NCBI RefSeq assembly: GCF_004353525.1
Contig: NZ_CP085524.1
Coordinates: forward strand, 1,002,001-1,066,000
Source of the DNA: Zhaonella formicivorans
GTDB lineage: Bacteria; Bacillota; DUOV01; Zhaonellaceae
Length of the DNA stretch: 64,000 bases
Direction: 5' to 3'
The position numbers and the translations under genes were made by a program. Under the pieces are notes generated by a model. It made no database searches and was not told the DNA's origin. It saw nothing but the letters and a program-made list of their open reading frames with translations. This document shows positions 1-64,000 of the stretch, in pieces (the first letter of the stretch is position 1; each line of letters opens with the position of its first letter).

Positions 1-969
1 AATAGCACCGGCTAAGCCGTTTTGCTCTAAAAATTCCATGTCTGCTATGGTATTTTTACTGCCTGGTAGTATGATTAGATCCGGTTGTCCTACTTTTTCC
101 TCATCTTCCACATACCTTAGCTCCACATCCATTTCCAAGGCCAACGCATCAAAATCAGTAAAATTTGAAATGTGGGGCAGCCTGACCACAACAATATCCA
201 ACTTGTTGCCGCTGTCTTGGCGCAAAACATTACACTTGCGCTCTTCTAAAGCTACCGAATCCTCTTCCGGAATGGAGAAATCGCGGAAATAAGGCACCAC
301 CCCTAAAACAGGCTTGCCGGTTTTTTGCTCAATAAATTCCAAAGCCGGGCGCAGAAGGTCAAGATCCCCGCGGAATTTATTAATGATGATTCCGGCTACT
401 CTGTCTCTTTCATCCGGGTCTAAAAGTTCCAGAGTTCCCACGATAGAAGCCAAAGCCCCTCCTCTGTCTATATCGGCAACCAGGAGTACCGGCGCATCTG
501 CCATCTTGGCTATTTTCATATTGGCAATATCCCGTGGTTTCAAATTAACTTCCACCGGGCTGCCTGCGCCTTCGATTACAATTATTTCATACTGTCGGTG
601 AAATTTCTTTAGGCAGTCTTCAATCACACCTAAAGCAGTGGTGTTAAAATTGAGGTGATATTCCTTGGCTCCCATATTCCTGACCGGCTTACCGAGCACA
701 ATTACCTGCGAGGTGGCATTGCCTGTAGGTTTCAGCAGAATTGGGTTCATTTCCACTGCTGGTTCAAGGCCTGCAGCCTGGGCTTGCACCACTTGGGCCC
801 GGCCCATTTCGCCGCCGTCTTTGGTAACAAAAGAATTAAGTGCCATATTTTGAGATTTAAAGGGGACTACTTTAAATCCATCCTGCTTAAAAATGCGGCA
901 TAAAGCTGCGGTTAGGACACTTTTTCCTACATTTGAACTGGTCCCCTGAAGCATAATAGTCCTGGCCAA
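1..969 (-). CDS. cbiP: Cobyric acid synthase CbiP/CobQ (partial, 3' end missing)
   Basis: The reading frame enters from the left edge, so only the N-terminal ~323 residues are present. This glutamine-dependent enzyme amidates four side-chain carboxylates of adenosylcobyrinate a,c-diamide. Visible are the ATP-binding P-loop near the N-terminus (QGTSSNVGKS), the FKSQNMALNS segment, EGAGSP, and the start of the linker to the amidotransferase domain (LIILPGSKNT). The GTG at 978 overlaps its own Shine-Dalgarno sequence, so I chose the TTG at 969, which lies 8 bases after TAGGGAG. It follows cbiC directly, so it is the twelfth gene of the riboswitch-controlled cobalamin operon. The glutaminase domain lies outside the window. 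Confidence 0.93.
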   Translation of the reverse strand, partial: MARTIMLQGTSSNVGKSVLTAALCRIFKQDGFKVVPFKSQNMALNSFVTKDGGEMGRAQVVQAQAAGLEPAVEMNPILLKPTGNATSQVIVLGKPVRNMGAKEYHLNFNTTALGVIEDCLKKFHRQYEIIVIEGAGSPVEVNLKPRDIANMKIAKMADAPVLLVADIDRGGALASIVGTLELLDPDERDRVAGIIINKFRGDLDLLRPALEFIEQKTGKPVLGVVPYFRDFSIPEEDSVALEERKCNVLRQDSGNKLDIVVVRLPHISNFTDFDALALEMDVELRYVEDEEKVGQPDLIILPGSKNTIADMEFLEQNGLAGAI

Positions 970-981
970 TGTTTTCACTCC

Positions 982-1599
982 CTAGACCAATTTAAGCAGT
1001 GCATTGACAATGGCAGCGGCAACGGTACTGCCTCCCTTATTGCCTCTGACGGTGATGTAGGGGATACCCGATTGCATCAACAATTCTTTCGACTCACTTG
1101 CACCCACAAATCCCACCGGTGTGCCTACTATCAAAGCAGGTTTTATACCTTCACTGTCAACCAATTGCAGCAGTTGATACAAAGCGGTGGGTGCATTGCC
1201 GATGGCTACGATATTCCCATTTAAATCCTCTTTAAAATGCAGCATGGCAGCCATCGCACGGGTAATTCCTTTTGTTTGTGCCAGTTCAATCACTTCCGGT
1301 ACATCAATAGCACACTTAACTTCACCGCCTAAAGTTTCAATTTTTCTGGCGTTGATGCCGCTTTTGACCATTTTGATATCGGTAAAGACGCTGCAGCCTC
1401 CTGCCAAAGTTTGAATACCTATGGAAATTGCCTCCGGATGCATTTTAACCAGCGCAGCATAATTGGGATCACCTGTGGTATGAACTACCCGGAAAATGAC
1501 GGCCTCTTCCTGAACGGTTAAAACAGTATCCTTTAAAAGGCCTCGAATGATCTCCATGCTCTTTTGCTCAATCAAAACAGGGTCCGTAATGTAATCCAT
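982..1599 (-). CDS. cbiC: Precorrin-8X / cobalt-precorrin-8 methylmutase
   Basis: This 205-residue protein matches the CbiC/CobH family, which moves the methyl group from C-11 to C-12 to give cobyrinic acid. Family features seen: an N-terminal DPVLIEQKSMEIIRG stretch, the RVVHTTGD segment carrying the conserved active-site histidine, KCAIDVPEV in the middle, and the glycine-rich C-terminal GVPVGFVGASESK-like part followed by GNKGGSTVAAAI. Its length is typical. The ATG follows the cbiX stop by one base, and the stop is followed at once by the cbiP ribosome-binding site, so the three genes are probably translationally coupled. Confidence 0.95.
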   Translation of the reverse strand: MDYITDPVLIEQKSMEIIRGLLKDTVLTVQEEAVIFRVVHTTGDPNYAALVKMHPEAISIGIQTLAGGCSVFTDIKMVKSGINARKIETLGGEVKCAIDVPEVIELAQTKGITRAMAAMLHFKEDLNGNIVAIGNAPTALYQLLQLVDSEGIKPALIVGTPVGFVGASESKELLMQSGIPYITVRGNKGGSTVAAAIVNALLKLV

Positions 1600-1600
1600 G

Positions 1601-1969
1601 CTAACTTACCTCCCGGATGCGATCAATTGCAATCTCTGCAATTCTCGGATCACTGCCCAAATTTTGTGCTAAAACAATCTCTATTTTCCCTGCGTATTTT
1701 TCTTTTTCCTCCGCTAGAATTTCAGGTATATCCTGCTGAACATGCATTCCGGGGAAAAGGAATAGGGGCATGACTACAATCCTTTCCGTGTTTTGCCGTG
1801 AGAGCTTTGCAATTGCGTCAGCAAGGGTTGGCTCAGCCTGCGACATAAAAGCTTTTTCCACAAAGGTGTTTGCCATTTTAACTTTGATCATTTCTACAAT
1901 GGCATCAAGCCCTTGATTAGCTTCTTGCAGCCTGCTGCCATGTCCTAAAATTACTACTCCAAGCGCCAT
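1601..1969 (-). CDS. cbiX: Short-form sirohydrochlorin cobaltochelatase CbiX
   Basis: This is a single-domain CbiX of 122 residues, about half the length of the usual bacterial two-domain enzyme and similar in size to the archaeal CbiX-S form. It should insert cobalt into sirohydrochlorin, the committing step of the anaerobic branch. The N-terminal GHGSR motif and the FPGMHVQQDIP segment hold the two conserved metal-binding histidines of the family. It overlaps cbiJ by 16 bases. No cbiK or second chelatase is visible. It could instead act on iron (SirB-like), but its place in the cobalamin operon argues for cobalt. Confidence 0.88.
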   Translation of the reverse strand: MALGVVILGHGSRLQEANQGLDAIVEMIKVKMANTFVEKAFMSQAEPTLADAIAKLSRQNTERIVVMPLFLFPGMHVQQDIPEILAEEKEKYAGKIEIVLAQNLGSDPRIAEIAIDRIREVS

Positions 1970-2730
1970 GTTGCTTCCTCCTTGAGAACTTTTAAAATCT
2001 CTGCGGTAGACCAGATTTTATTTACCGGTTCTTGCGGCCTGCGGATAATTACCACCGGTAACTGCATTTCCAAGGCAGCCTTCAGTTTGGTATCCACACC
2101 GCCGGTTGTACCGCTTTCTTTGGTAACTATAACTTCCACCCCGTATTCCTGAAAAAGCGCCTTATTGAGTGTAACTGAAAAAGGTCCTTGCAGGGCAACA
2201 ATATCCCTCGGCTGACAACCTAACTTCCTGCACTCGGCAATTGAAGAACTTTCAGGCAGAACCCTTACTACCAACCTTTGCTCCGGGCCTTTGGCAGATA
2301 CAAAAGGGGCCAGATTTTTGGAACCTGTGGTAGTCATCACTACGTTTCCCAGTTTAAATGCCAATTCAGCCCCTGCTGCGTAAGAATCTACCCAGTACAA
2401 ACTCCCCGGCTCCGAATCCAGCTTGCTTGAAGGTCTGGCATGACGGAAATATTTAATTCCCGTAGCCGCGCAAACCTCCGATGCCAGCTGGGTAATAGCT
2501 GTGGCATAGGGATGGGTGGCATCAATTACTGCCTTAATCTTCTTTTTGGTGATCAGTTCAGCAAGCGAACGGTCATCCAATGAACCCACCCAAATTTCCG
2601 TTGCACCGCTGGCTTTTGCCAGTTCACCACCATAAGCGCTGATGGCTGTGGCCAAAAGCTTATAACCTTGGGCGCTTAGCACTTGAATAATTTCACCAGC
2701 TTCCTTGGTACCGCCTAAGACCAGGATCAC
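1954..2730 (-). CDS. cbiJ: Cobalt-precorrin-6A reductase
   Basis: 258 residues of the CbiJ/CobK family, which reduces the macrocycle of (cobalt-)precorrin-6A with NAD(P)H. It begins with MILVLGGTKEAGEI, the nucleotide-binding opening of the family. The DATHPYA motif in the first third and VVRVLPES further on are also typical. It overlaps cbiH by 4 bases upstream and cbiX by 16 bases downstream, as expected for a coupled operon. Whether the substrate carries cobalt is inferred from the CbiD, CbiG and CbiX neighbours. Confidence 0.93.
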   Translation of the reverse strand: MILVLGGTKEAGEIIQVLSAQGYKLLATAISAYGGELAKASGATEIWVGSLDDRSLAELITKKKIKAVIDATHPYATAITQLASEVCAATGIKYFRHARPSSKLDSEPGSLYWVDSYAAGAELAFKLGNVVMTTTGSKNLAPFVSAKGPEQRLVVRVLPESSSIAECRKLGCQPRDIVALQGPFSVTLNKALFQEYGVEVIVTKESGTTGGVDTKLKAALEMQLPVVIIRRPQEPVNKIWSTAEILKVLKEEATWRLE

Positions 2731-3455
2731 CAGGTATACCCCCTTGGTGTAATCATGCGTCCTGCCTGAACTTTAGTCTGTGAGTTACCTATAATAACAA
2801 CAGTGAACATATCAATGGGCAAAGCAGTAAAACTTTGCAAGTCACTGATCCACATTTCTTCTCCTGCTCTCAAAGCGTTTTTCACTACCCCAACCGGCGT
2901 GTCCCCTGAACGGTATTTCATGACTATTTCCTGGGCTTTTAAAATTTGTTCAACCCTTTTATGGCTTTTGGGATTGTAGAGCACCAGCACAAAATCACTG
3001 GCTGCGGCTGCTTCCAACCGCTTTAAGATTAGTTCCCAGGGTGTTAAAAGGTCGCTCAAGCTGATTATGCTTAAGTCATGCATTAATGGGGCTCCCAGCA
3101 CTGCGGCGCCGGCGTTGGCTGCCGTTACTCCCGGGACTATGGAAATGTCTATCTCTTCCAAAAGTTTTTGCTCCGCCGCCAATTCCAAAATCAAACCGGC
3201 CATTCCGTACACACCGGGGTCCCCACTGGATACAACCGCCACTTTTTTGCCTGAAGCCGCCAACTCCAGTGCTTTTTGACACCGTTCCACTTCTTTGGTC
3301 ATGCCTGTCCCCACAACCTCTTGCTGCTGCAAGATTGGCTGCAGTAAATGCAAATAGGTTTTGTAACCAACTATAACATCGGCAGTCAAGATGGTGTTGT
3401 AAGCTTTAATGGTCATGTCCTCGATTGCCCCGGGACCTATTCCAACAACCGCCAA
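2727..3455 (-). CDS. cbiH: Cobalt-precorrin-3 C17-methyltransferase (CbiH/CobJ)
   Basis: An SAM-dependent methyltransferase of the tetrapyrrole methylase fold, about 242 residues from the chosen start. It methylates C-17 with ring contraction. Seen: the VVGIGPG opening, VVSSGDPGVYGMA (the SAM-site GDP motif), VPGVTAANAGAAVLGAPLMHD, and LVLYNPKS. The open frame extends upstream to 3551, but that part lies inside the well-conserved C-terminus of cbiG. The TTG at 3455 places the start right before VVGIGPG, with AGAGG four bases upstream. A GTG at 3491 is the alternative but has no ribosome-binding site. The overlap with cbiG is then 19 bases. Confidence 0.9.
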   Translation of the reverse strand: MAVVGIGPGAIEDMTIKAYNTILTADVIVGYKTYLHLLQPILQQQEVVGTGMTKEVERCQKALELAASGKKVAVVSSGDPGVYGMAGLILELAAEQKLLEEIDISIVPGVTAANAGAAVLGAPLMHDLSIISLSDLLTPWELILKRLEAAAASDFVLVLYNPKSHKRVEQILKAQEIVMKYRSGDTPVGVVKNALRAGEEMWISDLQSFTALPIDMFTVVIIGNSQTKVQAGRMITPRGYTW

Positions 3456-4510
3456 CTGCCCTCTGCGATTGCCACAGTTACTTTCGGCCACCGCGTTTTT
3501 GGTAAAATTAAATGCGCTGAATTCCCTCCCAACAATGCTGCCGGTTCGCAAACTCCTTCAACTCCAATCTTTTCAAGTACAAAGCTTGATTTGCTGAGGT
3601 TGTCTGATTTGATCCTGCTCTTTAACTCATCTTTCGAAAAAAATTGCAGTGGCAGCCCGAGAAGCTTCGCAGCTTCCAGAAGACCCTGTTCTTCCGCTTT
3701 GAGATCTACCGAACAGATGGAATGGACACTATAAATAGATCTGCCTGTAAGCTCCAAAGCTTCTAAGATAGCCGTAAGAACTTCCTCTTGGCTAGTGCCG
3801 CTCCTGCAGCCTACACCTACCCAGAGGTTTTTGGGCCGCAGGTAAATATACGGTACGGTGGGCTCGCGCAGTTTTTTATTGGTGATGAAAGCCACCGCAT
3901 GTTTGGCGTTGACAGAATAGCCGTTTAAAGGGGCGATCTCCGCCCAATTGCCAATCAACTCCTGTAAAGCGGATAAATCTTCCTGGTTAAAATCGCAATA
4001 AACGGTTACCCGTTCACCTTGCACCAAAGCGCTGTTTAAGTGCTTTAAATTTTCTTTTGGTTCGATTACCAGCTTCTTTTCCCTGGCCAGCACGTCTAAG
4101 GCCATTTTGCCTTGCAAATCACTGGCCGTGGTAATCACCGGCCTGGCGCCAACTAAAGCGGCAATTTGTGCAGCAAGTTTATTGGCGCCTCCCAGATGTC
4201 CCGAAAGTACGCTGATTGCATGCTGCCCTTTTTCATCCATAACCACTACGGCCGGGTCACTGTACTTATCTTTTAAGCAAGGGGCGATCACGCGCACCAC
4301 TATACCCAGGGACATAATGAACAGCAGTTCTTTGTGCCGGACAAATAAATCCGGGACCACAGAATGAAGTGGTTCGGAAAAACCAGTGCCGCCAGACACT
4401 CCCTTCACTTTTAAAGGGTAGTAAAGCTCTGCTGCATCAGGCCAAAGAGCAGAAATTTTTTGAGCTAATTCTACACCCTTAGGAGTCAAGGCAATTATGC
4501 CCAGTTTCAT
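3437..4510 (-). CDS. cbiG: Cobalt-precorrin-5A hydrolase
   Basis: 357 residues of CbiG, which opens the delta-lactone of cobalt-precorrin-5A and releases acetaldehyde. Seen are the N-terminal domain with the VSVLSGHLGGANKLA-like segment, the mid-protein LWVGVGCRSGTS motif, and the C-terminal GVCEPAALL and VTVAIAE motifs. The enzyme belongs only to the anaerobic pathway, so its presence fixes the pathway type. The gene overlaps cbiF by 4 bases and its last codons overlap the start of cbiH. Confidence 0.95.
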   Translation of the reverse strand: MKLGIIALTPKGVELAQKISALWPDAAELYYPLKVKGVSGGTGFSEPLHSVVPDLFVRHKELLFIMSLGIVVRVIAPCLKDKYSDPAVVVMDEKGQHAISVLSGHLGGANKLAAQIAALVGARPVITTASDLQGKMALDVLAREKKLVIEPKENLKHLNSALVQGERVTVYCDFNQEDLSALQELIGNWAEIAPLNGYSVNAKHAVAFITNKKLREPTVPYIYLRPKNLWVGVGCRSGTSQEEVLTAILEALELTGRSIYSVHSICSVDLKAEEQGLLEAAKLLGLPLQFFSKDELKSRIKSDNLSKSSFVLEKIGVEGVCEPAALLGGNSAHLILPKTRWPKVTVAIAEGSWRLLE

Positions 4511-5262
4511 TTTTCCGCACTCCGGTAACCATGGCTGAAATTGGCATCATAAAGTTTAGAAAGATCGTATTCATCCCCCAGAAATCTGCCCACTAACACC
4601 AAGGCCGTTTTGGAGATGCCCTCCTCCTCAACTTGTTTCGCTATAGTACTTAAAGTTCCCTGGATTATTTTTTCTTCCGGCCAGGAGGCTTTGTAAACTA
4701 CAGCGACGGGAGTATCCTCAGGATATGCGGTTTTAAGATCCTCTACTATCTCCTTAAGTGAATGAACGCTCAGGAAAATACATAAGGTAGCTTGGTGCTC
4801 GGCCAAAGATATTAACCTTTCCTTTTCCGGGACAGGGGTCCTGCCTTCCACCCGGGTAAGAATTACCGTCTGGGAAACCCCTGGCAAAGTATATTCCTTT
4901 TTTAAACTGGCTGCAGCAGCTAAAAAGGAACTTACCCCCGGCACAACTTCATACGGGACCCCATGTTTTTCCAGGATGTCCATTTGCTCTCGGATTGCAC
5001 CATAGATGCTTGGGTCACCGGTATGCACCCGGGCCACCACTTTCCCTTGTCGGACACTTGAGAGCATTACATCCATTACCTCTTCCAGGTTCATTGTAGC
5101 ACTGTTATAAATTTCTACCCCGGGACGGACCTGGGAAAATAATTCCGGATTAACAAGGGAACCGGCATAAATAATCACATCTGCCGCTGCAATCAGTTTT
5201 TGTCCTTTAACAGTAATCAGCTCCGGATCGCCTGGTCCCGCGCCTATGAAGTAAACTTGCAT
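4507..5262 (-). CDS. cbiF: Cobalt-precorrin-4 C11-methyltransferase
   Basis: 251 residues of the tetrapyrrole methylase family. The opening VYFIGAGPGDPELITVKG, the ADVIIYAGSLVNPELF segment, HTGDPSIYGAIREQM and VPGVSSFLAAAA are typical of CbiF/CobM, which methylates C-11. The start overlaps the end of cbiL by 19 bases and the stop overlaps the cbiG start by 4, which supports coupled translation. Length is normal for the family. Confidence 0.95.
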   Translation of the reverse strand: MQVYFIGAGPGDPELITVKGQKLIAAADVIIYAGSLVNPELFSQVRPGVEIYNSATMNLEEVMDVMLSSVRQGKVVARVHTGDPSIYGAIREQMDILEKHGVPYEVVPGVSSFLAAAASLKKEYTLPGVSQTVILTRVEGRTPVPEKERLISLAEHQATLCIFLSVHSLKEIVEDLKTAYPEDTPVAVVYKASWPEEKIIQGTLSTIAKQVEEEGISKTALVLVGRFLGDEYDLSKLYDANFSHGYRSAEK

Positions 5263-5975
5263 TCCTCATCCCCTCCTTGTTTGACCAGAATCAAAGATAA
5301 ATAATCTGGCTTAGTTCCTTTTTGCGAAGGAAGATCCCTTACGATCCTCTCGCCCGGCTGACCACACCTGCTGATCATCACGGCCTGGTGGGCTAGGGAC
5401 TTTCGTTCCAGAGCCTCCACAATTTCCTGAAACTGTGCCGAAACTTTCATTAGAACCAAATTTGAAAATTTATCCAAAATATTGTCCAAGTCGGACACAT
5501 CTTCAACTGCAGGCAGTATTCCCAGCCTTTCGTTTCCCTCCGCCAATGAAAGATTCAAACGGGCAGCGGCAGCGGCAAACGAGGTTATTCCCGGCACCGT
5601 TTCTACCTCTATCTCCGGGTCCAAAGTAGTGATGTATTTTTGCAAATAACTATAAGTGCTGTACAGGCTGGCGTCTCCCAAAGTCACACAAGCAACATTT
5701 TTTCCCTGGCGCAAGTACTCCATAATTTTTTGGGCTGCATTGGTCCAATAAGTGTGTAATTCCACTTTGTCCTTAGTCATAGGCATAACCAATTCCACAA
5801 TTTTTTGGCGCCCAGTCAGATGGGGCTCGATGATTTTTTGGGCTATACTTTTTTTTTCCTTGCCTGCTTTGGGCACACAGATTATTTCAGTTTCCTGCAG
5901 CAGCCTTAATGCCTTTAGGGTCAAAAGCTCAGGGTCGCCTGGTCCTATCCCGATGCCAATAAATTTTCCTTTCAT
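5244..5975 (-). CDS. cbiL: Cobalt-precorrin-2 C20-methyltransferase
   Basis: 243 residues; opens with GIGIGPGDPELLTLKA, contains VTLGDASLYSTYSYL and VPGITSFAAAAA, and ends in a normal methylase C-terminus. These are hallmarks of CbiL/CobI, which adds the C-20 methyl group using SAM. It overlaps cbiT by 4 bases and cbiF by 19. The order cbiT-cbiL-cbiF-cbiG follows other Clostridia cobalamin operons from general knowledge. Confidence 0.94.
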   Translation of the reverse strand: MKGKFIGIGIGPGDPELLTLKALRLLQETEIICVPKAGKEKKSIAQKIIEPHLTGRQKIVELVMPMTKDKVELHTYWTNAAQKIMEYLRQGKNVACVTLGDASLYSTYSYLQKYITTLDPEIEVETVPGITSFAAAAARLNLSLAEGNERLGILPAVEDVSDLDNILDKFSNLVLMKVSAQFQEIVEALERKSLAHQAVMISRCGQPGERIVRDLPSQKGTKPDYLSLILVKQGGDEECKFTS

Positions 5976-6559
5976 CTTTTCACTCCCCTTATGATATACA
6001 CAGGATTATTGCTTTGGAAAGCTTTTGTGGAGCCTAAAGGCAAAAGCTTCGCAATATTTACCGCTGCAATATCCAATTTATAGCCTAATTCTTCTAAACG
6101 GGCGATGCCATGCCATAAAGTATCCAGGGTAATAGCGTTAAGCACTATAATTCCATCACGGGTTAGCTTGCTATGGCAAGTGTCTAAAATGGTAAGCAGT
6201 TGCCCGCCGGTGCCTCCGATAATAATTCGGTCCGCCTTGGGTAAAGTATGGAGCGCTTCTGGGGCGCTTCCTTCCACAACATGTAAGTTTTTGAGACTGA
6301 AACGGTCGCGGTTCCTCCTAATTAAGACAACGCCGGCAGGTTTTTTTTCCACGGCAAAAACCTGACCTTCCGGAACAAGTAGAGCTGCTTCAACGCTGAT
6401 GGAACCTGTACCGGCACCAACATCATAGACAATACTGTTCTTTTTCAGCTGAGCCTTGGCCAAAGTCAAGATGCGGATTTCTTCCTTGGTCATGGGGACT
6501 TGTCCCCGCTCAAAAAAATGATCAGGTATGCCGGGCGCTCCAAACTCAAGCTTGCTCAT
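5972..6559 (-). CDS. cbiT: Cobalt-precorrin-6B C15-methyltransferase (decarboxylating), CbiT
   Basis: 195 residues with a class I Rossmann methyltransferase fold. The N-terminal part has GIPDHFFERGQVPMTKEEIR, the CbiT signature. VYDVGAGTGSISVEAA is the SAM-binding motif I. It methylates C-15 and decarboxylates the C-12 acetate. Here cbiT and cbiE are separate genes rather than fused as in CobL. It overlaps cbiE by 14 bases. Confidence 0.94.
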   Translation of the reverse strand: MSKLEFGAPGIPDHFFERGQVPMTKEEIRILTLAKAQLKKNSIVYDVGAGTGSISVEAALLVPEGQVFAVEKKPAGVVLIRRNRDRFSLKNLHVVEGSAPEALHTLPKADRIIIGGTGGQLLTILDTCHSKLTRDGIIVLNAITLDTLWHGIARLEELGYKLDIAAVNIAKLLPLGSTKAFQSNNPVYIIRGVKR

Positions 6560-7169
6560 TTTTAATCACCATCACACATGGGGTGGTTTTCTGCTGGTTC
6601 GCTAAGGCAGACATTAGGTAGGGCTGGACATTTTCATCCTCATAGCTTAGATGCTCGCATAAATAAACGGTACAATCAGTTCCCCCGTTCTCCAGCCAGT
6701 AAGCAGCTATTTGAGAAGGGGAATTTACGGGATCTGTGAGCAGAGCCAGATTTGGAGCAGTCAGGTACTCTTTTAGAATGCTTAATTCCTTGCCATGCAG
6801 GCTTAGCAAGGTTGCATCCTGCCAGGGCAATGCCAGCCTGGCATAGGCCAACTGCACAGAACTAATTCCTGGAATAACTTGAATCCGCTCGCTGGGAAAC
6901 GACTTTCTGATTATGGGGAGTAAGCTGTGAAAGCCGGGGTCTCCTGACACTAAAACGGCAATTTCTTTATGTAAGTTGCTACGGATAAAAGCAATAACTT
7001 TAGGCAGATCGCCGGTGATTACCATTTTTTCACCCCGGTGTTCGGGAAAAAGGGCTAAGGCTCTTTTGCCGCCTACCAAAACCTGGGCGTTGTTTACAGT
7101 GTCCACTGCTTTCGGAATTAAATAATCCCTGCTCCCTGGTCCAATACCAACTACGTGTAGCAAACTCAA
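6546..7169 (-). CDS. cbiE: Cobalt-precorrin-7 C5-methyltransferase, CbiE
   Basis: 207 residues with a methylase opening VVGIGPGSRDYLIPKA, VLVSGDPGFHSLLP and VIPGISSVQLAYARLALPW. These match CbiE, which methylates C-5. The start is a TTG sharing bases with the cbiD stop (TTGA overlap), with GAGG 5 bases upstream inside the end of cbiD. That points to termination-reinitiation coupling. Confidence 0.93.
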   Translation of the reverse strand: MSLLHVVGIGPGSRDYLIPKAVDTVNNAQVLVGGKRALALFPEHRGEKMVITGDLPKVIAFIRSNLHKEIAVLVSGDPGFHSLLPIIRKSFPSERIQVIPGISSVQLAYARLALPWQDATLLSLHGKELSILKEYLTAPNLALLTDPVNSPSQIAAYWLENGGTDCTVYLCEHLSYEDENVQPYLMSALANQQKTTPCVMVIKNEQA

Positions 7170-8281
7170 TTACACCTCAATTCCTCCAATAATAGCGAAG
7201 CACTTTCATCCTGTCCCAGAGTTTCCCCACTTAAAGAGGTAAGGATAGTGCCAATTTTAATTTTCCCTTGTACGAATTCGCTTGCTTTGGCGCTGACTCT
7301 CTGGGCTAACTTTTCAAAAAGAAAATCCATTCCGGCTTCTTTTACGGTTCCTACTGCCTCTTCGATAGTATTGGCCCCCATAATGGCGTCGATCACCTCC
7401 ATAGAAGCGCCTTGTAGAGCTGCATGGGCGGTAAGAATCTCTAACCTGGCATCGGCTACTTTGCTATGAGTGTGAAAGATTCCACCGGCTATTTTTATTA
7501 ATTTGCCAATATGACCGTACAGGATTAAATTTGCAACTTGTCGTTGACAGCATTCCTGCAGCATAAAACCGACAAAATTGCTCATTTGCACAACTGCTTC
7601 TTCCGGCAACCTCCACCTTTCCATGGCCCGCCTTTGCCCCATCCTGCCGGGAGTCAGCACTAGTGTTTTATATCCCATGGCCAAAGCCAAGCTGATCTGG
7701 GGAACTAGGGAAGACTTAAAGGCTTCCTCCGACATAGGTTCCACAATTCCTGTAGTACCTAGAATGGAAATTCCCCCTACAATACCTAATTTAGGGTTAA
7801 GGGTTTTTCTTGCTGCTTCTTCTCCCCCAGGCACAATTATTTCCAGTTCGACCCCCTGACCTGCCTCCAGCAATGGCTGCACTGCTTCCTGAATCATTTT
7901 TCGAGGTACCGGATTTATAGCCGGCTGACCGGGAGACACTGCTAAACCCGGTTTCATAACAGTTCCAACTCCCTTACCACCTCTAATCTCTATTGTAGAT
8001 CCCTTCATTACGGCTTTAACTTTGATTTCCAACCCGTGAGTTATATCGGGATCATCGCCGCCATCCTTGATTACGCTGCAGGTTGCGCTTTTCTGATTGA
8101 TTTCTAGAGCATGCACAGGAATTGTGAGCGTGGTATTGAGAGGTGTTACAATTTCGACCTCCTTCACTTGCTGATTTTTGACCAAAGCTAATACAGCCCC
8201 CTTGGCTGCGGCTGCAGCACAGCTGCCGGTGGTGTAACCCCTCTTCCACATTCTCCCTTCATAGTAGCGATACATGTCCAT
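7166..8281 (-). CDS. cbiD: Cobalt-precorrin-5B C1-methyltransferase, CbiD
   Basis: About 371 residues. The GYTTGSCAAAAAKGA motif near the N-terminus is diagnostic for CbiD, an enzyme restricted to the anaerobic pathway that methylates C-1. Other conserved parts seen are SVIKDGGDDPDITHG, GVGTVMKPGL and the C-terminal half with GHIGKLIKIAGGIF. The frame could start at TTG 8287, but ATG 8281 sits seven bases after an AAAGGG that ends cobU, so I prefer it. The cobU stop lies just upstream. Confidence 0.95.
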   Translation of the reverse strand: MDMYRYYEGRMWKRGYTTGSCAAAAAKGAVLALVKNQQVKEVEIVTPLNTTLTIPVHALEINQKSATCSVIKDGGDDPDITHGLEIKVKAVMKGSTIEIRGGKGVGTVMKPGLAVSPGQPAINPVPRKMIQEAVQPLLEAGQGVELEIIVPGGEEAARKTLNPKLGIVGGISILGTTGIVEPMSEEAFKSSLVPQISLALAMGYKTLVLTPGRMGQRRAMERWRLPEEAVVQMSNFVGFMLQECCQRQVANLILYGHIGKLIKIAGGIFHTHSKVADARLEILTAHAALQGASMEVIDAIMGANTIEEAVGTVKEAGMDFLFEKLAQRVSAKASEFVQGKIKIGTILTSLSGETLGQDESASLLLEELRCN

Positions 8282-8283
8282 TT

Positions 8284-8859
8284 TCAATCCCTTTCAGTAG
8301 ATTGCATAAATTTGTGCAAACGCTTCAGCGCCAGAGGAATCCCGGACGCCACGAAATAAACTTCCTCAGCAGTCTCTGCTACTTCCTGATTCGCTTCACC
8401 TAAAAGGTCACGGTAAAACCTGCCTAAGCGGTTGTCTGGTACCAGGCCCAAGCCTACTTCGCTGGAGACAATGATCAGTGTTGAACCCGTGTTTTTAGCT
8501 GCTTGTAAGATCGCCCGGACTTCAGCGAGCACCGCTGCCCTGTTTTCTTCATCATTATCAGCGTTATTCCTCCAAAGCAAATTGCTCACATAGACAGATA
8601 AACAGTCCAAAAGAAAAACTTTCTCCGGTGCCCCAATTTTCCCTATCAAGTCCGATACACAGTACGGTTCTTCCAAAGTTTCCCAACCAGCAGGCCTGCG
8701 CCGCTGATGCAAGTCAACCCGAGCTTGCATTTCTTCATCAGTAATCACAGCTGTAGCGATATAAGAAACAACAGCGGAAATTTGCGCGGCCAGTCTCTCG
8801 GCAAAAGCGCTTTTACCGCTTCTGGTCCCACCGGTAACTAGAAAAATTTTTCCTGGCAA
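8284..8859 (-). CDS. cobU: Adenosylcobinamide kinase / adenosylcobinamide-phosphate guanylyltransferase
   Basis: CobU phosphorylates adenosylcobinamide and transfers GMP to it in nucleotide-loop assembly. Seen: the P-loop VTGGTRSGKSAFAE at the N-terminus, a DLHQRRRPAGWETLEEP segment, LLDCLSVYVSNLL, and SSEVGLGLVP. The open frame reaches 9000 but its first 47 codons carry no homology. The TTG at 8859 lies seven bases after AGAGGGG and gives 191 residues, the normal CobU length. Being the first gene after the cobalamin riboswitch, a salvage/late-step enzyme leads the operon, which is unusual in order but not in function. Confidence 0.92.
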   Translation of the reverse strand: MPGKIFLVTGGTRSGKSAFAERLAAQISAVVSYIATAVITDEEMQARVDLHQRRRPAGWETLEEPYCVSDLIGKIGAPEKVFLLDCLSVYVSNLLWRNNADNDEENRAAVLAEVRAILQAAKNTGSTLIIVSSEVGLGLVPDNRLGRFYRDLLGEANQEVAETAEEVYFVASGIPLALKRLHKFMQSTERD

Positions 8860-8996
8860 AAGCTCACCCCTCTTACCCTCCAATGAACTTATGTTTTCAG
8901 AGTAAGCACCAATGCCCGCTAGCGCGGCACCAACAATAGGATGAAAATGACTCTGGAGCGATTGGCAAAAAACGATACAGTATATTTTCAGATTAG

Positions 8997-9035
8997 ACAA
9001 AAAGACCTCGCCTACGCTAGGTTGGCTGAGGTCTT
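8997..9035 (-). terminator. Intrinsic terminator of the cobalamin riboswitch
   Basis: On the minus strand AAGACCTC pairs with GAGGTCTT, extended by GCC/GGC inside, followed by a run of five T. It lies between the riboswitch aptamer and cobU, where a riboswitch expression platform would end. Confidence 0.85.
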
Positions 9036-9084
9036 AATAAGCTGCTTAACGCCTGTCCCTTAACGCGAAGGACATTGCGCAAAG

Positions 9085-9240
9085 TTATAGGCAGGTTTCC
9101 TGGCTACGGTTCATTCCTTCCTCCGCCTTCCCGGTTTAACCAGTGGCTATGGAGGCTTCTCCCCGTTACAGTGGCGCGACCGCTCAGGCTTTTCACCTGA
9201 TTCCCTTCTCCTGTAACTTCACCCATGAGGTTTTATATTA
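9085..9240 (-). promoter_or_regulatory. Adenosylcobalamin riboswitch (cobalamin element)
   Basis: Read on the minus strand the region shows the conserved cobalamin-aptamer blocks in order: GGGAATCAGGTG, then GCGGTCGCGCCACTGTAA (B12-box-like core), GCCACTGG, GGGAAGGC, and GCCAGGAAACCTGCC near 9104-9090. It lies between a sigma-A promoter and a terminator ahead of the cobU-cbi operon. Binding of adenosylcobalamin is expected to favour the terminator and shut off the pathway. Confidence 0.95.
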
Positions 9241-9290
9241 AAATTTTTAAAATTTTGTCAGCTGGACTGAGAATTAACTGATCAGTATCA

Positions 9291-9319
9291 ATTATAGCTC
9301 ATACCCATTTTTTTGACAA
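9291..9319 (-). promoter_or_regulatory. Sigma-A promoter of the cobalamin operon
   Basis: TTGTCA (9319-9314) and TATAAT (9296-9291) are separated by exactly 17 bases on the minus strand. Transcription would begin near 9284, just upstream of the riboswitch. Confidence 0.8.
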
Positions 9320-9352
9320 GTTATAAAACAAACGTATCAGGAGCTGCCTTGG

Positions 9353-9634
9353 TTATTGGCTTTGTTTATTTTGCAGCAGGGCTAGCTGTCTGTTCCGTTC
9401 GAAGATTAAGCGCGCATACCTGGCGTTTTGCAGTTTTAAAATGCGTTTTTCCCTTTCCGCTCGCTGAAGCAGTTCAGCCTTTTCCCGCTCTATTCTTTCA
9501 ACAAGTTGGATCAGAACGCGGCGGCTTACCCTCAGTTGCGCTACTTTTTCTTCCAGCTGACTAATCCGTTTCAAAAGTTCTTGTTCTTTAAGACTATCCA
9601 ACAGTACCACACCCGTCCATAGAAAAATTCCCAT
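9353..9634 (-). CDS. Small coiled-coil protein of unknown function
   Basis: 93 residues. After a short hydrophobic N-terminus the rest is a charged amphipathic helix with leucine heptads (KEQELLKRISQLEEKVAQL and later IEREKAELLQRAEREKR), so a coiled coil is likely. I do not recognise a family. No good ribosome-binding site precedes the ATG. A TTG at about residue 12 (LDSLKEQ) may be the true start, which would remove the hydrophobic segment. It sits between the aminotransferase gene and the cobalamin operon promoter. Confidence 0.55.
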   Translation of the reverse strand: MGIFLWTGVVLLDSLKEQELLKRISQLEEKVAQLRVSRRVLIQLVERIEREKAELLQRAEREKRILKLQNARYARLIFERNRQLALLQNKQSQ

Positions 9635-9679
9635 AAAATTATATGCACGGGCAATGGTTTTATTGACAACTCAATTTAC

Positions 9680-10870
9680 CTAGGCCGGTTTATTTTCCGT
9701 AACCTTGAAATCAAAACTTGCCTTAATCCTTGCTACTGCTTCCCGTAATCTTTCTTCCTCCTCTACCAGGGCAATGCGTACATATCCCTCACCAAGTTGA
9801 CCAAATCCTATACCGGGCACCACAACTACGCCGGTTTTATGTAAAAGTTCTACAGCAAAAGCGTAGGAATCGGTGTATCCTTTGGGCAAGGGTGCCCAGA
9901 CAAACATAGTTGCTTTTGGTCTCGGCATATCCCACCCCAGGTCTCTTAAACCATTCACCAGTACATCCCTTCTTCTGGCGTAGACAGCGGCGTTTTCCCG
10001 CACATAATCCTGGGGCCCGGTTAAAGCAGCCACTGCAGCTAACTGCACAGCTTTGTAAATGCCGTAATCTAAATTCGCTTTAACTGCAGTTAAAGCGGCA
10101 ATAACTTCACGATTGCCGACTACAAAACCTATTCTGCATCCAGCCATGTTATAAGTCTTGGAAAAGGAATGAAACTCCACCCCTACCTCTTTTGCACCCG
10201 GAACCTGCAAAAAACTAATAGGTCGGAAGCCGTCAAAAGCAAGTTCTGAATAAGCATTATCATGACAGACGATCAGATCATATTCTTTTGCGAAATCAAC
10301 CACTTCCGAGAAAAATTCATAGTCAGCCACTGCTGCCAAAGGATTATTGGGGTAATTTAAAAACAACAGTTTGGCCTCGCGGGCAACCTTTTCGGGTATA
10401 TCCTGCAACTTGGGCAAATAATTATTGTCTGCTTGAAGGGGCACCGCAACTTTCTTACCTCCGGCCAACATTACACTTGCTGTGTAAATAGGATATCCCG
10501 GTTCGGGAACTAAAGCAATATCCCCCGGGTTTAAATAGGCCAAGCAAATATGGCCAAGACCATCTTGTGACCCCATTAAGGAGAGCACTTCATTCTGCGG
10601 ATCCAACTGGACATTGAATCTTTTACCATACCACTCAGCTACGGCAGCCTTGAAAACATCCAGCCCCTGGGTTAAAGCGTAGCCATAAATACTCTTGTCG
10701 GCTACAGCAGCTTGTAGTGCCTCCACAATATGAGGCGCCGGCGGACGGTCAGGACTCCCTATACTCAAATTGATGATATCCACCCCGCGGGCTTTAACTT
10801 CTTTGCTCAATTTATCCATTTCACTAAAAATAGCCGAACCCAGTTTTTTCACCCTGCTAGCTTGCTCCAT
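9680..10870 (-). CDS. PLP-dependent class I/II aminotransferase (DapL/AlaC-like)
   Basis: 396 residues of aminotransferase fold type I. The PLP lysine is in SFSKTYNMAGCRIGF; LNYPNNPLAAV and the GSPDRPPAPHIV opening are also typical. The sequence resembles LL-diaminopimelate aminotransferase and related alanine/aspartate aminotransferases. LL-DAP activity would give a one-step branch from tetrahydrodipicolinate, using the product of the dapA/dapB genes of this window, but that is only inference: substrate cannot be told from motifs alone. It overlaps the PHP gene by 14 bases. Confidence 0.85.
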   Translation of the reverse strand: MEQASRVKKLGSAIFSEMDKLSKEVKARGVDIINLSIGSPDRPPAPHIVEALQAAVADKSIYGYALTQGLDVFKAAVAEWYGKRFNVQLDPQNEVLSLMGSQDGLGHICLAYLNPGDIALVPEPGYPIYTASVMLAGGKKVAVPLQADNNYLPKLQDIPEKVAREAKLLFLNYPNNPLAAVADYEFFSEVVDFAKEYDLIVCHDNAYSELAFDGFRPISFLQVPGAKEVGVEFHSFSKTYNMAGCRIGFVVGNREVIAALTAVKANLDYGIYKAVQLAAVAALTGPQDYVRENAAVYARRRDVLVNGLRDLGWDMPRPKATMFVWAPLPKGYTDSYAFAVELLHKTGVVVVPGIGFGQLGEGYVRIALVEEEERLREAVARIKASFDFKVTENKPA

Positions 10871-11696
10871 TTCCTACTCCTCCTTTTGCTTTTTCCAAAG
10901 CTTTAACTGCATGGTAGGGAACCACTGCGGCCCCGATTTCAGCTTTGCTTTCAGTGCCTATGCCATGAAAATCGGAACCCCCGGTGGCAATTAGCTTGTA
11001 TGTTTTACATAAGCTCAAATAATTTCTCTTGTCGTCCTCGCTATGTAGTGGATAATAAACCTCGATCCCCTGTATGCCTGCCAGAATCAATTCTTTGACC
11101 AGGCGCTGATCACCCAGCAAACCAGGATGGGCGAGCACAGCCACCCCTCCGGTCGCTTTAATCAGATCAATACCCTCCTGAGGATGTAATTTTTTTCTCG
11201 GTACAAAAGCCGGAGCACCACGGTTTAAGAATTTTTGAAATCCTTCCTCCACGGTGGCCACGTATCCCTTTTCTTTTAAGGCAAGAGCTATGTGCGGCCT
11301 TCCGACGCTGCCTTCTCCTGCCAGTGCCAAAACCCTCTCCCAATCCAGTTTATATCCTAAGTCACGTAATTTTTTCAGTATTTTTTTGTTTCTGTTTACT
11401 CGGTCAGCGCGCAAATCCGCCAGCCTGTTTTGCAGCGGCTCATTCCGAAAATCAAGAAAATAGCCTAAGATATGAATTTCTGTATCGGCAAACTGGGTGC
11501 TTAATTCTATTCCCGGCACTACCGTTATGGTGAGCATGTTACCGGTTGATAGAGCCTCTTCCAGTCCTGCCGTGGTATCATGATCAGTTACCGCCAAGGC
11601 TGCCAGACCTTTGCTTTGGGCCAGCCTTACTACCGCTGCGGGAGCAAGGGCGCCGTCGGAAGCTGTGGTATGTATGTGTAAATCAGCTAACATCAT
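10857..11696 (-). CDS. PHP-domain metal-dependent phosphoesterase (TrpH/YciV-like)
   Basis: The N-terminal DLHIHTTASDG and VTDHDTTAG are the first two PHP metal-binding motifs; GRPHIALAL, AHPGL and GSDFHG complete the set. Length is about 279 residues. Relatives hydrolyse 3',5'-nucleoside bisphosphates or short RNA ends (RNase AM). The frame extends to 11744, but ATG 11696 follows AAGGTG closely and begins at the family start. It is coupled to the downstream aminotransferase gene by an overlap. The biological substrate here is unknown. Confidence 0.87.
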   Translation of the reverse strand: MMLADLHIHTTASDGALAPAAVVRLAQSKGLAALAVTDHDTTAGLEEALSTGNMLTITVVPGIELSTQFADTEIHILGYFLDFRNEPLQNRLADLRADRVNRNKKILKKLRDLGYKLDWERVLALAGEGSVGRPHIALALKEKGYVATVEEGFQKFLNRGAPAFVPRKKLHPQEGIDLIKATGGVAVLAHPGLLGDQRLVKELILAGIQGIEVYYPLHSEDDKRNYLSLCKTYKLIATGGSDFHGIGTESKAEIGAAVVPYHAVKALEKAKGGVGNGAS

Positions 11697-11764
11697 GTTC
11701 ACCTTAATTATCTGTATTTTATCGTGTCTACAGGCTCCAGGCAACTAAAACATCCATTTAGATT

Positions 11765-12712
11765 TTAGATTAAATTTGCCTCTAAAACCCGTAAAATATT
11801 TTTACCCAGTATTTTTGCAATTTCCTCTGTCTTATATCCTCTTTTATCAAGTCCGGCAATTAAATTCGAAAGTCTGGTCACATCTTCCAAGCCTGGCGTC
11901 ATAGGATCGGTACCGTCAAAATCAGAACCAATGCCAACGTGTAAGACGTTTCCTAGCAATTGACAGGCATGGTCAATATGCTCTACAACCTTAGCAACGG
12001 AGGCTTCCTGGGCTACAAATTCAGGTGCAAATGTGACCCCTAAAACCCCTTGGTTTTGGGCCAAGGCTTTTATCTGGGCATCGTTTAAATTCCGGTAATG
12101 ATTATAGACGCTTTGGCAGTTGGCGTGAGACACTAAAAGGGGTTTGGTAGTTACTTCGAGAACATCCCAAAAGCCTTGTTCCGCTATATGGGCCAGATCT
12201 ATTACCATTCCCAGTCGGTTCATGTTATTAACCACTTTTCTGCCAAATGAGGTTAAACCTCCTTTGCTTAACCTTTCACCCACACCGTCAGCAATGGCGT
12301 TTCTCTGATTCCAGGTCAGACCGAGACAACGCACCCCCAAACGGAAAAGGCACTCTAATACTCCTAAATCGCCTTCTAAAGCCTCCCCGCCTTCTATACT
12401 TAAAATTGCCCCTACAGTACCTGCGCTGGTTAACACCTGCTGTAAATCCTGCCGTGAGGTGATCACCTTCAATCGGTCCCGGTTACTTTCTACTTCCTCA
12501 TAGAATGCTGCTATTTGCTGCAGCGCCCTGCGCAGCGCTCCATTAGGTTTGTACACCGTTTCAATAAACAAGGCAAAAATCTGTACTTTTACACCAGCCT
12601 CCAATAAACGAGGCAAATCTACATGGCCTTGTGATGATCTTGTGCCTAGCCTTCTTTTGCCCCTAATTACATCAAGCATGGTATCACAATGAGCATCTAC
12701 CACAAGCATCAT
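11765..12712 (-). CDS. Membrane dipeptidase, peptidase family M19
   Basis: 315 residues. Zinc-ligand motifs of the renal-dipeptidase family are visible: DAHCDTM near the N-terminus, SIEGGEAL, VIDLAHI, LVSHANC and GIGSDFDGTD. GLTWNQRNAIADG is another family block. It would cleave dipeptides, including D-residue dipeptides from peptidoglycan. AAGGGG lies 6 bases before the ATG. There is no signal peptide, so it is probably cytoplasmic. Confidence 0.92.
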   Translation of the reverse strand: MMLVVDAHCDTMLDVIRGKRRLGTRSSQGHVDLPRLLEAGVKVQIFALFIETVYKPNGALRRALQQIAAFYEEVESNRDRLKVITSRQDLQQVLTSAGTVGAILSIEGGEALEGDLGVLECLFRLGVRCLGLTWNQRNAIADGVGERLSKGGLTSFGRKVVNNMNRLGMVIDLAHIAEQGFWDVLEVTTKPLLVSHANCQSVYNHYRNLNDAQIKALAQNQGVLGVTFAPEFVAQEASVAKVVEHIDHACQLLGNVLHVGIGSDFDGTDPMTPGLEDVTRLSNLIAGLDKRGYKTEEIAKILGKNILRVLEANLI

Positions 12713-12860
12713 TTCAAACCCCTTTCTAAAGGATACTTGGCGGGCGCAAAGCTAATCCGCACAGTAGATGCTATGACTAACTTGTGAAACTATAACCGTA
12801 AAAAATTGCTAGGGGAGAGAGAATAAGCGGTTTCAATTGGAACGAAGCTAATGTGCAAAC

Positions 12861-12891
12861 AAAAACCTGTATTCCTTCTCAGGAATACAGG
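12861..12891 (-). terminator. Intrinsic terminator after spoVS
   Basis: A 10-base perfect stem (CCTGTATTCC with GGAATACAGG, short loop) is followed on the minus strand by TTTTTG. It lies 34 bases after the spoVS stop. Confidence 0.88.
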
Positions 12892-12925
12892 CAACAAATT
12901 CACTTCAAACAGCGTTAACCCGTTC

Positions 12926-13186
12926 TTAGCGGGGTTCTACAATCAACTTAATAGCAGTTCTCTCTTCTCCATCAATTTGAATGTCGGTAAATGCCGGGAT
13001 GCAAATCAAATCTACTCCACTGGGCGCTACAAATCCGCGAGCGATGGCTACTGCTTTTACAGCTTGGTTTAATGCTCCTGCCCCGATAGCCTGGATCTCA
13101 GCTCCTCCTCTTTCCCTGAGAACCCCGGCCAGTGCACCGGCGACAGAATTTGGGCTGGACTTTGCTGAAACTTTCAACACTTCCAT
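12926..13186 (-). CDS. spoVS: Stage V sporulation protein S
   Basis: 86 residues, the exact usual size of SpoVS. The sequence VLKVSAKSSPNSVAGALAG and the IGAGALNQAVKAVAIARG core are near-invariant in the family. SpoVS is an Alba-like small protein needed for spore coat and core development in B. subtilis. GGGAGG lies 8 bases before the ATG at 13186; a TTG one codon earlier is in frame. A clear sigma-H promoter precedes it and a terminator follows, so it is a single-gene unit. Confidence 0.97.
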   Translation of the reverse strand: MEVLKVSAKSSPNSVAGALAGVLRERGGAEIQAIGAGALNQAVKAVAIARGFVAPSGVDLICIPAFTDIQIDGEERTAIKLIVEPR

Positions 13187-13240
13187 CAATTTGACCTCCC
13201 TTTGACGTCTAGTTGATGAGAGAATCCCCTCTGCAATGAT

Positions 13241-13269
13241 ATATTCGGCTAGCTTGGAAAAAATCCTTT
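13241..13269 (-). promoter_or_regulatory. Sigma-H promoter of spoVS
   Basis: AAAGGATTT (13269-13261) and GCCGAATAT (13249-13241), 11 bases apart, fit the sigma-H consensus RNAGGAWWW / RNNGAATWW at every fixed position. spoVS is sigma-H dependent in B. subtilis, which agrees. Confidence 0.8.
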
Positions 13270-13296
13270 TTTTAGCAGTAAATTAATTTGAATTAT

Positions 13297-14082
13297 CTAA
13301 TTTTCTTGCACGATAAGAACTAAAGGCTCAATATGTTTTGCTTTGCCATCGGCAAAAAGCTCGATCACTACTCCATTAACTTGCATTATGCCACTGGCAA
13401 CCTCAAAACGAACAGGCATTTGGGTTAAAAATTTCTTAATTACCAGTTCTGATTTTACGCCTAGCACCGAATCCCGAGGCCCGGTCATTCCTACATCAGT
13501 AATATATGCAGTACCTTTAGGCAAAATTCTATAATCACTGGTTTGAATATGGGTATGAGTCCCACAGACAGCACTGACTTTACCATCCATAAACCAGCCA
13601 AAAGCCACTTTTTCCGAAGTAGCTTCAGCATGGAAGTCTACAATAATGTTCTTGGTAATTGCCTGTAGCTCCTTAACCATTTGCTCGCCAATTCGGAAAG
13701 GGCAATCCAAATTAGATAGAAAAACACGGCCCGAAAGGTTCAGCAGCCCCAGTTTGCTGCCCTTTTTTGTTTTCAAAATAGTATAGCCTTTGCCGGGTGT
13801 ACCTGGGGGGTAATTAGCGGGCCTGATTATCCTGTCTTCGTTATCTATAAACCCTAGGACTTCTTTTTTATCCCAGATGTGGTTTCCCATAGATAAAGCG
13901 TCAATTCCATAGGAAAAAAGTTCTTTGGCAATTTCCTTGGTGATGCCATTCCCACCTGCCGCATTTTCTCCGTTGGCAATAACTACATCTATGCAATGTT
14001 CACTAACATAATTTTTTAAAAACATTTTAATGGCTTGGCGACCTGGTCGACCGACCACGTCCCCTAAAAATAAAATTTTCAC
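13297..14082 (-). CDS. ymdB: YmdB-type metallophosphoesterase (2',3'-cyclic nucleotide phosphodiesterase)
   Basis: 261 residues (B. subtilis YmdB is 264). Metal-site motifs: LGDVVGRPGR, ANGENAAGGNG, GNHIWDKKE, DFHAEATSEK and GTHTHIQT. The family hydrolyses cyclic nucleotides, and in B. subtilis it affects the switch between motility and biofilm and acts alongside RNase Y. The open frame extends to 14169, but GTG 14082 begins the family sequence (VKILFLGD) and has GGGGG six bases upstream. The gene keeps the conserved rny-ymdB-spoVS neighbourhood, with one extra gene between rny and ymdB. Confidence 0.94.
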   Translation of the reverse strand: MKILFLGDVVGRPGRQAIKMFLKNYVSEHCIDVVIANGENAAGGNGITKEIAKELFSYGIDALSMGNHIWDKKEVLGFIDNEDRIIRPANYPPGTPGKGYTILKTKKGSKLGLLNLSGRVFLSNLDCPFRIGEQMVKELQAITKNIIVDFHAEATSEKVAFGWFMDGKVSAVCGTHTHIQTSDYRILPKGTAYITDVGMTGPRDSVLGVKSELVIKKFLTQMPVRFEVASGIMQVNGVVIELFADGKAKHIEPLVLIVQEN

Positions 14083-14161
14083 CTGTAACCCCCGTCGAAC
14101 CAGATTTGTTACCATAGTTTTCCAAATGATCAATAATCCATACCGGCTTACATAATTTTTT

Positions 14162-14189
14162 TGGGACACATTTTTAAATGTGTCCCAAA
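14162..14189. repeat. Perfect inverted repeat upstream of ymdB
   Basis: GGGACACATTT and AAATGTGTCCC are separated by two or three bases and lie between the 172-residue gene and ymdB. No T-run follows on the minus strand (A-rich instead), so it is not a standard terminator for that direction. It may be a protein-binding site or an mRNA hairpin. Confidence 0.7.
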
Positions 14190-14206
14190 TTAAAGAAGCA
14201 CACTGG

Positions 14207-14725
14207 TTACTTATTAAAAACCAAAACTCTTCCTTCCTCGCGAAAAGCTATTAATTTTTTATCTAAAGTAGAACCTTTAATGTTTTCCAGCGCATGGCCG
14301 ATCATTTCCTCTTGCAGTTCCAAATCTTCCTCCATTAAACTGTCATTTGCATCGGCTACCAGGATGTTGGCAAAATCCTGGTGAAGCAAGGAGATTATTA
14401 AAGCAATCTCATTATGGGTAATTGTTTCTACGTCCCGCTGCACTTCCAGCACGGTTAAGCCCTCGTAAGCCGAATACTTAAGGTTTAAAATGTTTGGCTT
14501 TCTGTTTTCCAGATAGTGAAAAGTCTCAATGCAGGAAATACATTTATTTTTAAATTGTTGTAGAGGTTCATTATCCAGCAGTTGTGAAAGAGTAAAAGTT
14601 AAAGCTAATTTTCGGCTTTCAGGATCATAATTAGTGGAGCCAACCTCCGGATACCTGACAAGGATTGAAATTAATAAGCCTATGCTATCGGATACTTCAT
14701 CCCCATTTTTATATTTCAAGTTCAA
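14207..14725 (-). CDS. Conserved-looking protein of unknown function between rny and ymdB
   Basis: 172 residues, no signal peptide or membrane segment. It starts at TTG 14725 with AGGTG six bases upstream. The N-terminal half is mixed; the middle has a Cys-x-x-Cys pair (NKCISCIETF) and the C-terminus is strongly acidic, then basic (LMEEDLELQEEMIGHALE to the last lysine). I recognise no family. Its place between RNase Y and YmdB, two functionally linked RNA-turnover genes, suggests but does not prove a related role. Confidence 0.75.
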   Translation of the reverse strand: MNLKYKNGDEVSDSIGLLISILVRYPEVGSTNYDPESRKLALTFTLSQLLDNEPLQQFKNKCISCIETFHYLENRKPNILNLKYSAYEGLTVLEVQRDVETITHNEIALIISLLHQDFANILVADANDSLMEEDLELQEEMIGHALENIKGSTLDKKLIAFREEGRVLVFNK

Positions 14726-14830
14726 AGGTTACACCTGCCCCCATACTTTGTCCATATGTTTTAATTTCTGCACCGGCTAGCGAATTCCTGCCTGCTTGGC
14801 AACATCGGGGCCGCTAAATTTTTTGGTAAA

Positions 14831-14855
14831 AATGTTAAGCGGCTCCTGGGGAGCC
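14831..14855 (-). terminator. Hairpin terminator after rny
   Basis: AAGCGGCTCC pairs with GGAGCCGCTT, a GC-rich stem with a tiny loop, just after the rny stop. On the minus strand it is followed by AACATTTTT, so the U-tract is slightly offset. Termination is likely but may be incomplete. Confidence 0.65.
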
Positions 14856-14862
14856 GCTTTTC

Positions 14863-16401
14863 CTATTTAGCATACTCAATCGCTCTGGTTTCCCGGATAA
14901 CCACCACTTTGATTTGACCGGGATACTCCAATTCCCGCTCGATGGTTTTCACTATATCCCTAACCAGGCGTACTGCACTTAAATCATCTACTTTATCAGG
15001 CTTAACCATAATGCGAATCTCACGCCCAGCCTGAATGGCATAGGATTTTTCCACACCTTCAAACGAATCTGCAATTTCCTCAAGCTTTTGCAATCGTTTA
15101 ATATAAGTTTCCAGAGTTTCACGCCTAGCTCCTGGGCGTGCAGCCGATACAGCATCAGCAGCTTGTACCAGCACCGCCTCGATGCTTTGGGGATCAACAT
15201 CCCCGTGGTGAGCAGCTATGGCATGAATAACCTCCGGTGACTCCTTATATTTTTTGGCCAATTCAACTCCAATCGTAACGTGCGGTCCTTCAACTTCATG
15301 ATCAACAGCTTTGCCTATATCGTGTAAAAGACCTGCCCGTTTTGCCAATTGGACATCTGCGCCTAATTCGGCTGCCATGGAAGCAGCTAAATGGGCTACC
15401 TCCACCGAATGCTTAAGCACATTTTGCCCGTAACTTGTTCTGTACTTCAACCGCCCCAACAACCTAACCAACTCGGGATGTAAGCCGTGGATGCCAGTCT
15501 CAAATGTAGCTTGCTCGCCTTCTTCTCTTATTTTTTGCTCAACTTCTTTTTGGGCTTTTTCAACCATCTCTTCAATCCGAGCCGGGTGAATACGCCCATC
15601 AGCAATGAGCTTTTCTAAAGCAATGCGCGCTACTTCCCGTCTTACCGGATCGAAACCGGACAGAATGACCGCTTCCGGAGTATCATCGATAATCAAATCT
15701 ATTCCGGTTAAAGTTTCCAAGGTGCGAATATTTCTGCCTTCACGACCGATAATTCTGCCCTTCATCTCATCATTGGGTAACGGTACCACAGAAACGGTTG
15801 TTTCTGCCACATGATCAGCAGCGCAGCGTTGAATTGCCAGAGTGATGATCTCTTTGGCTCTTTTTTCCCCTTCTTCCTTGGCCTGGGTCTCAATTTCTTT
15901 AATCAGCATGGCTGTTTCATGTTTAATTTCTTCTTCTACATTTGCTAAGAGGATTTCCCTGGCCTCCTCGGAAGTCAGTCCTGAAAGCCTTTCCAATTCA
16001 GCAACTTGTTGAGTGTAAATCTCGTTGACATTCGCTTTGAGCTTTTCTAATTCCTGTTCCTTTTTATGCAAACTTTCTTCCTTGCGTTCAATTGCTTCTG
16101 TTTTGCGGTCGAGAGATTCCTCCTTTTGGAGGAGCCGCCTTTCTATTCTTTGCAATTCGTTACGGCGTTCCCTATTTTCCCGCTCAACTTCATTACGCAA
16201 CTTATGAACCTCTTCTTTAGCCTCTAAAATCGCTTCTCTTTTCTTAGCTTCAGCCTCTTTTTCAGCCTCTTCCACTATTTTTTTAGCCGCTTCCTCGGCC
16301 GATGCGATTTTAGCCTCAGCTAAAGATTTACGAAGAAAATATCCACCAATGAATGCCCCTATGGCTAAAAGCAAGGTAATAAAATAATAGTTCCAGTAAA
16401 T
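14863..16401 (-). CDS. rny: Ribonuclease Y
   Basis: RNase Y is the membrane-anchored endoribonuclease that starts mRNA decay in Firmicutes. In order: an N-terminal transmembrane helix, a long charged coiled coil (about residues 35-160), a KH domain with [12 protein letters not shown], and an HD domain with [12 protein letters not shown], then the C-terminal family domain. The first ordinary start codon (TTG 16374) is 33 bases from the only ribosome-binding site and would cut off half the membrane helix. A perfect GGAGGTG is followed six bases later by an ATT at 16401 that gives [23 protein letters not shown]-type anchor and 512 residues, the usual length. I therefore infer an ATT start. Confidence 0.93.
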
Positions 16402-16448
16402 AGTCTCACCTCCATTCTTTGCAATCTACTAAAACATTTTGGAGCTCT

Positions 16449-16477
16449 AAAAAATAAAGCCGAGTAAGAAACTCGGC
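16449..16477 (-). terminator. Intrinsic terminator after the 6S-like RNA
   Basis: GCCGAGT pairs with ACTCGGC across a short loop, followed on the minus strand by TTTATTTTTT. It lies 3' of the structured RNA and 36 bases before the rny ribosome-binding site. Confidence 0.88.
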
Positions 16478-16684
16478 GTACATTAGAAACTAACATCCCC
16501 AGATGTGCGGTTTTAACAAACTTATGCCTGTAGAAGCATAAGCACTGTATTTAAAACGATTCATTGTTCTAACTGTAGTAGCCATAATGATTTGGCAGAT
16601 CACACAGTTGCTACCAAAGAACATTGCGAACCATCTATTTAAATACCATACATCTGGTGTCTAGTCCTAACGTAGTTTCTCCCG
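16478..16684 (-). ncRNA. ssrS: Probable 6S RNA
   Basis: A ~205-base untranslated transcript with its own consensus promoter and terminator between recX and rny. Its two ends pair in a long closing stem: TACGTTAG / CTAATGTA, GACTAG / TTAGTTT with G-U pairs, then CCAGATGT / ACATCTGG. Inside is a largely unpaired, A/U-rich bubble, a small hairpin on the 3' side (CTTATGC / GCATAAG), and an apical arm (TGTTCT / AGAACA, GTAGC / GCTAC). This layout is that of 6S RNA, which mimics an open promoter and binds sigma-A RNA polymerase. A cis-acting leader of rny is the alternative. The pairing was done by eye. Confidence 0.68.
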
Positions 16685-16689
16685 ATAGT

Positions 16690-16718
16690 ATTGTAATATT
16701 CTTAAAAAAAGATGTCAA
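16690..16718 (-). promoter_or_regulatory. Sigma-A promoter of the 6S-like RNA
   Basis: TTGACA (16718-16713) and TACAAT (16695-16690) with a 17-base spacer. A start near 16683 agrees with the 5' end of the closing stem. Confidence 0.85.
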
Positions 16719-16735
16719 GTTAATCTAAATGTTCG

Positions 16736-17245
16736 TTAATCTAAGTGTTCAAGATCGAGCTCTGGCAGCTCAGCCTCCTCAGTAACCCTACATATAGCTT
16801 GTCGGGCAAGTTCTCCGCTGAAGCCACGCCTTAAAAGCATCCGGTATAATTGGTATTTTTTCTTTTTATCCAAAGGCTGGGAACCATGCAGCTTTTTGGA
16901 CAGAAGTTCGGTAGCCAGATCAAGTTCTATTTCTGCCGGAAGAAGTTCCTCTAACTGTGTGTAAATAACCTCCTGATCCAAACCTTTTTGCTTTAGTTCC
17001 TGTTTTAGCCGGCATTTTCCCATGGGTTTCAACCGCGTACGGGTGGAAATCCATTGTCTTGCAAACTCTCGATCATTGAGATAATTTCTTTCCAGGCAGT
17101 ATTCTATCACCCAAGCCACGGTCTCCGCGGGATAACCTCTTGCCAGCATCTTAGTTTCCAGTTCTTTAACTGTACACGAACGATGGCCAAGAATTCGCAG
17201 TGCCACCCCGAGCGCTTTGCCGGCAGTTTTGCTTAATTCACTCAT
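16736..17245 (-). CDS. recX: Regulatory protein RecX
   Basis: 169 residues of the RecX family, which limits RecA filament extension. The three-helix repeats are visible (ALRILGHRSCTVKELETKM, the YCLERNYLNDREFARQW block, and KLHGSQPLDKKKKYQLYRMLLRRGF). It follows recA by 15 bases and shares its transcript. The ribosome-binding site is poor, so it may be translated weakly or by coupling. The acidic tail ends in ELPELDLEHLD. Confidence 0.93.
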   Translation of the reverse strand: MSELSKTAGKALGVALRILGHRSCTVKELETKMLARGYPAETVAWVIEYCLERNYLNDREFARQWISTRTRLKPMGKCRLKQELKQKGLDQEVIYTQLEELLPAEIELDLATELLSKKLHGSQPLDKKKKYQLYRMLLRRGFSGELARQAICRVTEEAELPELDLEHLD

Positions 17246-17260
17246 AGGGCAGTATTGCTG

Positions 17261-18277
17261 TTATCCTTTAGCCTGGGGCAGCAGTTGGTGATTTTCATTA
17301 ACTTTATTTCGAATTTCTTGCTCGATTAACTGCATTATTTCCTGATGGGTTTTTAAAAACTCCTTCACGTTCTCGCGCCCTTGACCCAGACGTTCTTCCC
17401 CATATGAATACCAGGCCCCGCTCTTTTGAATAATGTTTAATTCCGTGCCTAAATCGATAATGCTGCCCTCTTTCGATATTCCCTCGCCATACATGATATC
17501 AAAATCAGCTTGTTTAAAAGGAGGCGCCACCTTGTTTTTTACGACTTTAACCCTTGTCCTGCTTCCAACCATATCTGCACCTTGTTTCAGTGTTTCCACT
17601 CTGCGCACTTCAAGCCGGATGGAAGCGTAAAACTTTAAAGCCCTTCCTCCAGGCGTAGTTTCCGGGTTGCCAAACATAACCCCGACCTTTTCCCTTAGCT
17701 GGTTGATAAAAATAGCGATAGTCCTGGATTTACTGATGGCCCCCGCCAATTTACGTAAGGCCTGCGACATCAAACGAGCTTGCAGACCTACATGGGCATC
17801 ACCCATTTCTCCTTCAATTTCGGCCCGTGGTACCAAAGCGGCCACCGAGTCAACCACTATCACATCCACCGCACCGCTTCTAACTAACGCTTCAGCAATT
17901 TCCAGGGCTTGTTCTCCGGTATCGGGTTGGGAAACCAGCAAATTATCTATATCTACCCCCAAATTCCGGGCATAAACCGGGTCTAAGGCATGTTCGGCAT
18001 CGATAAAAGCTGCAATCCCACCATTTTTTTGTGCCTCCGCAATGATGTGTAAAGCAACAGTAGTTTTTCCAGATGATTCCGGACCGTAAACCTCAATAAT
18101 CCTGCCCCTGGGTACGCCACCCACTCCCAAAGCTAAATCCAATGCCAATGCTCCTGTTGATATTACCTCTACCTGCAAAGCCGAAGCCGCTTCACCCAGT
18201 TTCATAATCGACCCCTTGCCAAATTGTTTCTCTATTTGGGTTAGAGCCATTTCTAACGCTTTAGCTTTATCGTTCAC
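17261..18277 (-). CDS. recA: Recombinase RecA
   Basis: RecA binds single-stranded DNA, drives strand exchange and activates LexA self-cleavage. GPESSGKTT is the Walker [11 protein letters not shown] the Walker B, and [24 protein letters not shown] the L1/L2 DNA-binding region. The frame opens at TTG 18286, but AGGAGG lies 9 bases before GTG 18277, which starts the family at [12 protein letters not shown] (338 residues). It has a full-consensus promoter and a LexA box, and recX lies downstream. Confidence 0.98.
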
Positions 18278-18296
18278 TAACATCAACCTCCTATAT

Positions 18297-18310
18297 AAAA
18301 CATCTGTTCG
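18297..18310 (-). promoter_or_regulatory. LexA (DinR) box upstream of recA
   Basis: The minus strand reads CGAACAGATGTTTT, close to the Firmicutes LexA operator CGAACRNRYGTTYG (mismatch at the last bases). It lies just after the -10 element, where a repressor would block transcription. It implies SOS control of recA. Confidence 0.78.
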
Positions 18311-18319
18311 AATAGGGTG

Positions 18320-18348
18320 ATTATAGACTATTTCCTGGAAAATGTCAA
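18320..18348 (-). promoter_or_regulatory. Sigma-A promoter of recA
   Basis: TTGACA (18348-18343) and TATAAT (18325-18320), both perfect consensus, with a 17-base spacer. The -35 lies inside the last codons of thpR. Confidence 0.88.
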
Positions 18349-18917
18349 TTATTTTCCAAATTCAGCGGAAACCGCTGGACTACTGTATAACACGGACCTG
18401 TTTGGTGAAGCACGCTTTGCATCAGGTAAAAAGCATCAACCCGGCTGGTGCCGAAAACCTTATCAGCCGTTGAAGATAAAAAGCCACTGCAGTTAAGTCC
18501 CCCCGATGATTTTTTGACCCTTCCCAAAGTGAGATGGGGATAAAAATTCTTATCCAGGGTACAAAATTGCTTTTCCAGGAGCACCTGCTCAAGCCCGGCT
18601 TGTAAAGCAAGCAGCGATACGGGCCATGGCTGGGCAATTCCTGCCCAGATGATGCGGGCTCTCGCTAAAGTTGGAAAGGCTCCCATCCCTTTTACTTTGA
18701 GATCAAAAGGTTTGAATTTGCCTGCAGCCCCTTTAAACTTTGTAATTAAATATGGAAGGTTTTCTTTGGCTATTTCACCCAAAAATTTGATAGTTAAATG
18801 GATATTTTCCGGTTCAACCCATTTTACTCCAGTGATTTTACGTTTTAGTTCAGCTTGCTGCTCAGCCAGCACATTCTTCAGCTCAGGTGTAAGATGTATA
18901 GCGAGAAACAGGCGCAA
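18345..18917 (-). CDS. thpR: RNA 2',3'-cyclic phosphodiesterase (LigT/ThpR family)
   Basis: 190 residues of the 2H phosphoesterase family. The two catalytic H-x-T/S motifs are HLTIKFLGE (about residue 43) and HLTLGRVK (about residue 127). The family opens 2',3'-cyclic phosphates on RNA; B. subtilis and E. coli members also show 2'-5' RNA ligase activity in vitro. The stop codon region overlaps the recA -35 element. It lies directly downstream of the metallophosphoesterase gene and may be co-transcribed with it. Confidence 0.9.
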
Positions 18918-18960
18918 CTCACTACCTCCCAGTCCGGTTCAAATCAAATTGCTCTTCCAA

Positions 18961-20361
18961 TTATTCGCTGTAAGCTGTTAAATTCCCTGCTCCCACATTG
19001 TTTTCCGTTTTATCTTCAAAATAAGGGACAAACACCCTGCGTTCCACAGAAAAACCACTCTTAAGGTTAAATACTTTAATAGTATCAGCGGCTACCAAAG
19101 TCCAAGCCGAATCCTTTTTAAAATGCAATAACGCCAAACTATAGGGGATTTCGTTAGTTTCGATTAAACCCCTAACGCCGGCAGCGCCTGTTGTTCCTGC
19201 ATTTACTAACACCGATCCTTTTCCTTCATCAATAGAATAACGGTGATTATGTCCATAAAGTATAACCGGCACCTGACCTGCAAACTGTCTGGCCAGCCAA
19301 GGATTGTGCACCATCAGGATGTCGGGGCAAACCTCTGAAACCCTAATTAGACCTCTTAAGCGGTTCGCATATTCAGTTATTTTTTCTTCAGGTGGTGGGA
19401 TTACCCGGGTGCTGACTGAGGCAGGATCGTTTATCCCGGCAAAATTGATACCCTTCACATTGAAAATCCGGTCATTGACGACCAAAACGTTATTAATATT
19501 TTGCAGGGCCTCAAGAATTGTGGGAGAATCATGGTTACCGGCCACAAAGAGATAGGGTACTTTCAATTCTTGCAATCTCTGCACCAGTTTAGCTTCCAAA
19601 GGTGTTCCGAAATCTGAAATATCCCCTGTGTCGACTATAACGTCCACCCCAAAACTGTCTGCTATCTGCGCAATAAAATCATAAGCCGCAGGATTGTTAT
19701 GAATATCAGAGACATGCAAGATTTTTAGGCCGTGTATATCGTCTTCAATGGGTTCCACTTGTTCCAGACGCTCAAAAAGCTGGTAAAGGTTGGCGGCCAT
19801 AACCTGCATGCGTTTCCCTAAAATATCCACCTTTACTAAAGCTTCTTGAAATAGATCAATCATCCAAGGTGCACCTTGCAATGCTCCTTCAAAATGGGGA
19901 TTTTGAAATTTACTGAGATCATAACTGTAATAAGTACCGTAAAGTAAGCAGGCCATAATCAACAATCCAGCTAGCGCTCCTTTAAAATAGGACATGATCC
20001 GCTTGCGGTGGAGCGCTAAAATGCCGAGGGTTCCACCAAGCGTCCCCAAAGCCAGCATGCGCAATAAGAATATTTTTATAACCCGGTTTAGCTCGGTTAC
20101 TACCTTATCAAGCAGTTCCTGCTGCTTCACCCCTTGCTCCAGGATATCTTTTAGCGCCTCCAAATCAATGCTGCGCAGGAGCAAACTTATCCTGACAGGA
20201 GTCCAATGGGTTTCGGCAAAAATAGTCCCTATGGGTGGAATAACTATTTCCGTAATGTTTTTTGTCAAAAAGTCTATACTTAACTGAAATTCAAAGGCAG
20301 TAATATTAAAGCGCATTTGAGCAAATAATCCTGCAACCACCAATGCTCCTATTACAGCCAT
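18961..20361 (-). CDS. Membrane-anchored metallophosphoesterase
   Basis: 466 residues. An N-terminal membrane helix (VIGALVVAGLFA), an extracytoplasmic segment, then further helices near residues 105-155 precede a C-terminal calcineurin-like phosphoesterase domain with VSDIHNNPAAYD, VDTGDISDFG, VAGNHDSP, MVHNPW and LYGHNHR. The exact substrate is unknown. The ATG has no good ribosome-binding site; GGGGGG further upstream precedes an in-frame stretch (INRQRFTALI) that would make a normal basic membrane-helix start, so the true start may be a few codons upstream with an unusual codon. Confidence 0.85.
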   Translation of the reverse strand: MAVIGALVVAGLFAQMRFNITAFEFQLSIDFLTKNITEIVIPPIGTIFAETHWTPVRISLLLRSIDLEALKDILEQGVKQQELLDKVVTELNRVIKIFLLRMLALGTLGGTLGILALHRKRIMSYFKGALAGLLIMACLLYGTYYSYDLSKFQNPHFEGALQGAPWMIDLFQEALVKVDILGKRMQVMAANLYQLFERLEQVEPIEDDIHGLKILHVSDIHNNPAAYDFIAQIADSFGVDVIVDTGDISDFGTPLEAKLVQRLQELKVPYLFVAGNHDSPTILEALQNINNVLVVNDRIFNVKGINFAGINDPASVSTRVIPPPEEKITEYANRLRGLIRVSEVCPDILMVHNPWLARQFAGQVPVILYGHNHRYSIDEGKGSVLVNAGTTGAAGVRGLIETNEIPYSLALLHFKKDSAWTLVAADTIKVFNLKSGFSVERRVFVPYFEDKTENNVGAGNLTAYSE

Positions 20362-20913
20362 GATTAAAGCCGTAAATCTCTGCCGGTTTATAAGTATCCC
20401 CCCATAAAATTAATCGGTGCTAGTATTAGTTTTCCTCCTAAGACCTATACCGCTTCCCAGGTGCGCTTCTACATTTACTGTGCTTTCGTAAATAATTAGT
20501 ATTTAAACAGGGTAGACACCATGCTGCTATCGTAACACCAGCAGTACAATGAAAATTATTATATACGTTTATGCCCGTGGAAGCGACCTAGCAGCAGTAA
20601 GTCACCAGTCCCCAGTCCCTAGTCCCCAGTTGCGGCCTGCGACCGCGTCTTTAGTTGGTTAGTCCTTAGTTGCACGTTATTACCATAACCATTTATGTTT
20701 AACATTAACGACTAATGACTAACAACTAATGACGGCGTAGCCTGCTGGCGGCTGATGACTGGTGACTGGGGACTAAACGAGGCGCGTGCCGCTGGAAGTC
20801 CGTGGCGAGTAGTTGGTGCTCTTGGTTCAGACAGTGGGAGCGACAGGACATAGACGTTGCAGTTTATTATCAGGATAGGTAAAAAAATGAGAAAGCGGAA
20901 GACTAAGCCTCCG
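20362..20913. other. 552-base intergenic region
   Basis: It separates the FtsH-like gene from the metallophosphoesterase gene. The only clear content is the long imperfect palindrome at 20600-20774 and a weak hairpin at 20892-20915 (AGCGGA / TCCGCT) followed on the minus strand by a T-rich run, probably the terminator of the FtsH-like gene. No protein-coding gene can be supported. Confidence 0.7.
20600..20774. repeat. Long imperfect palindrome with internal short repeats (MITE-like)
   Basis: The left arm has the tandem motif AGTCACC/AGTCCCC/AGTCCCT/AGTCCCC, and the right arm carries its complement GACTGGTGACTGGGGACT. Inside, TTAGTTGGTTAGTCCTTAGTTG (20651-20672) faces CGACTAATGACTAACAACTAAT (20709-20730), and between them lies an AT-rich loop of about 35 bases. 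The whole 175 bases could fold as one hairpin. It has no coding sequence. Confidence 0.78.
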
Positions 20914-22392
20914 CTATGCACATCTGCTATACGTGGCGATTAATTCCCTCAACCGCTCACCGCTAATTTTTTCCTGCATTTTTAAATCTGCCGCCACCTG
21001 ATACAAAAGCGGCAATTGGGCAGTCAAAATCCTCTTAACTTCTTCAACCTGGCCATACAGTATTTCTTTTATTTTGGTGTTGATCGCCTGGTCATCTTTT
21101 TCAGCATCAACTATGCCTAACTCTGACAGTCCGGTTACCACTATTTGCCTGGCCAATTTAACTGCTTCCTGGAAATCCCCGGCAGCACCTGTGCTGCGCT
21201 CACCCAAGATCATCTCCTCAGCCAGCGCGCCGGCCACAGCAATTTTAATCTGTTTTAAAAGATAACTTTTTGTATAAAGATAAGAGTCTCCTTCCGGTTT
21301 CTGACGCATATAACCTAAAGCCTGTCCCCGCGGTGTAACAGTTAGATGCACTACCGAGCCAGGCCTTACTGTTTCGCTGATGATTGCATGGCCGGCTTCG
21401 TGGATGGCGATTCTTTCCAATTCCGCAGTGGTAGGCCGCCTGTCCAGTTTTTCACCTAACATTACTTTATCTACCGCTTCTTTAAAATGATGACTTTTTA
21501 TAGTAGTTTCATTGTCCCGTAAAGCATAAATAGCAGCCTCATTGGCCAGGCTTTCCAAGTGAGCACCCGAAAACCCGAAGGTCTCTTGCGCTATGCTTTC
21601 CAGGTCAACCTCCTGGTCCAAAGGTTTATTCCTGGTATGAATTTTTAAGATTTGCAGCCGGCCTTCTTTATCCGGCAAATCAACCTTAACTTGCCTGTCA
21701 AAGCGGCCCGGCCGTAAAAGGGCTGGATCCAACATATCAACCCGGTTTGTAGCTGCAATAACCAAAACCTTCACGTCGGAACTTGTTTTTAAGCCGTCCA
21801 TTTCCACCAGTAGCTGGTTTAAAGTTTGGTCATATTCCAGGTGGCTGCTATGGCTGCCTCTTTTTACACCTAAAACTTCAATCTCGTCAATAAATATTAC
21901 AGCTCTCGTCTTTTTTTCCTTTTTAGCCAATTCCTTGGCCTGTTTAAACAAATCTCTTACCCTTTGGGCACCAACACCGGCATACATCTCCACAAACTCA
22001 GAGCCTGCCGCTGATAAAAAAACTGCATCGGTGTAAGCGGCTGCAGCTTTAGCCAACAAAGTTTTCCCGGTACCAGGCGGTCCTGTTAACAGGATTCCTT
22101 TAAGAGGTCTTATCCCCAAACTTTGTAGTCTGTCGCCAGAGACGATGAAATTTAATGCTTCAATCAATTCTCGCTTAGCAGTATTCTGACCTCCGATATC
22201 ATCAAAGCTGATCTTAACCCCAACATATCTGTTCCTACTTTGTAAGTTGAGCATGCCCTTTTGAACTACCATGAAATAAAATAGGGCACTTATACCCAGG
22301 ATTAAGACAAAGGGAACTATATTATAGCCTAGCATTGCGAGGAATAAAAAAAGCGCTAACCCCGCACCTATTCCTGCTTCTAGCAGCAACAT
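20914..22392 (-). CDS. Short FtsH-like membrane AAA+ zinc protease
   Basis: About 492 residues. Two N-terminal hydrophobic helices (LALFLFLAMLG and FVLILGISALFYFMVV) without the large extracytoplasmic domain of FtsH, then an AAA domain (Walker A GPPGTGKT, Walker B VIFIDEIE, arginine-finger segment LRPGRFDRQV) and an M41 peptidase domain with HEAGHA and a third-ligand Asp in STGAAGDFQEA. It should unfold and degrade membrane or cytosolic proteins. ATG 22392 follows the upstream stop by one base and has GGAGGTG at good distance. It is probably a paralogue of the main FtsH, which is not in this window. Confidence 0.88.
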   Translation of the reverse strand: MLLLEAGIGAGLALFLFLAMLGYNIVPFVLILGISALFYFMVVQKGMLNLQSRNRYVGVKISFDDIGGQNTAKRELIEALNFIVSGDRLQSLGIRPLKGILLTGPPGTGKTLLAKAAAAYTDAVFLSAAGSEFVEMYAGVGAQRVRDLFKQAKELAKKEKKTRAVIFIDEIEVLGVKRGSHSSHLEYDQTLNQLLVEMDGLKTSSDVKVLVIAATNRVDMLDPALLRPGRFDRQVKVDLPDKEGRLQILKIHTRNKPLDQEVDLESIAQETFGFSGAHLESLANEAAIYALRDNETTIKSHHFKEAVDKVMLGEKLDRRPTTAELERIAIHEAGHAIISETVRPGSVVHLTVTPRGQALGYMRQKPEGDSYLYTKSYLLKQIKIAVAGALAEEMILGERSTGAAGDFQEAVKLARQIVVTGLSELGIVDAEKDDQAINTKIKEILYGQVEEVKRILTAQLPLLYQVAADLKMQEKISGERLRELIATYSRCA

Positions 22393-22393
22393 T

Positions 22394-22933
22394 CTACCTG
22401 TCACCTCCACCTGCCGGGGGAGCTTGCTCCCGCGGAACTATTTCATATAAATAGTTCGAGCCTTGGTGCATTTCCAGATAAATATTTTCTGCATCAATAC
22501 TTATTCTCCAGCTGTCTGCACCGGAATTTTTCATTATATTTTCAATATTCCGGGACATGGCGGTAAAGTTCCCGTTAGCCAATGCCTCGTAAATGGCAAA
22601 CTGGCTTTTATTCCAAAGCTGTGTTAGCGTGTCGTTGCGCTTGTCCACTAAGCGCAGTTGCAGCCTAGAACTATCTTGAACATTGGTTGAGTCTTTCAGC
22701 AAACGATAAGTTTTGGCCAAATCGTGGACTGCCCCCAGCTTAATTTCCAAGATTAAGCCTTGTTTTCCTTTAATGGCCTTAACATCCTGCACTCCTGGCA
22801 CTTGGGTGACCCCTTCTACCAAAGGACGCCGGACCGAATACTCTTGAACAATCCACTGTCCCCCCAGCAAAATGCCAAAGGTCAAAATGGCTGCTAATAA
22901 GATCAAGGGTAGACGAAGTCCTTTTACCCGCAT
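22394..22933 (-). CDS. Single-pass membrane protein of unknown function, paired with the FtsH-like protease
   Basis: 179 residues from ATG 22933 (GAGGAG eight bases upstream). An N-terminal helix (PLILLAAILTFGILLGGQWIV) is followed by an extracytoplasmic domain of about 145 residues ending in a Gly/Pro-rich tail. No family recognised. It ends one base before the FtsH-like start, so both are made together. It could supply the extracytoplasmic part that the short FtsH lacks, but this is only inference. Confidence 0.75.
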   Translation of the reverse strand: MRVKGLRLPLILLAAILTFGILLGGQWIVQEYSVRRPLVEGVTQVPGVQDVKAIKGKQGLILEIKLGAVHDLAKTYRLLKDSTNVQDSSRLQLRLVDKRNDTLTQLWNKSQFAIYEALANGNFTAMSRNIENIMKNSGADSWRISIDAENIYLEMHQGSNYLYEIVPREQAPPAGGGDR

Positions 22934-23013
22934 AGCACTCACTCCTCTCATGCTAAAAGCAATTATAACATAGACGGTAGCTGTAAACCTTATGAAAAGG
23001 GTGGCAATAAAAA

Positions 23014-23187
23014 AAGCGCATGCGCGCTTCAGACCGTAGACAAACTCTCATAGCCCGTATGTATTATGGAGCGGGACTGGTTTCCCTCAGCCGTCGGCGG
23101 CTCTGCCGCCGTTAACGGCGTGGGAGCTTGTCCAGAGCGAAATAATACATGCGGGCTTTTTCTACAATCTGAAGCGCATGCGCGCTT
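23014..23187. repeat. 174-base imperfect palindrome at the pgsA stop codon (MITE-like)
   Basis: The ends (23014-23040 and 23161-23187) are inverted copies built on AAGCGCATGCGCGCTTCAGA. Further in, AGCCCGTATGTATTAT (23052-23067) faces AATAATACATGCGGGCT (23141-23157). The centre has a GGCGG/CCGCC hairpin. Its right edge contains the pgsA stop codon. On the minus strand the outermost hairpin at 23014-23029 is followed by a T-run and would act as terminator. Confidence 0.8.
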
Positions 23188-23728
23188 ATTTTTCCTGTAT
23201 TTCCAGTAAGCCTTTAGACTTATAAAAATAGTCAATTCCGGACAAGATGGTAACCACCACAGCAAAATACAACGATACCTGGCCTAAAAGTTCCAGGTAA
23301 GGTATTGGCAACCCTCTAATTAGCAGCACTACTACAGCAACTATCTGACTCACGGTCTTAACTTTGCCCAAAGGGCTGGCAGCAATGACAAATCCTTCTG
23401 CTGCAGCCACAGCCCGTAAACCGGTCACTGCAAACTCCCTGGCAATAATTACAAATGCTACCCAGGCTCTAACCAAATCCAGTTCCACCAGGGAAATCAG
23501 CGCCGATGAGATTAACAGCTTATCGGCCAGCGGATCCATAATTTTGCCTAAATTAGTAATTTGCTGGCGGCTTCTGGCAATATAACCGTCTAGCCCGTCG
23601 GTGCTGGCTGCTAAAATAAATATACCGGCAGCTATAAACTGCCCGTATGGAATCCTTACCAACAAAAAGGTCATAAATAAGGGCACTAATATAATTCTCA
23701 CCAAGGTTAACTGGTTAGCTAAATTCAT
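23186..23728 (-). CDS. pgsA: CDP-diacylglycerol--glycerol-3-phosphate 3-phosphatidyltransferase
   Basis: 180 residues with four or more membrane helices. The CDP-alcohol phosphotransferase motif is complete in DGLDGYIARSRQQITNLGK followed by MDPLADK. It makes phosphatidylglycerophosphate, the precursor of phosphatidylglycerol and cardiolipin. It overlaps rimO by 4 bases. The stop codon lies at the very edge of the palindrome that follows, so its last residues may have been altered by insertion of that element. Confidence 0.96.
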   Translation of the reverse strand: MNLANQLTLVRIILVPLFMTFLLVRIPYGQFIAAGIFILAASTDGLDGYIARSRQQITNLGKIMDPLADKLLISSALISLVELDLVRAWVAFVIIAREFAVTGLRAVAAAEGFVIAASPLGKVKTVSQIVAVVVLLIRGLPIPYLELLGQVSLYFAVVVTILSGIDYFYKSKGLLEIQEK

Positions 23729-25059
23729 GCTTTGCTCTCCCCTAATAAGTCATAATCCTCCACACCTGTGACCGAAACAGGCACAAACTCTCCCGGGTTC
23801 AAATCGCATCCTTTGAAAAACACAACTCCATCAACTTCAGGGGCTTGATGCTGAGTTCGACCTTGATATATACCTTTGCCTTGTTCCTTTGCCGCTTTTT
23901 CTATCAGCACCGTCAGGGATTGTCCTAGCCAGCGCACGTTTCTCCGGGACGTAATCTCTCTCTGGAGCAGCATAGCCCGGTGATACCTTTCTTCTTTAAT
24001 TTCTTCAGGAACCTGTTCTGGAAACTCGGCAGCAGGAGTTCCCTCTTCTGGAGAATAGGTAAATACCCCAGCCCAGTCAAACTCTACCTCCTTCATAAAT
24101 TTCAGGAGAGTAGCAAAATGCTGTTCCCGTTCGCCGGGGAAACCAACAATAAAAGTTGTCCTTAAAGCCAAATCCGGAATCTTTTTGCGCAGCTTCTGGA
24201 TAAGTTCAACAACTTTTTCAGTCTTCTGTTTCCGTCCCATTTTATTGAGAATCTCTTGATCCGCGTGCTGGAGGGGAATATCCAGATACTTGCAGATTTT
24301 TCGCTCCCGGGCAATTAAATCAATCAGTTCATCGGAAATATGGGTTGGATAACAGTACAGTAAGCGCACCCATTCCAAACCTTCAATTTTAACCAGTTCC
24401 TGCAAGAGCTTTGTCAAACTTTCCCGGCCATAGAGATCTTTGCCGTACAGAGTTATATCTTGGGCGACTAACGAAATCTCTTTAACGCCTTTTTCAACTA
24501 AGAAGGCAGCTTCTTTAAGCAAAACAGGTATGCTTCTGCTGGAGTAGTCTCCCCTCATCACTGGAATGGCGCAATAGGAGCACCTGTTATCACAGCCCTC
24601 GGCTATTTTTAAATAAGAATAGAAATGGGGGGTGGTACTGATCCTTGGAATATATAGATCTGGGTCTACCACACCATTTTCTAATCTGGTAACCCGGTCG
24701 CCGGATAAAACTTTGTCCAGTAAGGTCAATAAACCTGGCACATTGTTGCTTCCCAGAAAACCGTCAATTTCGGGAATTTCTGTTGCCAGCTCCTGACAGT
24801 ATTTTTGCACCATACACCCGGCAGCAATAATTTTCAATTCCGGCTTAATTTTTTTTAACTGGGCTGCCTCTAAGATAGTGTTAATTGATTCTTCTTTAGC
24901 CGCCGCAATAAAACCGCAAGTATTGACAATGAGGGCATCTGCTTGATACGGCTCGTCCACAAGTTCATACCCATTTGCTTGCAATAGTCCTAGCATGCTC
25001 TCTGAATCTACTGTGTTTTTATCGCAACCTCGAGTGATTACTGCGACTTTTACCGGCAT
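23725..25059 (-). CDS. rimO: Ribosomal protein S12 methylthiotransferase
   Basis: 444 residues, a radical-SAM enzyme that thiomethylates an aspartate of ribosomal protein S12. The N-terminal domain holds the conserved cysteines for the second cluster (RGCDKN, VNTCGF, AAGCMVQ), the radical-SAM motif is CDNRCSYCAIP, and a TRAM-like C-terminus follows. The MiaB paralogue is distinguished by the overall RimO pattern (DKNTVDSE). In B. subtilis the homologous position near pgsA carries other genes, so this neighbourhood is clostridial. Confidence 0.94.
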   Translation of the reverse strand: MPVKVAVITRGCDKNTVDSESMLGLLQANGYELVDEPYQADALIVNTCGFIAAAKEESINTILEAAQLKKIKPELKIIAAGCMVQKYCQELATEIPEIDGFLGSNNVPGLLTLLDKVLSGDRVTRLENGVVDPDLYIPRISTTPHFYSYLKIAEGCDNRCSYCAIPVMRGDYSSRSIPVLLKEAAFLVEKGVKEISLVAQDITLYGKDLYGRESLTKLLQELVKIEGLEWVRLLYCYPTHISDELIDLIARERKICKYLDIPLQHADQEILNKMGRKQKTEKVVELIQKLRKKIPDLALRTTFIVGFPGEREQHFATLLKFMKEVEFDWAGVFTYSPEEGTPAAEFPEQVPEEIKEERYHRAMLLQREITSRRNVRWLGQSLTVLIEKAAKEQGKGIYQGRTQHQAPEVDGVVFFKGCDLNPGEFVPVSVTGVEDYDLLGESKA

Positions 25060-25152
25060 TAACGTATCCTCACTTTACCTTTATCTTATCTTGATTGTCC
25101 TGAATAAAAAGCACATGAAATTTGCCTGGTTCAGGCAAACATTTTCATTACT

Positions 25153-25226
25153 AAAGAAAATTCGGCTTGCGCCTAACCTTTACGGGGCTGGCGTAAGCCT
25201 AGCTGTTCTTAAGTAAATCAGAAAGT
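25153..25226. repeat. Dispersed 74-base repeat, copy 1
   Basis: Lies in the rodZ-rimO gap. It begins AAAGAAAATTCGG, has an internal hairpin (GGCTTGCGCC / GGCGTAAGCC) and ends AAATCAGAAAGT. By eye it is about 70% identical over its length to 32818-32891, with paired changes inside the hairpin arms. Confidence 0.75.
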
Positions 25227-25281
25227 GGAGCGGTTTTACTCTTTGCCAAGCATATAACCATAGGTAGTTGTGATTAACCGA

Positions 25282-26085
25282 TTAATTGAAATCTTCAATT
25301 TTGTATTCTTTATCCACAACATCGTCCATTTGCCCGATGATGCCTTGATCCTGACCGTTCACAGTAACCCTCACTGCACCAGCATTGCCAAACTTAATGG
25401 CAACCAGTTTATCGCCGTTAAATTCCCTCTTTTCCCCGGCCTGTAAAATGCCACTAAAGATTTGTTTACCGTCGGCAATGACCCTAATCCAGCTTTTAAG
25501 GCCTGCATCAGGCAAAACCTGCACCGTAACCTTTACCCCTTGACTTTGTCCTAGATCATCGCTGTTTGCATTGCCGGTTTCCGGGACATCTCCCGGCTCA
25601 CTTCGTGTGGAAACGCTTGGCTCTGGTTCCGAATCAGGATCTTCATCCTTTTGCTCCGCAAGCACTGGAGGGGGCTGCATATTCTTTTCGCCTGCAACAT
25701 CCTTGCGGTTGTGCTGGTAGATAAAATTGATGGTAAAAAGCAAGGCAACAATCAAAGCAAGCCCGGCCAATTTAAAAAGTTTTTTATTTTGCGGTGTCTC
25801 TCCCTGCCTCGGTAAGGCAGATTTCAGAGCTTGAGTTTGAGCAGTTTCTTCATTTCTATATGTTGCCTTATATTCTTCAACCAGTGCCTGGTCTTCCAGC
25901 TCGAGAAACTTAGCATAACTCTTTAAAAAACCAATAATATACACCCTGCCCGGGAGCTCGGAGAAATCCTCATTTTCCAGCGCCTCCAAATATTTAAGCC
26001 TAATCTTGGTTGCAGCTTCCGCGTCCCGTAAAGTCAAATTTTTAGACTCCCGTGCTTCTTTTAAAGTTTCACCTATCCGCCCCAT
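25282..26085 (-). CDS. rodZ: RodZ-like helix-turn-helix membrane protein
   Basis: 267 residues: a Cro/RodZ-type HTH at residues 5-60 (LKEARESKNLTLRDAEAATKI), a linker, one membrane helix near residues 105-125 (LAGLALIVALLFTINFIY), an acidic low-complexity stretch, and a C-terminal DUF4115 beta domain (SWIRVIADGKQIFSG). RodZ links MreB to the wall synthesis machinery. The gene matches B. subtilis ymfM in position near pgsA. Confidence 0.9.
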   Translation of the reverse strand: MGRIGETLKEARESKNLTLRDAEAATKIRLKYLEALENEDFSELPGRVYIIGFLKSYAKFLELEDQALVEEYKATYRNEETAQTQALKSALPRQGETPQNKKLFKLAGLALIVALLFTINFIYQHNRKDVAGEKNMQPPPVLAEQKDEDPDSEPEPSVSTRSEPGDVPETGNANSDDLGQSQGVKVTVQVLPDAGLKSWIRVIADGKQIFSGILQAGEKREFNGDKLVAIKFGNAGAVRVTVNGQDQGIIGQMDDVVDKEYKIEDFN

Positions 26086-26093
26086 ATCATGAG

Positions 26094-27146
26094 CTAACCT
26101 CCTTTACCAAGGGATTTTAAGTGGATAAACCTTCTAATTTCCTCCGCTGCTTGTTCAACATTGCCACTATTCACGGACAAATCATATTCTGCAGAAGGCT
26201 GGTCGGGGTGTCGATAAAGCACGTCATAATAATTTACCAACAGATCCTTTACAACTTGCATATACTCTCCAGATCTTAGCTGCTCAGTCAACTTCTCCAC
26301 CTTTACTTTACCTATTCGCCGCTGTAAAAAGCTTAGGGATTTTTCCAGCGCTAATAGATTTCGATCAGGCCCCTGCATGTATTCCTGACAAATTCGTTTG
26401 ATTCGATTCTGCAGGCTATCGTAGACCAGGATGCGATAACCATTTTGCATAGCGTCAAAGAAAAGGGCCGGTATTGTTAACTTACCGATTTTCCTGCTTT
26501 CCCCTTCGACTACAATAGCCTGCTCGTTGCGGAAAGCTCGCAGAGCTGTGTATAATGCAGTTTCGAACTTCTTTTGACTAGGTTGATCTCCTAGTCCCAC
26601 GCTACCAAACACAGAGCCACGATGGTTGGCTAATTTTTCCAAATCTATTGCTGCTACGTTTAACCTCTGCAGTCTTTGGATAATTTCACTTTTACCAACC
26701 CCGGTTAACCCATAAATAACAAAAAATTGTTGGCTTAGTTCAGTGCGGGAAAAAAATTCGTTTACATGTTTACGAAATGCTTTGTATCCCCCGATTAGGC
26801 GGTAACTTGGTATGCCTGCCAAATCCAGCAGTTCGCACATGGCTTTGCTGCGCATACCTCCACGCCAGCAATATAAAATAAGCTCTTTCCCTTGAGCAAG
26901 TTCTTTAATTTTCTTAATCTTTTCGGGAATTTGACCAGCAATTAATTCCATACCGAGTTGCCGGGCTTCTGTCGAACCTTGGTGTTTATACGTTATCCCT
27001 ACCCTGGATCTTTGCTCGTCATCCAGAAGCGGTATATTATAGGCAAAAGGCAAAGAGTCCTCGGCAAATTCCTGTGGCGAGCGCACATCAATAAAAATTG
27101 CGTTATCTTTAGCTAAAGCTTCATCTATTGCGATATTTTTAATCAT
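26094..27146 (-). CDS. mnmH: tRNA 2-selenouridine synthase
   Basis: 350 residues: an N-terminal rhodanese domain (FIDVRSPQEFAEDSLPFAYNIPL, catalytic Cys in LILYCWRGGMRSKA) and a C-terminal P-loop domain (YGLTGVGKSEIIQRL). MnmH replaces sulfur of 2-thiouridine at the tRNA wobble position with selenium, via a geranylated intermediate, using selenophosphate from SelD. Its presence implies selenium use in this organism. It ends 8 bases before rodZ starts and probably shares its transcript. Confidence 0.93.
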   Translation of the reverse strand: MIKNIAIDEALAKDNAIFIDVRSPQEFAEDSLPFAYNIPLLDDEQRSRVGITYKHQGSTEARQLGMELIAGQIPEKIKKIKELAQGKELILYCWRGGMRSKAMCELLDLAGIPSYRLIGGYKAFRKHVNEFFSRTELSQQFFVIYGLTGVGKSEIIQRLQRLNVAAIDLEKLANHRGSVFGSVGLGDQPSQKKFETALYTALRAFRNEQAIVVEGESRKIGKLTIPALFFDAMQNGYRILVYDSLQNRIKRICQEYMQGPDRNLLALEKSLSFLQRRIGKVKVEKLTEQLRSGEYMQVVKDLLVNYYDVLYRHPDQPSAEYDLSVNSGNVEQAAEEIRRFIHLKSLGKGG

Positions 27147-27271
27147 GCAAACCTACCTTTTTCTGCTTAAGTTTCCTTCGACAAACTTTAACCGATTTCC
27201 TTCCAAGTTAAACTGATTCAACTATTTTCCAAACCGCTATAACTATTTTCCCCAAAGTCAAAGACTGAATT

Positions 27272-29554
27272 TTACATTTCCCCGAACATTTTTTGATAAT
27301 CATCCCAGTTAATTAACACAGCCCTAGGTTTGCTGCCTTCAAAACTCCCAACTATCCCGCGTTCCTCCATGATGTCGATAAGTCTGGCAGCTCTGGTATA
27401 CCCTATGCGTAAACGGCGCTGCAGCATGGAAATTGAGGCCTGTCCGCTTTCAATGAGAAGCCTGGCTGCTTCCGGCAACAGCTCATCGTTTTCCAAATTC
27501 TCGGCGCTTTTCTCTTCGGAGTTTTCCAGAATGGCAGCTCCCTGCAAATACTCAGGAGCACCTTGGCTCTTTAAAAATTGTACAATCTCGTCTACTTCTT
27601 TATCAGATACATAGACTCCCTGCACGCGGATTGGTTTGCTCATCCCAACCGGGTAAAAAAGCATATCTCCCCTGCCTAAGAGCTTTTCTGCTCCTCCCAT
27701 ATCCAAAATAGTCCTGGAATCGGTTTGCGAGGAAACAGCAAAAGCTACACGGCTTGGTATATTTGCTTTGATCACACCGGTAATCACATCAACCGATGGA
27801 CGCTGGGTTGCAACAACCAAATGAATGCCGGCGGCTCTGGCCATTTGTGCCAAACGGCAAATGGCGTCCTCCACATCAGCGGGGGCAACCATCATCAAAT
27901 CTGCCAGTTCGTCAATCAATACTACGATGAATGGCAGGGCTGGTACGGGAGCTGCCGGATTCTCCTTTTGTTTTAATTTGTTGTAACGGTAAATATCTTT
28001 AACACCGCTGGCGGCAAATAAAGCATACCTGTTTTCCATTTCATTGACCATCCAGCGTAACGCGGTAGCCGATTTTTTGGCGTCAGTGACTACTGGCGCT
28101 ATTAAATGAGGAATACCGTTATAGGTGGTCAATTCCACCATTTTAGGGTCAATCATCAAAAATTTCAGCTCATTTGGTTTAGCTTTAAATAACAAACTGC
28201 AGATCAGGGCATTCATACAAACGCTTTTCCCGGAACCAGTGGCTCCAGCAATCAGTAGATGGGGCATTTTTGCCAGATCGGCCACTATGGGATTACCGGC
28301 TATATCTTTTCCAAAGGCAACTGTCAAGAGCGAAGGGGCAGTGTTGAACTCTGCCGTTTCCAATACCTCCCTGAAGCGGACCAAAGCCACTTCTTTATTG
28401 GGCACTTCAATTCCAACCGCCGCTTTACCCGGAATAGGGGCCTCAATTCTCACATGAGGTGCAGCTAAACTTAACGCGATATCATCAGCTAAGCTCACAA
28501 TTTTACTTACTTTAACTCCAGGTGCAGGTTGTGCTTCGTACCTGGTTATGGCTGGTCCGCAGCTGACCTGAGTTACCTTTACCTTAACCCCGAAACTCTC
28601 CAGAGTGTCTTCCAGCAGTTTTACTGTCTCCGTAATCTCCTTGTTTCCCCTGGCATTTTTGGAATGACTGGGGACCTGCAACAAATTTAACGGGGGCAGT
28701 ATGTACTGACTGTTGTCTGCAGGATTGTTATCGTTCTTCTGAGGCTGAAAGTCGTCTCTCCCCAATTCATCATTTGCTGTTGCTTTTTTCAAATGTTGGC
28801 TCTTTTTTTTCGGTTCAGGCAAAATAATCAGCGGCGGCTCCTCACCGCAATGAGGTTGTACTTCATTTTTTTCCAGGATGCGCTGCGGTTCGGAACTAAA
28901 GTTCACAGGAATTTCCGTCTTTTTGTCTGTCCTTTTTTCTTCCTCTTCTGCTTCTATAGTTATAAACAGGAATTCCGTAATTTGCCGACGTAATTCCAGG
29001 TAAAATATTTTAAGCCTACCGCCTATGCTCCCTAACAGGGCCGAAAAGGATACACCCGTAATGAGCAAAACGCCGATTAAGCTAACGGTAATAAGCATAA
29101 TATAGCTTCCTATTTTACCAAAGCCAGCATTTAAAATTATGGCCAGGACAGCTCCAGTTAATCCCCCACCCAAGCCATCCAGGGATGTCTTAATAATGGA
29201 TTTTACATCCCCCAAAATCAAGTATTTTAAATGTAAAAATGTCAAAACAGCCCCAAACAGGAGCACAATACCCAGAGAGCGAACACTAAAAGGCACCGTG
29301 TTTTTTGCTTTGATCATTCTTACAGCATGCCATCCCAGCAGGGCAGCAAACAGATACTTGCCTTTCCCAAATAAACCATTCAAGATCCGAACCAGAAAAT
29401 TTCCTATAGGCCCTATTGCTTGACTGCCTTGGGGCACAGCATTGCTTTCAACAGCGTAAATACTGACTATGCTCAATATGGCAAAAGCTAGTAGCAGAAT
29501 CCCTGTTATTTCATACTTTAGTTCATGCTTTGTTTCCTTTATAGCCCTGGCCAC
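27272..29554 (-). CDS. spoIIIE: FtsK/SpoIIIE-family DNA translocase
   Basis: 760 residues. Four N-terminal membrane helices (to about residue 185), a charged linker, then the alpha/beta motor with GATGSGKSVCMN (Walker A) and VVLIDELADLMM (Walker B), and a C-terminal winged-helix gamma domain (ASISMLQRRLRIGYTRAARLID) that reads polar DNA sequences. It pumps chromosome DNA through the division or sporulation septum. The gene lies after tepA-ylzJ as in B. subtilis, where this locus is spoIIIE. Confidence 0.95.
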   Translation of the reverse strand: MARAIKETKHELKYEITGILLLAFAILSIVSIYAVESNAVPQGSQAIGPIGNFLVRILNGLFGKGKYLFAALLGWHAVRMIKAKNTVPFSVRSLGIVLLFGAVLTFLHLKYLILGDVKSIIKTSLDGLGGGLTGAVLAIILNAGFGKIGSYIMLITVSLIGVLLITGVSFSALLGSIGGRLKIFYLELRRQITEFLFITIEAEEEEKRTDKKTEIPVNFSSEPQRILEKNEVQPHCGEEPPLIILPEPKKKSQHLKKATANDELGRDDFQPQKNDNNPADNSQYILPPLNLLQVPSHSKNARGNKEITETVKLLEDTLESFGVKVKVTQVSCGPAITRYEAQPAPGVKVSKIVSLADDIALSLAAPHVRIEAPIPGKAAVGIEVPNKEVALVRFREVLETAEFNTAPSLLTVAFGKDIAGNPIVADLAKMPHLLIAGATGSGKSVCMNALICSLLFKAKPNELKFLMIDPKMVELTTYNGIPHLIAPVVTDAKKSATALRWMVNEMENRYALFAASGVKDIYRYNKLKQKENPAAPVPALPFIVVLIDELADLMMVAPADVEDAICRLAQMARAAGIHLVVATQRPSVDVITGVIKANIPSRVAFAVSSQTDSRTILDMGGAEKLLGRGDMLFYPVGMSKPIRVQGVYVSDKEVDEIVQFLKSQGAPEYLQGAAILENSEEKSAENLENDELLPEAARLLIESGQASISMLQRRLRIGYTRAARLIDIMEERGIVGSFEGSKPRAVLINWDDYQKMFGEM

Positions 29555-29682
29555 TGTTGATCACCTCGTTGGAACAATTCTACACGCCTGGCTAAATTCC
29601 TTTGGTGTGTAGAAGAACCTAAAAAACATATTTATTTTTGCAGGAAGTTTGAGTTGAATTGGCAATTTTTACATACTGTCTA

Positions 29683-29691
29683 ATTATAACA
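29683..29691 (-). promoter_or_regulatory. Extended -10 promoter upstream of the ftsK/spoIIIE gene
   Basis: TGTTATAAT on the minus strand fits the TGnTATAAT extended -10. No matching -35 was found. It lies about 130 bases before the gene and after the terminator of tepA-ylzJ. Confidence 0.5.
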
Positions 29692-29801
29692 TAAAAATCT
29701 CCAAGGGGCTAAACCAAATAAGGCTAAAAACAAGAGCCCCCTGAACTCTCCTTGTCCGGGTAAACCTGCACAGCTTTTTTTTAATATTCTTTCTGTACAT
29801 G

Positions 29802-29826
29802 AAAAAACTACTGCTTGAGCAGTAGC
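29802..29826 (-). terminator. Intrinsic terminator after ylzJ
   Basis: CTACTGCT / AGCAGTAG with a two-base loop, followed on the minus strand by TTTTTT. The stem begins directly at the ylzJ stop codon. Confidence 0.9.
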
Positions 29827-30066
29827 TTATTGAAGAGAATTTGTTTGAATCTGCGGTACATCAAAAGAAACTATATTCCCTGGCTGGAATAAGGGGTTTA
29901 AAAAGTCCTTAGGGTTAGTACTCAAAATTCTGGTAATTTTTCCCCGACCTGACTCCAACTGCTCCACCTGAAGCTTCACGCCGGCAAATTCAATTTCCTT
30001 GTAGCACCTGTAATGATCGTAACCTTCTAGTACCAATTCCAGAGGCAAAGGAGTATAAAGCAGCAT
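29827..30066 (-). CDS. ylzJ: YlzJ-like protein
   Basis: 79 residues from ATG 30066, with GGGAG nine bases upstream. The opening MLLYTPLPLELVLEG is typical of the YlzJ-like family, whose function is unknown. The gene keeps the tepA-ylzJ-spoIIIE order of B. subtilis. The open frame extends 13 codons further but that part is inside tepA. Confidence 0.85.
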   Translation of the reverse strand: MLLYTPLPLELVLEGYDHYRCYKEIEFAGVKLQVEQLESGRGKITRILSTNPKDFLNPLFQPGNIVSFDVPQIQTNSLQ

Positions 30067-30067
30067 C

Positions 30068-30820
30068 TTAATGCACTCCCTTAGGTTTGACTTTGTGCTC
30101 CTCAATCAGGGCCTTGAGCTTCTTTACGGCTTGACCAATTCCGCCAACTTCGTTGATTAGTCCAATCTTCACCGCATCTCTTCCCACTAAAACTGTACCT
30201 ATGTCCCTGGCTAACTCGCCTGTGCGAAACATCAACTCTCTAAATTTTTCCTCAGTAACGTTCGAATGCCTGGTGACAAAATTAATAACTCTATCCTGCA
30301 TTTTATCAAGATATTCATAAGTTTGGGGAACTCCAATCACCAGTCCGGTTAAACGAATGGGATGAATAGTCATAGTGGCAGTCTCTGCAATAAATGAGTA
30401 ATCGCTGGCTACAGCTATAGGCACACCTATACTGTGCCCACCTCCCAGCACTAAGGATACAGTTGGTTTTGTCATGCTGGTGAGCATTTCAGCAATTGCC
30501 AGTCCCGCTTCCACGTCTCCCCCTACTGTATTTAAAATTACCAGGATTCCTTCGATTTGCGGGCTTTGTTCCAAAGCAACAAGCTGAGGTATAATGTGCT
30601 CATATTTAGTTGTTTTATTCTGTGGAGGCATTGTTAAATGCCCTTCTATTTGCCCCACAATGGTTACGCAGTGGATGTTGCTCTGTACATCCGGTAAATC
30701 AAGCTGGCCAAACTCCTTAATCGACTCAGTTTTTTTTGAGGCTTTTTTAACAACTTTTTTCGGCGTATCAGGGTTTGGGGCAGTCTCCGGGGATTGAGGA
30801 TCGAATGGAATTTTTTCCAT
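30068..30820 (-). CDS. tepA: ClpP-family serine protease TepA (translocation-enhancing protein)
   Basis: 250 residues: a lysine-rich N-terminal tail followed by a ClpP/crotonase-fold domain with GGGHSIGVP, where the serine is the probable nucleophile, and [10 protein letters not shown], holding the likely histidine. TepA is a membrane-associated protein linked to secretion and spore germination-protein degradation in B. subtilis. It is 119 bases after rnj with a strong terminator between, so it has its own promoter, which I did not locate. Confidence 0.92.
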
Positions 30821-30885
30821 CGGCAGCTATTCTCCTTTTGCAAAGTATTCTTGTTTAGTATTGCCGATCTGCAAAAAAATACACG

Positions 30886-30925
30886 CAAAAAAGCTGCTGA
30901 AAACTGCTAGCCAGTTTTCAGCAGC
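30886..30925 (-). terminator. Strong intrinsic terminator after rnj
   Basis: A 14-base perfect stem GCTGCTGAAAACTG / CAGTTTTCAGCAGC with a five-base loop, followed on the minus strand by TTTTTT. Confidence 0.95.
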
Positions 30926-30937
30926 CTTATTAGAAAA

Positions 30938-32602
30938 TCAAACTTCCATGATAATAGGCAAAATCATTGGCCTTCTGCGTGTCTTTTCATAAAGGAATTT
31001 ACCTAAGGTGTCTCTTACATTTGACTTTATCGTTGACCACTCACTTACTTGTCTTTCAGCGCATTTATCCAGAGACTGGCGGACCTTCTCCTTTGCTTCT
31101 TCCATTAATTCCTCCGATTCCCGCACGTAAACAAAACCCCTGGAAACTATATCGGGACCGGCTACCACAGCACCTGTATCTTTATTTAAGGTAACAACCA
31201 CAATCAGAATGCCGTCTTGAGAAAGCTGCTTGCGGTCCCTTAACACAATATTGCCTACGTCTCCTACCCCTAAACCATCCACTAAAACTCTGCCTGCGGT
31301 AACCCTGCCGGCAAAAGTGCCTTTATTCTTGGTAAATTCCAGCACCTGCCCGTTTTCAGCAACAAAAATATTGTTTTCCGGAATACCTACCTCCTGTGCT
31401 AAACGGGCATGTTTTACCAACATTCTATGTTCTCCGTGAACGGGGACAAAGAATTTCGGTTTAACGAGGTTAAGCATCATTTTTAAGTCTTCCTGGCTAG
31501 CGTGACCGGAAACATGAATTCCTGACACTGCTTCATGAATGACTTGAGCACCTTGTTTAAACAAGTGGTCCACAGTTCTGGCTACTAGTTTTTCGTTTCC
31601 TGGAATGGGCGTGGCGGAGATAATGACCGTATCGCCGGGAATAATCTCCAGTTTGCGATGGTCCGACATTGCCATTCTGGTTAAGGCTGACATAGGTTCC
31701 CCCTGGCTGCCGGTAGTAATAATCACCACTTTGTCTTTGGGTAGATTAAGTATCTCATCCACCTCAACCAGAATTCCTTTAGGGGCATGCAGGTATCCCA
31801 GTTCAGTAGCCACGTTCACCACATTTACCATGCTTCGGCCCACCACAGCTACTTTACGCCCGTATTTATGAGCAGCACTTATAATCTGCTGTAAGCGGTG
31901 CACATTTGAAGCAAAGCTGGCAATTATAATTCGTTCAGTAGCCTGATGAAAAGCTTCATCTAACGTTTGCCCCACCACTTTTTCTGACATGGTAAACCCG
32001 GGCCTCTCCACATTTGTACTATCCGAAAGAAGTACTAAAACCCCCTTCTCACCCAACTGGGCAAATTTGTAAAAGTCCATCACATCGCCGTCCACAGGTG
32101 TTTGATCTAATTTAAAATCCCCTGTATGTACAACTGTACCAATAGGGGTGTGAACAGCAATAGCAACTGCATCGGGAATACTGTGGCTTACTCTGATGAA
32201 CTCGACCTCAAAAGGACCAATTTTTAAAGTATCCCTTGGTTTAACGCAATTCAGTTTGACACTGCTCAACAAATTATGTTCTTTCAATTTCCCTTGTAAC
32301 AGTCCTAAAGTGAGTTTCGTGCCATAAACAGGTACATTGAGTTCTTTTAACACGTAAGGCAGTGCTCCAATATGGTCCTCATGTCCATGTGTTAAAAGAA
32401 TAGCCTTGACCATTTGCCGATTTTCCAGCAGGTAACTGATATCAGGGATCACTATATCAATGCCTAACATTTCATCTTCCGGAAATATCAAGCCAGAGTC
32501 AATCACTAAGATATTATTACCGTACTTGACCAGCATCATATTTTTGCCGATTTCCCCCAGTCCTCCCAGGGGAATCAAAACCAACTTGTTGTTTTCCGCC
32601 AT
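30938..32602 (-). CDS. rnj: Ribonuclease J
   Basis: 554 residues, a metallo-beta-lactamase/beta-CASP nuclease with 5'-exonuclease and endonuclease activity on RNA. The zinc motif is HGHEDHIGALP; HTGDFKLDQTP, SDSTN, HVSGHAS and PVHGE are the other conserved blocks. The start MAENNKLVLIPLGGLGEIGKN is standard. It sits downstream of dapA as B. subtilis rnjB (ymfA) does. The 5' leader has a promoter and a hairpin that looks like an attenuator. Confidence 0.95.
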   Translation of the reverse strand: MAENNKLVLIPLGGLGEIGKNMMLVKYGNNILVIDSGLIFPEDEMLGIDIVIPDISYLLENRQMVKAILLTHGHEDHIGALPYVLKELNVPVYGTKLTLGLLQGKLKEHNLLSSVKLNCVKPRDTLKIGPFEVEFIRVSHSIPDAVAIAVHTPIGTVVHTGDFKLDQTPVDGDVMDFYKFAQLGEKGVLVLLSDSTNVERPGFTMSEKVVGQTLDEAFHQATERIIIASFASNVHRLQQIISAAHKYGRKVAVVGRSMVNVVNVATELGYLHAPKGILVEVDEILNLPKDKVVIITTGSQGEPMSALTRMAMSDHRKLEIIPGDTVIISATPIPGNEKLVARTVDHLFKQGAQVIHEAVSGIHVSGHASQEDLKMMLNLVKPKFFVPVHGEHRMLVKHARLAQEVGIPENNIFVAENGQVLEFTKNKGTFAGRVTAGRVLVDGLGVGDVGNIVLRDRKQLSQDGILIVVVTLNKDTGAVVAGPDIVSRGFVYVRESEELMEEAKEKVRQSLDKCAERQVSEWSTIKSNVRDTLGKFLYEKTRRRPMILPIIMEV

Positions 32603-32669
32603 TTAAGCACCTCCAGTTTAACACCTAAAAACTAAAAAAGAAAAAATACACGAACAAAAAAGGACAAGA

Positions 32670-32690
32670 AAAATAAGCGCCTAGCGCTTC
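32670..32690 (-). promoter_or_regulatory. Attenuator-like hairpin in the rnj leader
   Basis: On the minus strand AAGCGC / GCGCTT with loop TAG is followed by ATTTTTC. It lies between the rnj promoter and the coding region. An upstream GGGCGCC (32708-32714) could pair with the GGCGC of the hairpin and so compete with it. Confidence 0.5.
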
Positions 32691-32741
32691 ATCGCAAGCA
32701 CCACAAGGCGCCCGTCAGCCGTTCAGTTATCCCTACCCATG

Positions 32742-32770
32742 ATTATACTTGATAAGATTTGCCTGCACAA
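32742..32770 (-). promoter_or_regulatory. Sigma-A promoter of rnj
   Basis: TTGTGC (32770-32765) and TATAAT (32747-32742), 17 bases apart, on the minus strand; the leader is about 130 bases. Confidence 0.72.
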
Positions 32771-32817
32771 GTTATCTTCTACTAGTATTGCATGCCGTTG
32801 TTCATAAAATACAATAT

Positions 32818-32891
32818 AAAGAAAACTGGGCTTACGCCAAGCTTATAAGCGCCGGCGGAAGCCCTAGTTGCACTTATGCAAATCAGAAAGT
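32818..32891. repeat. Dispersed 74-base repeat, copy 2
   Basis: Lies in the 326-base dapA-rnj gap. It starts AAAGAAAACTGGG, has the hairpin GGGCTTACGCC / GGCGGAAGCCC, and ends AAATCAGAAAGT, matching 25153-25226. Its last bases are also the left arm of a perfect 11-base inverted repeat (32878-32888 with 32901-32911). Confidence 0.75.
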
Positions 32892-32912
32892 CAATAAACG
32901 TTCTGATTTGCT

Positions 32913-32939
32913 AAAAAAGAGCGTTTCTTTAAACGCTCT
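32913..32939 (-). terminator. Intrinsic terminator overlapping the end of dapA
   Basis: AGAGCGTTT / AAACGCTCT on the minus strand is followed by TTTTTT. The first arm encodes the last residues of DapA and the stop codon lies in the loop. Confidence 0.92.
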
Positions 32940-33828
32940 TCAGCAACCCGTATTTTTGTAAAGTAGCTGCAATGATTTTTTCTTCCTCCGCCGTTGCCCC
33001 AACCAAAGGCAATCTAAATCCCCCGACCTTGTGTCCCATTAATGCCATGGCAGTTTTAACTGGAATCGGATTAGTAGTAATAAACATGGTTTTAAACAGC
33101 GGAAATAATTCCAGATGTATTTGCAGTGCTTCTGCAGTATTGCCATTGATAAAAGCTTCAGTCATAGCTTTAATGCGGCTGCCTACCAAATGGGAAGCAA
33201 CACTAACAACACCGTAACCTCCCAATGCTAGCATCGGCAAAGTCATAGTATCATCACCGCTATAGATTAAAAAGTCATCCGGCGTTAGTCTCCGCAGTTC
33301 TGTCATTTGCTCCATATCGCCGGTCGATTCTTTGATGGCTAAAATATTATCAAGCTCTGCTAGTTTAGCCACAGTAACAGGCAACATATTTCTGCCTGTG
33401 CGGGAAGGAATATTGTAAAGCATTATCGGTAAGGCGGTATTCTCGGCAATGCTTTTAAAATGCTGGTAAAGCCCGTCTTGAGTCGGCTTATTGTAATACG
33501 GAGCAACCACAAGTAATCCGTCCACTCCTGCTTGCTCTGCCGCTTGGGATTGCTTAATGCTGTCTTCAGTGCTGTAAGAACCTGTTCCTGCCAAAACCGG
33601 AATATTCGGCCCTACAGCTTCCTTTACAGCTTGAAACAATTCCAATTTTTCCTCTTTGCTCAGAGTAGGACTTTCACCCGTTGTTCCCGCAACCACTAAA
33701 CCATCACTGCCATTGGCGACCAAGTAGCTGGCGAGTTTCCTTGCTCCTTCCAAATCCAGCTTGTCTTCGGGAGTAAAAGGGGTAACCATTGCGGTTAATA
33801 CACGTCCGAAATTATTTTGCAAAATCAT
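32929..33828 (-). CDS. dapA: 4-hydroxy-tetrahydrodipicolinate synthase
   Basis: About 299 residues. It condenses pyruvate with aspartate semialdehyde, the first step specific to lysine, diaminopimelate and dipicolinate. The Schiff-base lysine is in [10 protein letters not shown], the catalytic tyrosine in [10 protein letters not shown], and GTTGESPTL is the substrate motif. ATG 33828 follows a GAGG; a GTG three codons earlier is inside it. It is the last gene of the riboswitch-controlled block. Confidence 0.96.
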
Positions 33829-33841
33829 CCACCTCACTTAT

Positions 33842-35065
33842 TTATTCGTTAAGTTTAAATTTATTATGGAGTGCACGAACTGCCTTTTCCATTGATTTTT
33901 GCTCGACCAAGCACCAAATTGTAGTATACGAATCTGCAGACTGCAGTATTTCAATTTTTTCCTCAGCCAAAGCTTCAACAATACTCGCCATCACGCCTGG
34001 CAATCCAGTCATCCCTGCTCCCACAACCGAAACTTTGGCGCAGCCCGGTCTCAGTTCCACATTAAATCCAAGTTTCGTTAAAATATTTTGTGCTTTTGCA
34101 GCCACACTTTCTTTCACCGTAAAGATCAGCTCTTTGGGATGAACATTAATAAAATCCACACTTATGCCGGCGTCTGCCAATGACCGGAAAACCTTTGCCG
34201 CACTTTGCATACCATCGGCCCCTGTAAGAATAACTTTTATCTGGGTGATGTTAGTAATTTGAGTAATGCCGGTGACCGGTCGATCATTTAGCAGGGGAGG
34301 GTCTTGTTCTAAAGTATGCCTGGCATTTGTCACCAAAGTGCCTGGTGCTTCATTAAAAGTACATTTCACTTTTAGAGGGATATTTTTTTGTGCTGCAATT
34401 TCAACCGCTCTGGGATGAATTACCTTGGCGCCCTCATAAGCAAGATGGCAGATTTCATTATAGGTCACTTGAGTTAGTGTCTTTGCCTCCGCAACTATCC
34501 TGGGATCCGCCGTTTTCACTCCGTCAACGTCTGTGTAAATCTCGATAGCTTCGGCATCTAGGGCCACACCCAAAGCAGAAGCAGTAGTATCGCTCCCGCC
34601 CCGTCCTAAAGTGGTGATTTCACCATCGGCAGTAACTCCTTGAAAGCCTGTTACAATCACTATGTAATCATCTTTCAGGGCGTTTACAATCCGCTTGGTG
34701 TCAATCTTAACAACCCTGGCATCCCCGTACTGATTATCGGTAATTATGCCCGCCTGTGCGCCCGTAAAACAAACAGACTTATAGCCCATACCCTGCAATG
34801 TTCCTGCCAAGATAACACCGGAAATAATCTCTCCGCAAGACATCACAAGATCCAATTCCCTTTGGCTTAATTCGGGGTTACTTTTGGTAGCCAGCGAGAT
34901 CAAAGTATCTGTAGCGTAAGGGGCGCCTTGTCTGCCTATGGCAGAAACAACAACTACCAGGCTATACCCCTCTTGTTTGGCCGCAATAATTTTTGCAGCA
35001 ACCTGCTGGCGCGCTTCTTCCGTTGCTACCGATGAGCCACCGTATTTCTGCACTAAAATTCTCAT
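33842..35065 (-). CDS. dapG: Aspartate kinase (DapG/LysC type)
   Basis: About 407 residues. The kinase domain opens with VQKYGGSSVAT and holds GRGGSDTTASALG; two C-terminal ACT domains follow. It makes aspartyl phosphate, and DapG-type enzymes in B. subtilis are inhibited by diaminopimelate. ATG 35065 has GAGGTG nine bases upstream; a GTG in frame at 35077 lies within that site. Position asd-dapG-dapA is as in B. subtilis. Confidence 0.95.
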   Translation of the reverse strand: MRILVQKYGGSSVATEEARQQVAAKIIAAKQEGYSLVVVVSAIGRQGAPYATDTLISLATKSNPELSQRELDLVMSCGEIISGVILAGTLQGMGYKSVCFTGAQAGIITDNQYGDARVVKIDTKRIVNALKDDYIVIVTGFQGVTADGEITTLGRGGSDTTASALGVALDAEAIEIYTDVDGVKTADPRIVAEAKTLTQVTYNEICHLAYEGAKVIHPRAVEIAAQKNIPLKVKCTFNEAPGTLVTNARHTLEQDPPLLNDRPVTGITQITNITQIKVILTGADGMQSAAKVFRSLADAGISVDFINVHPKELIFTVKESVAAKAQNILTKLGFNVELRPGCAKVSVVGAGMTGLPGVMASIVEALAEEKIEILQSADSYTTIWCLVEQKSMEKAVRALHNKFKLNE

Positions 35066-35081
35066 CGTTGGGAGCACCTCA

Positions 35082-36089
35082 TTAAATTAATTCGTATTTG
35101 ATTAACAATTCCGCAATCTGTACAGCGTTGGTTGCGGCGCCTTTGCGCAGTTGATCAGCCACAACAAACAAACATAGACCGTTGGAACAGGATATATCTT
35201 CCCTGATTCTTCCTACAAAAACTTCATCCCGGTTTGAAGAAAAAATTGGCATGGGATAAATTTTCTCAGCAGGATTATCATGTACAACCACCCCAGGAGC
35301 ATGGCGTAAAATTTCCCTGGCCTCAGCAGCAGATAATTTTCGTTCTGTCTCAATATTGATAGCTTCGGAATGGCTGCGCATAATCGGCACCCTAACAGTA
35401 GTAGCTGAAATGGCTATCTCCTGATCATGAAACATTTTTCTGGTTTCATTGACCATTTTCATTTCTTCTTTGGTATAATCGTTTTCCAAAAATACGTCTA
35501 TCTGCGGTATCAGGTTGTAAGCAATCTGGTAGGGGAACACTACCGGCTCAATTTTTTCAGAATTTAAAAACTGCTTAGTCTGTACCACTAATTCATCCAT
35601 AGCTTCTTGTCCTGCCCCGGAAACAGCCTGGTAAGTAGATACAATTATTCTTTTAATTTTGGCTGCATCATGCAGCGGCTTTAAAGCCACCACCATCTGA
35701 ATTGTAGAGCAGTTGGGATTAGCAATGATACCTTTGTGCCACTTTACATCTTCCGGGTTGACTTCCGGAACAACCAATGGCACTTCGGGATCTAAACGAA
35801 ATGTGCTACTGTTATCAATTACTACGGCGCCCCGCTCTACAGCTGCGTGTGCAAACTTTTTGCTGGCTGCTCCTCCGGCAAAAAGGGCCAGATCAACCCC
35901 TTGAAAAGCATCTTCCGTGGTTTCAGCAATTGTATATTCCTTGCCAGCAAAGCTCACTTTCTTGCCAGCAGATCTTTGTGTGGCCAGCAATTTTAAATCC
36001 TTGATAGGAAAGTTTCTTTCTGCTAATACTTCAAGTAATGTTTGACCGACAGCGCCAGTACCGACAATAGCAACATTATATTGTTTCAT
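35082..36089 (-). CDS. asd: Aspartate-semialdehyde dehydrogenase
   Basis: 335 residues. GTGAVGQTLLEVL is the NADP-binding opening and IANPNCSTIQM carries the active-site cysteine; SGAGQEAMDEL is also conserved. It reduces aspartyl phosphate to aspartate semialdehyde, the branch point to lysine, threonine and methionine. A probable promoter upstream may let asd-dapG-dapA be transcribed without dpaAB. Confidence 0.96.
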   Translation of the reverse strand: MKQYNVAIVGTGAVGQTLLEVLAERNFPIKDLKLLATQRSAGKKVSFAGKEYTIAETTEDAFQGVDLALFAGGAASKKFAHAAVERGAVVIDNSSTFRLDPEVPLVVPEVNPEDVKWHKGIIANPNCSTIQMVVALKPLHDAAKIKRIIVSTYQAVSGAGQEAMDELVVQTKQFLNSEKIEPVVFPYQIAYNLIPQIDVFLENDYTKEEMKMVNETRKMFHDQEIAISATTVRVPIMRSHSEAINIETERKLSAAEAREILRHAPGVVVHDNPAEKIYPMPIFSSNRDEVFVGRIREDISCSNGLCLFVVADQLRKGAATNAVQIAELLIKYELI

Positions 36090-36110
36090 ATTAATACCTC
36101 CAAACTACGA

Positions 36111-36140
36111 ATAATAAAATGACTTTGATTCTACTGGCAA
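36111..36140 (-). promoter_or_regulatory. Candidate sigma-A promoter of asd
   Basis: TTGCCA (36140-36135) and TATTAT (36116-36111) with an 18-base spacer in the dpaB-asd gap. Confidence 0.45.
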
Positions 36141-36233
36141 GATTCAATGCTCCTCAAGCAGTAATTTGATCTATTATTATTCTAGGATTTGATCGGTTTC
36201 TTTTAAAGTCCCAAATAGTTCGTCAATTAAAAT

Positions 36234-36827
36234 TTAGCTTTTCTCCCAGCCATATAACAGGGGTTGAATTTGCTTGCCTGCTAAAGCTCCTTCTACAGTA
36301 TCAAGGATTTTATCCATTTTAGCTACCAGGGAACCTGGTTTTTTGACAGGATCATCCTGTCCAAAAGGAACAAAGTAAATATTTTTGCTGTTTAACAGTA
36401 AGCCAATATTTTTAGCATTAAAGCCTAACCCGTCATTTGTGGAAACTGCCAAAACGACAGGGCGCTGGTTACGCAGATGAGCTTTAGCAGCCATTAAAAC
36501 TGTACCGTCAGTTATTCCGTTTGCTAATTTTGCTAGAGTGTTTCCCGTACAGGGAGCTATCAGCACCACATCCAATAGGCCCTTAGGGCCTATTGGCTCT
36601 GCCTCCGTAATGCTTGTAATTGGTTCTTTTTTAGTTATTTCAACCAACTTTTCAGTCCAAAGCCTTGCCTCGCCAAACCTGGTATCTGTTTGCTGCACAT
36701 TTTCAGATAAAATTGGCGTAACTTCCGCTCCTTCTTCAACTAAACGTTTAACTTCAGACAATATTTTTTCCAAAGTACAGTGAGAACCTGTTACTGCAAA
36801 ACCTATCTTTTTGTTCACCAGTCGCAT
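36234..36827 (-). CDS. dpaB: Dipicolinate synthase subunit B
   Basis: 197 residues of the flavoprotein-like fold (SpoVFB). The opening KKIGFAVTGSHCTLEKIL and the DVVLIAPCTGNTLAKLANGITDG block are typical. With DpaA it converts dihydrodipicolinate to dipicolinic acid in the mother cell, the compound that fills the spore core. It starts 11 bases after dpaA ends. Confidence 0.96.
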   Translation of the reverse strand: MRLVNKKIGFAVTGSHCTLEKILSEVKRLVEEGAEVTPILSENVQQTDTRFGEARLWTEKLVEITKKEPITSITEAEPIGPKGLLDVVLIAPCTGNTLAKLANGITDGTVLMAAKAHLRNQRPVVLAVSTNDGLGFNAKNIGLLLNSKNIYFVPFGQDDPVKKPGSLVAKMDKILDTVEGALAGKQIQPLLYGWEKS

Positions 36828-36838
36828 TACCGCACCCC

Positions 36839-37738
36839 CTATTTTCTGTCCCTGTGGAGTTCTTGGAGGATTAGTCCCGGGTAAACATCAGCCAGTATTT
36901 TACCTGCAGTTTTAGGCGCTACTTTTCCCGGTAATCCGGGAGCTAAAATTGCCTTAATCCCTGCTTTTTGCGCTGCCGGAAAATCTGTCCCCCCCGGTGC
37001 GGCTGCTATATCCACAATTAAGCACTCTTTGCCCAGCAGGGCAATACGAGAGCTGTCTAAAACAAGATGTGGCACTGTATTAAAGATTACTTGGATTTCG
37101 GGGAGAACTTTGGGAAGTTCGGAATATTTGACCGGCTTATATCCACTTTCCACACATCTGGCCAAGTCGGCAGGTTTTCTTGCAGCCACAAATACGTCAC
37201 TACCCAAAGCCTTTAATGTCCTGGCCAATGTAATCCCGCAGCGTCCAAAGCCAACAACCAATGCTTTGCTTCCATGAATGGTTATGGGAAGCTCTTCCAT
37301 AGCAATTTGAATAGCGCCTTCAGCCGTAGGTATAGAATTCAGGATTGCTACATCATCCAGTTCGGCAATTTCAATTAGACGCAAGCTATGTTTTTTAATT
37401 AGTTCCCGTAAGTAAGGTTTAGCAACTCCGATGAAAAGCGGAGTACCTGGTTGCAGTCTGCTCAAAATACCCTCATTTAAAATCAACTGCTCCTGAGCAT
37501 AAATTGCCCTTACTACCCCGTTGGCATCAGTTCCAGGCATTGGCAAGATTACGGCGTCAACACCGTCCAATGCCATGAGCAAACTGCTCACTATTCTGGC
37601 TCCGTTTAATTCCGGATGCGGTGGAAAACCGACAACTTTAACTTGTGCGCCACGCTTGATTAATTCGGAAACCAACACTAATTCCCGATCATCACCTCCA
37701 ATTACTGCAAGAGTAATGCCAGCTAAATCCTCACTCAT
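36839..37738 (-). CDS. dpaA: Dipicolinate synthase subunit A
   Basis: 299 residues, the SpoVFA family with a Rossmann NAD(P)-binding domain in the C-terminal half (ALVVGFGRCGITLARTL). The open frame goes to 37816, but ATG 37738 has AGGAGGT eight bases upstream and starts at the usual family N-terminus (MSEDLAG). Expected to be expressed late in the mother cell, but I found only an imperfect match to a sporulation promoter upstream. Confidence 0.96.
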   Translation of the reverse strand: MSEDLAGITLAVIGGDDRELVLVSELIKRGAQVKVVGFPPHPELNGARIVSSLLMALDGVDAVILPMPGTDANGVVRAIYAQEQLILNEGILSRLQPGTPLFIGVAKPYLRELIKKHSLRLIEIAELDDVAILNSIPTAEGAIQIAMEELPITIHGSKALVVGFGRCGITLARTLKALGSDVFVAARKPADLARCVESGYKPVKYSELPKVLPEIQVIFNTVPHLVLDSSRIALLGKECLIVDIAAAPGGTDFPAAQKAGIKAILAPGLPGKVAPKTAGKILADVYPGLILQELHRDRK

Positions 37739-37833
37739 ATATCTGGACCTCCTCCAGTTTCCATACACTACTATCCAATATATGAGTGTACAAATAGGTG
37801 GTGCTTGTTCACGCATGCGTAAATATTAACAAT

Positions 37834-38634
37834 TTATATTAAACTATCTAAACCAATTATCACCTGACGGAGCTGCCTTACTTTTCTGACCGCCAAGAGT
37901 ATGCCAGGTATAAAAGATTCTCTGCTAAGTGAGTCATGTCGGATAGTAAGAGTCTGTCCCAGTCCCCCGAAAAGCACTTCCTGATGAGCAACCAGCCCTG
38001 GCAGCCGGACACTATGTAAATGAATCCCTTGTACTTGTGCGCCTCTGGCACCAACAATTTTTTCTAACTCATGTGGATTGCCCTGTTTAAGCTCACCTCT
38101 TTCTTCCAGAATTGCCTGCGCGGTTCCCAGGGCAGTTCCAGATGGAGCATCCAATTTTTGTTCGTGGTGCAATTCAATGATTTCCACATGTGGGAAATAT
38201 TTGGCTGCTTCTTTGGCAAAACGCATCATTAAAATTGCGCCTATTGCAAAATTGGGAGCAATCACAGCTCCGATTTGTTTTTTTTCACATAAGATATGAA
38301 GTTCATCCAGCTGATCGGTGGTTAAACCTGTGGTACCTATTACTGGCGATACGCCGTAATTGATAGCCATAACGCTGTTTTTCAGAACAGCCTCAGCTGT
38401 AGTAAAATCTATTAAAACTTCCGGATGCTTAGTTTGCAGTATGCCTTCCAGGTCATCAGTGATAGTAATTCCTTGCAAATCCAGACCAGCAACTAAACCA
38501 ACATCAAGTCCTTGGCCTCTTAGATCCACAGCCCCTGCTAATTCTAAATCATCTGTGTTTAAAACTGCTCGCACTACCTCCCTTCCGACTCTGCCGTATG
38601 CTCCAGTTACTACCACTTTCGTTTTCTTCACCAT
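37834..38634 (-). CDS. dapB: 4-hydroxy-tetrahydrodipicolinate reductase
   Basis: 266 residues. VVTGAYGRVGREVVRAV is the nucleotide-binding opening, IGTTGLT and the catalytic ELHHEQKLDAPSGTAL motif are present. It reduces the DapA product for lysine and diaminopimelate. It is the first gene behind the lysine riboswitch. In B. subtilis dapB lies elsewhere, so its addition in front of dpaA-dpaB-asd-dapG-dapA gathers the whole branch here. Confidence 0.96.
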   Translation of the reverse strand: MVKKTKVVVTGAYGRVGREVVRAVLNTDDLELAGAVDLRGQGLDVGLVAGLDLQGITITDDLEGILQTKHPEVLIDFTTAEAVLKNSVMAINYGVSPVIGTTGLTTDQLDELHILCEKKQIGAVIAPNFAIGAILMMRFAKEAAKYFPHVEIIELHHEQKLDAPSGTALGTAQAILEERGELKQGNPHELEKIVGARGAQVQGIHLHSVRLPGLVAHQEVLFGGLGQTLTIRHDSLSRESFIPGILLAVRKVRQLRQVIIGLDSLI

Positions 38635-38663
38635 AAACCCGACCTACTCCTCCCTATTTTCAA

Positions 38664-38709
38664 CAAAATAAAAAGGCTGAAAGAGCATACTAATGCCCAC
38701 AGCCTTTTA
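38664..38709 (-). terminator. Terminator of the lysine riboswitch
   Basis: AAAAGGCTG / CAGCCTTTTT on the minus strand, with an inner CAT/ATG, followed by a T-rich run. It lies 30 bases before dapB. Confidence 0.88.
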
Positions 38710-38739
38710 ATCGCATGTAGCAATGCTCAATCTCTTCCT

Positions 38740-38930
38740 GATAGCGAGATAGTGCTCCACTTGAGGTCCAGGATTCCTCAAGTGACAGTCCTGCACCTCT
38801 TCGATGCAGGCCCAGCCCGCAAGCCTCGGGAAACATGCGAACTTCGGCGGAGGCCCCTTTCCTTTTCAATCATCTTCCCCTTTTCTTGAAAAGTACTCTT
38901 GACAGCTCCGCGCCTCTACCTCACCTCCGA
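38740..38930 (-). promoter_or_regulatory. Lysine riboswitch (L box)
   Basis: On the minus strand the element shows the L-box blocks: GAGGTAGAGGCGC at 38922-38910, AAGAGTA, GGAAAGGGG, CCGAAG, GGGCTGGGCC, CTGTCACTTGAGG and GTGGAGCACTATCTC at the 3' side. GAGGTAG (38922-38916) pairs with CTATCTC (38752-38746) as helix P1. Lysine binding would favour the terminator and repress dapB and genes co-transcribed with it. Confidence 0.95.
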
Positions 38931-38960
38931 GAGATGAGGTACGCTTTCAAATTTTTTTAA

Positions 38961-38989
38961 ATAATAGCACACCTTATTACCTCAGTCAA
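38961..38989 (-). promoter_or_regulatory. Sigma-A promoter of the lysine-riboswitch operon
   Basis: TTGACT (38989-38984) and TATTAT (38966-38961) with a 17-base spacer on the minus strand, right upstream of the riboswitch. Confidence 0.82.
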
Positions 38990-38995
38990 TACCTT

Positions 38996-39265
38996 TTAAA
39001 ACAAATAGTGGCGCATGCGGACCGTATTCTGCTCTAATTCTACGACAATAACTTCACTGCCTATTTTTTTTACTGCTTGCCAGGGTATTACCAGTTGCGA
39101 ACTACCGCGCCAAAATCCAAACAAACCGCCGTTGTTAGGGAGAATTATTGATTCCACATGCCCTGTTTCAATATTGATTACTAAGTCAGAATCTCCTACG
39201 GTCCCCAGTCTAGCTCCGTCGGCTATATTGATTATATCTTTGCCGATTAATTCACTTAACTTCAT
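38996..39265 (-). CDS. ylmC: YlmC/YmxH family PRC-barrel sporulation protein
   Basis: About 89 residues forming a PRC-barrel: MKLSELIGKDIINIADGARLG, then GHVESIILPN and SQLVIPWQAVKKIG. ATG 39265 has GTGAGG nine bases upstream. Families YlmC and YmxH are conserved in spore formers with unknown function; B. subtilis ymxH lies at the same place, between mlpA and spoVFA. Its stop is a few bases from the promoter of the dapB operon. Confidence 0.88.
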   Translation of the reverse strand: MKLSELIGKDIINIADGARLGTVGDSDLVINIETGHVESIILPNNGGLFGFWRGSSQLVIPWQAVKKIGSEVIVVELEQNTVRMRHYLF

Positions 39266-39280
39266 GCTCGTTTTCCTCAC

Positions 39281-39616
39281 TTACCTATAAGAGTAATATA
39301 GTTTGCTTAGCCATGGCTGCAACAAAGCAATCAAAAGGGATATGAAGGCCAAGGGGTCCAGAGAAATACCTAAGATTTGAAATGATTCAGGAAACGCTAT
39401 CCCCAGAAAAGAAGTCAGCATAATTAGGGAAAGATAAATGCCGCCAGCCACTCCTACCAAGTGGGCTAAGGCCTGTGATATAAGTCCGCCAACCGGTTCC
39501 TGGGGAAGTTCTTTAGCCTGGCTTTTATATCGCAATTTTATCTGTTCCCGCAAAGACAGCGTCAAAACAAATAACAGCAAAATAACCAGCAGGATTGGTT
39601 TCCACCACATACGCAT
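39281..39616 (-). CDS. Small membrane protein of unknown function
   Basis: 111 residues with three hydrophobic helices (ILLVILLLFVLTL near residues 8-20, then about 57-78 and 84-102), a basic cytoplasmic loop after the first helix and a short basic C-terminus. No family recognised. It is transcribed with ylmC, 15 bases away. Confidence 0.7.
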   Translation of the reverse strand: MRMWWKPILLVILLLFVLTLSLREQIKLRYKSQAKELPQEPVGGLISQALAHLVGVAGGIYLSLIMLTSFLGIAFPESFQILGISLDPLAFISLLIALLQPWLSKLYYSYR

Positions 39617-40046
39617 CCCCCCTCACATTTATGTATATTTTAGTCATTGGGAAAATATGCGTTATAAGGCAAAATACGCCAACAGAACAGAGTTTACGAC
39701 AGACACCTAGGCTGCCGTCGCAGCACCCTCAGAGAAATGAAAAATTGCAATCCATTATATCGTAACTGCTCCTTTTGACAAGCCATAGATCGCTCTGTAA
39801 AGCGTTTGACTGTAAGCGGCTGGGCAACATGGACTGAGAAGAGCGCTGGAGCGAGAGCACCCGCGTCAGTGTGTGCCGCTGGTAGTCAAACGTAAAGAAA
39901 ACTTGACTTGTACCAAGCGTGAGTACGGCAGAAAGACTTTATAAGACTTGCAAAGAGACTGAATAGTTTAAGCGCTCTTGGCGAAGTCATCCAAAACAGC
40001 GGACATAAGTGCTTCATTTCATAATAGATAAAAAAAACGCCCCGGA
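39617..40046. other. 430-base intergenic region
   Basis: Between the Spo0E-like gene and the small membrane protein gene. It contains the palindrome at 39803-39892 and, beside it (39893-39960), sequence with partial likeness to the 74-base repeat. No coding sequence can be supported. Confidence 0.65.
39803..39892. repeat. 90-base imperfect palindrome
   Basis: CGTTTGACTGTAAGCGGC (39803-39820) faces GCCGCTGGTAGTCAAACG (39875-39892), with 15 of 18 positions paired, and an inner ACTGA/TCAGT pair. It lies in the 430-base gap. Confidence 0.72.
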
Positions 40047-40061
40047 TTAACTACCCGGAGC
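40030..40061 (-). terminator. Intrinsic terminator overlapping the end of the Spo0E-like gene
   Basis: GCTCCGG / CCGGGGC (one G-T pair) on the minus strand followed by seven T. The Spo0E-like stop codon lies in the loop. Confidence 0.9.
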
Positions 40062-40220
40062 CTCCTTGGTTAGCCTGGTATATTCTACAATTAAACAGTC
40101 TAGGTCCTGGTTAAGCTTGATGATTGCTGGATCAGGTGCTTCGTTAGGATCCCTGACCAAGTTATGTATTTGGCGGCGCAAATTTTCAATTTTTTCTGCC
40201 AGCTCTAACAACCGGTCCAT
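40047..40220 (-). CDS. Spo0E-like aspartyl-phosphate phosphatase family protein
   Basis: 57 residues from ATG 40220 (GGGGGGT just upstream). Two helices: LLELAEKIENLRRQIHNLV and LNQDLDCLIVEYTRL. Spo0E proteins dephosphorylate Spo0A-P and delay sporulation; the signature is SQELD. Here it reads NQDLD, so the serine is replaced by asparagine while the aspartate is kept. Activity is likely but unproven. Confidence 0.8.
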   Translation of the reverse strand: MDRLLELAEKIENLRRQIHNLVRDPNEAPDPAIIKLNQDLDCLIVEYTRLTKEAPGS

Positions 40221-40320
40221 AATTACCCCCCACCCTGCCAGAGTAAAGTTTAAAATGACTATTAACATTATATCTGGATTTTAGAAATACGGGTATTTCC
40301 AATGTTACTAAACATTTACA

Positions 40321-40779
40321 TTAATTTGTACCTGTTGAGCCAAAGCCTTTTGCTCCCCTATCTGTGTGATGCAACTCCTCTACAACTTTAATTTGAGCAA
40401 CGGCTAACGGCAAAAATAGTATTTGGGCAATTCTCTCGCCCGGTTTTATTGTGTAGGCTTCTGTACCCGAATTGTATACCGGACAAATTATTTCTCCTGT
40501 ATAATCACTATCAATTATTCCTACGCCATTAATCAAATTTATGCCATGTTTGCTGGCTAAACCACTCCTTGCACAGACCAAACCAACCATAAACTTTGAA
40601 GGCATCTCAATCGCTAACCCAGTAGGGACCTTTGCGATTGCCCCGGGATAGAGCGTCAAGGGATGTTCCAGGCAAGCACGGAGGTCCAGTCCCGCCGAGC
40701 CGGGAGTTGCATAGCTAGGCAATGGCACCTTTTGACCCACGAGCGGAGACATTTTTTTTATTTTTAATTTAAATTCCAA
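40321..40779 (-). CDS. dut: Deoxyuridine 5'-triphosphate nucleotidohydrolase
   Basis: About 152 residues. All trimeric dUTPase motifs are present in order: GSAGLDLRA, ARSGLASKHGI, NGVGIIDSDYTGEI, GERIAQILFLP and the C-terminal RGAKGFGSTG. It removes dUTP and supplies dUMP. The open frame starts at an ATG (40794) overlapping the peptidase stop but without a ribosome-binding site; TTG 40779 has GAGGTG seven bases upstream and is preferred. Confidence 0.95.
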   Translation of the reverse strand: MEFKLKIKKMSPLVGQKVPLPSYATPGSAGLDLRACLEHPLTLYPGAIAKVPTGLAIEMPSKFMVGLVCARSGLASKHGINLINGVGIIDSDYTGEIICPVYNSGTEAYTIKPGERIAQILFLPLAVAQIKVVEELHHTDRGAKGFGSTGTN

Positions 40780-40790
40780 AATCGCACACC

Positions 40791-42056
40791 TCATATACCA
40801 ATTTGTTCTAATATATGGTAGAAGTCAAAATTTTCCTGAAAGGGGCCTATAGCAGTAAGAGAAAATTTTTCAGCTTTAAAAAGCATGTTGCAGAGATCAT
40901 AAACTAGCTCGGCGGTGACTTCGCCGGTTTTTTGAACAATTTCTTCTGCAGAAATTATTCTCCCGTAGCACAATTCAGTCCTACCGAGTCTGCTCATGCG
41001 GTTGGAAACACTTTCCATGCTCAAAAGCAAGTTGCCTTTTATTTGCTCTTTAGTTCTATGCAGTTCCTCGGCAGTTATCCCGTTTTTTTTCAGTTTTGCT
41101 ATTTCTTTCAGTGTAAGTTCAATAACTTCCCTTACTTTATTGGGACTAGTCCCCGCATAAATGGTAAAAAGACCGCTGTCAAAGTATGCCGTATGATAGG
41201 AGTAAATGGAATAAGCCAACCCCCGTTCTTCCCGTATTTCCTGGAAAAGCCTTGAGCTTAACCCTCCTCCGAGAATGTTGTTTAGCACGATTAAAGCATA
41301 GGAATTTTCATCACCCTGCGGCAAGCCTGGCGCCCCCAAACAGATTTGTACCTGTTCAGTATCTTTCGGATTAAGGACAACTGCTGATTGTGGTACCGGT
41401 CCATGTTGTTTTGAATCTCCAACTTTTTTATACCAATTAGCAAAAAAACCTTGAAGCTTGTCTACAACTTCTTCGTGCTTAATTTTGCCCGCTACAGCAA
41501 CTACTACATTATGTGGGTTATATTTTTGCAAATAATAATCTATGATTTTGGGACGCGTTAAGTTGCTAATTGAGCTTGTTGTTCCCAGAATGGTCCTTCC
41601 CAGCGGATGGTTTTGCCATACTGTCTGAGCAAAGAGATCATGAATTAACTCATCAGGTGAGTCTTCATACATCTTTATTTCTTCTAATACAACATTTTTC
41701 TCTTTTTCGATGTCTTCCTCTAAAAAGGTAGAATTAAAAAACATGTCGCTTAACAGATCTATGGCTAAATCAAGGTGTTCAGCCAGTACTTTAGCGTAAT
41801 AGCAGGTATATTCTTTAGTTGTAAATGCGTTCAGTGACCCACCAACAGTTTCCAACTCTTCAGCGATTTGTTTTGCGGTGCGTTTGCTGGTTCCTTTAAA
41901 AAGCAAATGCTCAATGAAGTGGGAAATGCCGTGGTTAGTTTCATCTTCGTTGCGGGAACCGGTTCTTACCCATATGCCTATTACAGCAGAATGTGCATAA
42001 GGAACTTCTTCAGTAACTACTCTTACGCCATTATCCAAGGTATCTTTTTTCCACAT
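40791..42056 (-). CDS. M16 family zinc peptidase (MlpA/YmxG-like)
   Basis: About 421 residues of a single M16 half-unit pair. The inverted zinc motif HFIEHLLFKGT (H-x-x-E-H) and the distal glutamate region EEIKMYEDSPDE are intact. The C-terminal half has GLAYSIYSYH. It corresponds to mlpA (ymxG), downstream of the YlxY-type gene in B. subtilis. ATG 42056 has AAGGAG eight bases upstream. Confidence 0.93.
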   Translation of the reverse strand: MWKKDTLDNGVRVVTEEVPYAHSAVIGIWVRTGSRNEDETNHGISHFIEHLLFKGTSKRTAKQIAEELETVGGSLNAFTTKEYTCYYAKVLAEHLDLAIDLLSDMFFNSTFLEEDIEKEKNVVLEEIKMYEDSPDELIHDLFAQTVWQNHPLGRTILGTTSSISNLTRPKIIDYYLQKYNPHNVVVAVAGKIKHEEVVDKLQGFFANWYKKVGDSKQHGPVPQSAVVLNPKDTEQVQICLGAPGLPQGDENSYALIVLNNILGGGLSSRLFQEIREERGLAYSIYSYHTAYFDSGLFTIYAGTSPNKVREVIELTLKEIAKLKKNGITAEELHRTKEQIKGNLLLSMESVSNRMSRLGRTELCYGRIISAEEIVQKTGEVTAELVYDLCNMLFKAEKFSLTAIGPFQENFDFYHILEQIGI

Positions 42057-42142
42057 AGCCATCTCTCCTTGTTTTTCGACACACCAACTATATAATTCTT
42101 GTATTTTAACAAAAAACCTGCTGCAATAGATACTATTATCTT

Positions 42143-43249
42143 TTAATTTAAGAAGGGATGCAAGATTTTTCTAATTTTTTGTTCTCTCGGCATTGCCTCA
42201 TCTTTGGCTATAAGAGGAATTCTGGCCAATTCTTGACCTTGGGACTTGACTAGCAAATAACCAACCGGGGAGCCTTTTTTTATTGTGCCGTATTCTCTTT
42301 TGTTTAAAATAACTACCCGCTCTAGCCGCGAACCTTTCGGCAAAGCATGAGCAAAAGTGTGCGCTGTTACTATTGGGATCCTATAGTTAAGAGCATTTGG
42401 CACATATATTGCTCCAAATTCTGTCCCTTTAGCGATGTTTTCAAAAGTTGTGGAAGAGAAACCATAGTCCAAAAGCGTTGCTGCGTCCCCGAACCGGTCC
42501 CTGCTTTTTAGCACAACTGCAATTAGCTGCCGGCCACCTCTTTTGGCCGAAGCAACCAAACAACTACCTGCTTCTTTGGTAGTCCCTGTCTTAACACCAT
42601 TTGCTCCCGGGTATTTCCACAGAAGCTTATTTGTGTTTTGCAAATATCTTCCCCATTTTTTCCCATACCAGGGGATTGTAATTTGTTTAGTACTAACAAT
42701 GCTTTGAAATACCCGGGACTGTAACCCGTAGCGGGCCATAAGCGCTAAATCGTAAGCTGTTGAATAGTGCTCCGGAGCAGGTAGGCCGTTTGGGTTTTTA
42801 AAATTAGAGTTAAAAGCGCCAAGCAATTTAGCTTTTCGGTTCATCAAAACCACGAACAATTCTTCAGAGCCGCTTAAGTATTCAGCTAAAGCAACTGTTG
42901 CATCATTCCCGGATTTTATTAAAGCCCCTCTAACCAAGTTTAATACAGTAATTTTTTCGCCAGGCTCAAGGTAAATTGAAGCTTCACCTACTGCAGCCGC
43001 TCTATGGCTTATACAGACCTCTTTATTCAACTCCCCTTGCTCTAACGCTAAAATTGCTGTCATAATTTTAGTTGTGCTAGCAGGTGGTCTTTTTTGTTCT
43101 GCATTTTTCGCTAGCAGGACCGTTCCTGTCTTTGCATCCATTAACACGTAAGCCTGAGCAGTAAGAGGCAACTCCGCTGCGTAACCGGGAAAAATGCTTG
43201 CCCAAAAGATTAAGCCTGCTAAATGAAGCGTTACCAAAATTTTAATCAA
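42143..43249 (-). CDS. dacF: D-alanyl-D-alanine carboxypeptidase (DacF-type)
   Basis: 368 residues with a signal peptide (hydrophobic to about residue 22, then AAELPLTAQA). The S-x-x-K is in PPASTTKIM, SGN in IKSGNDAT, and KTG in GVKTGTT, followed by a C-terminal PBP5-like domain. It trims cell-wall pentapeptides; DacF acts in spore cortex formation. The start is TTG 43249 with GAGGGGGG six bases upstream. Some other vegetative DacA/DacB role cannot be excluded. Confidence 0.9.
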   Translation of the reverse strand: MIKILVTLHLAGLIFWASIFPGYAAELPLTAQAYVLMDAKTGTVLLAKNAEQKRPPASTTKIMTAILALEQGELNKEVCISHRAAAVGEASIYLEPGEKITVLNLVRGALIKSGNDATVALAEYLSGSEELFVVLMNRKAKLLGAFNSNFKNPNGLPAPEHYSTAYDLALMARYGLQSRVFQSIVSTKQITIPWYGKKWGRYLQNTNKLLWKYPGANGVKTGTTKEAGSCLVASAKRGGRQLIAVVLKSRDRFGDAATLLDYGFSSTTFENIAKGTEFGAIYVPNALNYRIPIVTAHTFAHALPKGSRLERVVILNKREYGTIKKGSPVGYLLVKSQGQELARIPLIAKDEAMPREQKIRKILHPFLN

Positions 43250-43259
43250 TGACGACCCC

Positions 43260-43370
43260 CCTCAATGCCAATCATATTCAAAATTCTTTTTTAAAAAATC
43301 TTTTTTAGTATGCGAATGAAACTAGTGATATATAACTTGCTAAATTTTAGTAGCTTAATCGGCATTGAGG
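43260..43370. promoter_or_regulatory. Inverted repeat masking the dacF ribosome-binding site
   Basis: CCTCAATGCC (43260-43269) and GGCATTGAGG (43361-43370) are perfect complements about 90 bases apart. On the minus strand the second arm contains the dacF Shine-Dalgarno. The candidate sporulation promoter lies between the arms. Confidence 0.6.
43306..43335 (-). promoter_or_regulatory. Candidate sigma-F/sigma-G promoter of dacF
   Basis: CATACTA (43312-43306) fits the forespore -10 CATnCTA; TTATA (43335-43331) is 18 bases upstream and matches only part of the -35. dacF is a forespore gene in B. subtilis. Confidence 0.4.
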
Positions 43371-43379
43371 ATTTTGCAA

Positions 43380-44099
43380 TTATTTTGGCAGCACATCAGA
43401 AACTGTAGTTAACTCATAACCTTGTTCTTGAAGCGTCTTTAGCATTGTTTCCAAAGCTAAAGCTGTACGATCGGTTGGATGCATTAGAACTATGGCTCCG
43501 TTTTGTGCACTTTTGATTACCTTTTGGTAAATTTGTTCCGGACTTTTAGACTTATCCCAGTCGATAGTGTCAATTGTCCACATGATAGTTTTATATCCAA
43601 CATTTTCAGCTGCTTCAACTACATGGGGCTGGTGCTCTCCATAGGGCGGTGCAAAAAGAACCGTTTGTTGGCCAGAGGCTTTTAAAATGGCTTCCTCAGT
43701 CTTTTTGATTTCATCCTGGTTCTCCCGTTTGCTGATCCTGTCCGGATGAGGATGGGAATAGCCGTGGTTGCCAAGCTCATGGCCTTGTTCTGCTATTTGC
43801 TTCACCAGTTCGGGAAATTTTACAGCAAACCGCCCGGTGATAAAAAAAGTTGATTTAACCTCATATTTTTTTAGAATATCCATGATTATGGGTAGATGTT
43901 CTTCGCCCCAATCAACATTAAAAGTCAATGCCATTTTCTGAGCGCTGTTATCTCCCTGATAAATAGGCTGTGCCTTCGTTGTGGTTACCACTAAATCGCT
44001 CCGCCAAAAATCATGCCCAACCATGCCAAAAACTACAGCCGTAAAAAGAACTAAAAGCCATTTCACTAACTGTTTTTTACTCCAATAAAAAATGCGCAT
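43380..44099 (-). CDS. Polysaccharide deacetylase family protein (YlxY/PdaB-like)
   Basis: 239 residues: an N-terminal membrane helix (WLLVLFTAVVFGMVG) then a NodB domain with MALTFNVDWG, STFFITGR, and ELGNHGYSHPHPD, which carries the metal histidines, and the MWTIDTIDWDKS motif. It would act outside the cell or in the spore envelope on peptidoglycan or glycan N-acetyl groups. The gene corresponds in position to ylxY, next to pnp. Upstream, TCATAAA and TATAAT resemble a sigma-E or sigma-A promoter. Confidence 0.88.
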   Translation of the reverse strand: MRIFYWSKKQLVKWLLVLFTAVVFGMVGHDFWRSDLVVTTTKAQPIYQGDNSAQKMALTFNVDWGEEHLPIIMDILKKYEVKSTFFITGRFAVKFPELVKQIAEQGHELGNHGYSHPHPDRISKRENQDEIKKTEEAILKASGQQTVLFAPPYGEHQPHVVEAAENVGYKTIMWTIDTIDWDKSKSPEQIYQKVIKSAQNGAIVLMHPTDRTALALETMLKTLQEQGYELTTVSDVLPK

Positions 44100-44237
44100 G
44101 GGAGTAACCTCCTTAAGGTAATATTTTACCTTTAGATTATACTCCTGCCCATGTTGCCTTTATGACTGGATCAACAAAATAAAAGGACGGAACTGGAGGG
44201 TTTCGTCCTACTGCCTAATGCTTTTATTTGGAACAGC

Positions 44238-44272
44238 AAAAAGTAAAAGGCCATAACCTTTAAGCTATGGCT
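44238..44272 (-). terminator. Intrinsic terminator after pnp
   Basis: GCCATA / TATGGC on the minus strand, directly after the pnp stop, followed by CTTTTACTTTTT. Confidence 0.82.
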
Positions 44273-44274
44273 TT

Positions 44275-46446
44275 TTAGCTTTTATTTCCTTTTAAGGCTT
44301 CCTTTCTGGAAAGCTTCAACCTGCCTTGCTGATCAAAACCGGTTGCTTTGACCAGAATGTCATCCCCTTCTTTAACCACATCTTCCACTTTGGCCACCCG
44401 TTCTTCAGCTAACTGGGAAATATGGACCAGACCTTCTTTACCTGGCATCCCTAAAACCCCGGGTATAATTTCTACAAAAGCACCAAAATCAGTAGTCCTG
44501 GTCACTTTACCCACATAAACTTTTCCTACTTCCACTTCCTTGGTTATCGCTTCAATAATCCTGATAGCTTTTTCTCCCGCTTCTCCGTCACTCGCTGCTA
44601 TATATACCCTTCCGTCATCTTCAATATCGATTTCTACTCCTGTCTCTTCAATAATCTTTTTGATAATTTTACCACCGGGTCCAATGATATCGCGGATTTT
44701 TTCAGGATCGACAGTTGTTCTTATAATGCGGGGAGCATACGGAGAAATAACCGGACGGGGCTCCTGTATAGCCTCCAGCATCTTTTCCAGAATATGCAAA
44801 CGTCCTCTTTTGGCCTGTTCAAGTGCTCTCTGCAGTATCTCCCGGTTAATCCCAGAAATCTTAATATCCATTTGCAAAGCAGTAACGCCATCTTTGGTGC
44901 CTGCCACTTTAAAATCCATATCTCCTAGAGCATCTTCAACACCTTGAATATCCGTAAGCACAACTACATTGTCTTCTTCTTTCACCAAACCCATAGCAAC
45001 CCCGGCCACAGGCGCTTTGATAGGCACGCCAGCATCCATTAACGACAAAGTACTGCCGCAAACACTCCCCATGGAAGTAGAACCGTTAGAACCAATCACT
45101 TCGGAAACCAGCCGGATTGTATAGGGGAAATCTTCTTCCGAAGGCAACATGGGTTCCAAAGCTCTTTCAGCCAAAGCGCCATGTCCGATTTCACGCCTTC
45201 CCGGACTGCGCAGCGGCCTGGCCTCTCCAACGCTGTATGGTGGAAAATTGTAATGGTGCATATACCGTTTAGACTCTTCAACACCTAAACCGTCAAGTAT
45301 CTGCTCATCCCCTACAGGCCCAAGGGTTGTAACCGTTAATACTTGGGTTTCACCCCTGGTAAACAAACCGGAACCGTGGGTTCTAGGTAAGAGGCCCACT
45401 TCACAGCTTATCGGGCGCACTTCCTCCAAACCTCTTCCATCTACCCGTATTTGTTCTTTAAGAATTAAATTTCTTACTAACTCCTTTTCTGTCTTTGCCA
45501 ATAAGTTCTTAAACCATTTTTCGCTCTCCGGATATTCTTCCAGAATCAAGGGGTGTTCTGCAAAAAAATGTTCAAACAAATCTTTTTTTAGGTTATCCAT
45601 AATTTCTTCCCGCTCTTGTTTGCGTTTCCGTTCGCCAGCGCAGAGCCTGATAGTTTTGTCCAGCGGAGCAGTTATATATTCTTTTATTTTTTGTTCAATA
45701 TCCGGGTTAATAATCTCTTCCGATACTTCAGTTTTTTCTTTAGCTAATCCCAACTCTACTGCTTCCTGCCTGAAGTTTTCAATAAATTCCACGATTTGAA
45801 TAATCTCTTGATGTCCTTTCATAATTGCTTCCAGTAGAGTTTCTTCAGGCACCTCATGGGCTCCAGCTTCAACCATCATAATTGCCTCTTTAGTGCCGGC
45901 TACTACTAAATTTAACCTGCTCTTTTCAGCTTGCACAAGAGTTGGGTTAATAATCAGTTGACCATCCACCAAGCCTACCCTTACTGCTCCAATTGGGCCA
46001 AGAAATGGAATTTGGGAAATTGTCAATGCAGCCGAAGCTCCGATCATAGCCGCTACGTCGGGTGGATTATCCTGATCAACAGAAAGCACTGTAGTTATGA
46101 TTTGAACATCGTTGCGATAGTTTTTGGGGAAAAGCGGTCTAATAGGCCTATCAATGAGTCTACCGGAAAGAATGGCTTTTTCACTGGGCCTTCCTTCTCT
46201 TTTGATAAACCCGCCGGGAATTTTACCTACAGCATAAAGCCGTTCTTCATAATCCACGGTTAGTGGGAAAAAGTCTATACCCTCTCTGGGCTCTGCAGAA
46301 GCAGTTGCAGTAGCCAGTACCATTGTATCGCCGTAACGAACCAAAACTGATCCGCTCGCTTGCCGTGCCAGCCTTCCTGTTTCTAATACCAATTCCCTAC
46401 CTTGCAGCAGCAATGTTTTCCGCAAAACCGTTCCATATGGGTGCAT
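44275..46446 (-). CDS. pnp: Polyribonucleotide nucleotidyltransferase (PNPase)
   Basis: 723 residues from ATG 46446. Two RNase PH domains joined by a helical domain, then KH ([18 protein letters not shown]) and S1 ([21 protein letters not shown]). It degrades RNA 3' to 5' using phosphate. AGGAGG lies 12 bases before the ATG; the open frame reaches 46485 but lacks a site. It follows rpsO with a terminator in between, as usual. Confidence 0.98.
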
Positions 46447-46506
46447 CTTTACCAAAAACCTCCTAACATAGCTCAATGCCATCAAACTTTTACCAATTCG
46501 ACATAT

Positions 46507-46534
46507 AATATATTATTTCCTGCCGTAAACACAA
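46507..46534 (-). promoter_or_regulatory. Candidate pnp promoter and nearby dyad
   Basis: TTGTGT (46534-46529) with TATATT (16-base spacer) or TATTAT (18-base spacer) on the minus strand in the rpsO-pnp gap. A hairpin GTGGTC / GACCAC at 46549-46562 lies just upstream and could be an operator. Confidence 0.35.
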
Positions 46535-46620
46535 AAAATACCATCTTCGTGGTCTGGACCACTTAAAAAACCGTTTGCCAACCAATATGGGAACCCAAAG
46601 GCGTATTTTAGAGTAAGATT

Positions 46621-46648
46621 TAAAAAAAGAAGAGCGCCACTGCGCTCT
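46621..46648 (-). terminator. Intrinsic terminator after rpsO
   Basis: AGAGCGC / GCGCTCT on the minus strand, starting at the rpsO stop, followed by TTCTTTTTTT. Confidence 0.88.
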
Positions 46649-46916
46649 ACCTTCTCAATCCTAACTGGTCTACTATCCGCCGGTACCTCTCAAAATGGTT
46701 ATCCTTGAGGTAATTTAACAATCCCCTTCTTTGGCCGACCATTTTTAACAAACCTCTGCGGGAATGAAAATCTTTTTTGTGAACCTTGAGGTGTTCAGTC
46801 AAATGGTTGATCCTCTCTGTCAAAATCGCGATCTGCACTTCTGGAGATCCGGTATCTGTTTCATGCAGTTTGAATTTTTCTATGATTTCCTGTTTCTTAG
46901 CAGCAAACGCAGACAT
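46647..46916 (-). CDS. rpsO: 30S ribosomal protein S15
   Basis: 89 residues, exactly the usual S15 size ([23 protein letters not shown], then [20 protein letters not shown]). S15 nucleates assembly of the 30S central domain. ATG 46916 has AAGGAGGTG upstream. It has its own promoter and a structured 5' leader that is a probable S15 autoregulatory site. Confidence 0.98.
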
Positions 46917-46945
46917 AAATATCACCTCCTTATTTCCCTGTATCC

Positions 46946-46993
46946 CCTTAAGCCAAGAAAAACGTCGAGGCCTTCGAATCTCCTAGCCTAAGG
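46946..46993 (-). promoter_or_regulatory. Structured leader of rpsO (probable S15 autoregulatory element)
   Basis: On the minus strand CCTTAGGCTAGGA (46993-46981) pairs along 13 bases with TCTTGGCTTAAGG (46958-46946), using three G-U pairs, and encloses TCGAAGGCCTCGA. It lies in the ~95-base leader before the start codon. Many rpsO leaders bind S15 to repress translation. Confidence 0.65.
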
Positions 46994-47017
46994 TTCATAA
47001 ATAATTCTAGCATTTGT

Positions 47018-47046
47018 ATTATACTAAATGAGCATGAGCTAAGCAA
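47018..47046 (-). promoter_or_regulatory. Sigma-A promoter of rpsO
   Basis: TTGCTT (47046-47041) and TATAAT (47023-47018) with a 17-base spacer on the minus strand. Confidence 0.75.
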
Positions 47047-47063
47047 GCCATAGTTGAAATTTG

Positions 47064-47285
47064 TCACTTGCCGATAACAGTGATCACGAGCCGACCGGCA
47101 GGTATATCTTTTGCAACCAGATCAAACATCCTTCCGGTTTGAGAAAAAAAACCCCTAAAGCGCGTAGCTGTTGGGATTTGACCGGGAATCTTTTTTGCCG
47201 CTTCGGTAATATCAGCAAGCGTAATGTTCTCCTGCCTGAAATCTTTTAAACGCTTTTTCGCATGTTCAGTAATTAAAACTCGCAT
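47064..47285 (-). CDS. Small basic protein of unknown function (DUF4258/RelE-like toxin fold?)
   Basis: 73 residues. The opening MRVLITEHAKKRLKDFRQ resembles the start of small RelE-like or DUF4258 proteins (a 'HAKKRL' helix), and the C-terminal strands (GRLVITVIGK) are also typical of that fold. I do not recognise an exact family. ATG 47285 follows GAGGG; a GTG nine bases upstream is in frame. It starts 23 bases after the next gene's stop and could be paired with it. It sits between ribF and rpsO, which are usually adjacent. Confidence 0.65.
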   Translation of the reverse strand: MRVLITEHAKKRLKDFRQENITLADITEAAKKIPGQIPTATRFRGFFSQTGRMFDLVAKDIPAGRLVITVIGK

Positions 47286-47308
47286 CGGGCCCACCCTCGC
47301 TGATTTCT

Positions 47309-47530
47309 TTAGCCCACACCATAAACTATCAGTTCTTGGTCCTCTTCAGCAATGATGGAATAGAAGGCCTCCTGAAATGCTCTCTGTTTGGCCCGTTCAA
47401 GGCCGTTACGGGAGTATATCCTTTCCAATTCTTTTTTCAGACTTAAGAAACGCTCGCTGAAAACAATATTGGCAACATAATGAGCGTAACGATCCATCTC
47501 ACTATGACGGTCATCGATTACCGGCAACAT
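47309..47530 (-). CDS. Small protein of unknown function
   Basis: 73 residues, predicted mostly helical (SERFLSLKKELERIYSRNGLERAKQRAFQEAFYSI), with an acidic C-terminus (EEDQELIVYGVG). No family recognised. It is the first gene of the pair in the ribF-rpsO gap and probably part of the ribF transcript. It could serve as antitoxin-like partner or be an unrelated small protein. Confidence 0.6.
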   Translation of the reverse strand: MLPVIDDRHSEMDRYAHYVANIVFSERFLSLKKELERIYSRNGLERAKQRAFQEAFYSIIAEEDQELIVYGVG

Positions 47531-47568
47531 TTGACCACTCCCTGGATTTATTGTGTATGAAATGTATA

Positions 47569-48531
47569 TTAGGAATCCGTGGAGATATGCGTGGTAATAT
47601 TCTCCAAGGAATGCAAAATTGCCGTTGATTTTTTATAATCCATGTCTAATTGAGCTTTTAAATCGTATAGCGAAGCAAATTTCTGTTCATCCCTTAACCT
47701 ATGGCAAAAGCTGACCTCCAGTTCCTCACCGTAAATATCGCGGCTAAAGCCAAAAATGTTTATTTCGATTGTTATTGGCAGATCTTCTGCCAAAGTGGGC
47801 TTCTTTCCAATGTTAGTCATCCCATAATACCGCTTGTTACCTAATTTGACCAAACTTGCGTATACACCGTTTTTCGGTATCAGAATATTGTCATCCACCT
47901 GCAAATTAGCAGTGGGAAAACCTATAGTTCTACCTTTTTGTTGACCGGAAACCACACGACCGCTCAAAACAGGCCAATAACCTAACAGTTCCCTTGCCTT
48001 TTCCACTCTTCCCTTTTCTAAAGCTTCACGGATGCTGGTACTGCTAACTATCTCCCCTTTAACCTTTACAGGTGGTATTACCTGCAGTTCAAAACCCAGT
48101 TCCCTTCCTAATTTACTTAAAGTCTCGGTGGTACCTGATGCCTTCCTGCCGAAAGTATAATTGAAACCCACAAAAACACTTTTGACATTTAACCCTTGCA
48201 CTAGAACCTGACGCACAAATTCTTCCGGGGATAATTGGGCCAATTTTAAATCAAAAGGCAGATAAACCAGTTTCCTAACACCTAGCTGAGCAATCAGCTC
48301 CGACTTTTTTTTATTAGAAAGCAGCAGCTTCAGCGGTCGTTCCGGAAAAAGCACTTGTTCGGGATGAGGGTCAAAAGTAAGTACCACAGAACTACAGTTC
48401 GTTTGTTTCGCTTTTTCCACCACTCCGGCAATTAATTTCCGATGTCCTAAGTGGATGCCGTCAAAATTGCCTAAAGCAACTACTGATTTTTCGCAAGACA
48501 CAGGCAACTGATGCAATATGTCCATACCCAT
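47569..48531 (-). CDS. ribF: Bifunctional riboflavin kinase / FAD synthetase
   Basis: 320 residues. The N-terminal nucleotidyltransferase domain has GNFDGIHLGHRKLI and STSIREAL; the C-terminal flavokinase domain has GRTIGFPTANLQ and YGMTNIGKKPT. It makes FMN then FAD. It starts just after truB (3 bases), and the truB-ribF pair is conserved across Firmicutes. Confidence 0.97.
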   Translation of the reverse strand: MGMDILHQLPVSCEKSVVALGNFDGIHLGHRKLIAGVVEKAKQTNCSSVVLTFDPHPEQVLFPERPLKLLLSNKKKSELIAQLGVRKLVYLPFDLKLAQLSPEEFVRQVLVQGLNVKSVFVGFNYTFGRKASGTTETLSKLGRELGFELQVIPPVKVKGEIVSSTSIREALEKGRVEKARELLGYWPVLSGRVVSGQQKGRTIGFPTANLQVDDNILIPKNGVYASLVKLGNKRYYGMTNIGKKPTLAEDLPITIEINIFGFSRDIYGEELEVSFCHRLRDEQKFASLYDLKAQLDMDYKKSTAILHSLENITTHISTDS

Positions 48532-48534
48532 ACC

Positions 48535-49449
48535 TCATTTAAACACTTTTTTAATGCGGATAAAACCGTTTTGCCCCGAACCTTGCTGGATGCCAATGGC
48601 AAGCAGTTTTTTGTCAGGGCTCCACAAAGTTACAAGCTCCTCGGTTTGTAGATTCTCGGGGAAATCTAATAAACTATTGTTTGAGATTTTCACCCCGTTT
48701 AACGCCAGCCTTACATCGCTTTCCTGAACGATGGCCTTTGGCAAATTGGTTATGCCGGTTTCGGGCGGCAATAAAAAACTAAAATCCTGTTTGGCGCAAG
48801 CTTTTGTAATTTCCTCCAATGTCCAGGCATCTTCAACTCGGAACGGTCCCGAAGCTGTACGCAGAAGATAAGACATGACCGCACCACAGCCTAATGCCTC
48901 ACCTATATCGTGGCATAAAGTCCTGATATATGTCCCTTTGGAACATGTAACATCGAAAAGCAACCGATAAGGAGGCTCTTGAAAAAATTCCTCGACAATT
49001 TCCAATTTGTAGATATACACCTGACGCGGTTCACGTTCAACCTCAATACCTTCTCTGGCCAGTTCATATAATCTTCTGCCTTGAAAATGGACCGCAGAGA
49101 CCATTGGGGGTATTTGACTAATTTGTCCGATATATCTGGAAAAAATATTCTTGAGATTTTGCAAATGCTCCTTTTGCACCTGCCGTGTGCATAATACTTC
49201 TCCTTCCATATCTTGGGTGTCAGTAGTAAGCCCCAACAACATTTCGCAGCGGTAGCTTTTATGGTGTTCCTGCACATATTCCACCAGCCTTGTGGCTTGC
49301 CCTACAGCCAATACCAATACACCAGGCACAGCAGGATCTAAAGTACCGGCATGTCCAATCTTTTTGATGGCTAAAAGTTTACGCATCCAGGCAACGACGT
49401 CATGGGAGGTCATACCCGGAGGCTTCAAAACGTTAATAAAACCATGCAT
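48535..49449 (-). CDS. truB: tRNA pseudouridine(55) synthase
   Basis: 304 residues. The catalytic aspartate is in GHAGTLDPAVPGVL; the start INVLKPPGMTSHDVV is standard, and GTYIRTLCHDIG is another conserved block. It modifies U55 of the T-loop of all tRNAs. A C-terminal PUA-like segment is present. Confidence 0.97.
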   Translation of the reverse strand: MHGFINVLKPPGMTSHDVVAWMRKLLAIKKIGHAGTLDPAVPGVLVLAVGQATRLVEYVQEHHKSYRCEMLLGLTTDTQDMEGEVLCTRQVQKEHLQNLKNIFSRYIGQISQIPPMVSAVHFQGRRLYELAREGIEVEREPRQVYIYKLEIVEEFFQEPPYRLLFDVTCSKGTYIRTLCHDIGEALGCGAVMSYLLRTASGPFRVEDAWTLEEITKACAKQDFSFLLPPETGITNLPKAIVQESDVRLALNGVKISNNSLLDFPENLQTEELVTLWSPDKKLLAIGIQQGSGQNGFIRIKKVFK

Positions 49450-49469
49450 TCTTAAACCCGCCTTTTCTC

Positions 49470-50432
49470 CTACAGCATTTCCTGCACAGCCATAACCATA
49501 GTATTTACTGCCTGTTCTAACGGTGCATAGATAGTGCAGCCTGCAGCGCGGCGATGACCGCCGCCGTCAAACTTCTGGGCCAGGGCATTAACATCTACGT
49601 ATTGCTTGGAACGTAAAGAAACCTTAATCTTTTGCGGTTCCACTTCTTTAAAAAACATCCCAACTTCTACTCCTGCAATAGAGCGCGGGTAATTAACCAA
49701 ACCTTCCAAATGTTCATTACTTGCGCCGATAGCAGCAATGCTTTTCATGTCTAATGCTACCCAAGCTAGTTTTCCGTCAGCGGCAGTTGTTAAAGAATTT
49801 AACGCGGCTTGTAGAGCCTTTATAGCCGGCAAAGGCTTATTCTCCCAAAGATATTGTCTTATGATATTTGTTTCCGCTCCGTTTTCCAACAATTCGGCTG
49901 CTATCCGCAGTGTTTCAGGTGAAGTGTTTTCGTATTGAAAGGACCCAGAATCCGTAACCAGAGAAGTATATAGAGCCGTTGCTATATCCGGTCCTATCTC
50001 TACATCGATTTCTTTTAATAAATTGTAAATGATTTCACCGGTGGCTGAAGCCTTAGGATTAACATAATTGTACGTGCCAAAACTTGTATTGCTGACGTGG
50101 TGGTCAATATTAATCAGCTGCGTCTCCCCCTGAGGCAGCTCAAACCCCAGCCTGCCCAAATCAGTACAGTCAACTATTATTGCCACTTCGAATTCCGTAC
50201 TCAAAGAGGCAGGGAGCAGAACTTCCTGACTCCCTGCCAAAAATGTCAAAGTTTCCGGAACCGGATCTTTGTTAACTACACTGACCTTTAGACCTTTTTG
50301 CCGCAAAGCCAAGGCTAAAGCCAAAGCAGAACCTATACAATCGCCGTCGGGCGCTTCGTGGGTAGTTATTAAAACCGGTTGCCGCTTTGCAATCAGCTCA
50401 TTTACTACCCTGACTAAAGTGTTTAATTTCAT
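49470..50432 (-). CDS. nrnA: DHH-family nanoRNase / pAp phosphatase
   Basis: 320 residues. The DHH domain has [15 protein letters not shown] and NIDHHVSN, and the DHHA1 domain has GGGHRRAAG. Members such as B. subtilis NrnA degrade very short RNAs and hydrolyse 3'-phosphoadenosine 5'-phosphate; others act on cyclic di-AMP products. It overlaps rbfA by 4 bases, a common place for this gene in Clostridia. Confidence 0.94.
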
Positions 50433-50788
50433 TCTTTGCTTACCCCTTCAGCTTGAACCTTATTCAAAAGCTCTGCAATTTTTGCACCATGTTCGATGGA
50501 TTCATCAAACTTAAAGACAATTTCCGGAGTATAACGCAGTTGAATTCGTTTTCCTATTTCCCTTCTTACAAAACCACTGGCTTTATTCAGTGCTTCCAAA
50601 GTCTGCTTCTGCTCCTCCGATTTTCCATATACGCTGACATAAACTTTTGCGTAGCGTAAATCACCGCTTACTTCCACACTGGTGATTGTCACAAATCCTA
50701 TCCGGGGATCCTTCAATTCGTTCCGCAGGATTTCAGCAACTTCCCTCTTCATCTCTTCGGCGACGCGTTGGGATCTTTGGAAAACCAT
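50429..50788 (-). CDS. rbfA: Ribosome-binding factor A
   Basis: About 119 residues. The KH-like fold is marked by [14 protein letters not shown] and [10 protein letters not shown], ending with [14 protein letters not shown]. It aids late 16S rRNA maturation and cold adaptation. ATG 50788 has GGGGTGG upstream. It follows infB by 15 bases. Confidence 0.95.
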
Positions 50789-50803
50789 ACTTTCCACCCC
50801 GCT

Positions 50804-53197
50804 TTATTTAAGCTCTCTTTTTATCTCTTCAAAGGTATATGCTTCAATAATATCCCCTTCTTTGAGGTCATTGAAACGTGCTAAACCTATCCCGCATTCG
50901 AAACCTTGAGCTACTTCTTTTACGTCATCTTTAAACCTGCGCAGCGAATCTATTTCTCCTTCATGAATAACTATGCCGTCTCTAATAACCCTTACTTTAG
51001 CTTTATTGGTAATCTTGCCTTCAACAACGTAAGAACCTGCCACAACCCCTGCTTTTGGTACTTTAAAAATTGCCCTCACTTCAGCTCTACCCAGAATAGT
51101 TTCCTTCAATTCGGGTTCCAGTAAACCTGACATAGCCGCTTTAATACTGTCTATAGCTTCATAGATAATCCTGTAAATCCTAATATCCACTTGTTCGTTT
51201 TCAGCAGCTCTTCTGGCATTAGCATCAGGCCGAACATTAAAGCCGATAATTATGGCTTTTGAAGCGGAAGCCAGCATCACATCAGTTTCAGTGATTGCAC
51301 CTACACCGCCGTGAATAATATTCACCTTGACTTCTTCATTGTTTAGCCGTTCCAGGGACTGTTTTAAGGCTTCAACTGACCCCTGCACGTCGGCTTTAAC
51401 AATAATGTTAAGTTCTTTTAAATCGCCTGCATTAATATTTTTGAATAGATCATCCAGACTTATTTTATTGTTTTGTTGCAATTCTTCTTGGCGTTTAACA
51501 ATTTGCCGCTGGTTAGTCACCTCTTTAGCCAGTTTTTCATCCTCCACAACTTGGAAGATTTCGCCAGCTTCAGGGACGGCAGACAAACCTAAAACCTCAA
51601 CAGGAACAGAAGGGCCGGCTTCTTTAATTCGATGGCCTTTATCATCTACCATTGCCCGTACTTTGCCGTAAGTAGCGCCTGTGACAATAATATCCCCCAC
51701 CCGCAGGGTTCCTTTTTGCACCAGTACGGTAGCGACCGGGCCTCTGCCTTTATCCAATTCAGCCTCAATCACCACTCCTGCTGCCAAACGGTTCGGGTTT
51801 GCTTTTAGTTCACTCATTTCCGCCACTAAAAGAATTACTTCCAGCAGTTCGTTAATCCCTTCTTTCTTAAGAGCGGAGACAGGAACAAATAAAGTATCTC
51901 CTCCCCACTCTTCGGGAACAAGACCGTATTCGGTAAGCTGCTGTTTTACCCTCTCGGGGTTAGCTTCAGGCTTATCAATCTTGTTTACGGCAACAATAAT
52001 GGGCACATTGGCTGCTTTAGCATGGTTAATTGCCTCTACGGTCTGCGGCATTACGCCATCATCTGCCGCCACAACCAGGACCGCAATATCCGTTGCCTGC
52101 GCACCCCGGGCCCGCATAGCTGTAAAAGCTTCGTGCCCAGGTGTATCCAAAAAGGTAACCTTGCGTTTTTTTACTTCTACCTGGTAAGCTCCAATGTGCT
52201 GGGTGATGCCGCCGGCTTCAGTAGCGGTAACATTTGTCAAACGGATGGCATCCAAAAGCGAAGTCTTACCATGATCTACGTGGCCCATCACGGTAACAAC
52301 AGGCGGTCTTTCTTTCAGGGTAGCCGGGTCATCTTCAATCTCAGCAATTTCCGTCAGAGGCTTATCTGTTTTAAAATCAACCTCTATACCATATTCAGCT
52401 GCTATAATTGCAGCAGTTTCAAAATCTATTTCTTGGTTAACTGTTGCCATGACACCTAAAGCAATTAATTTTTTGATCACATCTGAAGCTGTTTTTCCAA
52501 TTTTTTTGGCAAAATCCTGGACAACGACCGATTCCCCCAGCACGATCTTCTTAATTGCCTGGATTTCCGGCTTCGGCGCAGGTTGGTTATTCTTTTTAAA
52601 CTGTTTTTTCTTTTTATTCCTCGCATCAAAAAGTTTCTTTTCGTCGGCCGCTTTCTTCTTAATAGTTTGCTTTTTAGGCCCAAAATCATTATCCTCGTCA
52701 CAATAATTTTTAACATGAGCCGCAAAAGCAATAGTTTTTTCGCTGTGATCCTTCTTCAGATCAGTTTGCCCCCCCTGCCGCAGGCCCTTTTTACCAGGTT
52801 GCTTGGCGTTTTGGCTGTTATCCCCGTGATTGACTTTATCGTTTGAGCCGCCCTGCTCCACCCCATTGTTAGTCTGTTTGGGCTTAGCATGGCTAGCAGG
52901 GTTATTTTTCTTATGGGAAACTGATTTACCTCCGCTGTTCTTATCAACATTCTTTTTATTTACGTTTATGCCACTGGCCTGGGATTCAGGATTTTTTCGC
53001 AGAGGATGAGTACGGTTTCCTTGTTCTTCTATTTTTGGCTTGGGCTGTAGATACTCTTCAAGTCTTTTAAGCTCTTCTGCGGTTATGGTACTCATATGGG
53101 ATTTTACTTCTATGCCTAATTTATTAAAAATCCACATTAACTCTCTTGTACTTAAATTTTTTTCTTTGGCAAGTTCATAGACACGCAATTTGCTCAT
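50804..53197 (-). CDS. infB: Translation initiation factor IF-2
   Basis: 797 residues. The N-terminal domain ([19 protein letters not shown]) leads into an Asn/Lys-rich disordered stretch (to about 200), then the GTPase core with [20 protein letters not shown] and NKID, and two more domains that bind fMet-tRNA and the ribosome. Length is within the family range; the middle stretch is repetitive rather than domain-like. Confidence 0.98.
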
Positions 53198-53220
53198 TAA
53201 TTCACCCCCAAAATTTTAGC

Positions 53221-53535
53221 CTATTCTCTCTCTTCTCCCGTAATTAACTGTAAAATTTGACGGGCAAAGTTGACGTCGGTAATTCCTAGTACCGTCCTTG
53301 GGGATTTGCCAATGGCAGTACCTAACTCAACTCTGTTTCCCATGGTTAGAATAGGTTTTTTCTCTCTATGACATAGAGCCCGGTAATATTCATTTGTAGC
53401 TGGTGAACAATCGCTGGCTAAAACGATCAAATGAATTTTTTTAAATTTTGCTCTGCAGGTGTTATCACCGGAAACCAGCTTACCTGCTTTCTGGGCAAAA
53501 CCCAACAATGCATTAATCTTTTCTAGGTTCTTCAT
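53221..53535 (-). CDS. ylxQ: L7Ae-family ribosomal protein YlxQ
   Basis: 104 residues of the L7Ae/L30e fold (KINALLGFAQKAGKLVSGDN, then LIVLASDCSPATNEY). These K-turn-binding proteins occur in Firmicutes in this operon; their role is still unclear. It overlaps ylxR by 23 bases. Confidence 0.93.
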   Translation of the reverse strand: MKNLEKINALLGFAQKAGKLVSGDNTCRAKFKKIHLIVLASDCSPATNEYYRALCHREKKPILTMGNRVELGTAIGKSPRTVLGITDVNFARQILQLITGEERE

Positions 53536-53794
53536 TTTTTAACTGGTTTTCTAAATTGCTAATAATTTCAGGACTAACGTTTACTGCCAAAGCCCGTTCC
53601 AAAGCTTTACTTTTAACGGCCTTATTTAAACATTCTACCTCAGGACAAATGTAGGCACCTCGTCCAGCCTTCTTTCCCGTTGGATCAACAAGAATTTCCG
53701 CTTCCGGAGTCCTGACTATTCTTATTAAGTCTTTTTTCCCTTTTTTTTCCTTGCAACCCACGCACATTCTTTGAGGAATTTTTTTTATTTTCAA
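53513..53794 (-). CDS. ylxR: YlxR family RNA-binding protein (RnpM)
   Basis: 93 residues. The opening RMCVGCKEKKGKKDLIRIV and the GRGAYICPEVECL block are the YlxR signature with the GRGAY loop. B. subtilis YlxR/RnpM binds RNase P RNA and tunes its activity. It lies directly after nusA (2-base gap) as in the conserved nusA-infB operon. Confidence 0.94.
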   Translation of the reverse strand: MKIKKIPQRMCVGCKEKKGKKDLIRIVRTPEAEILVDPTGKKAGRGAYICPEVECLNKAVKSKALERALAVNVSPEIISNLENQLKNEEPRKD

Positions 53795-53796
53795 TT

Positions 53797-54858
53797 CTAT
53801 TCCTCCTCTACCACACCTGCATTCCCCGGTCCAGCCTGCGATTCACTTTTAATGTCGATTTTCCAGCCGGTCAGTTTAGCTGCGAGCCTGGCATTTTGAC
53901 CTTCTTTGCCAATTGCCAAGGACAATTGATAGTCGGGGACAATAACCCTGGCTATTTTTTGCTCCTCATTGACGTCTACACTTATGACTTTGGCCGGGCT
54001 AAGCGCATTGGAAACGTATTCTGCCGGATCTTTGCTCCATTTTACAATATCGATCTTTTCTCCCTTTAACTCATTAACAATTGTTTGTACACGTATACCT
54101 TTTGGACCAACACAGGCGCCAACCGGATCCACATTTTCATCCTTGGAATACACTGCGATTTTCGATCTTGCACCGGCTTCTCTGGCTACCGATTTTATTT
54201 CCACCGTTCCATCGAAAATTTCCGGTACTTCAAGTTCAAAAAGCCTTTTGAGCAATCCAGGATGAGTCCTTGAGACCAAAATTTGCGGGCCTTTGGTAGT
54301 TTTTTTCACTTCAACTATGTAGGCCTTGATCCTATCGCCGTAATTATATTGTTCTCCGTTAATCTGTTCTGTTGGAGCAAGCAAAGCTTCCACTTTGCCC
54401 AGATCTATATATACGTTACCCAGTTCCTGGCGCTGTACTATGCCTGTAACAATGTCATCTTCCCTGCTAACAAATTCATCGTAAATTATGTTGCGCTCTG
54501 CTTCCCTGATCCTTTGCACAACTACCTGCTTTGCCGTTTGGGCGGCAATACGCCCGAATTCACGAGGGGTTACTTCTGTTTCATAAATATCTCCCAAATC
54601 ATAATTAGGGTGAGCTTTGCGGGCGTCTTCCAGGGTGATTTCACTCTTAGGATCCACAACTTCTTCTACAATACTTTTACGAGCATAGACTTTGATTTCA
54701 CCGGTTACACGGTCGATGCTGACCCGGACATTTTGCGAGCCGAAATTTTTTTTGTAAGCTGAAATTAGCGCTGCCTCAATAGCTTCCAGCAGTACATCAA
54801 CCTCTATTCCCTTCTCCTTTTCAATTTCCTTTAAAGCTTCAATAAAATCCATATTCAT
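53797..54858 (-). CDS. nusA: Transcription termination/antitermination factor NusA
   Basis: 353 residues, normal for Gram-positive NusA without the C-terminal acidic repeats. N-terminal RNAP-binding domain (EKEKGIEVDVLLEAIEAALISAY), S1 domain, and two KH domains ending with SLAIGKEGQNARLAAKLTG. It controls pausing, termination and antitermination. The operon leader has a hairpin that might be the target of NusA self-control. Confidence 0.97.
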   Translation of the reverse strand: MNMDFIEALKEIEKEKGIEVDVLLEAIEAALISAYKKNFGSQNVRVSIDRVTGEIKVYARKSIVEEVVDPKSEITLEDARKAHPNYDLGDIYETEVTPREFGRIAAQTAKQVVVQRIREAERNIIYDEFVSREDDIVTGIVQRQELGNVYIDLGKVEALLAPTEQINGEQYNYGDRIKAYIVEVKKTTKGPQILVSRTHPGLLKRLFELEVPEIFDGTVEIKSVAREAGARSKIAVYSKDENVDPVGACVGPKGIRVQTIVNELKGEKIDIVKWSKDPAEYVSNALSPAKVISVDVNEEQKIARVIVPDYQLSLAIGKEGQNARLAAKLTGWKIDIKSESQAGPGNAGVVEEE

Positions 54859-54938
54859 TTTTTACCCCTCCCCTTATAGTCCTGAGGTCAAAACAGCAAA
54901 ACAATCCTGATATTTGGATTCTTGCCATAATGTTGCAA

Positions 54939-55400
54939 CTAAAAATCCACCGTTAAGTGAGCTTTGCTGATCAGCTTGCGAGGAATATGCATCTCTTTTT
55001 TCCCTACCAGCAAACTAACTTCTTCGGCAGTACTTCCTTTTAAAATTCCTTTAAACTGCTTTTTCCCTTCAACAGGAGCAAAAGTGGTAATGATGACCAG
55101 TTCACCCTGGTATTTTGCAAAATCTTCGTCATTTTTTAATGGGCGTTCAATACCCGGAGAAGAAACTTCAAGCACATAGCTGTCAGGAATAGGATCAGCT
55201 TTATCTAAGATTGCTTCAACTTTGCGGCTGATTAATTCGCAATCATCCAGGCCTATACCTTCTTGATGATCAATAAAAAACCGCAAATACCAATCCGGAC
55301 CTTCTTTAACATATTGAATTGAAACCAGTTCATAGCCAGCCTCTTCAATAGCAGGTTTCACCAGTTGTTCTACTCTTTCTTCCACATTGTACTTTGCCAT
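54939..55400 (-). CDS. rimP: Ribosome maturation factor RimP
   Basis: 153 residues. VEQLVKPAIEEAGYELVSIQYVKEG and LYVLEVSSPGIERPL-like DSYVLEVSSPGIERPL are the family markers. It helps 30S assembly. It is the first gene of the rimP-nusA operon with a promoter and a leader hairpin upstream. Confidence 0.96.
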   Translation of the reverse strand: MAKYNVEERVEQLVKPAIEEAGYELVSIQYVKEGPDWYLRFFIDHQEGIGLDDCELISRKVEAILDKADPIPDSYVLEVSSPGIERPLKNDEDFAKYQGELVIITTFAPVEGKKQFKGILKGSTAEEVSLLVGKKEMHIPRKLISKAHLTVDF

Positions 55401-55509
55401 ACAAAACCTCCATTATTAAGCTGTTCCTATTCTGCCGCACGAATTGCCAAAATATACTATTCTGAAACTACAGGAAGCAAATCGCTGAAGCAAAAGGCCT
55501 TATAAGCTA

Positions 55510-55537
55510 AAGCAAAGAGTGGGTAAAGACCCACTCT
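55510..55537 (-). promoter_or_regulatory. Leader terminator-like hairpin upstream of rimP
   Basis: AGAGTGGGT / ACCCACTCT, a nine-base perfect stem with loop CTTT, followed on the minus strand by TTGCTTT. It lies between the rimP promoter and the coding region. It may attenuate the operon. It could also receive read-through from polC when seen as a simple terminator, but it is downstream of the promoter. Confidence 0.7.
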
Positions 55538-55575
55538 GTAATAAAAACACATTTACACACTTGACTCCGTAAAAT

Positions 55576-55604
55576 AGTATACATTATTTACTAGGAAATG
55601 GCAA
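55576..55604 (-). promoter_or_regulatory. Sigma-A promoter of the rimP-nusA-infB operon
   Basis: TTGCCA (55604-55599) and TATACT (55581-55576) with a 17-base spacer on the minus strand, about 70 bases after the end of polC. Confidence 0.78.
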
Positions 55605-55674
55605 GTTTTTTAATGTCGCAACAAAATGGCCGGCACGCCGTTAGCATTCTACAGCTATTTTCAGAGCAGGAGCG

Positions 55675-58600
55675 CTAAAAAAGACTGAGCTGGTCAGTGT
55701 CTGTTAAACCATTAAGGCAGCCATGTTCTTTTAAAATCTCTATAATTGTCTTGCTAAGCCGGGCTCTCACCCTCAAATCTTCGATAGAGGTAAACAAACG
55801 CTCTTTGCGTGCAGCCACAATATTCATGGCAGCAGTTATTCCCACCCCTTGGAGCGCAGCAAAAGGAGGCAGCAGTTCCCCTTCAACAATGCGGAACTTG
55901 GTGGCTTCCGATTCCCACAAGTTCACTTTACGCATTTTGAAACCCCTTTGAAACATCTCCAGGGCAATTTCCAAAATAGTGAGCAGGTTCTTTTCTTTGG
56001 CACTGGCCTCATTGCCCTTTTGTTCGATGGTTTGTATTGCCTGTCGTACAGCTTTGACCCCCTGGGTAATTAACATGGCATCAAATTCATCAGCCCGCAC
56101 GGTGAAAAAGCTGGCGTAAAAAGCCTGGGGATAATACACCTTAAAATAAGCAATTCTAAAGGCCATAGTTACATAAGCCACGGCATGGGCCTTAGGAAAC
56201 ATATATTTTATTTTTTTACAAGATTCAATATACCAAGCAGGTACCTTATGCTGCTTCATGGCTTCCTCGTATTCGGGTTTGACACCTTTACCTTTACGCA
56301 CATCTTCCATAATTTTGAAGGCTATGAGAGGCTCCATCCCTTTGTAAATCAGATATAACATAATGTCATCCCGTGTGGAAATGGCTTCGGAAAGCTTAGC
56401 CATACCACTTTTAATCAAATCCTGGGCGTTATTTAGCCACACATCGGTACCGTGGGAAAAACCGCTAATCCTTACCAATTCCGAAAAGGTTTTTGGCTTT
56501 GTATCCTCAAGCATCTGCCGTACAAAACGAGTCCCGAATTCAGGAATGCCAAAAGTTCCCACGGAGGAATTAATATCTTCAGGCTTTAGTCCTAACGCCT
56601 CAACAGATGAAAACAGCGACATGGTCTTTGGCTCATCCAAAGGAATACTTTTGGCATCTATTCCTGTAAGATCTTCCAGCATTTTGATGACAGTCGGATC
56701 ATCGTGCCCCAGAATATCCAATTTTACCAATCTACTGCTTATGGAATGATAATCAAAATGGGTAGTAATAGTTTCAGACTTCACATCGTCTGCCGGGCGC
56801 TGCAAAGGAGTAAATTTATGAATATCTGTATACTTAGGAACAACCATTAGACCACCGGGATGCTGCCCTGTTGTCCTTTTTACCCCCGTACAACCGGAAA
56901 CCAGTCGGGCAATTTCCGCATTTCGAGGCTTTTGTCCTCTCTCTTCGAAAAAGTTTTTGACGAAGCCAAAAGCTGTTCTTTCGGCAATAGTTGCGATGGT
57001 ACCCGCACGAAATACATAATCTTTACCGAACAATTCCTCAGTAAATTTGTGAGCCCGCGGTTGATATTCCCCTGAAAAGTTTAAATCAATATCGGGAACT
57101 TTATCACCATTGAAACCGAGGAATGTTTCAAAAGGAATATCATGTCCGTCTTTTTTATACGCTGTTCCACATCTGGGACACTTCTTATCCGGCATATCCG
57201 CCCCACAATTGTAGGAACCATCTTCAATAAATTCGCTGTTTTTACAGTTGGGGCACACATAATGAGGGGGTAGCGGGTTAACTTCTGTTATACCGGTCAT
57301 GGTAGCCACAAATGAAGAGCCTACAGAACCCCGGGAGCCTACTAAATAGCCATCATCATTCGATTTTTTCACCAACTTATGTGCAATCAGGTATAAGACC
57401 GCAAAGCCGTTAGTAATGATGGAATTCAACTCTTTGTCCAGACGTTCTCGAACAACTTTTGGCAAATCTTCCCCATAGATCTGGGCGGCTTTAGACCTGC
57501 TCATGTTTATAATTTGTTCTTCAGCACCAGGTATCTCCGGAGCATACAGTTCTTCGGGGATAGGTAAAATTTCCTCTGTCATCCTCATTATTGACCGTGG
57601 ATTGGCAATCACAACTTCGTAGGCCTTTTCCTGGGGAAGATACGTAAATTCCGCCAGCATTTCCTCGGTTGTGCGAAAATAGAGGGGGGCCTGCGGCTCA
57701 TCCTGGTACCCTTGTCCGCACATTAAAATCCGCCGGTAAATGGAGTCTTCGGGATCTAAAAAGTGGACATCGCCGGTTGCTACAACCGGTTTGCCAAGCA
57801 CTTCACCAAGTTCTACAATTTTTTTGTTGATATTTATTAAATCTTGCTCGCTTTCCACCATACCTTTGCGGATCATAAAATCATTGTTCCCAATGGGCTG
57901 AATCTCCAGGTAATCATAGAAAGCTGCAATTCTTTGCAATTCAGCTTCATTCTTATTTTGTAGAATAGCCTGGATCAATTCGCCCGCCTCGCATGCTGAA
58001 CCTAAAATTAAGCCTTCCCGGTAGCGCTCCAATTCTTTTCTTGGTATTCTTGGCTTCCGGTAGAAATATTCTAAATGAGCCAAAGTAATTAAACGATAAA
58101 GGTTTTCCAGACCTTGCTGGTTTTTGACCAGAATAATTATATGATAAGTTCGTTCTTTCTCCGCCGGGTTGGAGGTGCTGTCAAAAAGGTACCCTTCCAC
58201 GCCGTAAATAATCTTTACGCCATGTTTTTTTCCAGCTTCATATGCTTCAGGAAAGGCTTGGACCACGCCATGGTCAGTTATGGCCACCGCAGGATGTCCC
58301 CACAGGGCAGCTCTTTTGATAACTGCAGAAATATCGGTAAGCCCATCAAGGGCACTCATCTTGGTATGAAGATGTAATTCCACCCTTTTTTCTTCACTGG
58401 AATCCTGTCTAAGTTCCGGATCAGCAAGGGAAATATCGTAGGCCATGACGGTCAATTCCTGCGAGAAACGATCTTGCTGAACAGGACCCCGGACAAGCAG
58501 CCATTGCTCTTCCTTGAGCTGCGCTGCTACCCCTTTGTTCTTTTCCTCTTCGAAAAACTTAACAGTAATTGCGCTGGTATGATCTGCAATATCAAAAGTT

Positions 58601-59394
58601 ACCAAGGTGCGACCGCTTTTTAATTCTTTAACCTCGAGATTAAAAACACGTCCCTTGACAGTAACTGATTTCTCCTCTTCAACGATGTCTTTAATTAAAA
58701 CCGGTGGAGAAGTAATGGCTTTACCCAGCAATACCTCCGAAGTTGTTTTTCCACTACCCTCTTCTTTGTTAACCTTTTCAGCCGGTCGGCTAGACAGCAG
58801 GCTCCGTTGCAGTTCTTCTTTTTCCAATTCTTCCGGGGAGGGAAGTACTCCATTCTCTTCCGTGCATACCGTCGCTTCAACCTTGCAGGGAGTAAGGAGC
58901 ATCCGGCCAAGCACATCCTGGATAAGTCTTGAACAATTCTTTTGTTCCAAATATTCCACCAGCATGGGCACTGGAAACTTGAGGACCAATTTGTTATCAA
59001 GTAGTTCCAGGTTGACGCAGCTTAACCAATTGCCGACTGCCGGCATTTTATCCCTGATAAAATTAGCAATAAGAGGCCAATAACTGCGGCAAAATAGATT
59101 AAGATTAATATTTTGTGTTTGAAAACGAGGAAAAAAAACCAGGTTATTCAACCCCGGCACATGGGCCTTAATTTGCTCCGCCAGCATAGTCAATTGCTCG
59201 TGGGGGACAAATTCGTTTATTTTCAAAAAAACTATCCATTCCTTCTTGTGGCGGTCTACCTTAACCTTTTCTACCCACGAGTGTTGCAGGATTTCCTTTA
59301 CCCCGCCATCCAACTGTGCTTCCCTTAGCAGCTCTTGAAAGCAAAAACTCTCTGTGCGCTTGTCTGCCGGTGATTGCATTGGTTCCAATTTCAC
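55675..59394 (-). CDS. polC: DNA polymerase III PolC-type alpha subunit, lacking the exonuclease insertion
   Basis: 1239 residues against about 1440 for B. subtilis PolC. In order: N-terminal domains, an OB-like domain (VKGRVFNLEVKEL, about 245-330), the PHP domain beginning VELHLHTKMSALDGL (about 345), a zinc-binding segment (CPNC and CPRC), the polymerase core with PDIDLNFSGEYQ, and the C-terminal duplicated helix-hairpin parts. The usual DEDD proofreading exonuclease is inserted inside PHP, right after YGVEGYLF; here PHP continues at once with TYHIIILVKNQQGLENLY, with no D-x-E motif. Start GTG 59394 has a weak site. Confidence 0.96.
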   Translation of the reverse strand: MKLEPMQSPADKRTESFCFQELLREAQLDGGVKEILQHSWVEKVKVDRHKKEWIVFLKINEFVPHEQLTMLAEQIKAHVPGLNNLVFFPRFQTQNINLNLFCRSYWPLIANFIRDKMPAVGNWLSCVNLELLDNKLVLKFPVPMLVEYLEQKNCSRLIQDVLGRMLLTPCKVEATVCTEENGVLPSPEELEKEELQRSLLSSRPAEKVNKEEGSGKTTSEVLLGKAITSPPVLIKDIVEEEKSVTVKGRVFNLEVKELKSGRTLVTFDIADHTSAITVKFFEEEKNKGVAAQLKEEQWLLVRGPVQQDRFSQELTVMAYDISLADPELRQDSSEEKRVELHLHTKMSALDGLTDISAVIKRAALWGHPAVAITDHGVVQAFPEAYEAGKKHGVKIIYGVEGYLFDSTSNPAEKERTYHIIILVKNQQGLENLYRLITLAHLEYFYRKPRIPRKELERYREGLILGSACEAGELIQAILQNKNEAELQRIAAFYDYLEIQPIGNNDFMIRKGMVESEQDLININKKIVELGEVLGKPVVATGDVHFLDPEDSIYRRILMCGQGYQDEPQAPLYFRTTEEMLAEFTYLPQEKAYEVVIANPRSIMRMTEEILPIPEELYAPEIPGAEEQIINMSRSKAAQIYGEDLPKVVRERLDKELNSIITNGFAVLYLIAHKLVKKSNDDGYLVGSRGSVGSSFVATMTGITEVNPLPPHYVCPNCKNSEFIEDGSYNCGADMPDKKCPRCGTAYKKDGHDIPFETFLGFNGDKVPDIDLNFSGEYQPRAHKFTEELFGKDYVFRAGTIATIAERTAFGFVKNFFEERGQKPRNAEIARLVSGCTGVKRTTGQHPGGLMVVPKYTDIHKFTPLQRPADDVKSETITTHFDYHSISSRLVKLDILGHDDPTVIKMLEDLTGIDAKSIPLDEPKTMSLFSSVEALGLKPEDINSSVGTFGIPEFGTRFVRQMLEDTKPKTFSELVRISGFSHGTDVWLNNAQDLIKSGMAKLSEAISTRDDIMLYLIYKGMEPLIAFKIMEDVRKGKGVKPEYEEAMKQHKVPAWYIESCKKIKYMFPKAHAVAYVTMAFRIAYFKVYYPQAFYASFFTVRADEFDAMLITQGVKAVRQAIQTIEQKGNEASAKEKNLLTILEIALEMFQRGFKMRKVNLWESEATKFRIVEGELLPPFAALQGVGITAAMNIVAARKERLFTSIEDLRVRARLSKTIIEILKEHGCLNGLTDTDQLSLF

Positions 59395-59407
59395 CTATTT
59401 TCTGTCT

Positions 59408-60052
59408 TTATTTGCTGTCTTCAAAATCGCAGGAGACAGATTTAGCAATTTCCCAGTACATCTTCATCCTAGCCATAAAGCCTTTGACCAATCCTAATTT
59501 CTCTTCTTTCATCACGTGCGTCAAATCCTGTAAGTAAACTTCTTCCACCCTCAAGCCGTGCTCGTGCACGTAACGGGTCAATGCTACTTCCACACCGAAG
59601 CGAGTCAAGTCCAGCCTGGCTATTGCTTCCATTATAAAGCGTTTCACGGCTCTTTGTCCTGAGAGGAAAGGAGCTACTATTTGGGCCAGCTCGGTTACGG
59701 CTCTCCCCCCCTCGAAAATACCTACAGCCATATCAGCCTGATCAAATAATACAGGTTCCAAAAGTTTGTAAACATGTTGCGCTTCTAAGCCAATTAGATC
59801 GGCATCTAAAAACAAAATGACATCATGCTTGCTTTCCCGCACCCCTACCATCATAGCTCCGCCTTTACCTATATTTTCTTGCAAAGCTATGACCTTGGCG
59901 CCGGCGGCTTGAGCCACAGCAGGCGTGTCGTCCCATGAACCGTCGCTCACCACGATAATCTCATCAATCAGTTCGATGGGCTTGATGGCCCGCACCACAT
60001 CGCCTACTGTTTTTGCTTCGTTGTATGCAGGAATGACAGCAGAGACTTTCAA
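59408..60052 (-). CDS. Family 2 glycosyltransferase
   Basis: 214 residues. SAVIPAYNEAKTVGDVV and VVSDGSWDDT are GT-A nucleotide-sugar motifs, GKGGAMMVG and FLDADLIGL (the D-x-D) follow. No membrane helices. Relatives include mycofactocin and glucosylglycerate-type glycosyltransferases; the acceptor cannot be told. It lies directly upstream of polC (13 bases). Confidence 0.85.
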   Translation of the reverse strand: MKVSAVIPAYNEAKTVGDVVRAIKPIELIDEIIVVSDGSWDDTPAVAQAAGAKVIALQENIGKGGAMMVGVRESKHDVILFLDADLIGLEAQHVYKLLEPVLFDQADMAVGIFEGGRAVTELAQIVAPFLSGQRAVKRFIMEAIARLDLTRFGVEVALTRYVHEHGLRVEEVYLQDLTHVMKEEKLGLVKGFMARMKMYWEIAKSVSCDFEDSK

Positions 60053-60124
60053 CAGTCTACGCCTCCTTAAAAATACTACGATTACAACGGATCTGTTTAG
60101 GTCAGCATAAAAATTCCTGCAGTA

Positions 60125-61822
60125 TTATTTTACCAGTCGTATAACATGTTCAACTACATTATCCAAGGATATTGTTTCTTCTTCCCCTGTAGCCCGGTGC
60201 TTAAGGTCAACAGTATGTTCGGACACCGTTTTTTTCCCGATGGTTATCCGGTAAGGGTAACCAATCAAATCAGCATCGGAAAATTTGACGCCTGCGCGCT
60301 CATCTCTGTCGTCTAGCACTACGTCCACGCCTGCCTGTTTTAGTTCTTGATAAACTTTATTGGCCAGTTCCATTTGAATTTCTTCCTTGGAACTTACCGG
60401 TACCACAACCACTTCAAATGGAGCAATTGCCAGCGGCCAAATAATGCCCTTTTCATCATGGTTTTGCTCTACCGCTGCAGCCATGGTTCTGCCAACTCCA
60501 ATGCCGTAACAACCCATAACTATCGGCTGTTCCTGCCCTTTTTCATCAACAAAGTTAGCTCCTAGGGCTTTGCTGTATTTGGTCCCTAACTGGAATATCT
60601 GCCCCACTTCAATTCCACGGGCTGAATTCAGCGTTGCACCGCAGCGCGGGCATAAATCACCGGCCCGGACTACGCGAATATCCACTATATCCGTTGCTGA
60701 AAAATCACGCCCATAATTGACATTCAAGTAATGGTGATCGACTTTGTTTGCACCTGCTACGCCATTAACTACTGAGACAACCTCTTCGTCAACATATACA
60801 GACACTCCTTGCAGGCCTATGGGCCCTACGAAGCCGGGAGTGGATCCGGTGAGTTGTTCAATAGCATCATCGGAAGCCAGTTTTAATTCAAGGCAGCCAA
60901 GAAGGTTCTGTAGTTTTATTTCATTTACCTCCCTGTCGCCCCGAACCACGGCGCAAATTATTTTTCCATCAGCGTCATAGAAAAGTGTTTTTAGCAACCT
61001 TTCCGCCGGAAGGTTGACGAAATCTACCAATTGCTCAATGGTATGTACATCGGGAGTGTAGAGCAGTTCCAGGGACTGGAACTCCTCCGTTTCTTTTTCT
61101 GCCAGCATGTTTTTTGCTCGTTCCACATTTGCAGCGTAGTTGCACTCTTCACAATAAACGATTTCTGCCTCACCGGAATTAGCTAAAACCATGAACTCGT
61201 GGGTAGCGCTGCCTCCAATTGCTCCGGAATCGGCTTCCACGGGACGGAATGTTAAGCCGCACCTGGTAAACACATTCACATAGGCATCATACATTTTTTG
61301 GTAACTTCGCTTTAAACCTTCCTCATCCCGATCAAAAGAGTATAAATCTTTCATCATGAATTCCCTGCCCCGCATTAACCCAAAGCGCGGCCTGCGTTCA
61401 TCCCTGAACTTACTTTGAATTTGGTAGAGCAAGAGAGGAAGTTGTTTATAAGAGCTCACCTCTCTCCTTACCAAGTCAGTAATTATTTCCTCGTGGGTCG
61501 GTCCTAAACAAAAGTCCCTTTGGTGTCGGTCCTTTAAACGAAACAGTTCAGCACCGTATACATTCCATCTGCCGCTTTCCAGCCATAACTCAGCCGGTTG
61601 AACAATAGGCAAAAGCAGTTCTTGGCCTCCCGCCCGATCCATCTCCTCCCTGATAATGGCTGCAATTTTTTGCATTACCCGCCAACCCAAAGGTAGGTAA
61701 GAATAAATACCGGCAGCTGATTTTCGAATCATCCCGGCCCTTACCAACAACTTATGACTTATGACTTCTGCCTCTGCCGGAACTTCTCGCAGCGTTGGCA
61801 ACATTAGGGCTGACACCCGCAT
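60125..61822 (-). CDS. proS: Prolyl-tRNA synthetase
   Basis: 565 residues, class II bacterial type with the editing (INS) domain inserted (about 225-385). The motif 2 region [21 protein letters not shown] and motif 3 [13 protein letters not shown] are clear, and an anticodon-binding domain follows. ATG 61822 has GGGAGG upstream; the frame continues to 61858 without a site. Confidence 0.97.
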
Positions 61823-61887
61823 GATATTTACCTCCCTATAAGAAAGTTTTTGTTGCAATTGATACTAAATATTAACGCAAAACATAG

Positions 61888-62943
61888 TCATAACATCTTC
61901 TCTACTTCAGCTAGCAGTGCCTGAACAAGTTGCTCCTGCGGAACTTTAGCTATCATTTCTCCTTTTTTGAATAAAATGCCTACACCTTTTCCTCCTGCGA
62001 TTCCAACATCCGCTTCCCGTGCCTCGCCCGGACCGTTGACAACGCAGCCCATCACTGCAATTTTCAAGGGCTTGTCTATATGAGCGAGTTTTTCTTCCAC
62101 TTCATTGGCAATACTTATCAAATCAATTCCACACCTGCCGCAGGTTGGGCAGGAGATCAACTCCACTCCCTTTTTTCTTAACCCCAGCGTTTTTAGGATT
62201 TCATAACCAACGGCTACTTCCTCAACCGGGTCCCCTGTCAGTGAAACCCGGATCGTATCTCCAATGCCTTCAGCCAACAAAATTCCGATTCCCACGGCCG
62301 ACTTCACAGTGCCGCTCTTTAAAGTGCCTGCTTCCGTAACTCCCAGATGCAAGGGATAAGGAACTTTGTCCGCCAGCAGGCGGTAAGCCTCTACCATCAA
62401 CGGGATATCTGAGGCCTTAAGAGAAACCTTGATAGCGTTAAACTGCAGTTCTTCTAAAATAGTGATGTGCTCCAATGCGCTTTCCACCAAAGCCTCCGGA
62501 ACCAGCCTGCCATATTTTGCCAACAATCTTTTATCAAGGGAGCCTGCATTTACTCCAATTCTTATTGGCACAGAGCGTTCCTTGGCCAGAGTGGTAATCA
62601 ATTTGACCTTTTCTTTGGAACCAATGTTACCTGGGTTAAGTCTAAGGCCATCAACTCCGCTCTCGATAGCCTGCAGGGCCAGGCGGTAGTCGAAATGAAT
62701 GTCAGCAATAAGCGGAATATTGATTCTCTCCCTGATTTTTTTGAGAGCAGCAGCCGCTTCGCTGTCCACCACAGCGACTCTCACTATTTCACAGCCGGCT
62801 TTTTCTAGCCGGTGGATTTGCTGTACAGTAGCCGCCACATCTCGTGTGTCAGTGTTAGTCATGGATTGTACAGAAATGGGAGCCTTGCCGCCAATTGCTA
62901 CTTTTCCTACGTGAATTGTATTACTTATTCTGCGTTTGATCAA
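61888..62943 (-). CDS. ispG: 4-hydroxy-3-methylbut-2-enyl-diphosphate synthase (GcpE)
   Basis: 351 residues. TIM-barrel domain ([16 protein letters not shown]) and C-terminal iron-sulfur domain with SCPTCGRC and [15 protein letters not shown], giving the three cluster cysteines. Seventh step of the non-mevalonate isoprenoid pathway. The rasP-ispG-proS order is common in Clostridia. Confidence 0.97.
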
Positions 62944-62967
62944 TTAGACAGCACCATCCAATTTAAT

Positions 62968-63981
62968 TCATTTTAGTATCAAGCGTACAATATCCTGATA
63001 AGTTATGAGCAGCATCAAGGCTATTAGGAGAAAAAAGCCAACAAAATGAATAAAGTTTTCCTTGTCCGGCTGCAGGGGTTGACCCCGTAGCTTTTCTAAC
63101 CCCAAAAAGATTAAGCGGCTGCCATCCAAGGCAGGGATAGGGAATAAATTGATTAAGCCTAAATTAAGACTGAGAATGGCAGCAAAATTAAGCACGCTTG
63201 CTAACCCAAATTCCACTGCTTGCCCCACTAATTGCACCATCCCTACTGGCCCTGCCACATCCGCGGGAATTTTACCTATAATCATTTGCACCAGGCTTGT
63301 TACCAACAAAATGCTTACACCAACAGCCTGTTTTACACCTAACATAATTGAATTCAAAAAGCCTTGCTTTTCCCAAGCTCTCTCAATACCAATCAGTCCA
63401 ACCTTGTGTTTAGGGTCCAGTCTGGGTGTTACAGCAAACGCCATTTTCTTATTTTCGCGCAGTACAGTGATTTCAATCTTTCTTTCCGGATTTTTATGGA
63501 TGATGGCAGTAAGTTCATCCCAGGAAGCTGTCTTTTCACCGTTAATAGCAATTATCCGGTCACCGGCCTGCAGCCCTGCCAGTTCAGCCGCCCCGCCGGG
63601 GACAACCCTGCCAACGACGTTTTGGTTTGAAGGTATGCCAATTCCCATGAAAACTATTATAAACAGCGTTAATGCCAGGATGAAGTTCATTAAACTACCA
63701 GCAGCTATGACCAGGCTGCGTTGCCCTACACTTTTTGTATTAAAGCCTCGGACATCATCTTCATCCCCCGGCTCCATTCCGGCCATACGGTTAAAGCCCC
63801 CGATAGGAAAGGCCCTAAGAGAGTACAATGTTTCTTTAGCTTGATAACCGATTATTTTAGGCCCCATGCCGATGGCAAACTCGTGTACCTTTATGCCCAC
63901 AGCTTTTGCAGCCAAGAGGTGACCAAGCTCGTGTGCTATAATTAAAACTCCCAAAATCAAAATGGTAATTAAAACTGACAA
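62968..63981 (-). CDS. rseP: Site-2 intramembrane zinc metalloprotease RseP/RasP
   Basis: 337 residues. The first membrane helix holds HELGHLLAAK (HExxH), a PDZ domain lies near residues 115-180 (RVVPGGAAELAGLQAGD), and the last helices contain NLFPIPALDGSRL (third ligand Asp). It cleaves transmembrane anti-sigma and signal-peptide remnants. The start is TTG 63981 with AAGAGGG seven bases upstream. dxr probably lies just beyond the right edge. Confidence 0.95.
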   Translation of the reverse strand: MSVLITILILGVLIIAHELGHLLAAKAVGIKVHEFAIGMGPKIIGYQAKETLYSLRAFPIGGFNRMAGMEPGDEDDVRGFNTKSVGQRSLVIAAGSLMNFILALTLFIIVFMGIGIPSNQNVVGRVVPGGAAELAGLQAGDRIIAINGEKTASWDELTAIIHKNPERKIEITVLRENKKMAFAVTPRLDPKHKVGLIGIERAWEKQGFLNSIMLGVKQAVGVSILLVTSLVQMIIGKIPADVAGPVGMVQLVGQAVEFGLASVLNFAAILSLNLGLINLFPIPALDGSRLIFLGLEKLRGQPLQPDKENFIHFVGFFLLIALMLLITYQDIVRLILK

Positions 63982-64000
63982 AACTTCACCCTCTTCCCTA

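Follow-up and report, generated by a model that had tools for sequence, protein, structure and literature searches.

In many Bacillota, mRNA half-lives are set by RNase Y. How the enzyme itself is controlled has been worked out in detail for B. subtilis only, where control proceeds via self-cleavage. There, the enzyme autoregulates through the 164-nt 5' UTR of rny, a long leader driven by a sigma-A promoter, by cleaving within the UTR and the open reading frame; the start codon is AUG, and neither a terminator nor a conserved end-paired RNA is mentioned in the paper (PMC10303841). For rny of C. beijerinckii and C. acetobutylicum, conservation of both promoter and UTR length has been described (PMC9045289). 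Regarding substrates, RNase Y cuts preferentially behind a G where the RNA is A/U-rich and weakly structured (PMC4608709). Autoregulation of RNase E is among the literature cited in PMC10303841. The 5' UTR of E. coli rne (rne5) is likewise a structured leader of the gene for the main decay endonuclease and may be regarded as a functional analogue of the RNA described below, which matches it neither in sequence nor in structure. It is not known to be a terminator attenuator. Such attenuators and riboswitch leaders of Bacillota share with our locus the order of promoter, folded leader, intrinsic terminator and gene. The rny leader, in contrast, serves one dedicated gene, and its terminator hairpin is conserved in sequence.

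The rny locus of Zhaonella formicivorans

The window analysed here comprises 64,000 nucleotides of the Z. formicivorans genome. Between recX (16736-17245) and rny, an RNA gene had been predicted from the sequence, with a near-consensus promoter, paired RNA ends, a terminator and no reading frame. These parts could be confirmed. All of them, and rny itself, lie on the minus strand:

16690-16718, minus strand: sigma-A promoter, TTGACA-17-TACAAT, 11 of 12 consensus positions; kept in the family relatives G001 and G002 and, at rny, in 28 genomes found by pattern search
16672-16683, minus strand: conserved 5' overhang GGGAGAAACUAC, from the predicted transcription start G 16683; candidate antiterminator strand
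16661-16674, minus strand: closing stem P1, 5' strand, pairing with 16493-16479 and overlapping the 5' overhang by 3 nt; covariation across 53 leaders
16645-16657, minus strand: P2, 5' strand, beginning ACCAGAUGU (CUACCA in many relatives), pairing with 16511-16499
16549-16644, minus strand: long arm of a three-way junction, starting in the AUAGAU region (predicted fold)
16516-16548, minus strand: side hairpin of the three-way junction (predicted fold), present in G002 too
16499-16511, minus strand: P2, 3' strand (predicted fold), with changes in group A7
16479-16493, minus strand: closing stem P1, 3' strand (predicted fold and covariation)
16449-16477, minus strand: intrinsic terminator GCCGAGUUUCUUACUCGGC with U-run, conserved in sequence at rny
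16402-16413, minus strand: Shine-Dalgarno sequence of rny, GGAGGUGA (16413-16406), with a 4-nt spacer
16399-16401, minus strand: probable AUU start codon of rny, 7 nt after GGAGG and in frame
14863-16401, minus strand: rny (RNase Y); listed by the ORF tool as 14863-16374, from TTG 16374

The -35 (16718-16713) and -10 (16695-16690) elements, 17 nt apart, form the sole promoter-like site detected in a scan of 15900-17100. The terminator consists of a G+C-rich hairpin of 7 bp (GCCGAGU-UUCUU-ACUCGGC, 16477-16459) and TTTATTTTTT, which runs to 16449; the Shine-Dalgarno sequence begins at 16413. According to the ORF listing, no reading frame of at least 60 amino acids passes through the leader. By eye, a minus-strand frame of 44 codons was noticed inside it, which lacks a ribosome site and is not conserved in G002.

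The predicted fold of the leader RNA had an energy of -75.0 kcal/mol, compared with -51.0 +- 4.0 in dinucleotide shuffles (z -6.07, 0 of 200), and was much weaker for the plus strand (z -2.3). Fourteen base pairs join the two ends. Inside, the rod with a bubble and an apical arm that had been envisaged gave way to a three-way junction, and the relative G002, folded independently, showed the same architecture with long arm and side hairpin.

Searches with Rfam 15 (4227 families, including rne5) revealed no match to the element at the gathering threshold and only chance-level ones at E<=10. For 20 homologous loci, a sub-threshold match to SorX (E 0.32, inside the terminator) was the only result. 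Also detected in the window, both on the minus strand, were a lysine riboswitch (38742-38926, 120.9 bits) and a cobalamin riboswitch (9073-9241, 96.6 bits). Elsewhere in the genome, the 6S RNA model RF00013 identified two genes above threshold (110.4 and 90.5 bits):

C1:673771-673951: 6S RNA gene (RF00013), following an apparent aspS gene (L011) at its 3' end
C1:1163830-1164010: 6S RNA gene (RF00013)

Occurrence of the leader

Blast searches detected the element at the recX-rny position in both other sampled genera of the family (G001 and G002), whose Rny proteins are 88-89% identical to the one encoded here. A covariance model built from the single sequence reached G002 (E 9e-7 per genome) and nothing further in 299 genomes, so that sequence searches alone would have suggested a family-specific RNA. 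A scan of named genomes with RecX yielded two loci, neither with a usable rny leader. Since Blast and the covariance model stayed within the family, the DNA upstream of rny was collected from 100 genomes, all of the same phylum; these came from a ranking by similarity of their Rny, which biases the sample towards closer relatives.

Most of these regions contain a promoter, a leader of 40-260 nt and a terminator just before rny. The 5' end of the leader, GGGAGAAA(C/A)U, is kept across the phylum. The body varies greatly in length, and from family to family its interior shows little sequence conservation, whereas promoter, terminator and rny remain associated. Some lineages, among them G022 (L010), L047 and L067, have only the promoter and the conserved terminator (about 40-60 nt), the folded body being absent. 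The terminator is thus the constant part, which suggests that the folded body has been lost or gained around it.

The terminator was evaluated in 104 rny-upstream loci, including three family members and G022; a ribosome site could be located in 102. The conserved form, CCGAGUUUC-N-CUCGG followed by a U-run and counted as a CCGAG..CTCGG hairpin at most 160 nt upstream of the ribosome site, is present in 62 of the 102 (shuffle mean 0.5), and a recognised terminator of any kind in 75 (shuffle mean 4.4). The conserved hairpin ends at a median distance of 43 nt from the ribosome site. Only three of the 62 gaps between them contain even a weak promoter-like string, which agrees with the original prediction that rny lacks a promoter of its own. 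About one quarter of the sampled loci miss the terminator pattern; several of these show other hairpin and U-run strings by eye. On a genomic scale, the strict hairpin CCGAGTTTC-N0-5-CTCGG occurred nine times in 14 genomes, eight of them at rny; a looser pattern has a background of about one match per genome. In one genome, G053 (C2), the palindrome-like sequence CCGAGTTTTAAACTCGG was found at no fewer than eight places, possibly as a repeat element or binding site.

An independent view of the linkage was obtained without reference to rny. The pattern TTGACA-N17-TANAAT-N5-8-GGGAGAAA, which covers leaders with the canonical 5' end only, was searched in 398 genomes and gave 28 matches in 28 genomes, one each, compared with one control match. 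All 28 are directly followed by an rny-like reading frame, and none was found elsewhere. No other result argues as strongly for an RNA that is part of rny and functions in cis.

Covariation of the closing stem

MAFFT alignments across families were too poor for an RNAalifold consensus. Covariation was therefore assessed by re-pairing leader ends between genomes, using 53 leaders after removal of duplicates and comparing body nucleotides 10-55 with the 42 nt that immediately precede the terminator. Pairing of own ends averaged -23.83 kcal/mol, versus -14.67 +- 0.54 when partners were permuted (0 of 20,000), and in 42 of the 53 leaders the own partner ranked among the best five. Two controls with shifted windows were flat. 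Covariation in the closing stem, which had been put forward as a check on the predicted RNA, is thus strong. Within families, compensatory changes are few but consistent; in group A7, for example, P2 shows C-G to U-A exchanges in the within-group alignment.

Possible pairing of the 5' end with the terminator

AGAAACU(AGG), the sequence conserved at the 5' end, complements the 5' arm and loop of the terminator, (CCG)AGUUUCU, and in the predicted fold P1 brings both next to each other. The terminator arm finds its best complement in the 5' end in 22 of 39 leaders, compared with 6 (maximum 11) for shuffled arms. Own combinations of 5' end and terminator paired at -6.71 versus -6.01 for permuted ones (2 of 20,000), a difference uncorrected for kinship and obtained with two motifs that are both conserved. 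Leaders with GAAAC always have a terminator with GUUUC (25/0 versus 7/21; association 4e-9, also uncorrected for kinship). A fold model of the nascent transcript gave 6.5 expected pairs versus 4.6 with shuffled arms, a modest gain, shuffled arms pairing as well. Several lineages, L053 and L069 among them, break the complementarity. These data are suggestive only, and an antiterminator formed by the 5' end and the terminator arm is treated here as a hypothesis.

The start codon of rny

An AUU, AUC or AUA is the only start-like in-frame codon 4-11 nt after GGAGG in 75 of 108 scored rny loci (L021-L148 and the window), and rny appears to start at such a non-canonical codon there; database annotations probably place the start too far downstream. 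At eight or more of these loci, no AUG, GUG or UUG follows within the roughly 50-60 codons read downstream, and many have an in-frame stop two codons upstream of the start. A tryptophan two or three residues after AUU is common to Z. formicivorans, G001 and G002. Among 25 genes of the window with GGAGG near the 5' end, three have AUU-type codons only, and on inspection rny was the only one of the three without a proper canonical start. In S. aureus reporters, AUU-type starts yielded about 10-30% of AUG expression (PMC13009471).

Proposed function and alternative explanations

We consider it likely, with a probability of about 0.72, that the element is a cis-acting attenuator leader of rny. By sequence, this reading is based on the promoter, the fold and its covariation, the conserved terminator in front of rny, the linkage to this one gene, and gaps that mostly leave no room for a second promoter. 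Because the terminator stands between promoter and gene, rny transcripts from the leader promoter must pass it, and the layout supports the earlier proposal that read-through supplies rny mRNA.

Transcription would start around position 16683 and produce a folded, end-paired RNA of about 210 nt with the intrinsic terminator directly after it. Most transcripts would stop there, giving a leader RNA of about 225-235 nt, and rny mRNA would be made only by RNA polymerase reading through, so that the leader probably limits the amount of RNase Y made. Termination is presumably regulated: the overhang AGAAACU, kept near the terminator by P1, could pair with the emerging arm AGUUUCU and thereby allow read-through. 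Since the B. subtilis enzyme regulates the rny mRNA via the 5' UTR (PMC10303841), the likeliest signal is RNase Y activity itself, by cleavage or binding of the leader, and the outcome would be homeostasis as in that organism. The recurring stretch AUAUAGAU of the leaders resembles the cleavage preference of the enzyme (PMC4608709). A weak AUU start codon would further limit translation of rny.

It is unlikely that the element is a free-standing small RNA, acting in trans or binding a protein, with rny as a mere neighbour fed by terminator leak. It has the complete anatomy of a gene, a stable end-paired fold and a strong terminator, and the leader, once terminated, would be expected to accumulate and might play another role; however, the exclusive location of the position-blind matches at rny, the great variation of a body whose promoter, terminator and rny stay joined, and the lineages L047 and G022, with almost no body left, argue for a function in cis. 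We also think it improbable that an attenuating leader responds to a signal other than RNase Y, as a metabolite riboswitch or through another protein. A structured leader with a terminator is the usual anatomy of such elements, and the conserved internal motifs CUACCA and AUAUAGAU could form a binding site. Metabolite riboswitches, however, are usually shared by several genes of one pathway, unlike this leader with its single gene, and the poorly conserved interior and the absence of an Rfam match also speak against this class.

A still smaller chance is given to GGGAGAAA at the 5' end being a polypurine or Shine-Dalgarno-like mRNA stabiliser, with fold and terminator protecting the RNA ends and read-through not regulated. 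In B. subtilis, 5' ends of the GGGAG type are known to act as stabilisers, according to a reference cited in PMC10303841, and P1 would tuck the 5' end beside the terminator, but a terminator conserved before rny throughout the phylum is left unexplained. The identity given in the original prediction, 6S RNA, or a 6S-like RNA polymerase decoy, is very improbable: the element resembles 6S RNA as an end-paired RNA of about 200 nt with its own sigma-A promoter and terminator, but RF00013, which finds both true 6S genes of this genome, does not match it even at E<=10, its predicted three-way junction differs from the single long hairpin with a large central bubble, and a conserved terminator and a phylum-wide tie to rny fit a cis leader and are not 6S traits.

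Implications for RNase Y

The rny leader is absent from Rfam and occurs across many families of the phylum; neither such an RNA nor an AUU start for rny was described in the journal papers searched, most of them freely readable. It is possible, though less likely than not, that it represents a phylum-wide RNA class for rny in which an end-paired leader keeping its 5' end at a sequence-conserved terminator as a built-in antiterminator, RNase Y sensing and a conserved AUU start are all combined. A conserved terminator leader at rny in many families would constitute a second control of RNase Y, at the level of transcription. The apparent AUU start would add RNase Y to the genes with poor start codons, such as infC, E. 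coli pcnB, and S. aureus cvfC1 and ccpN. If the combined reading holds, both the termination of transcription and the choice of start codon would restrain the main mRNA-decay enzyme of these bacteria.
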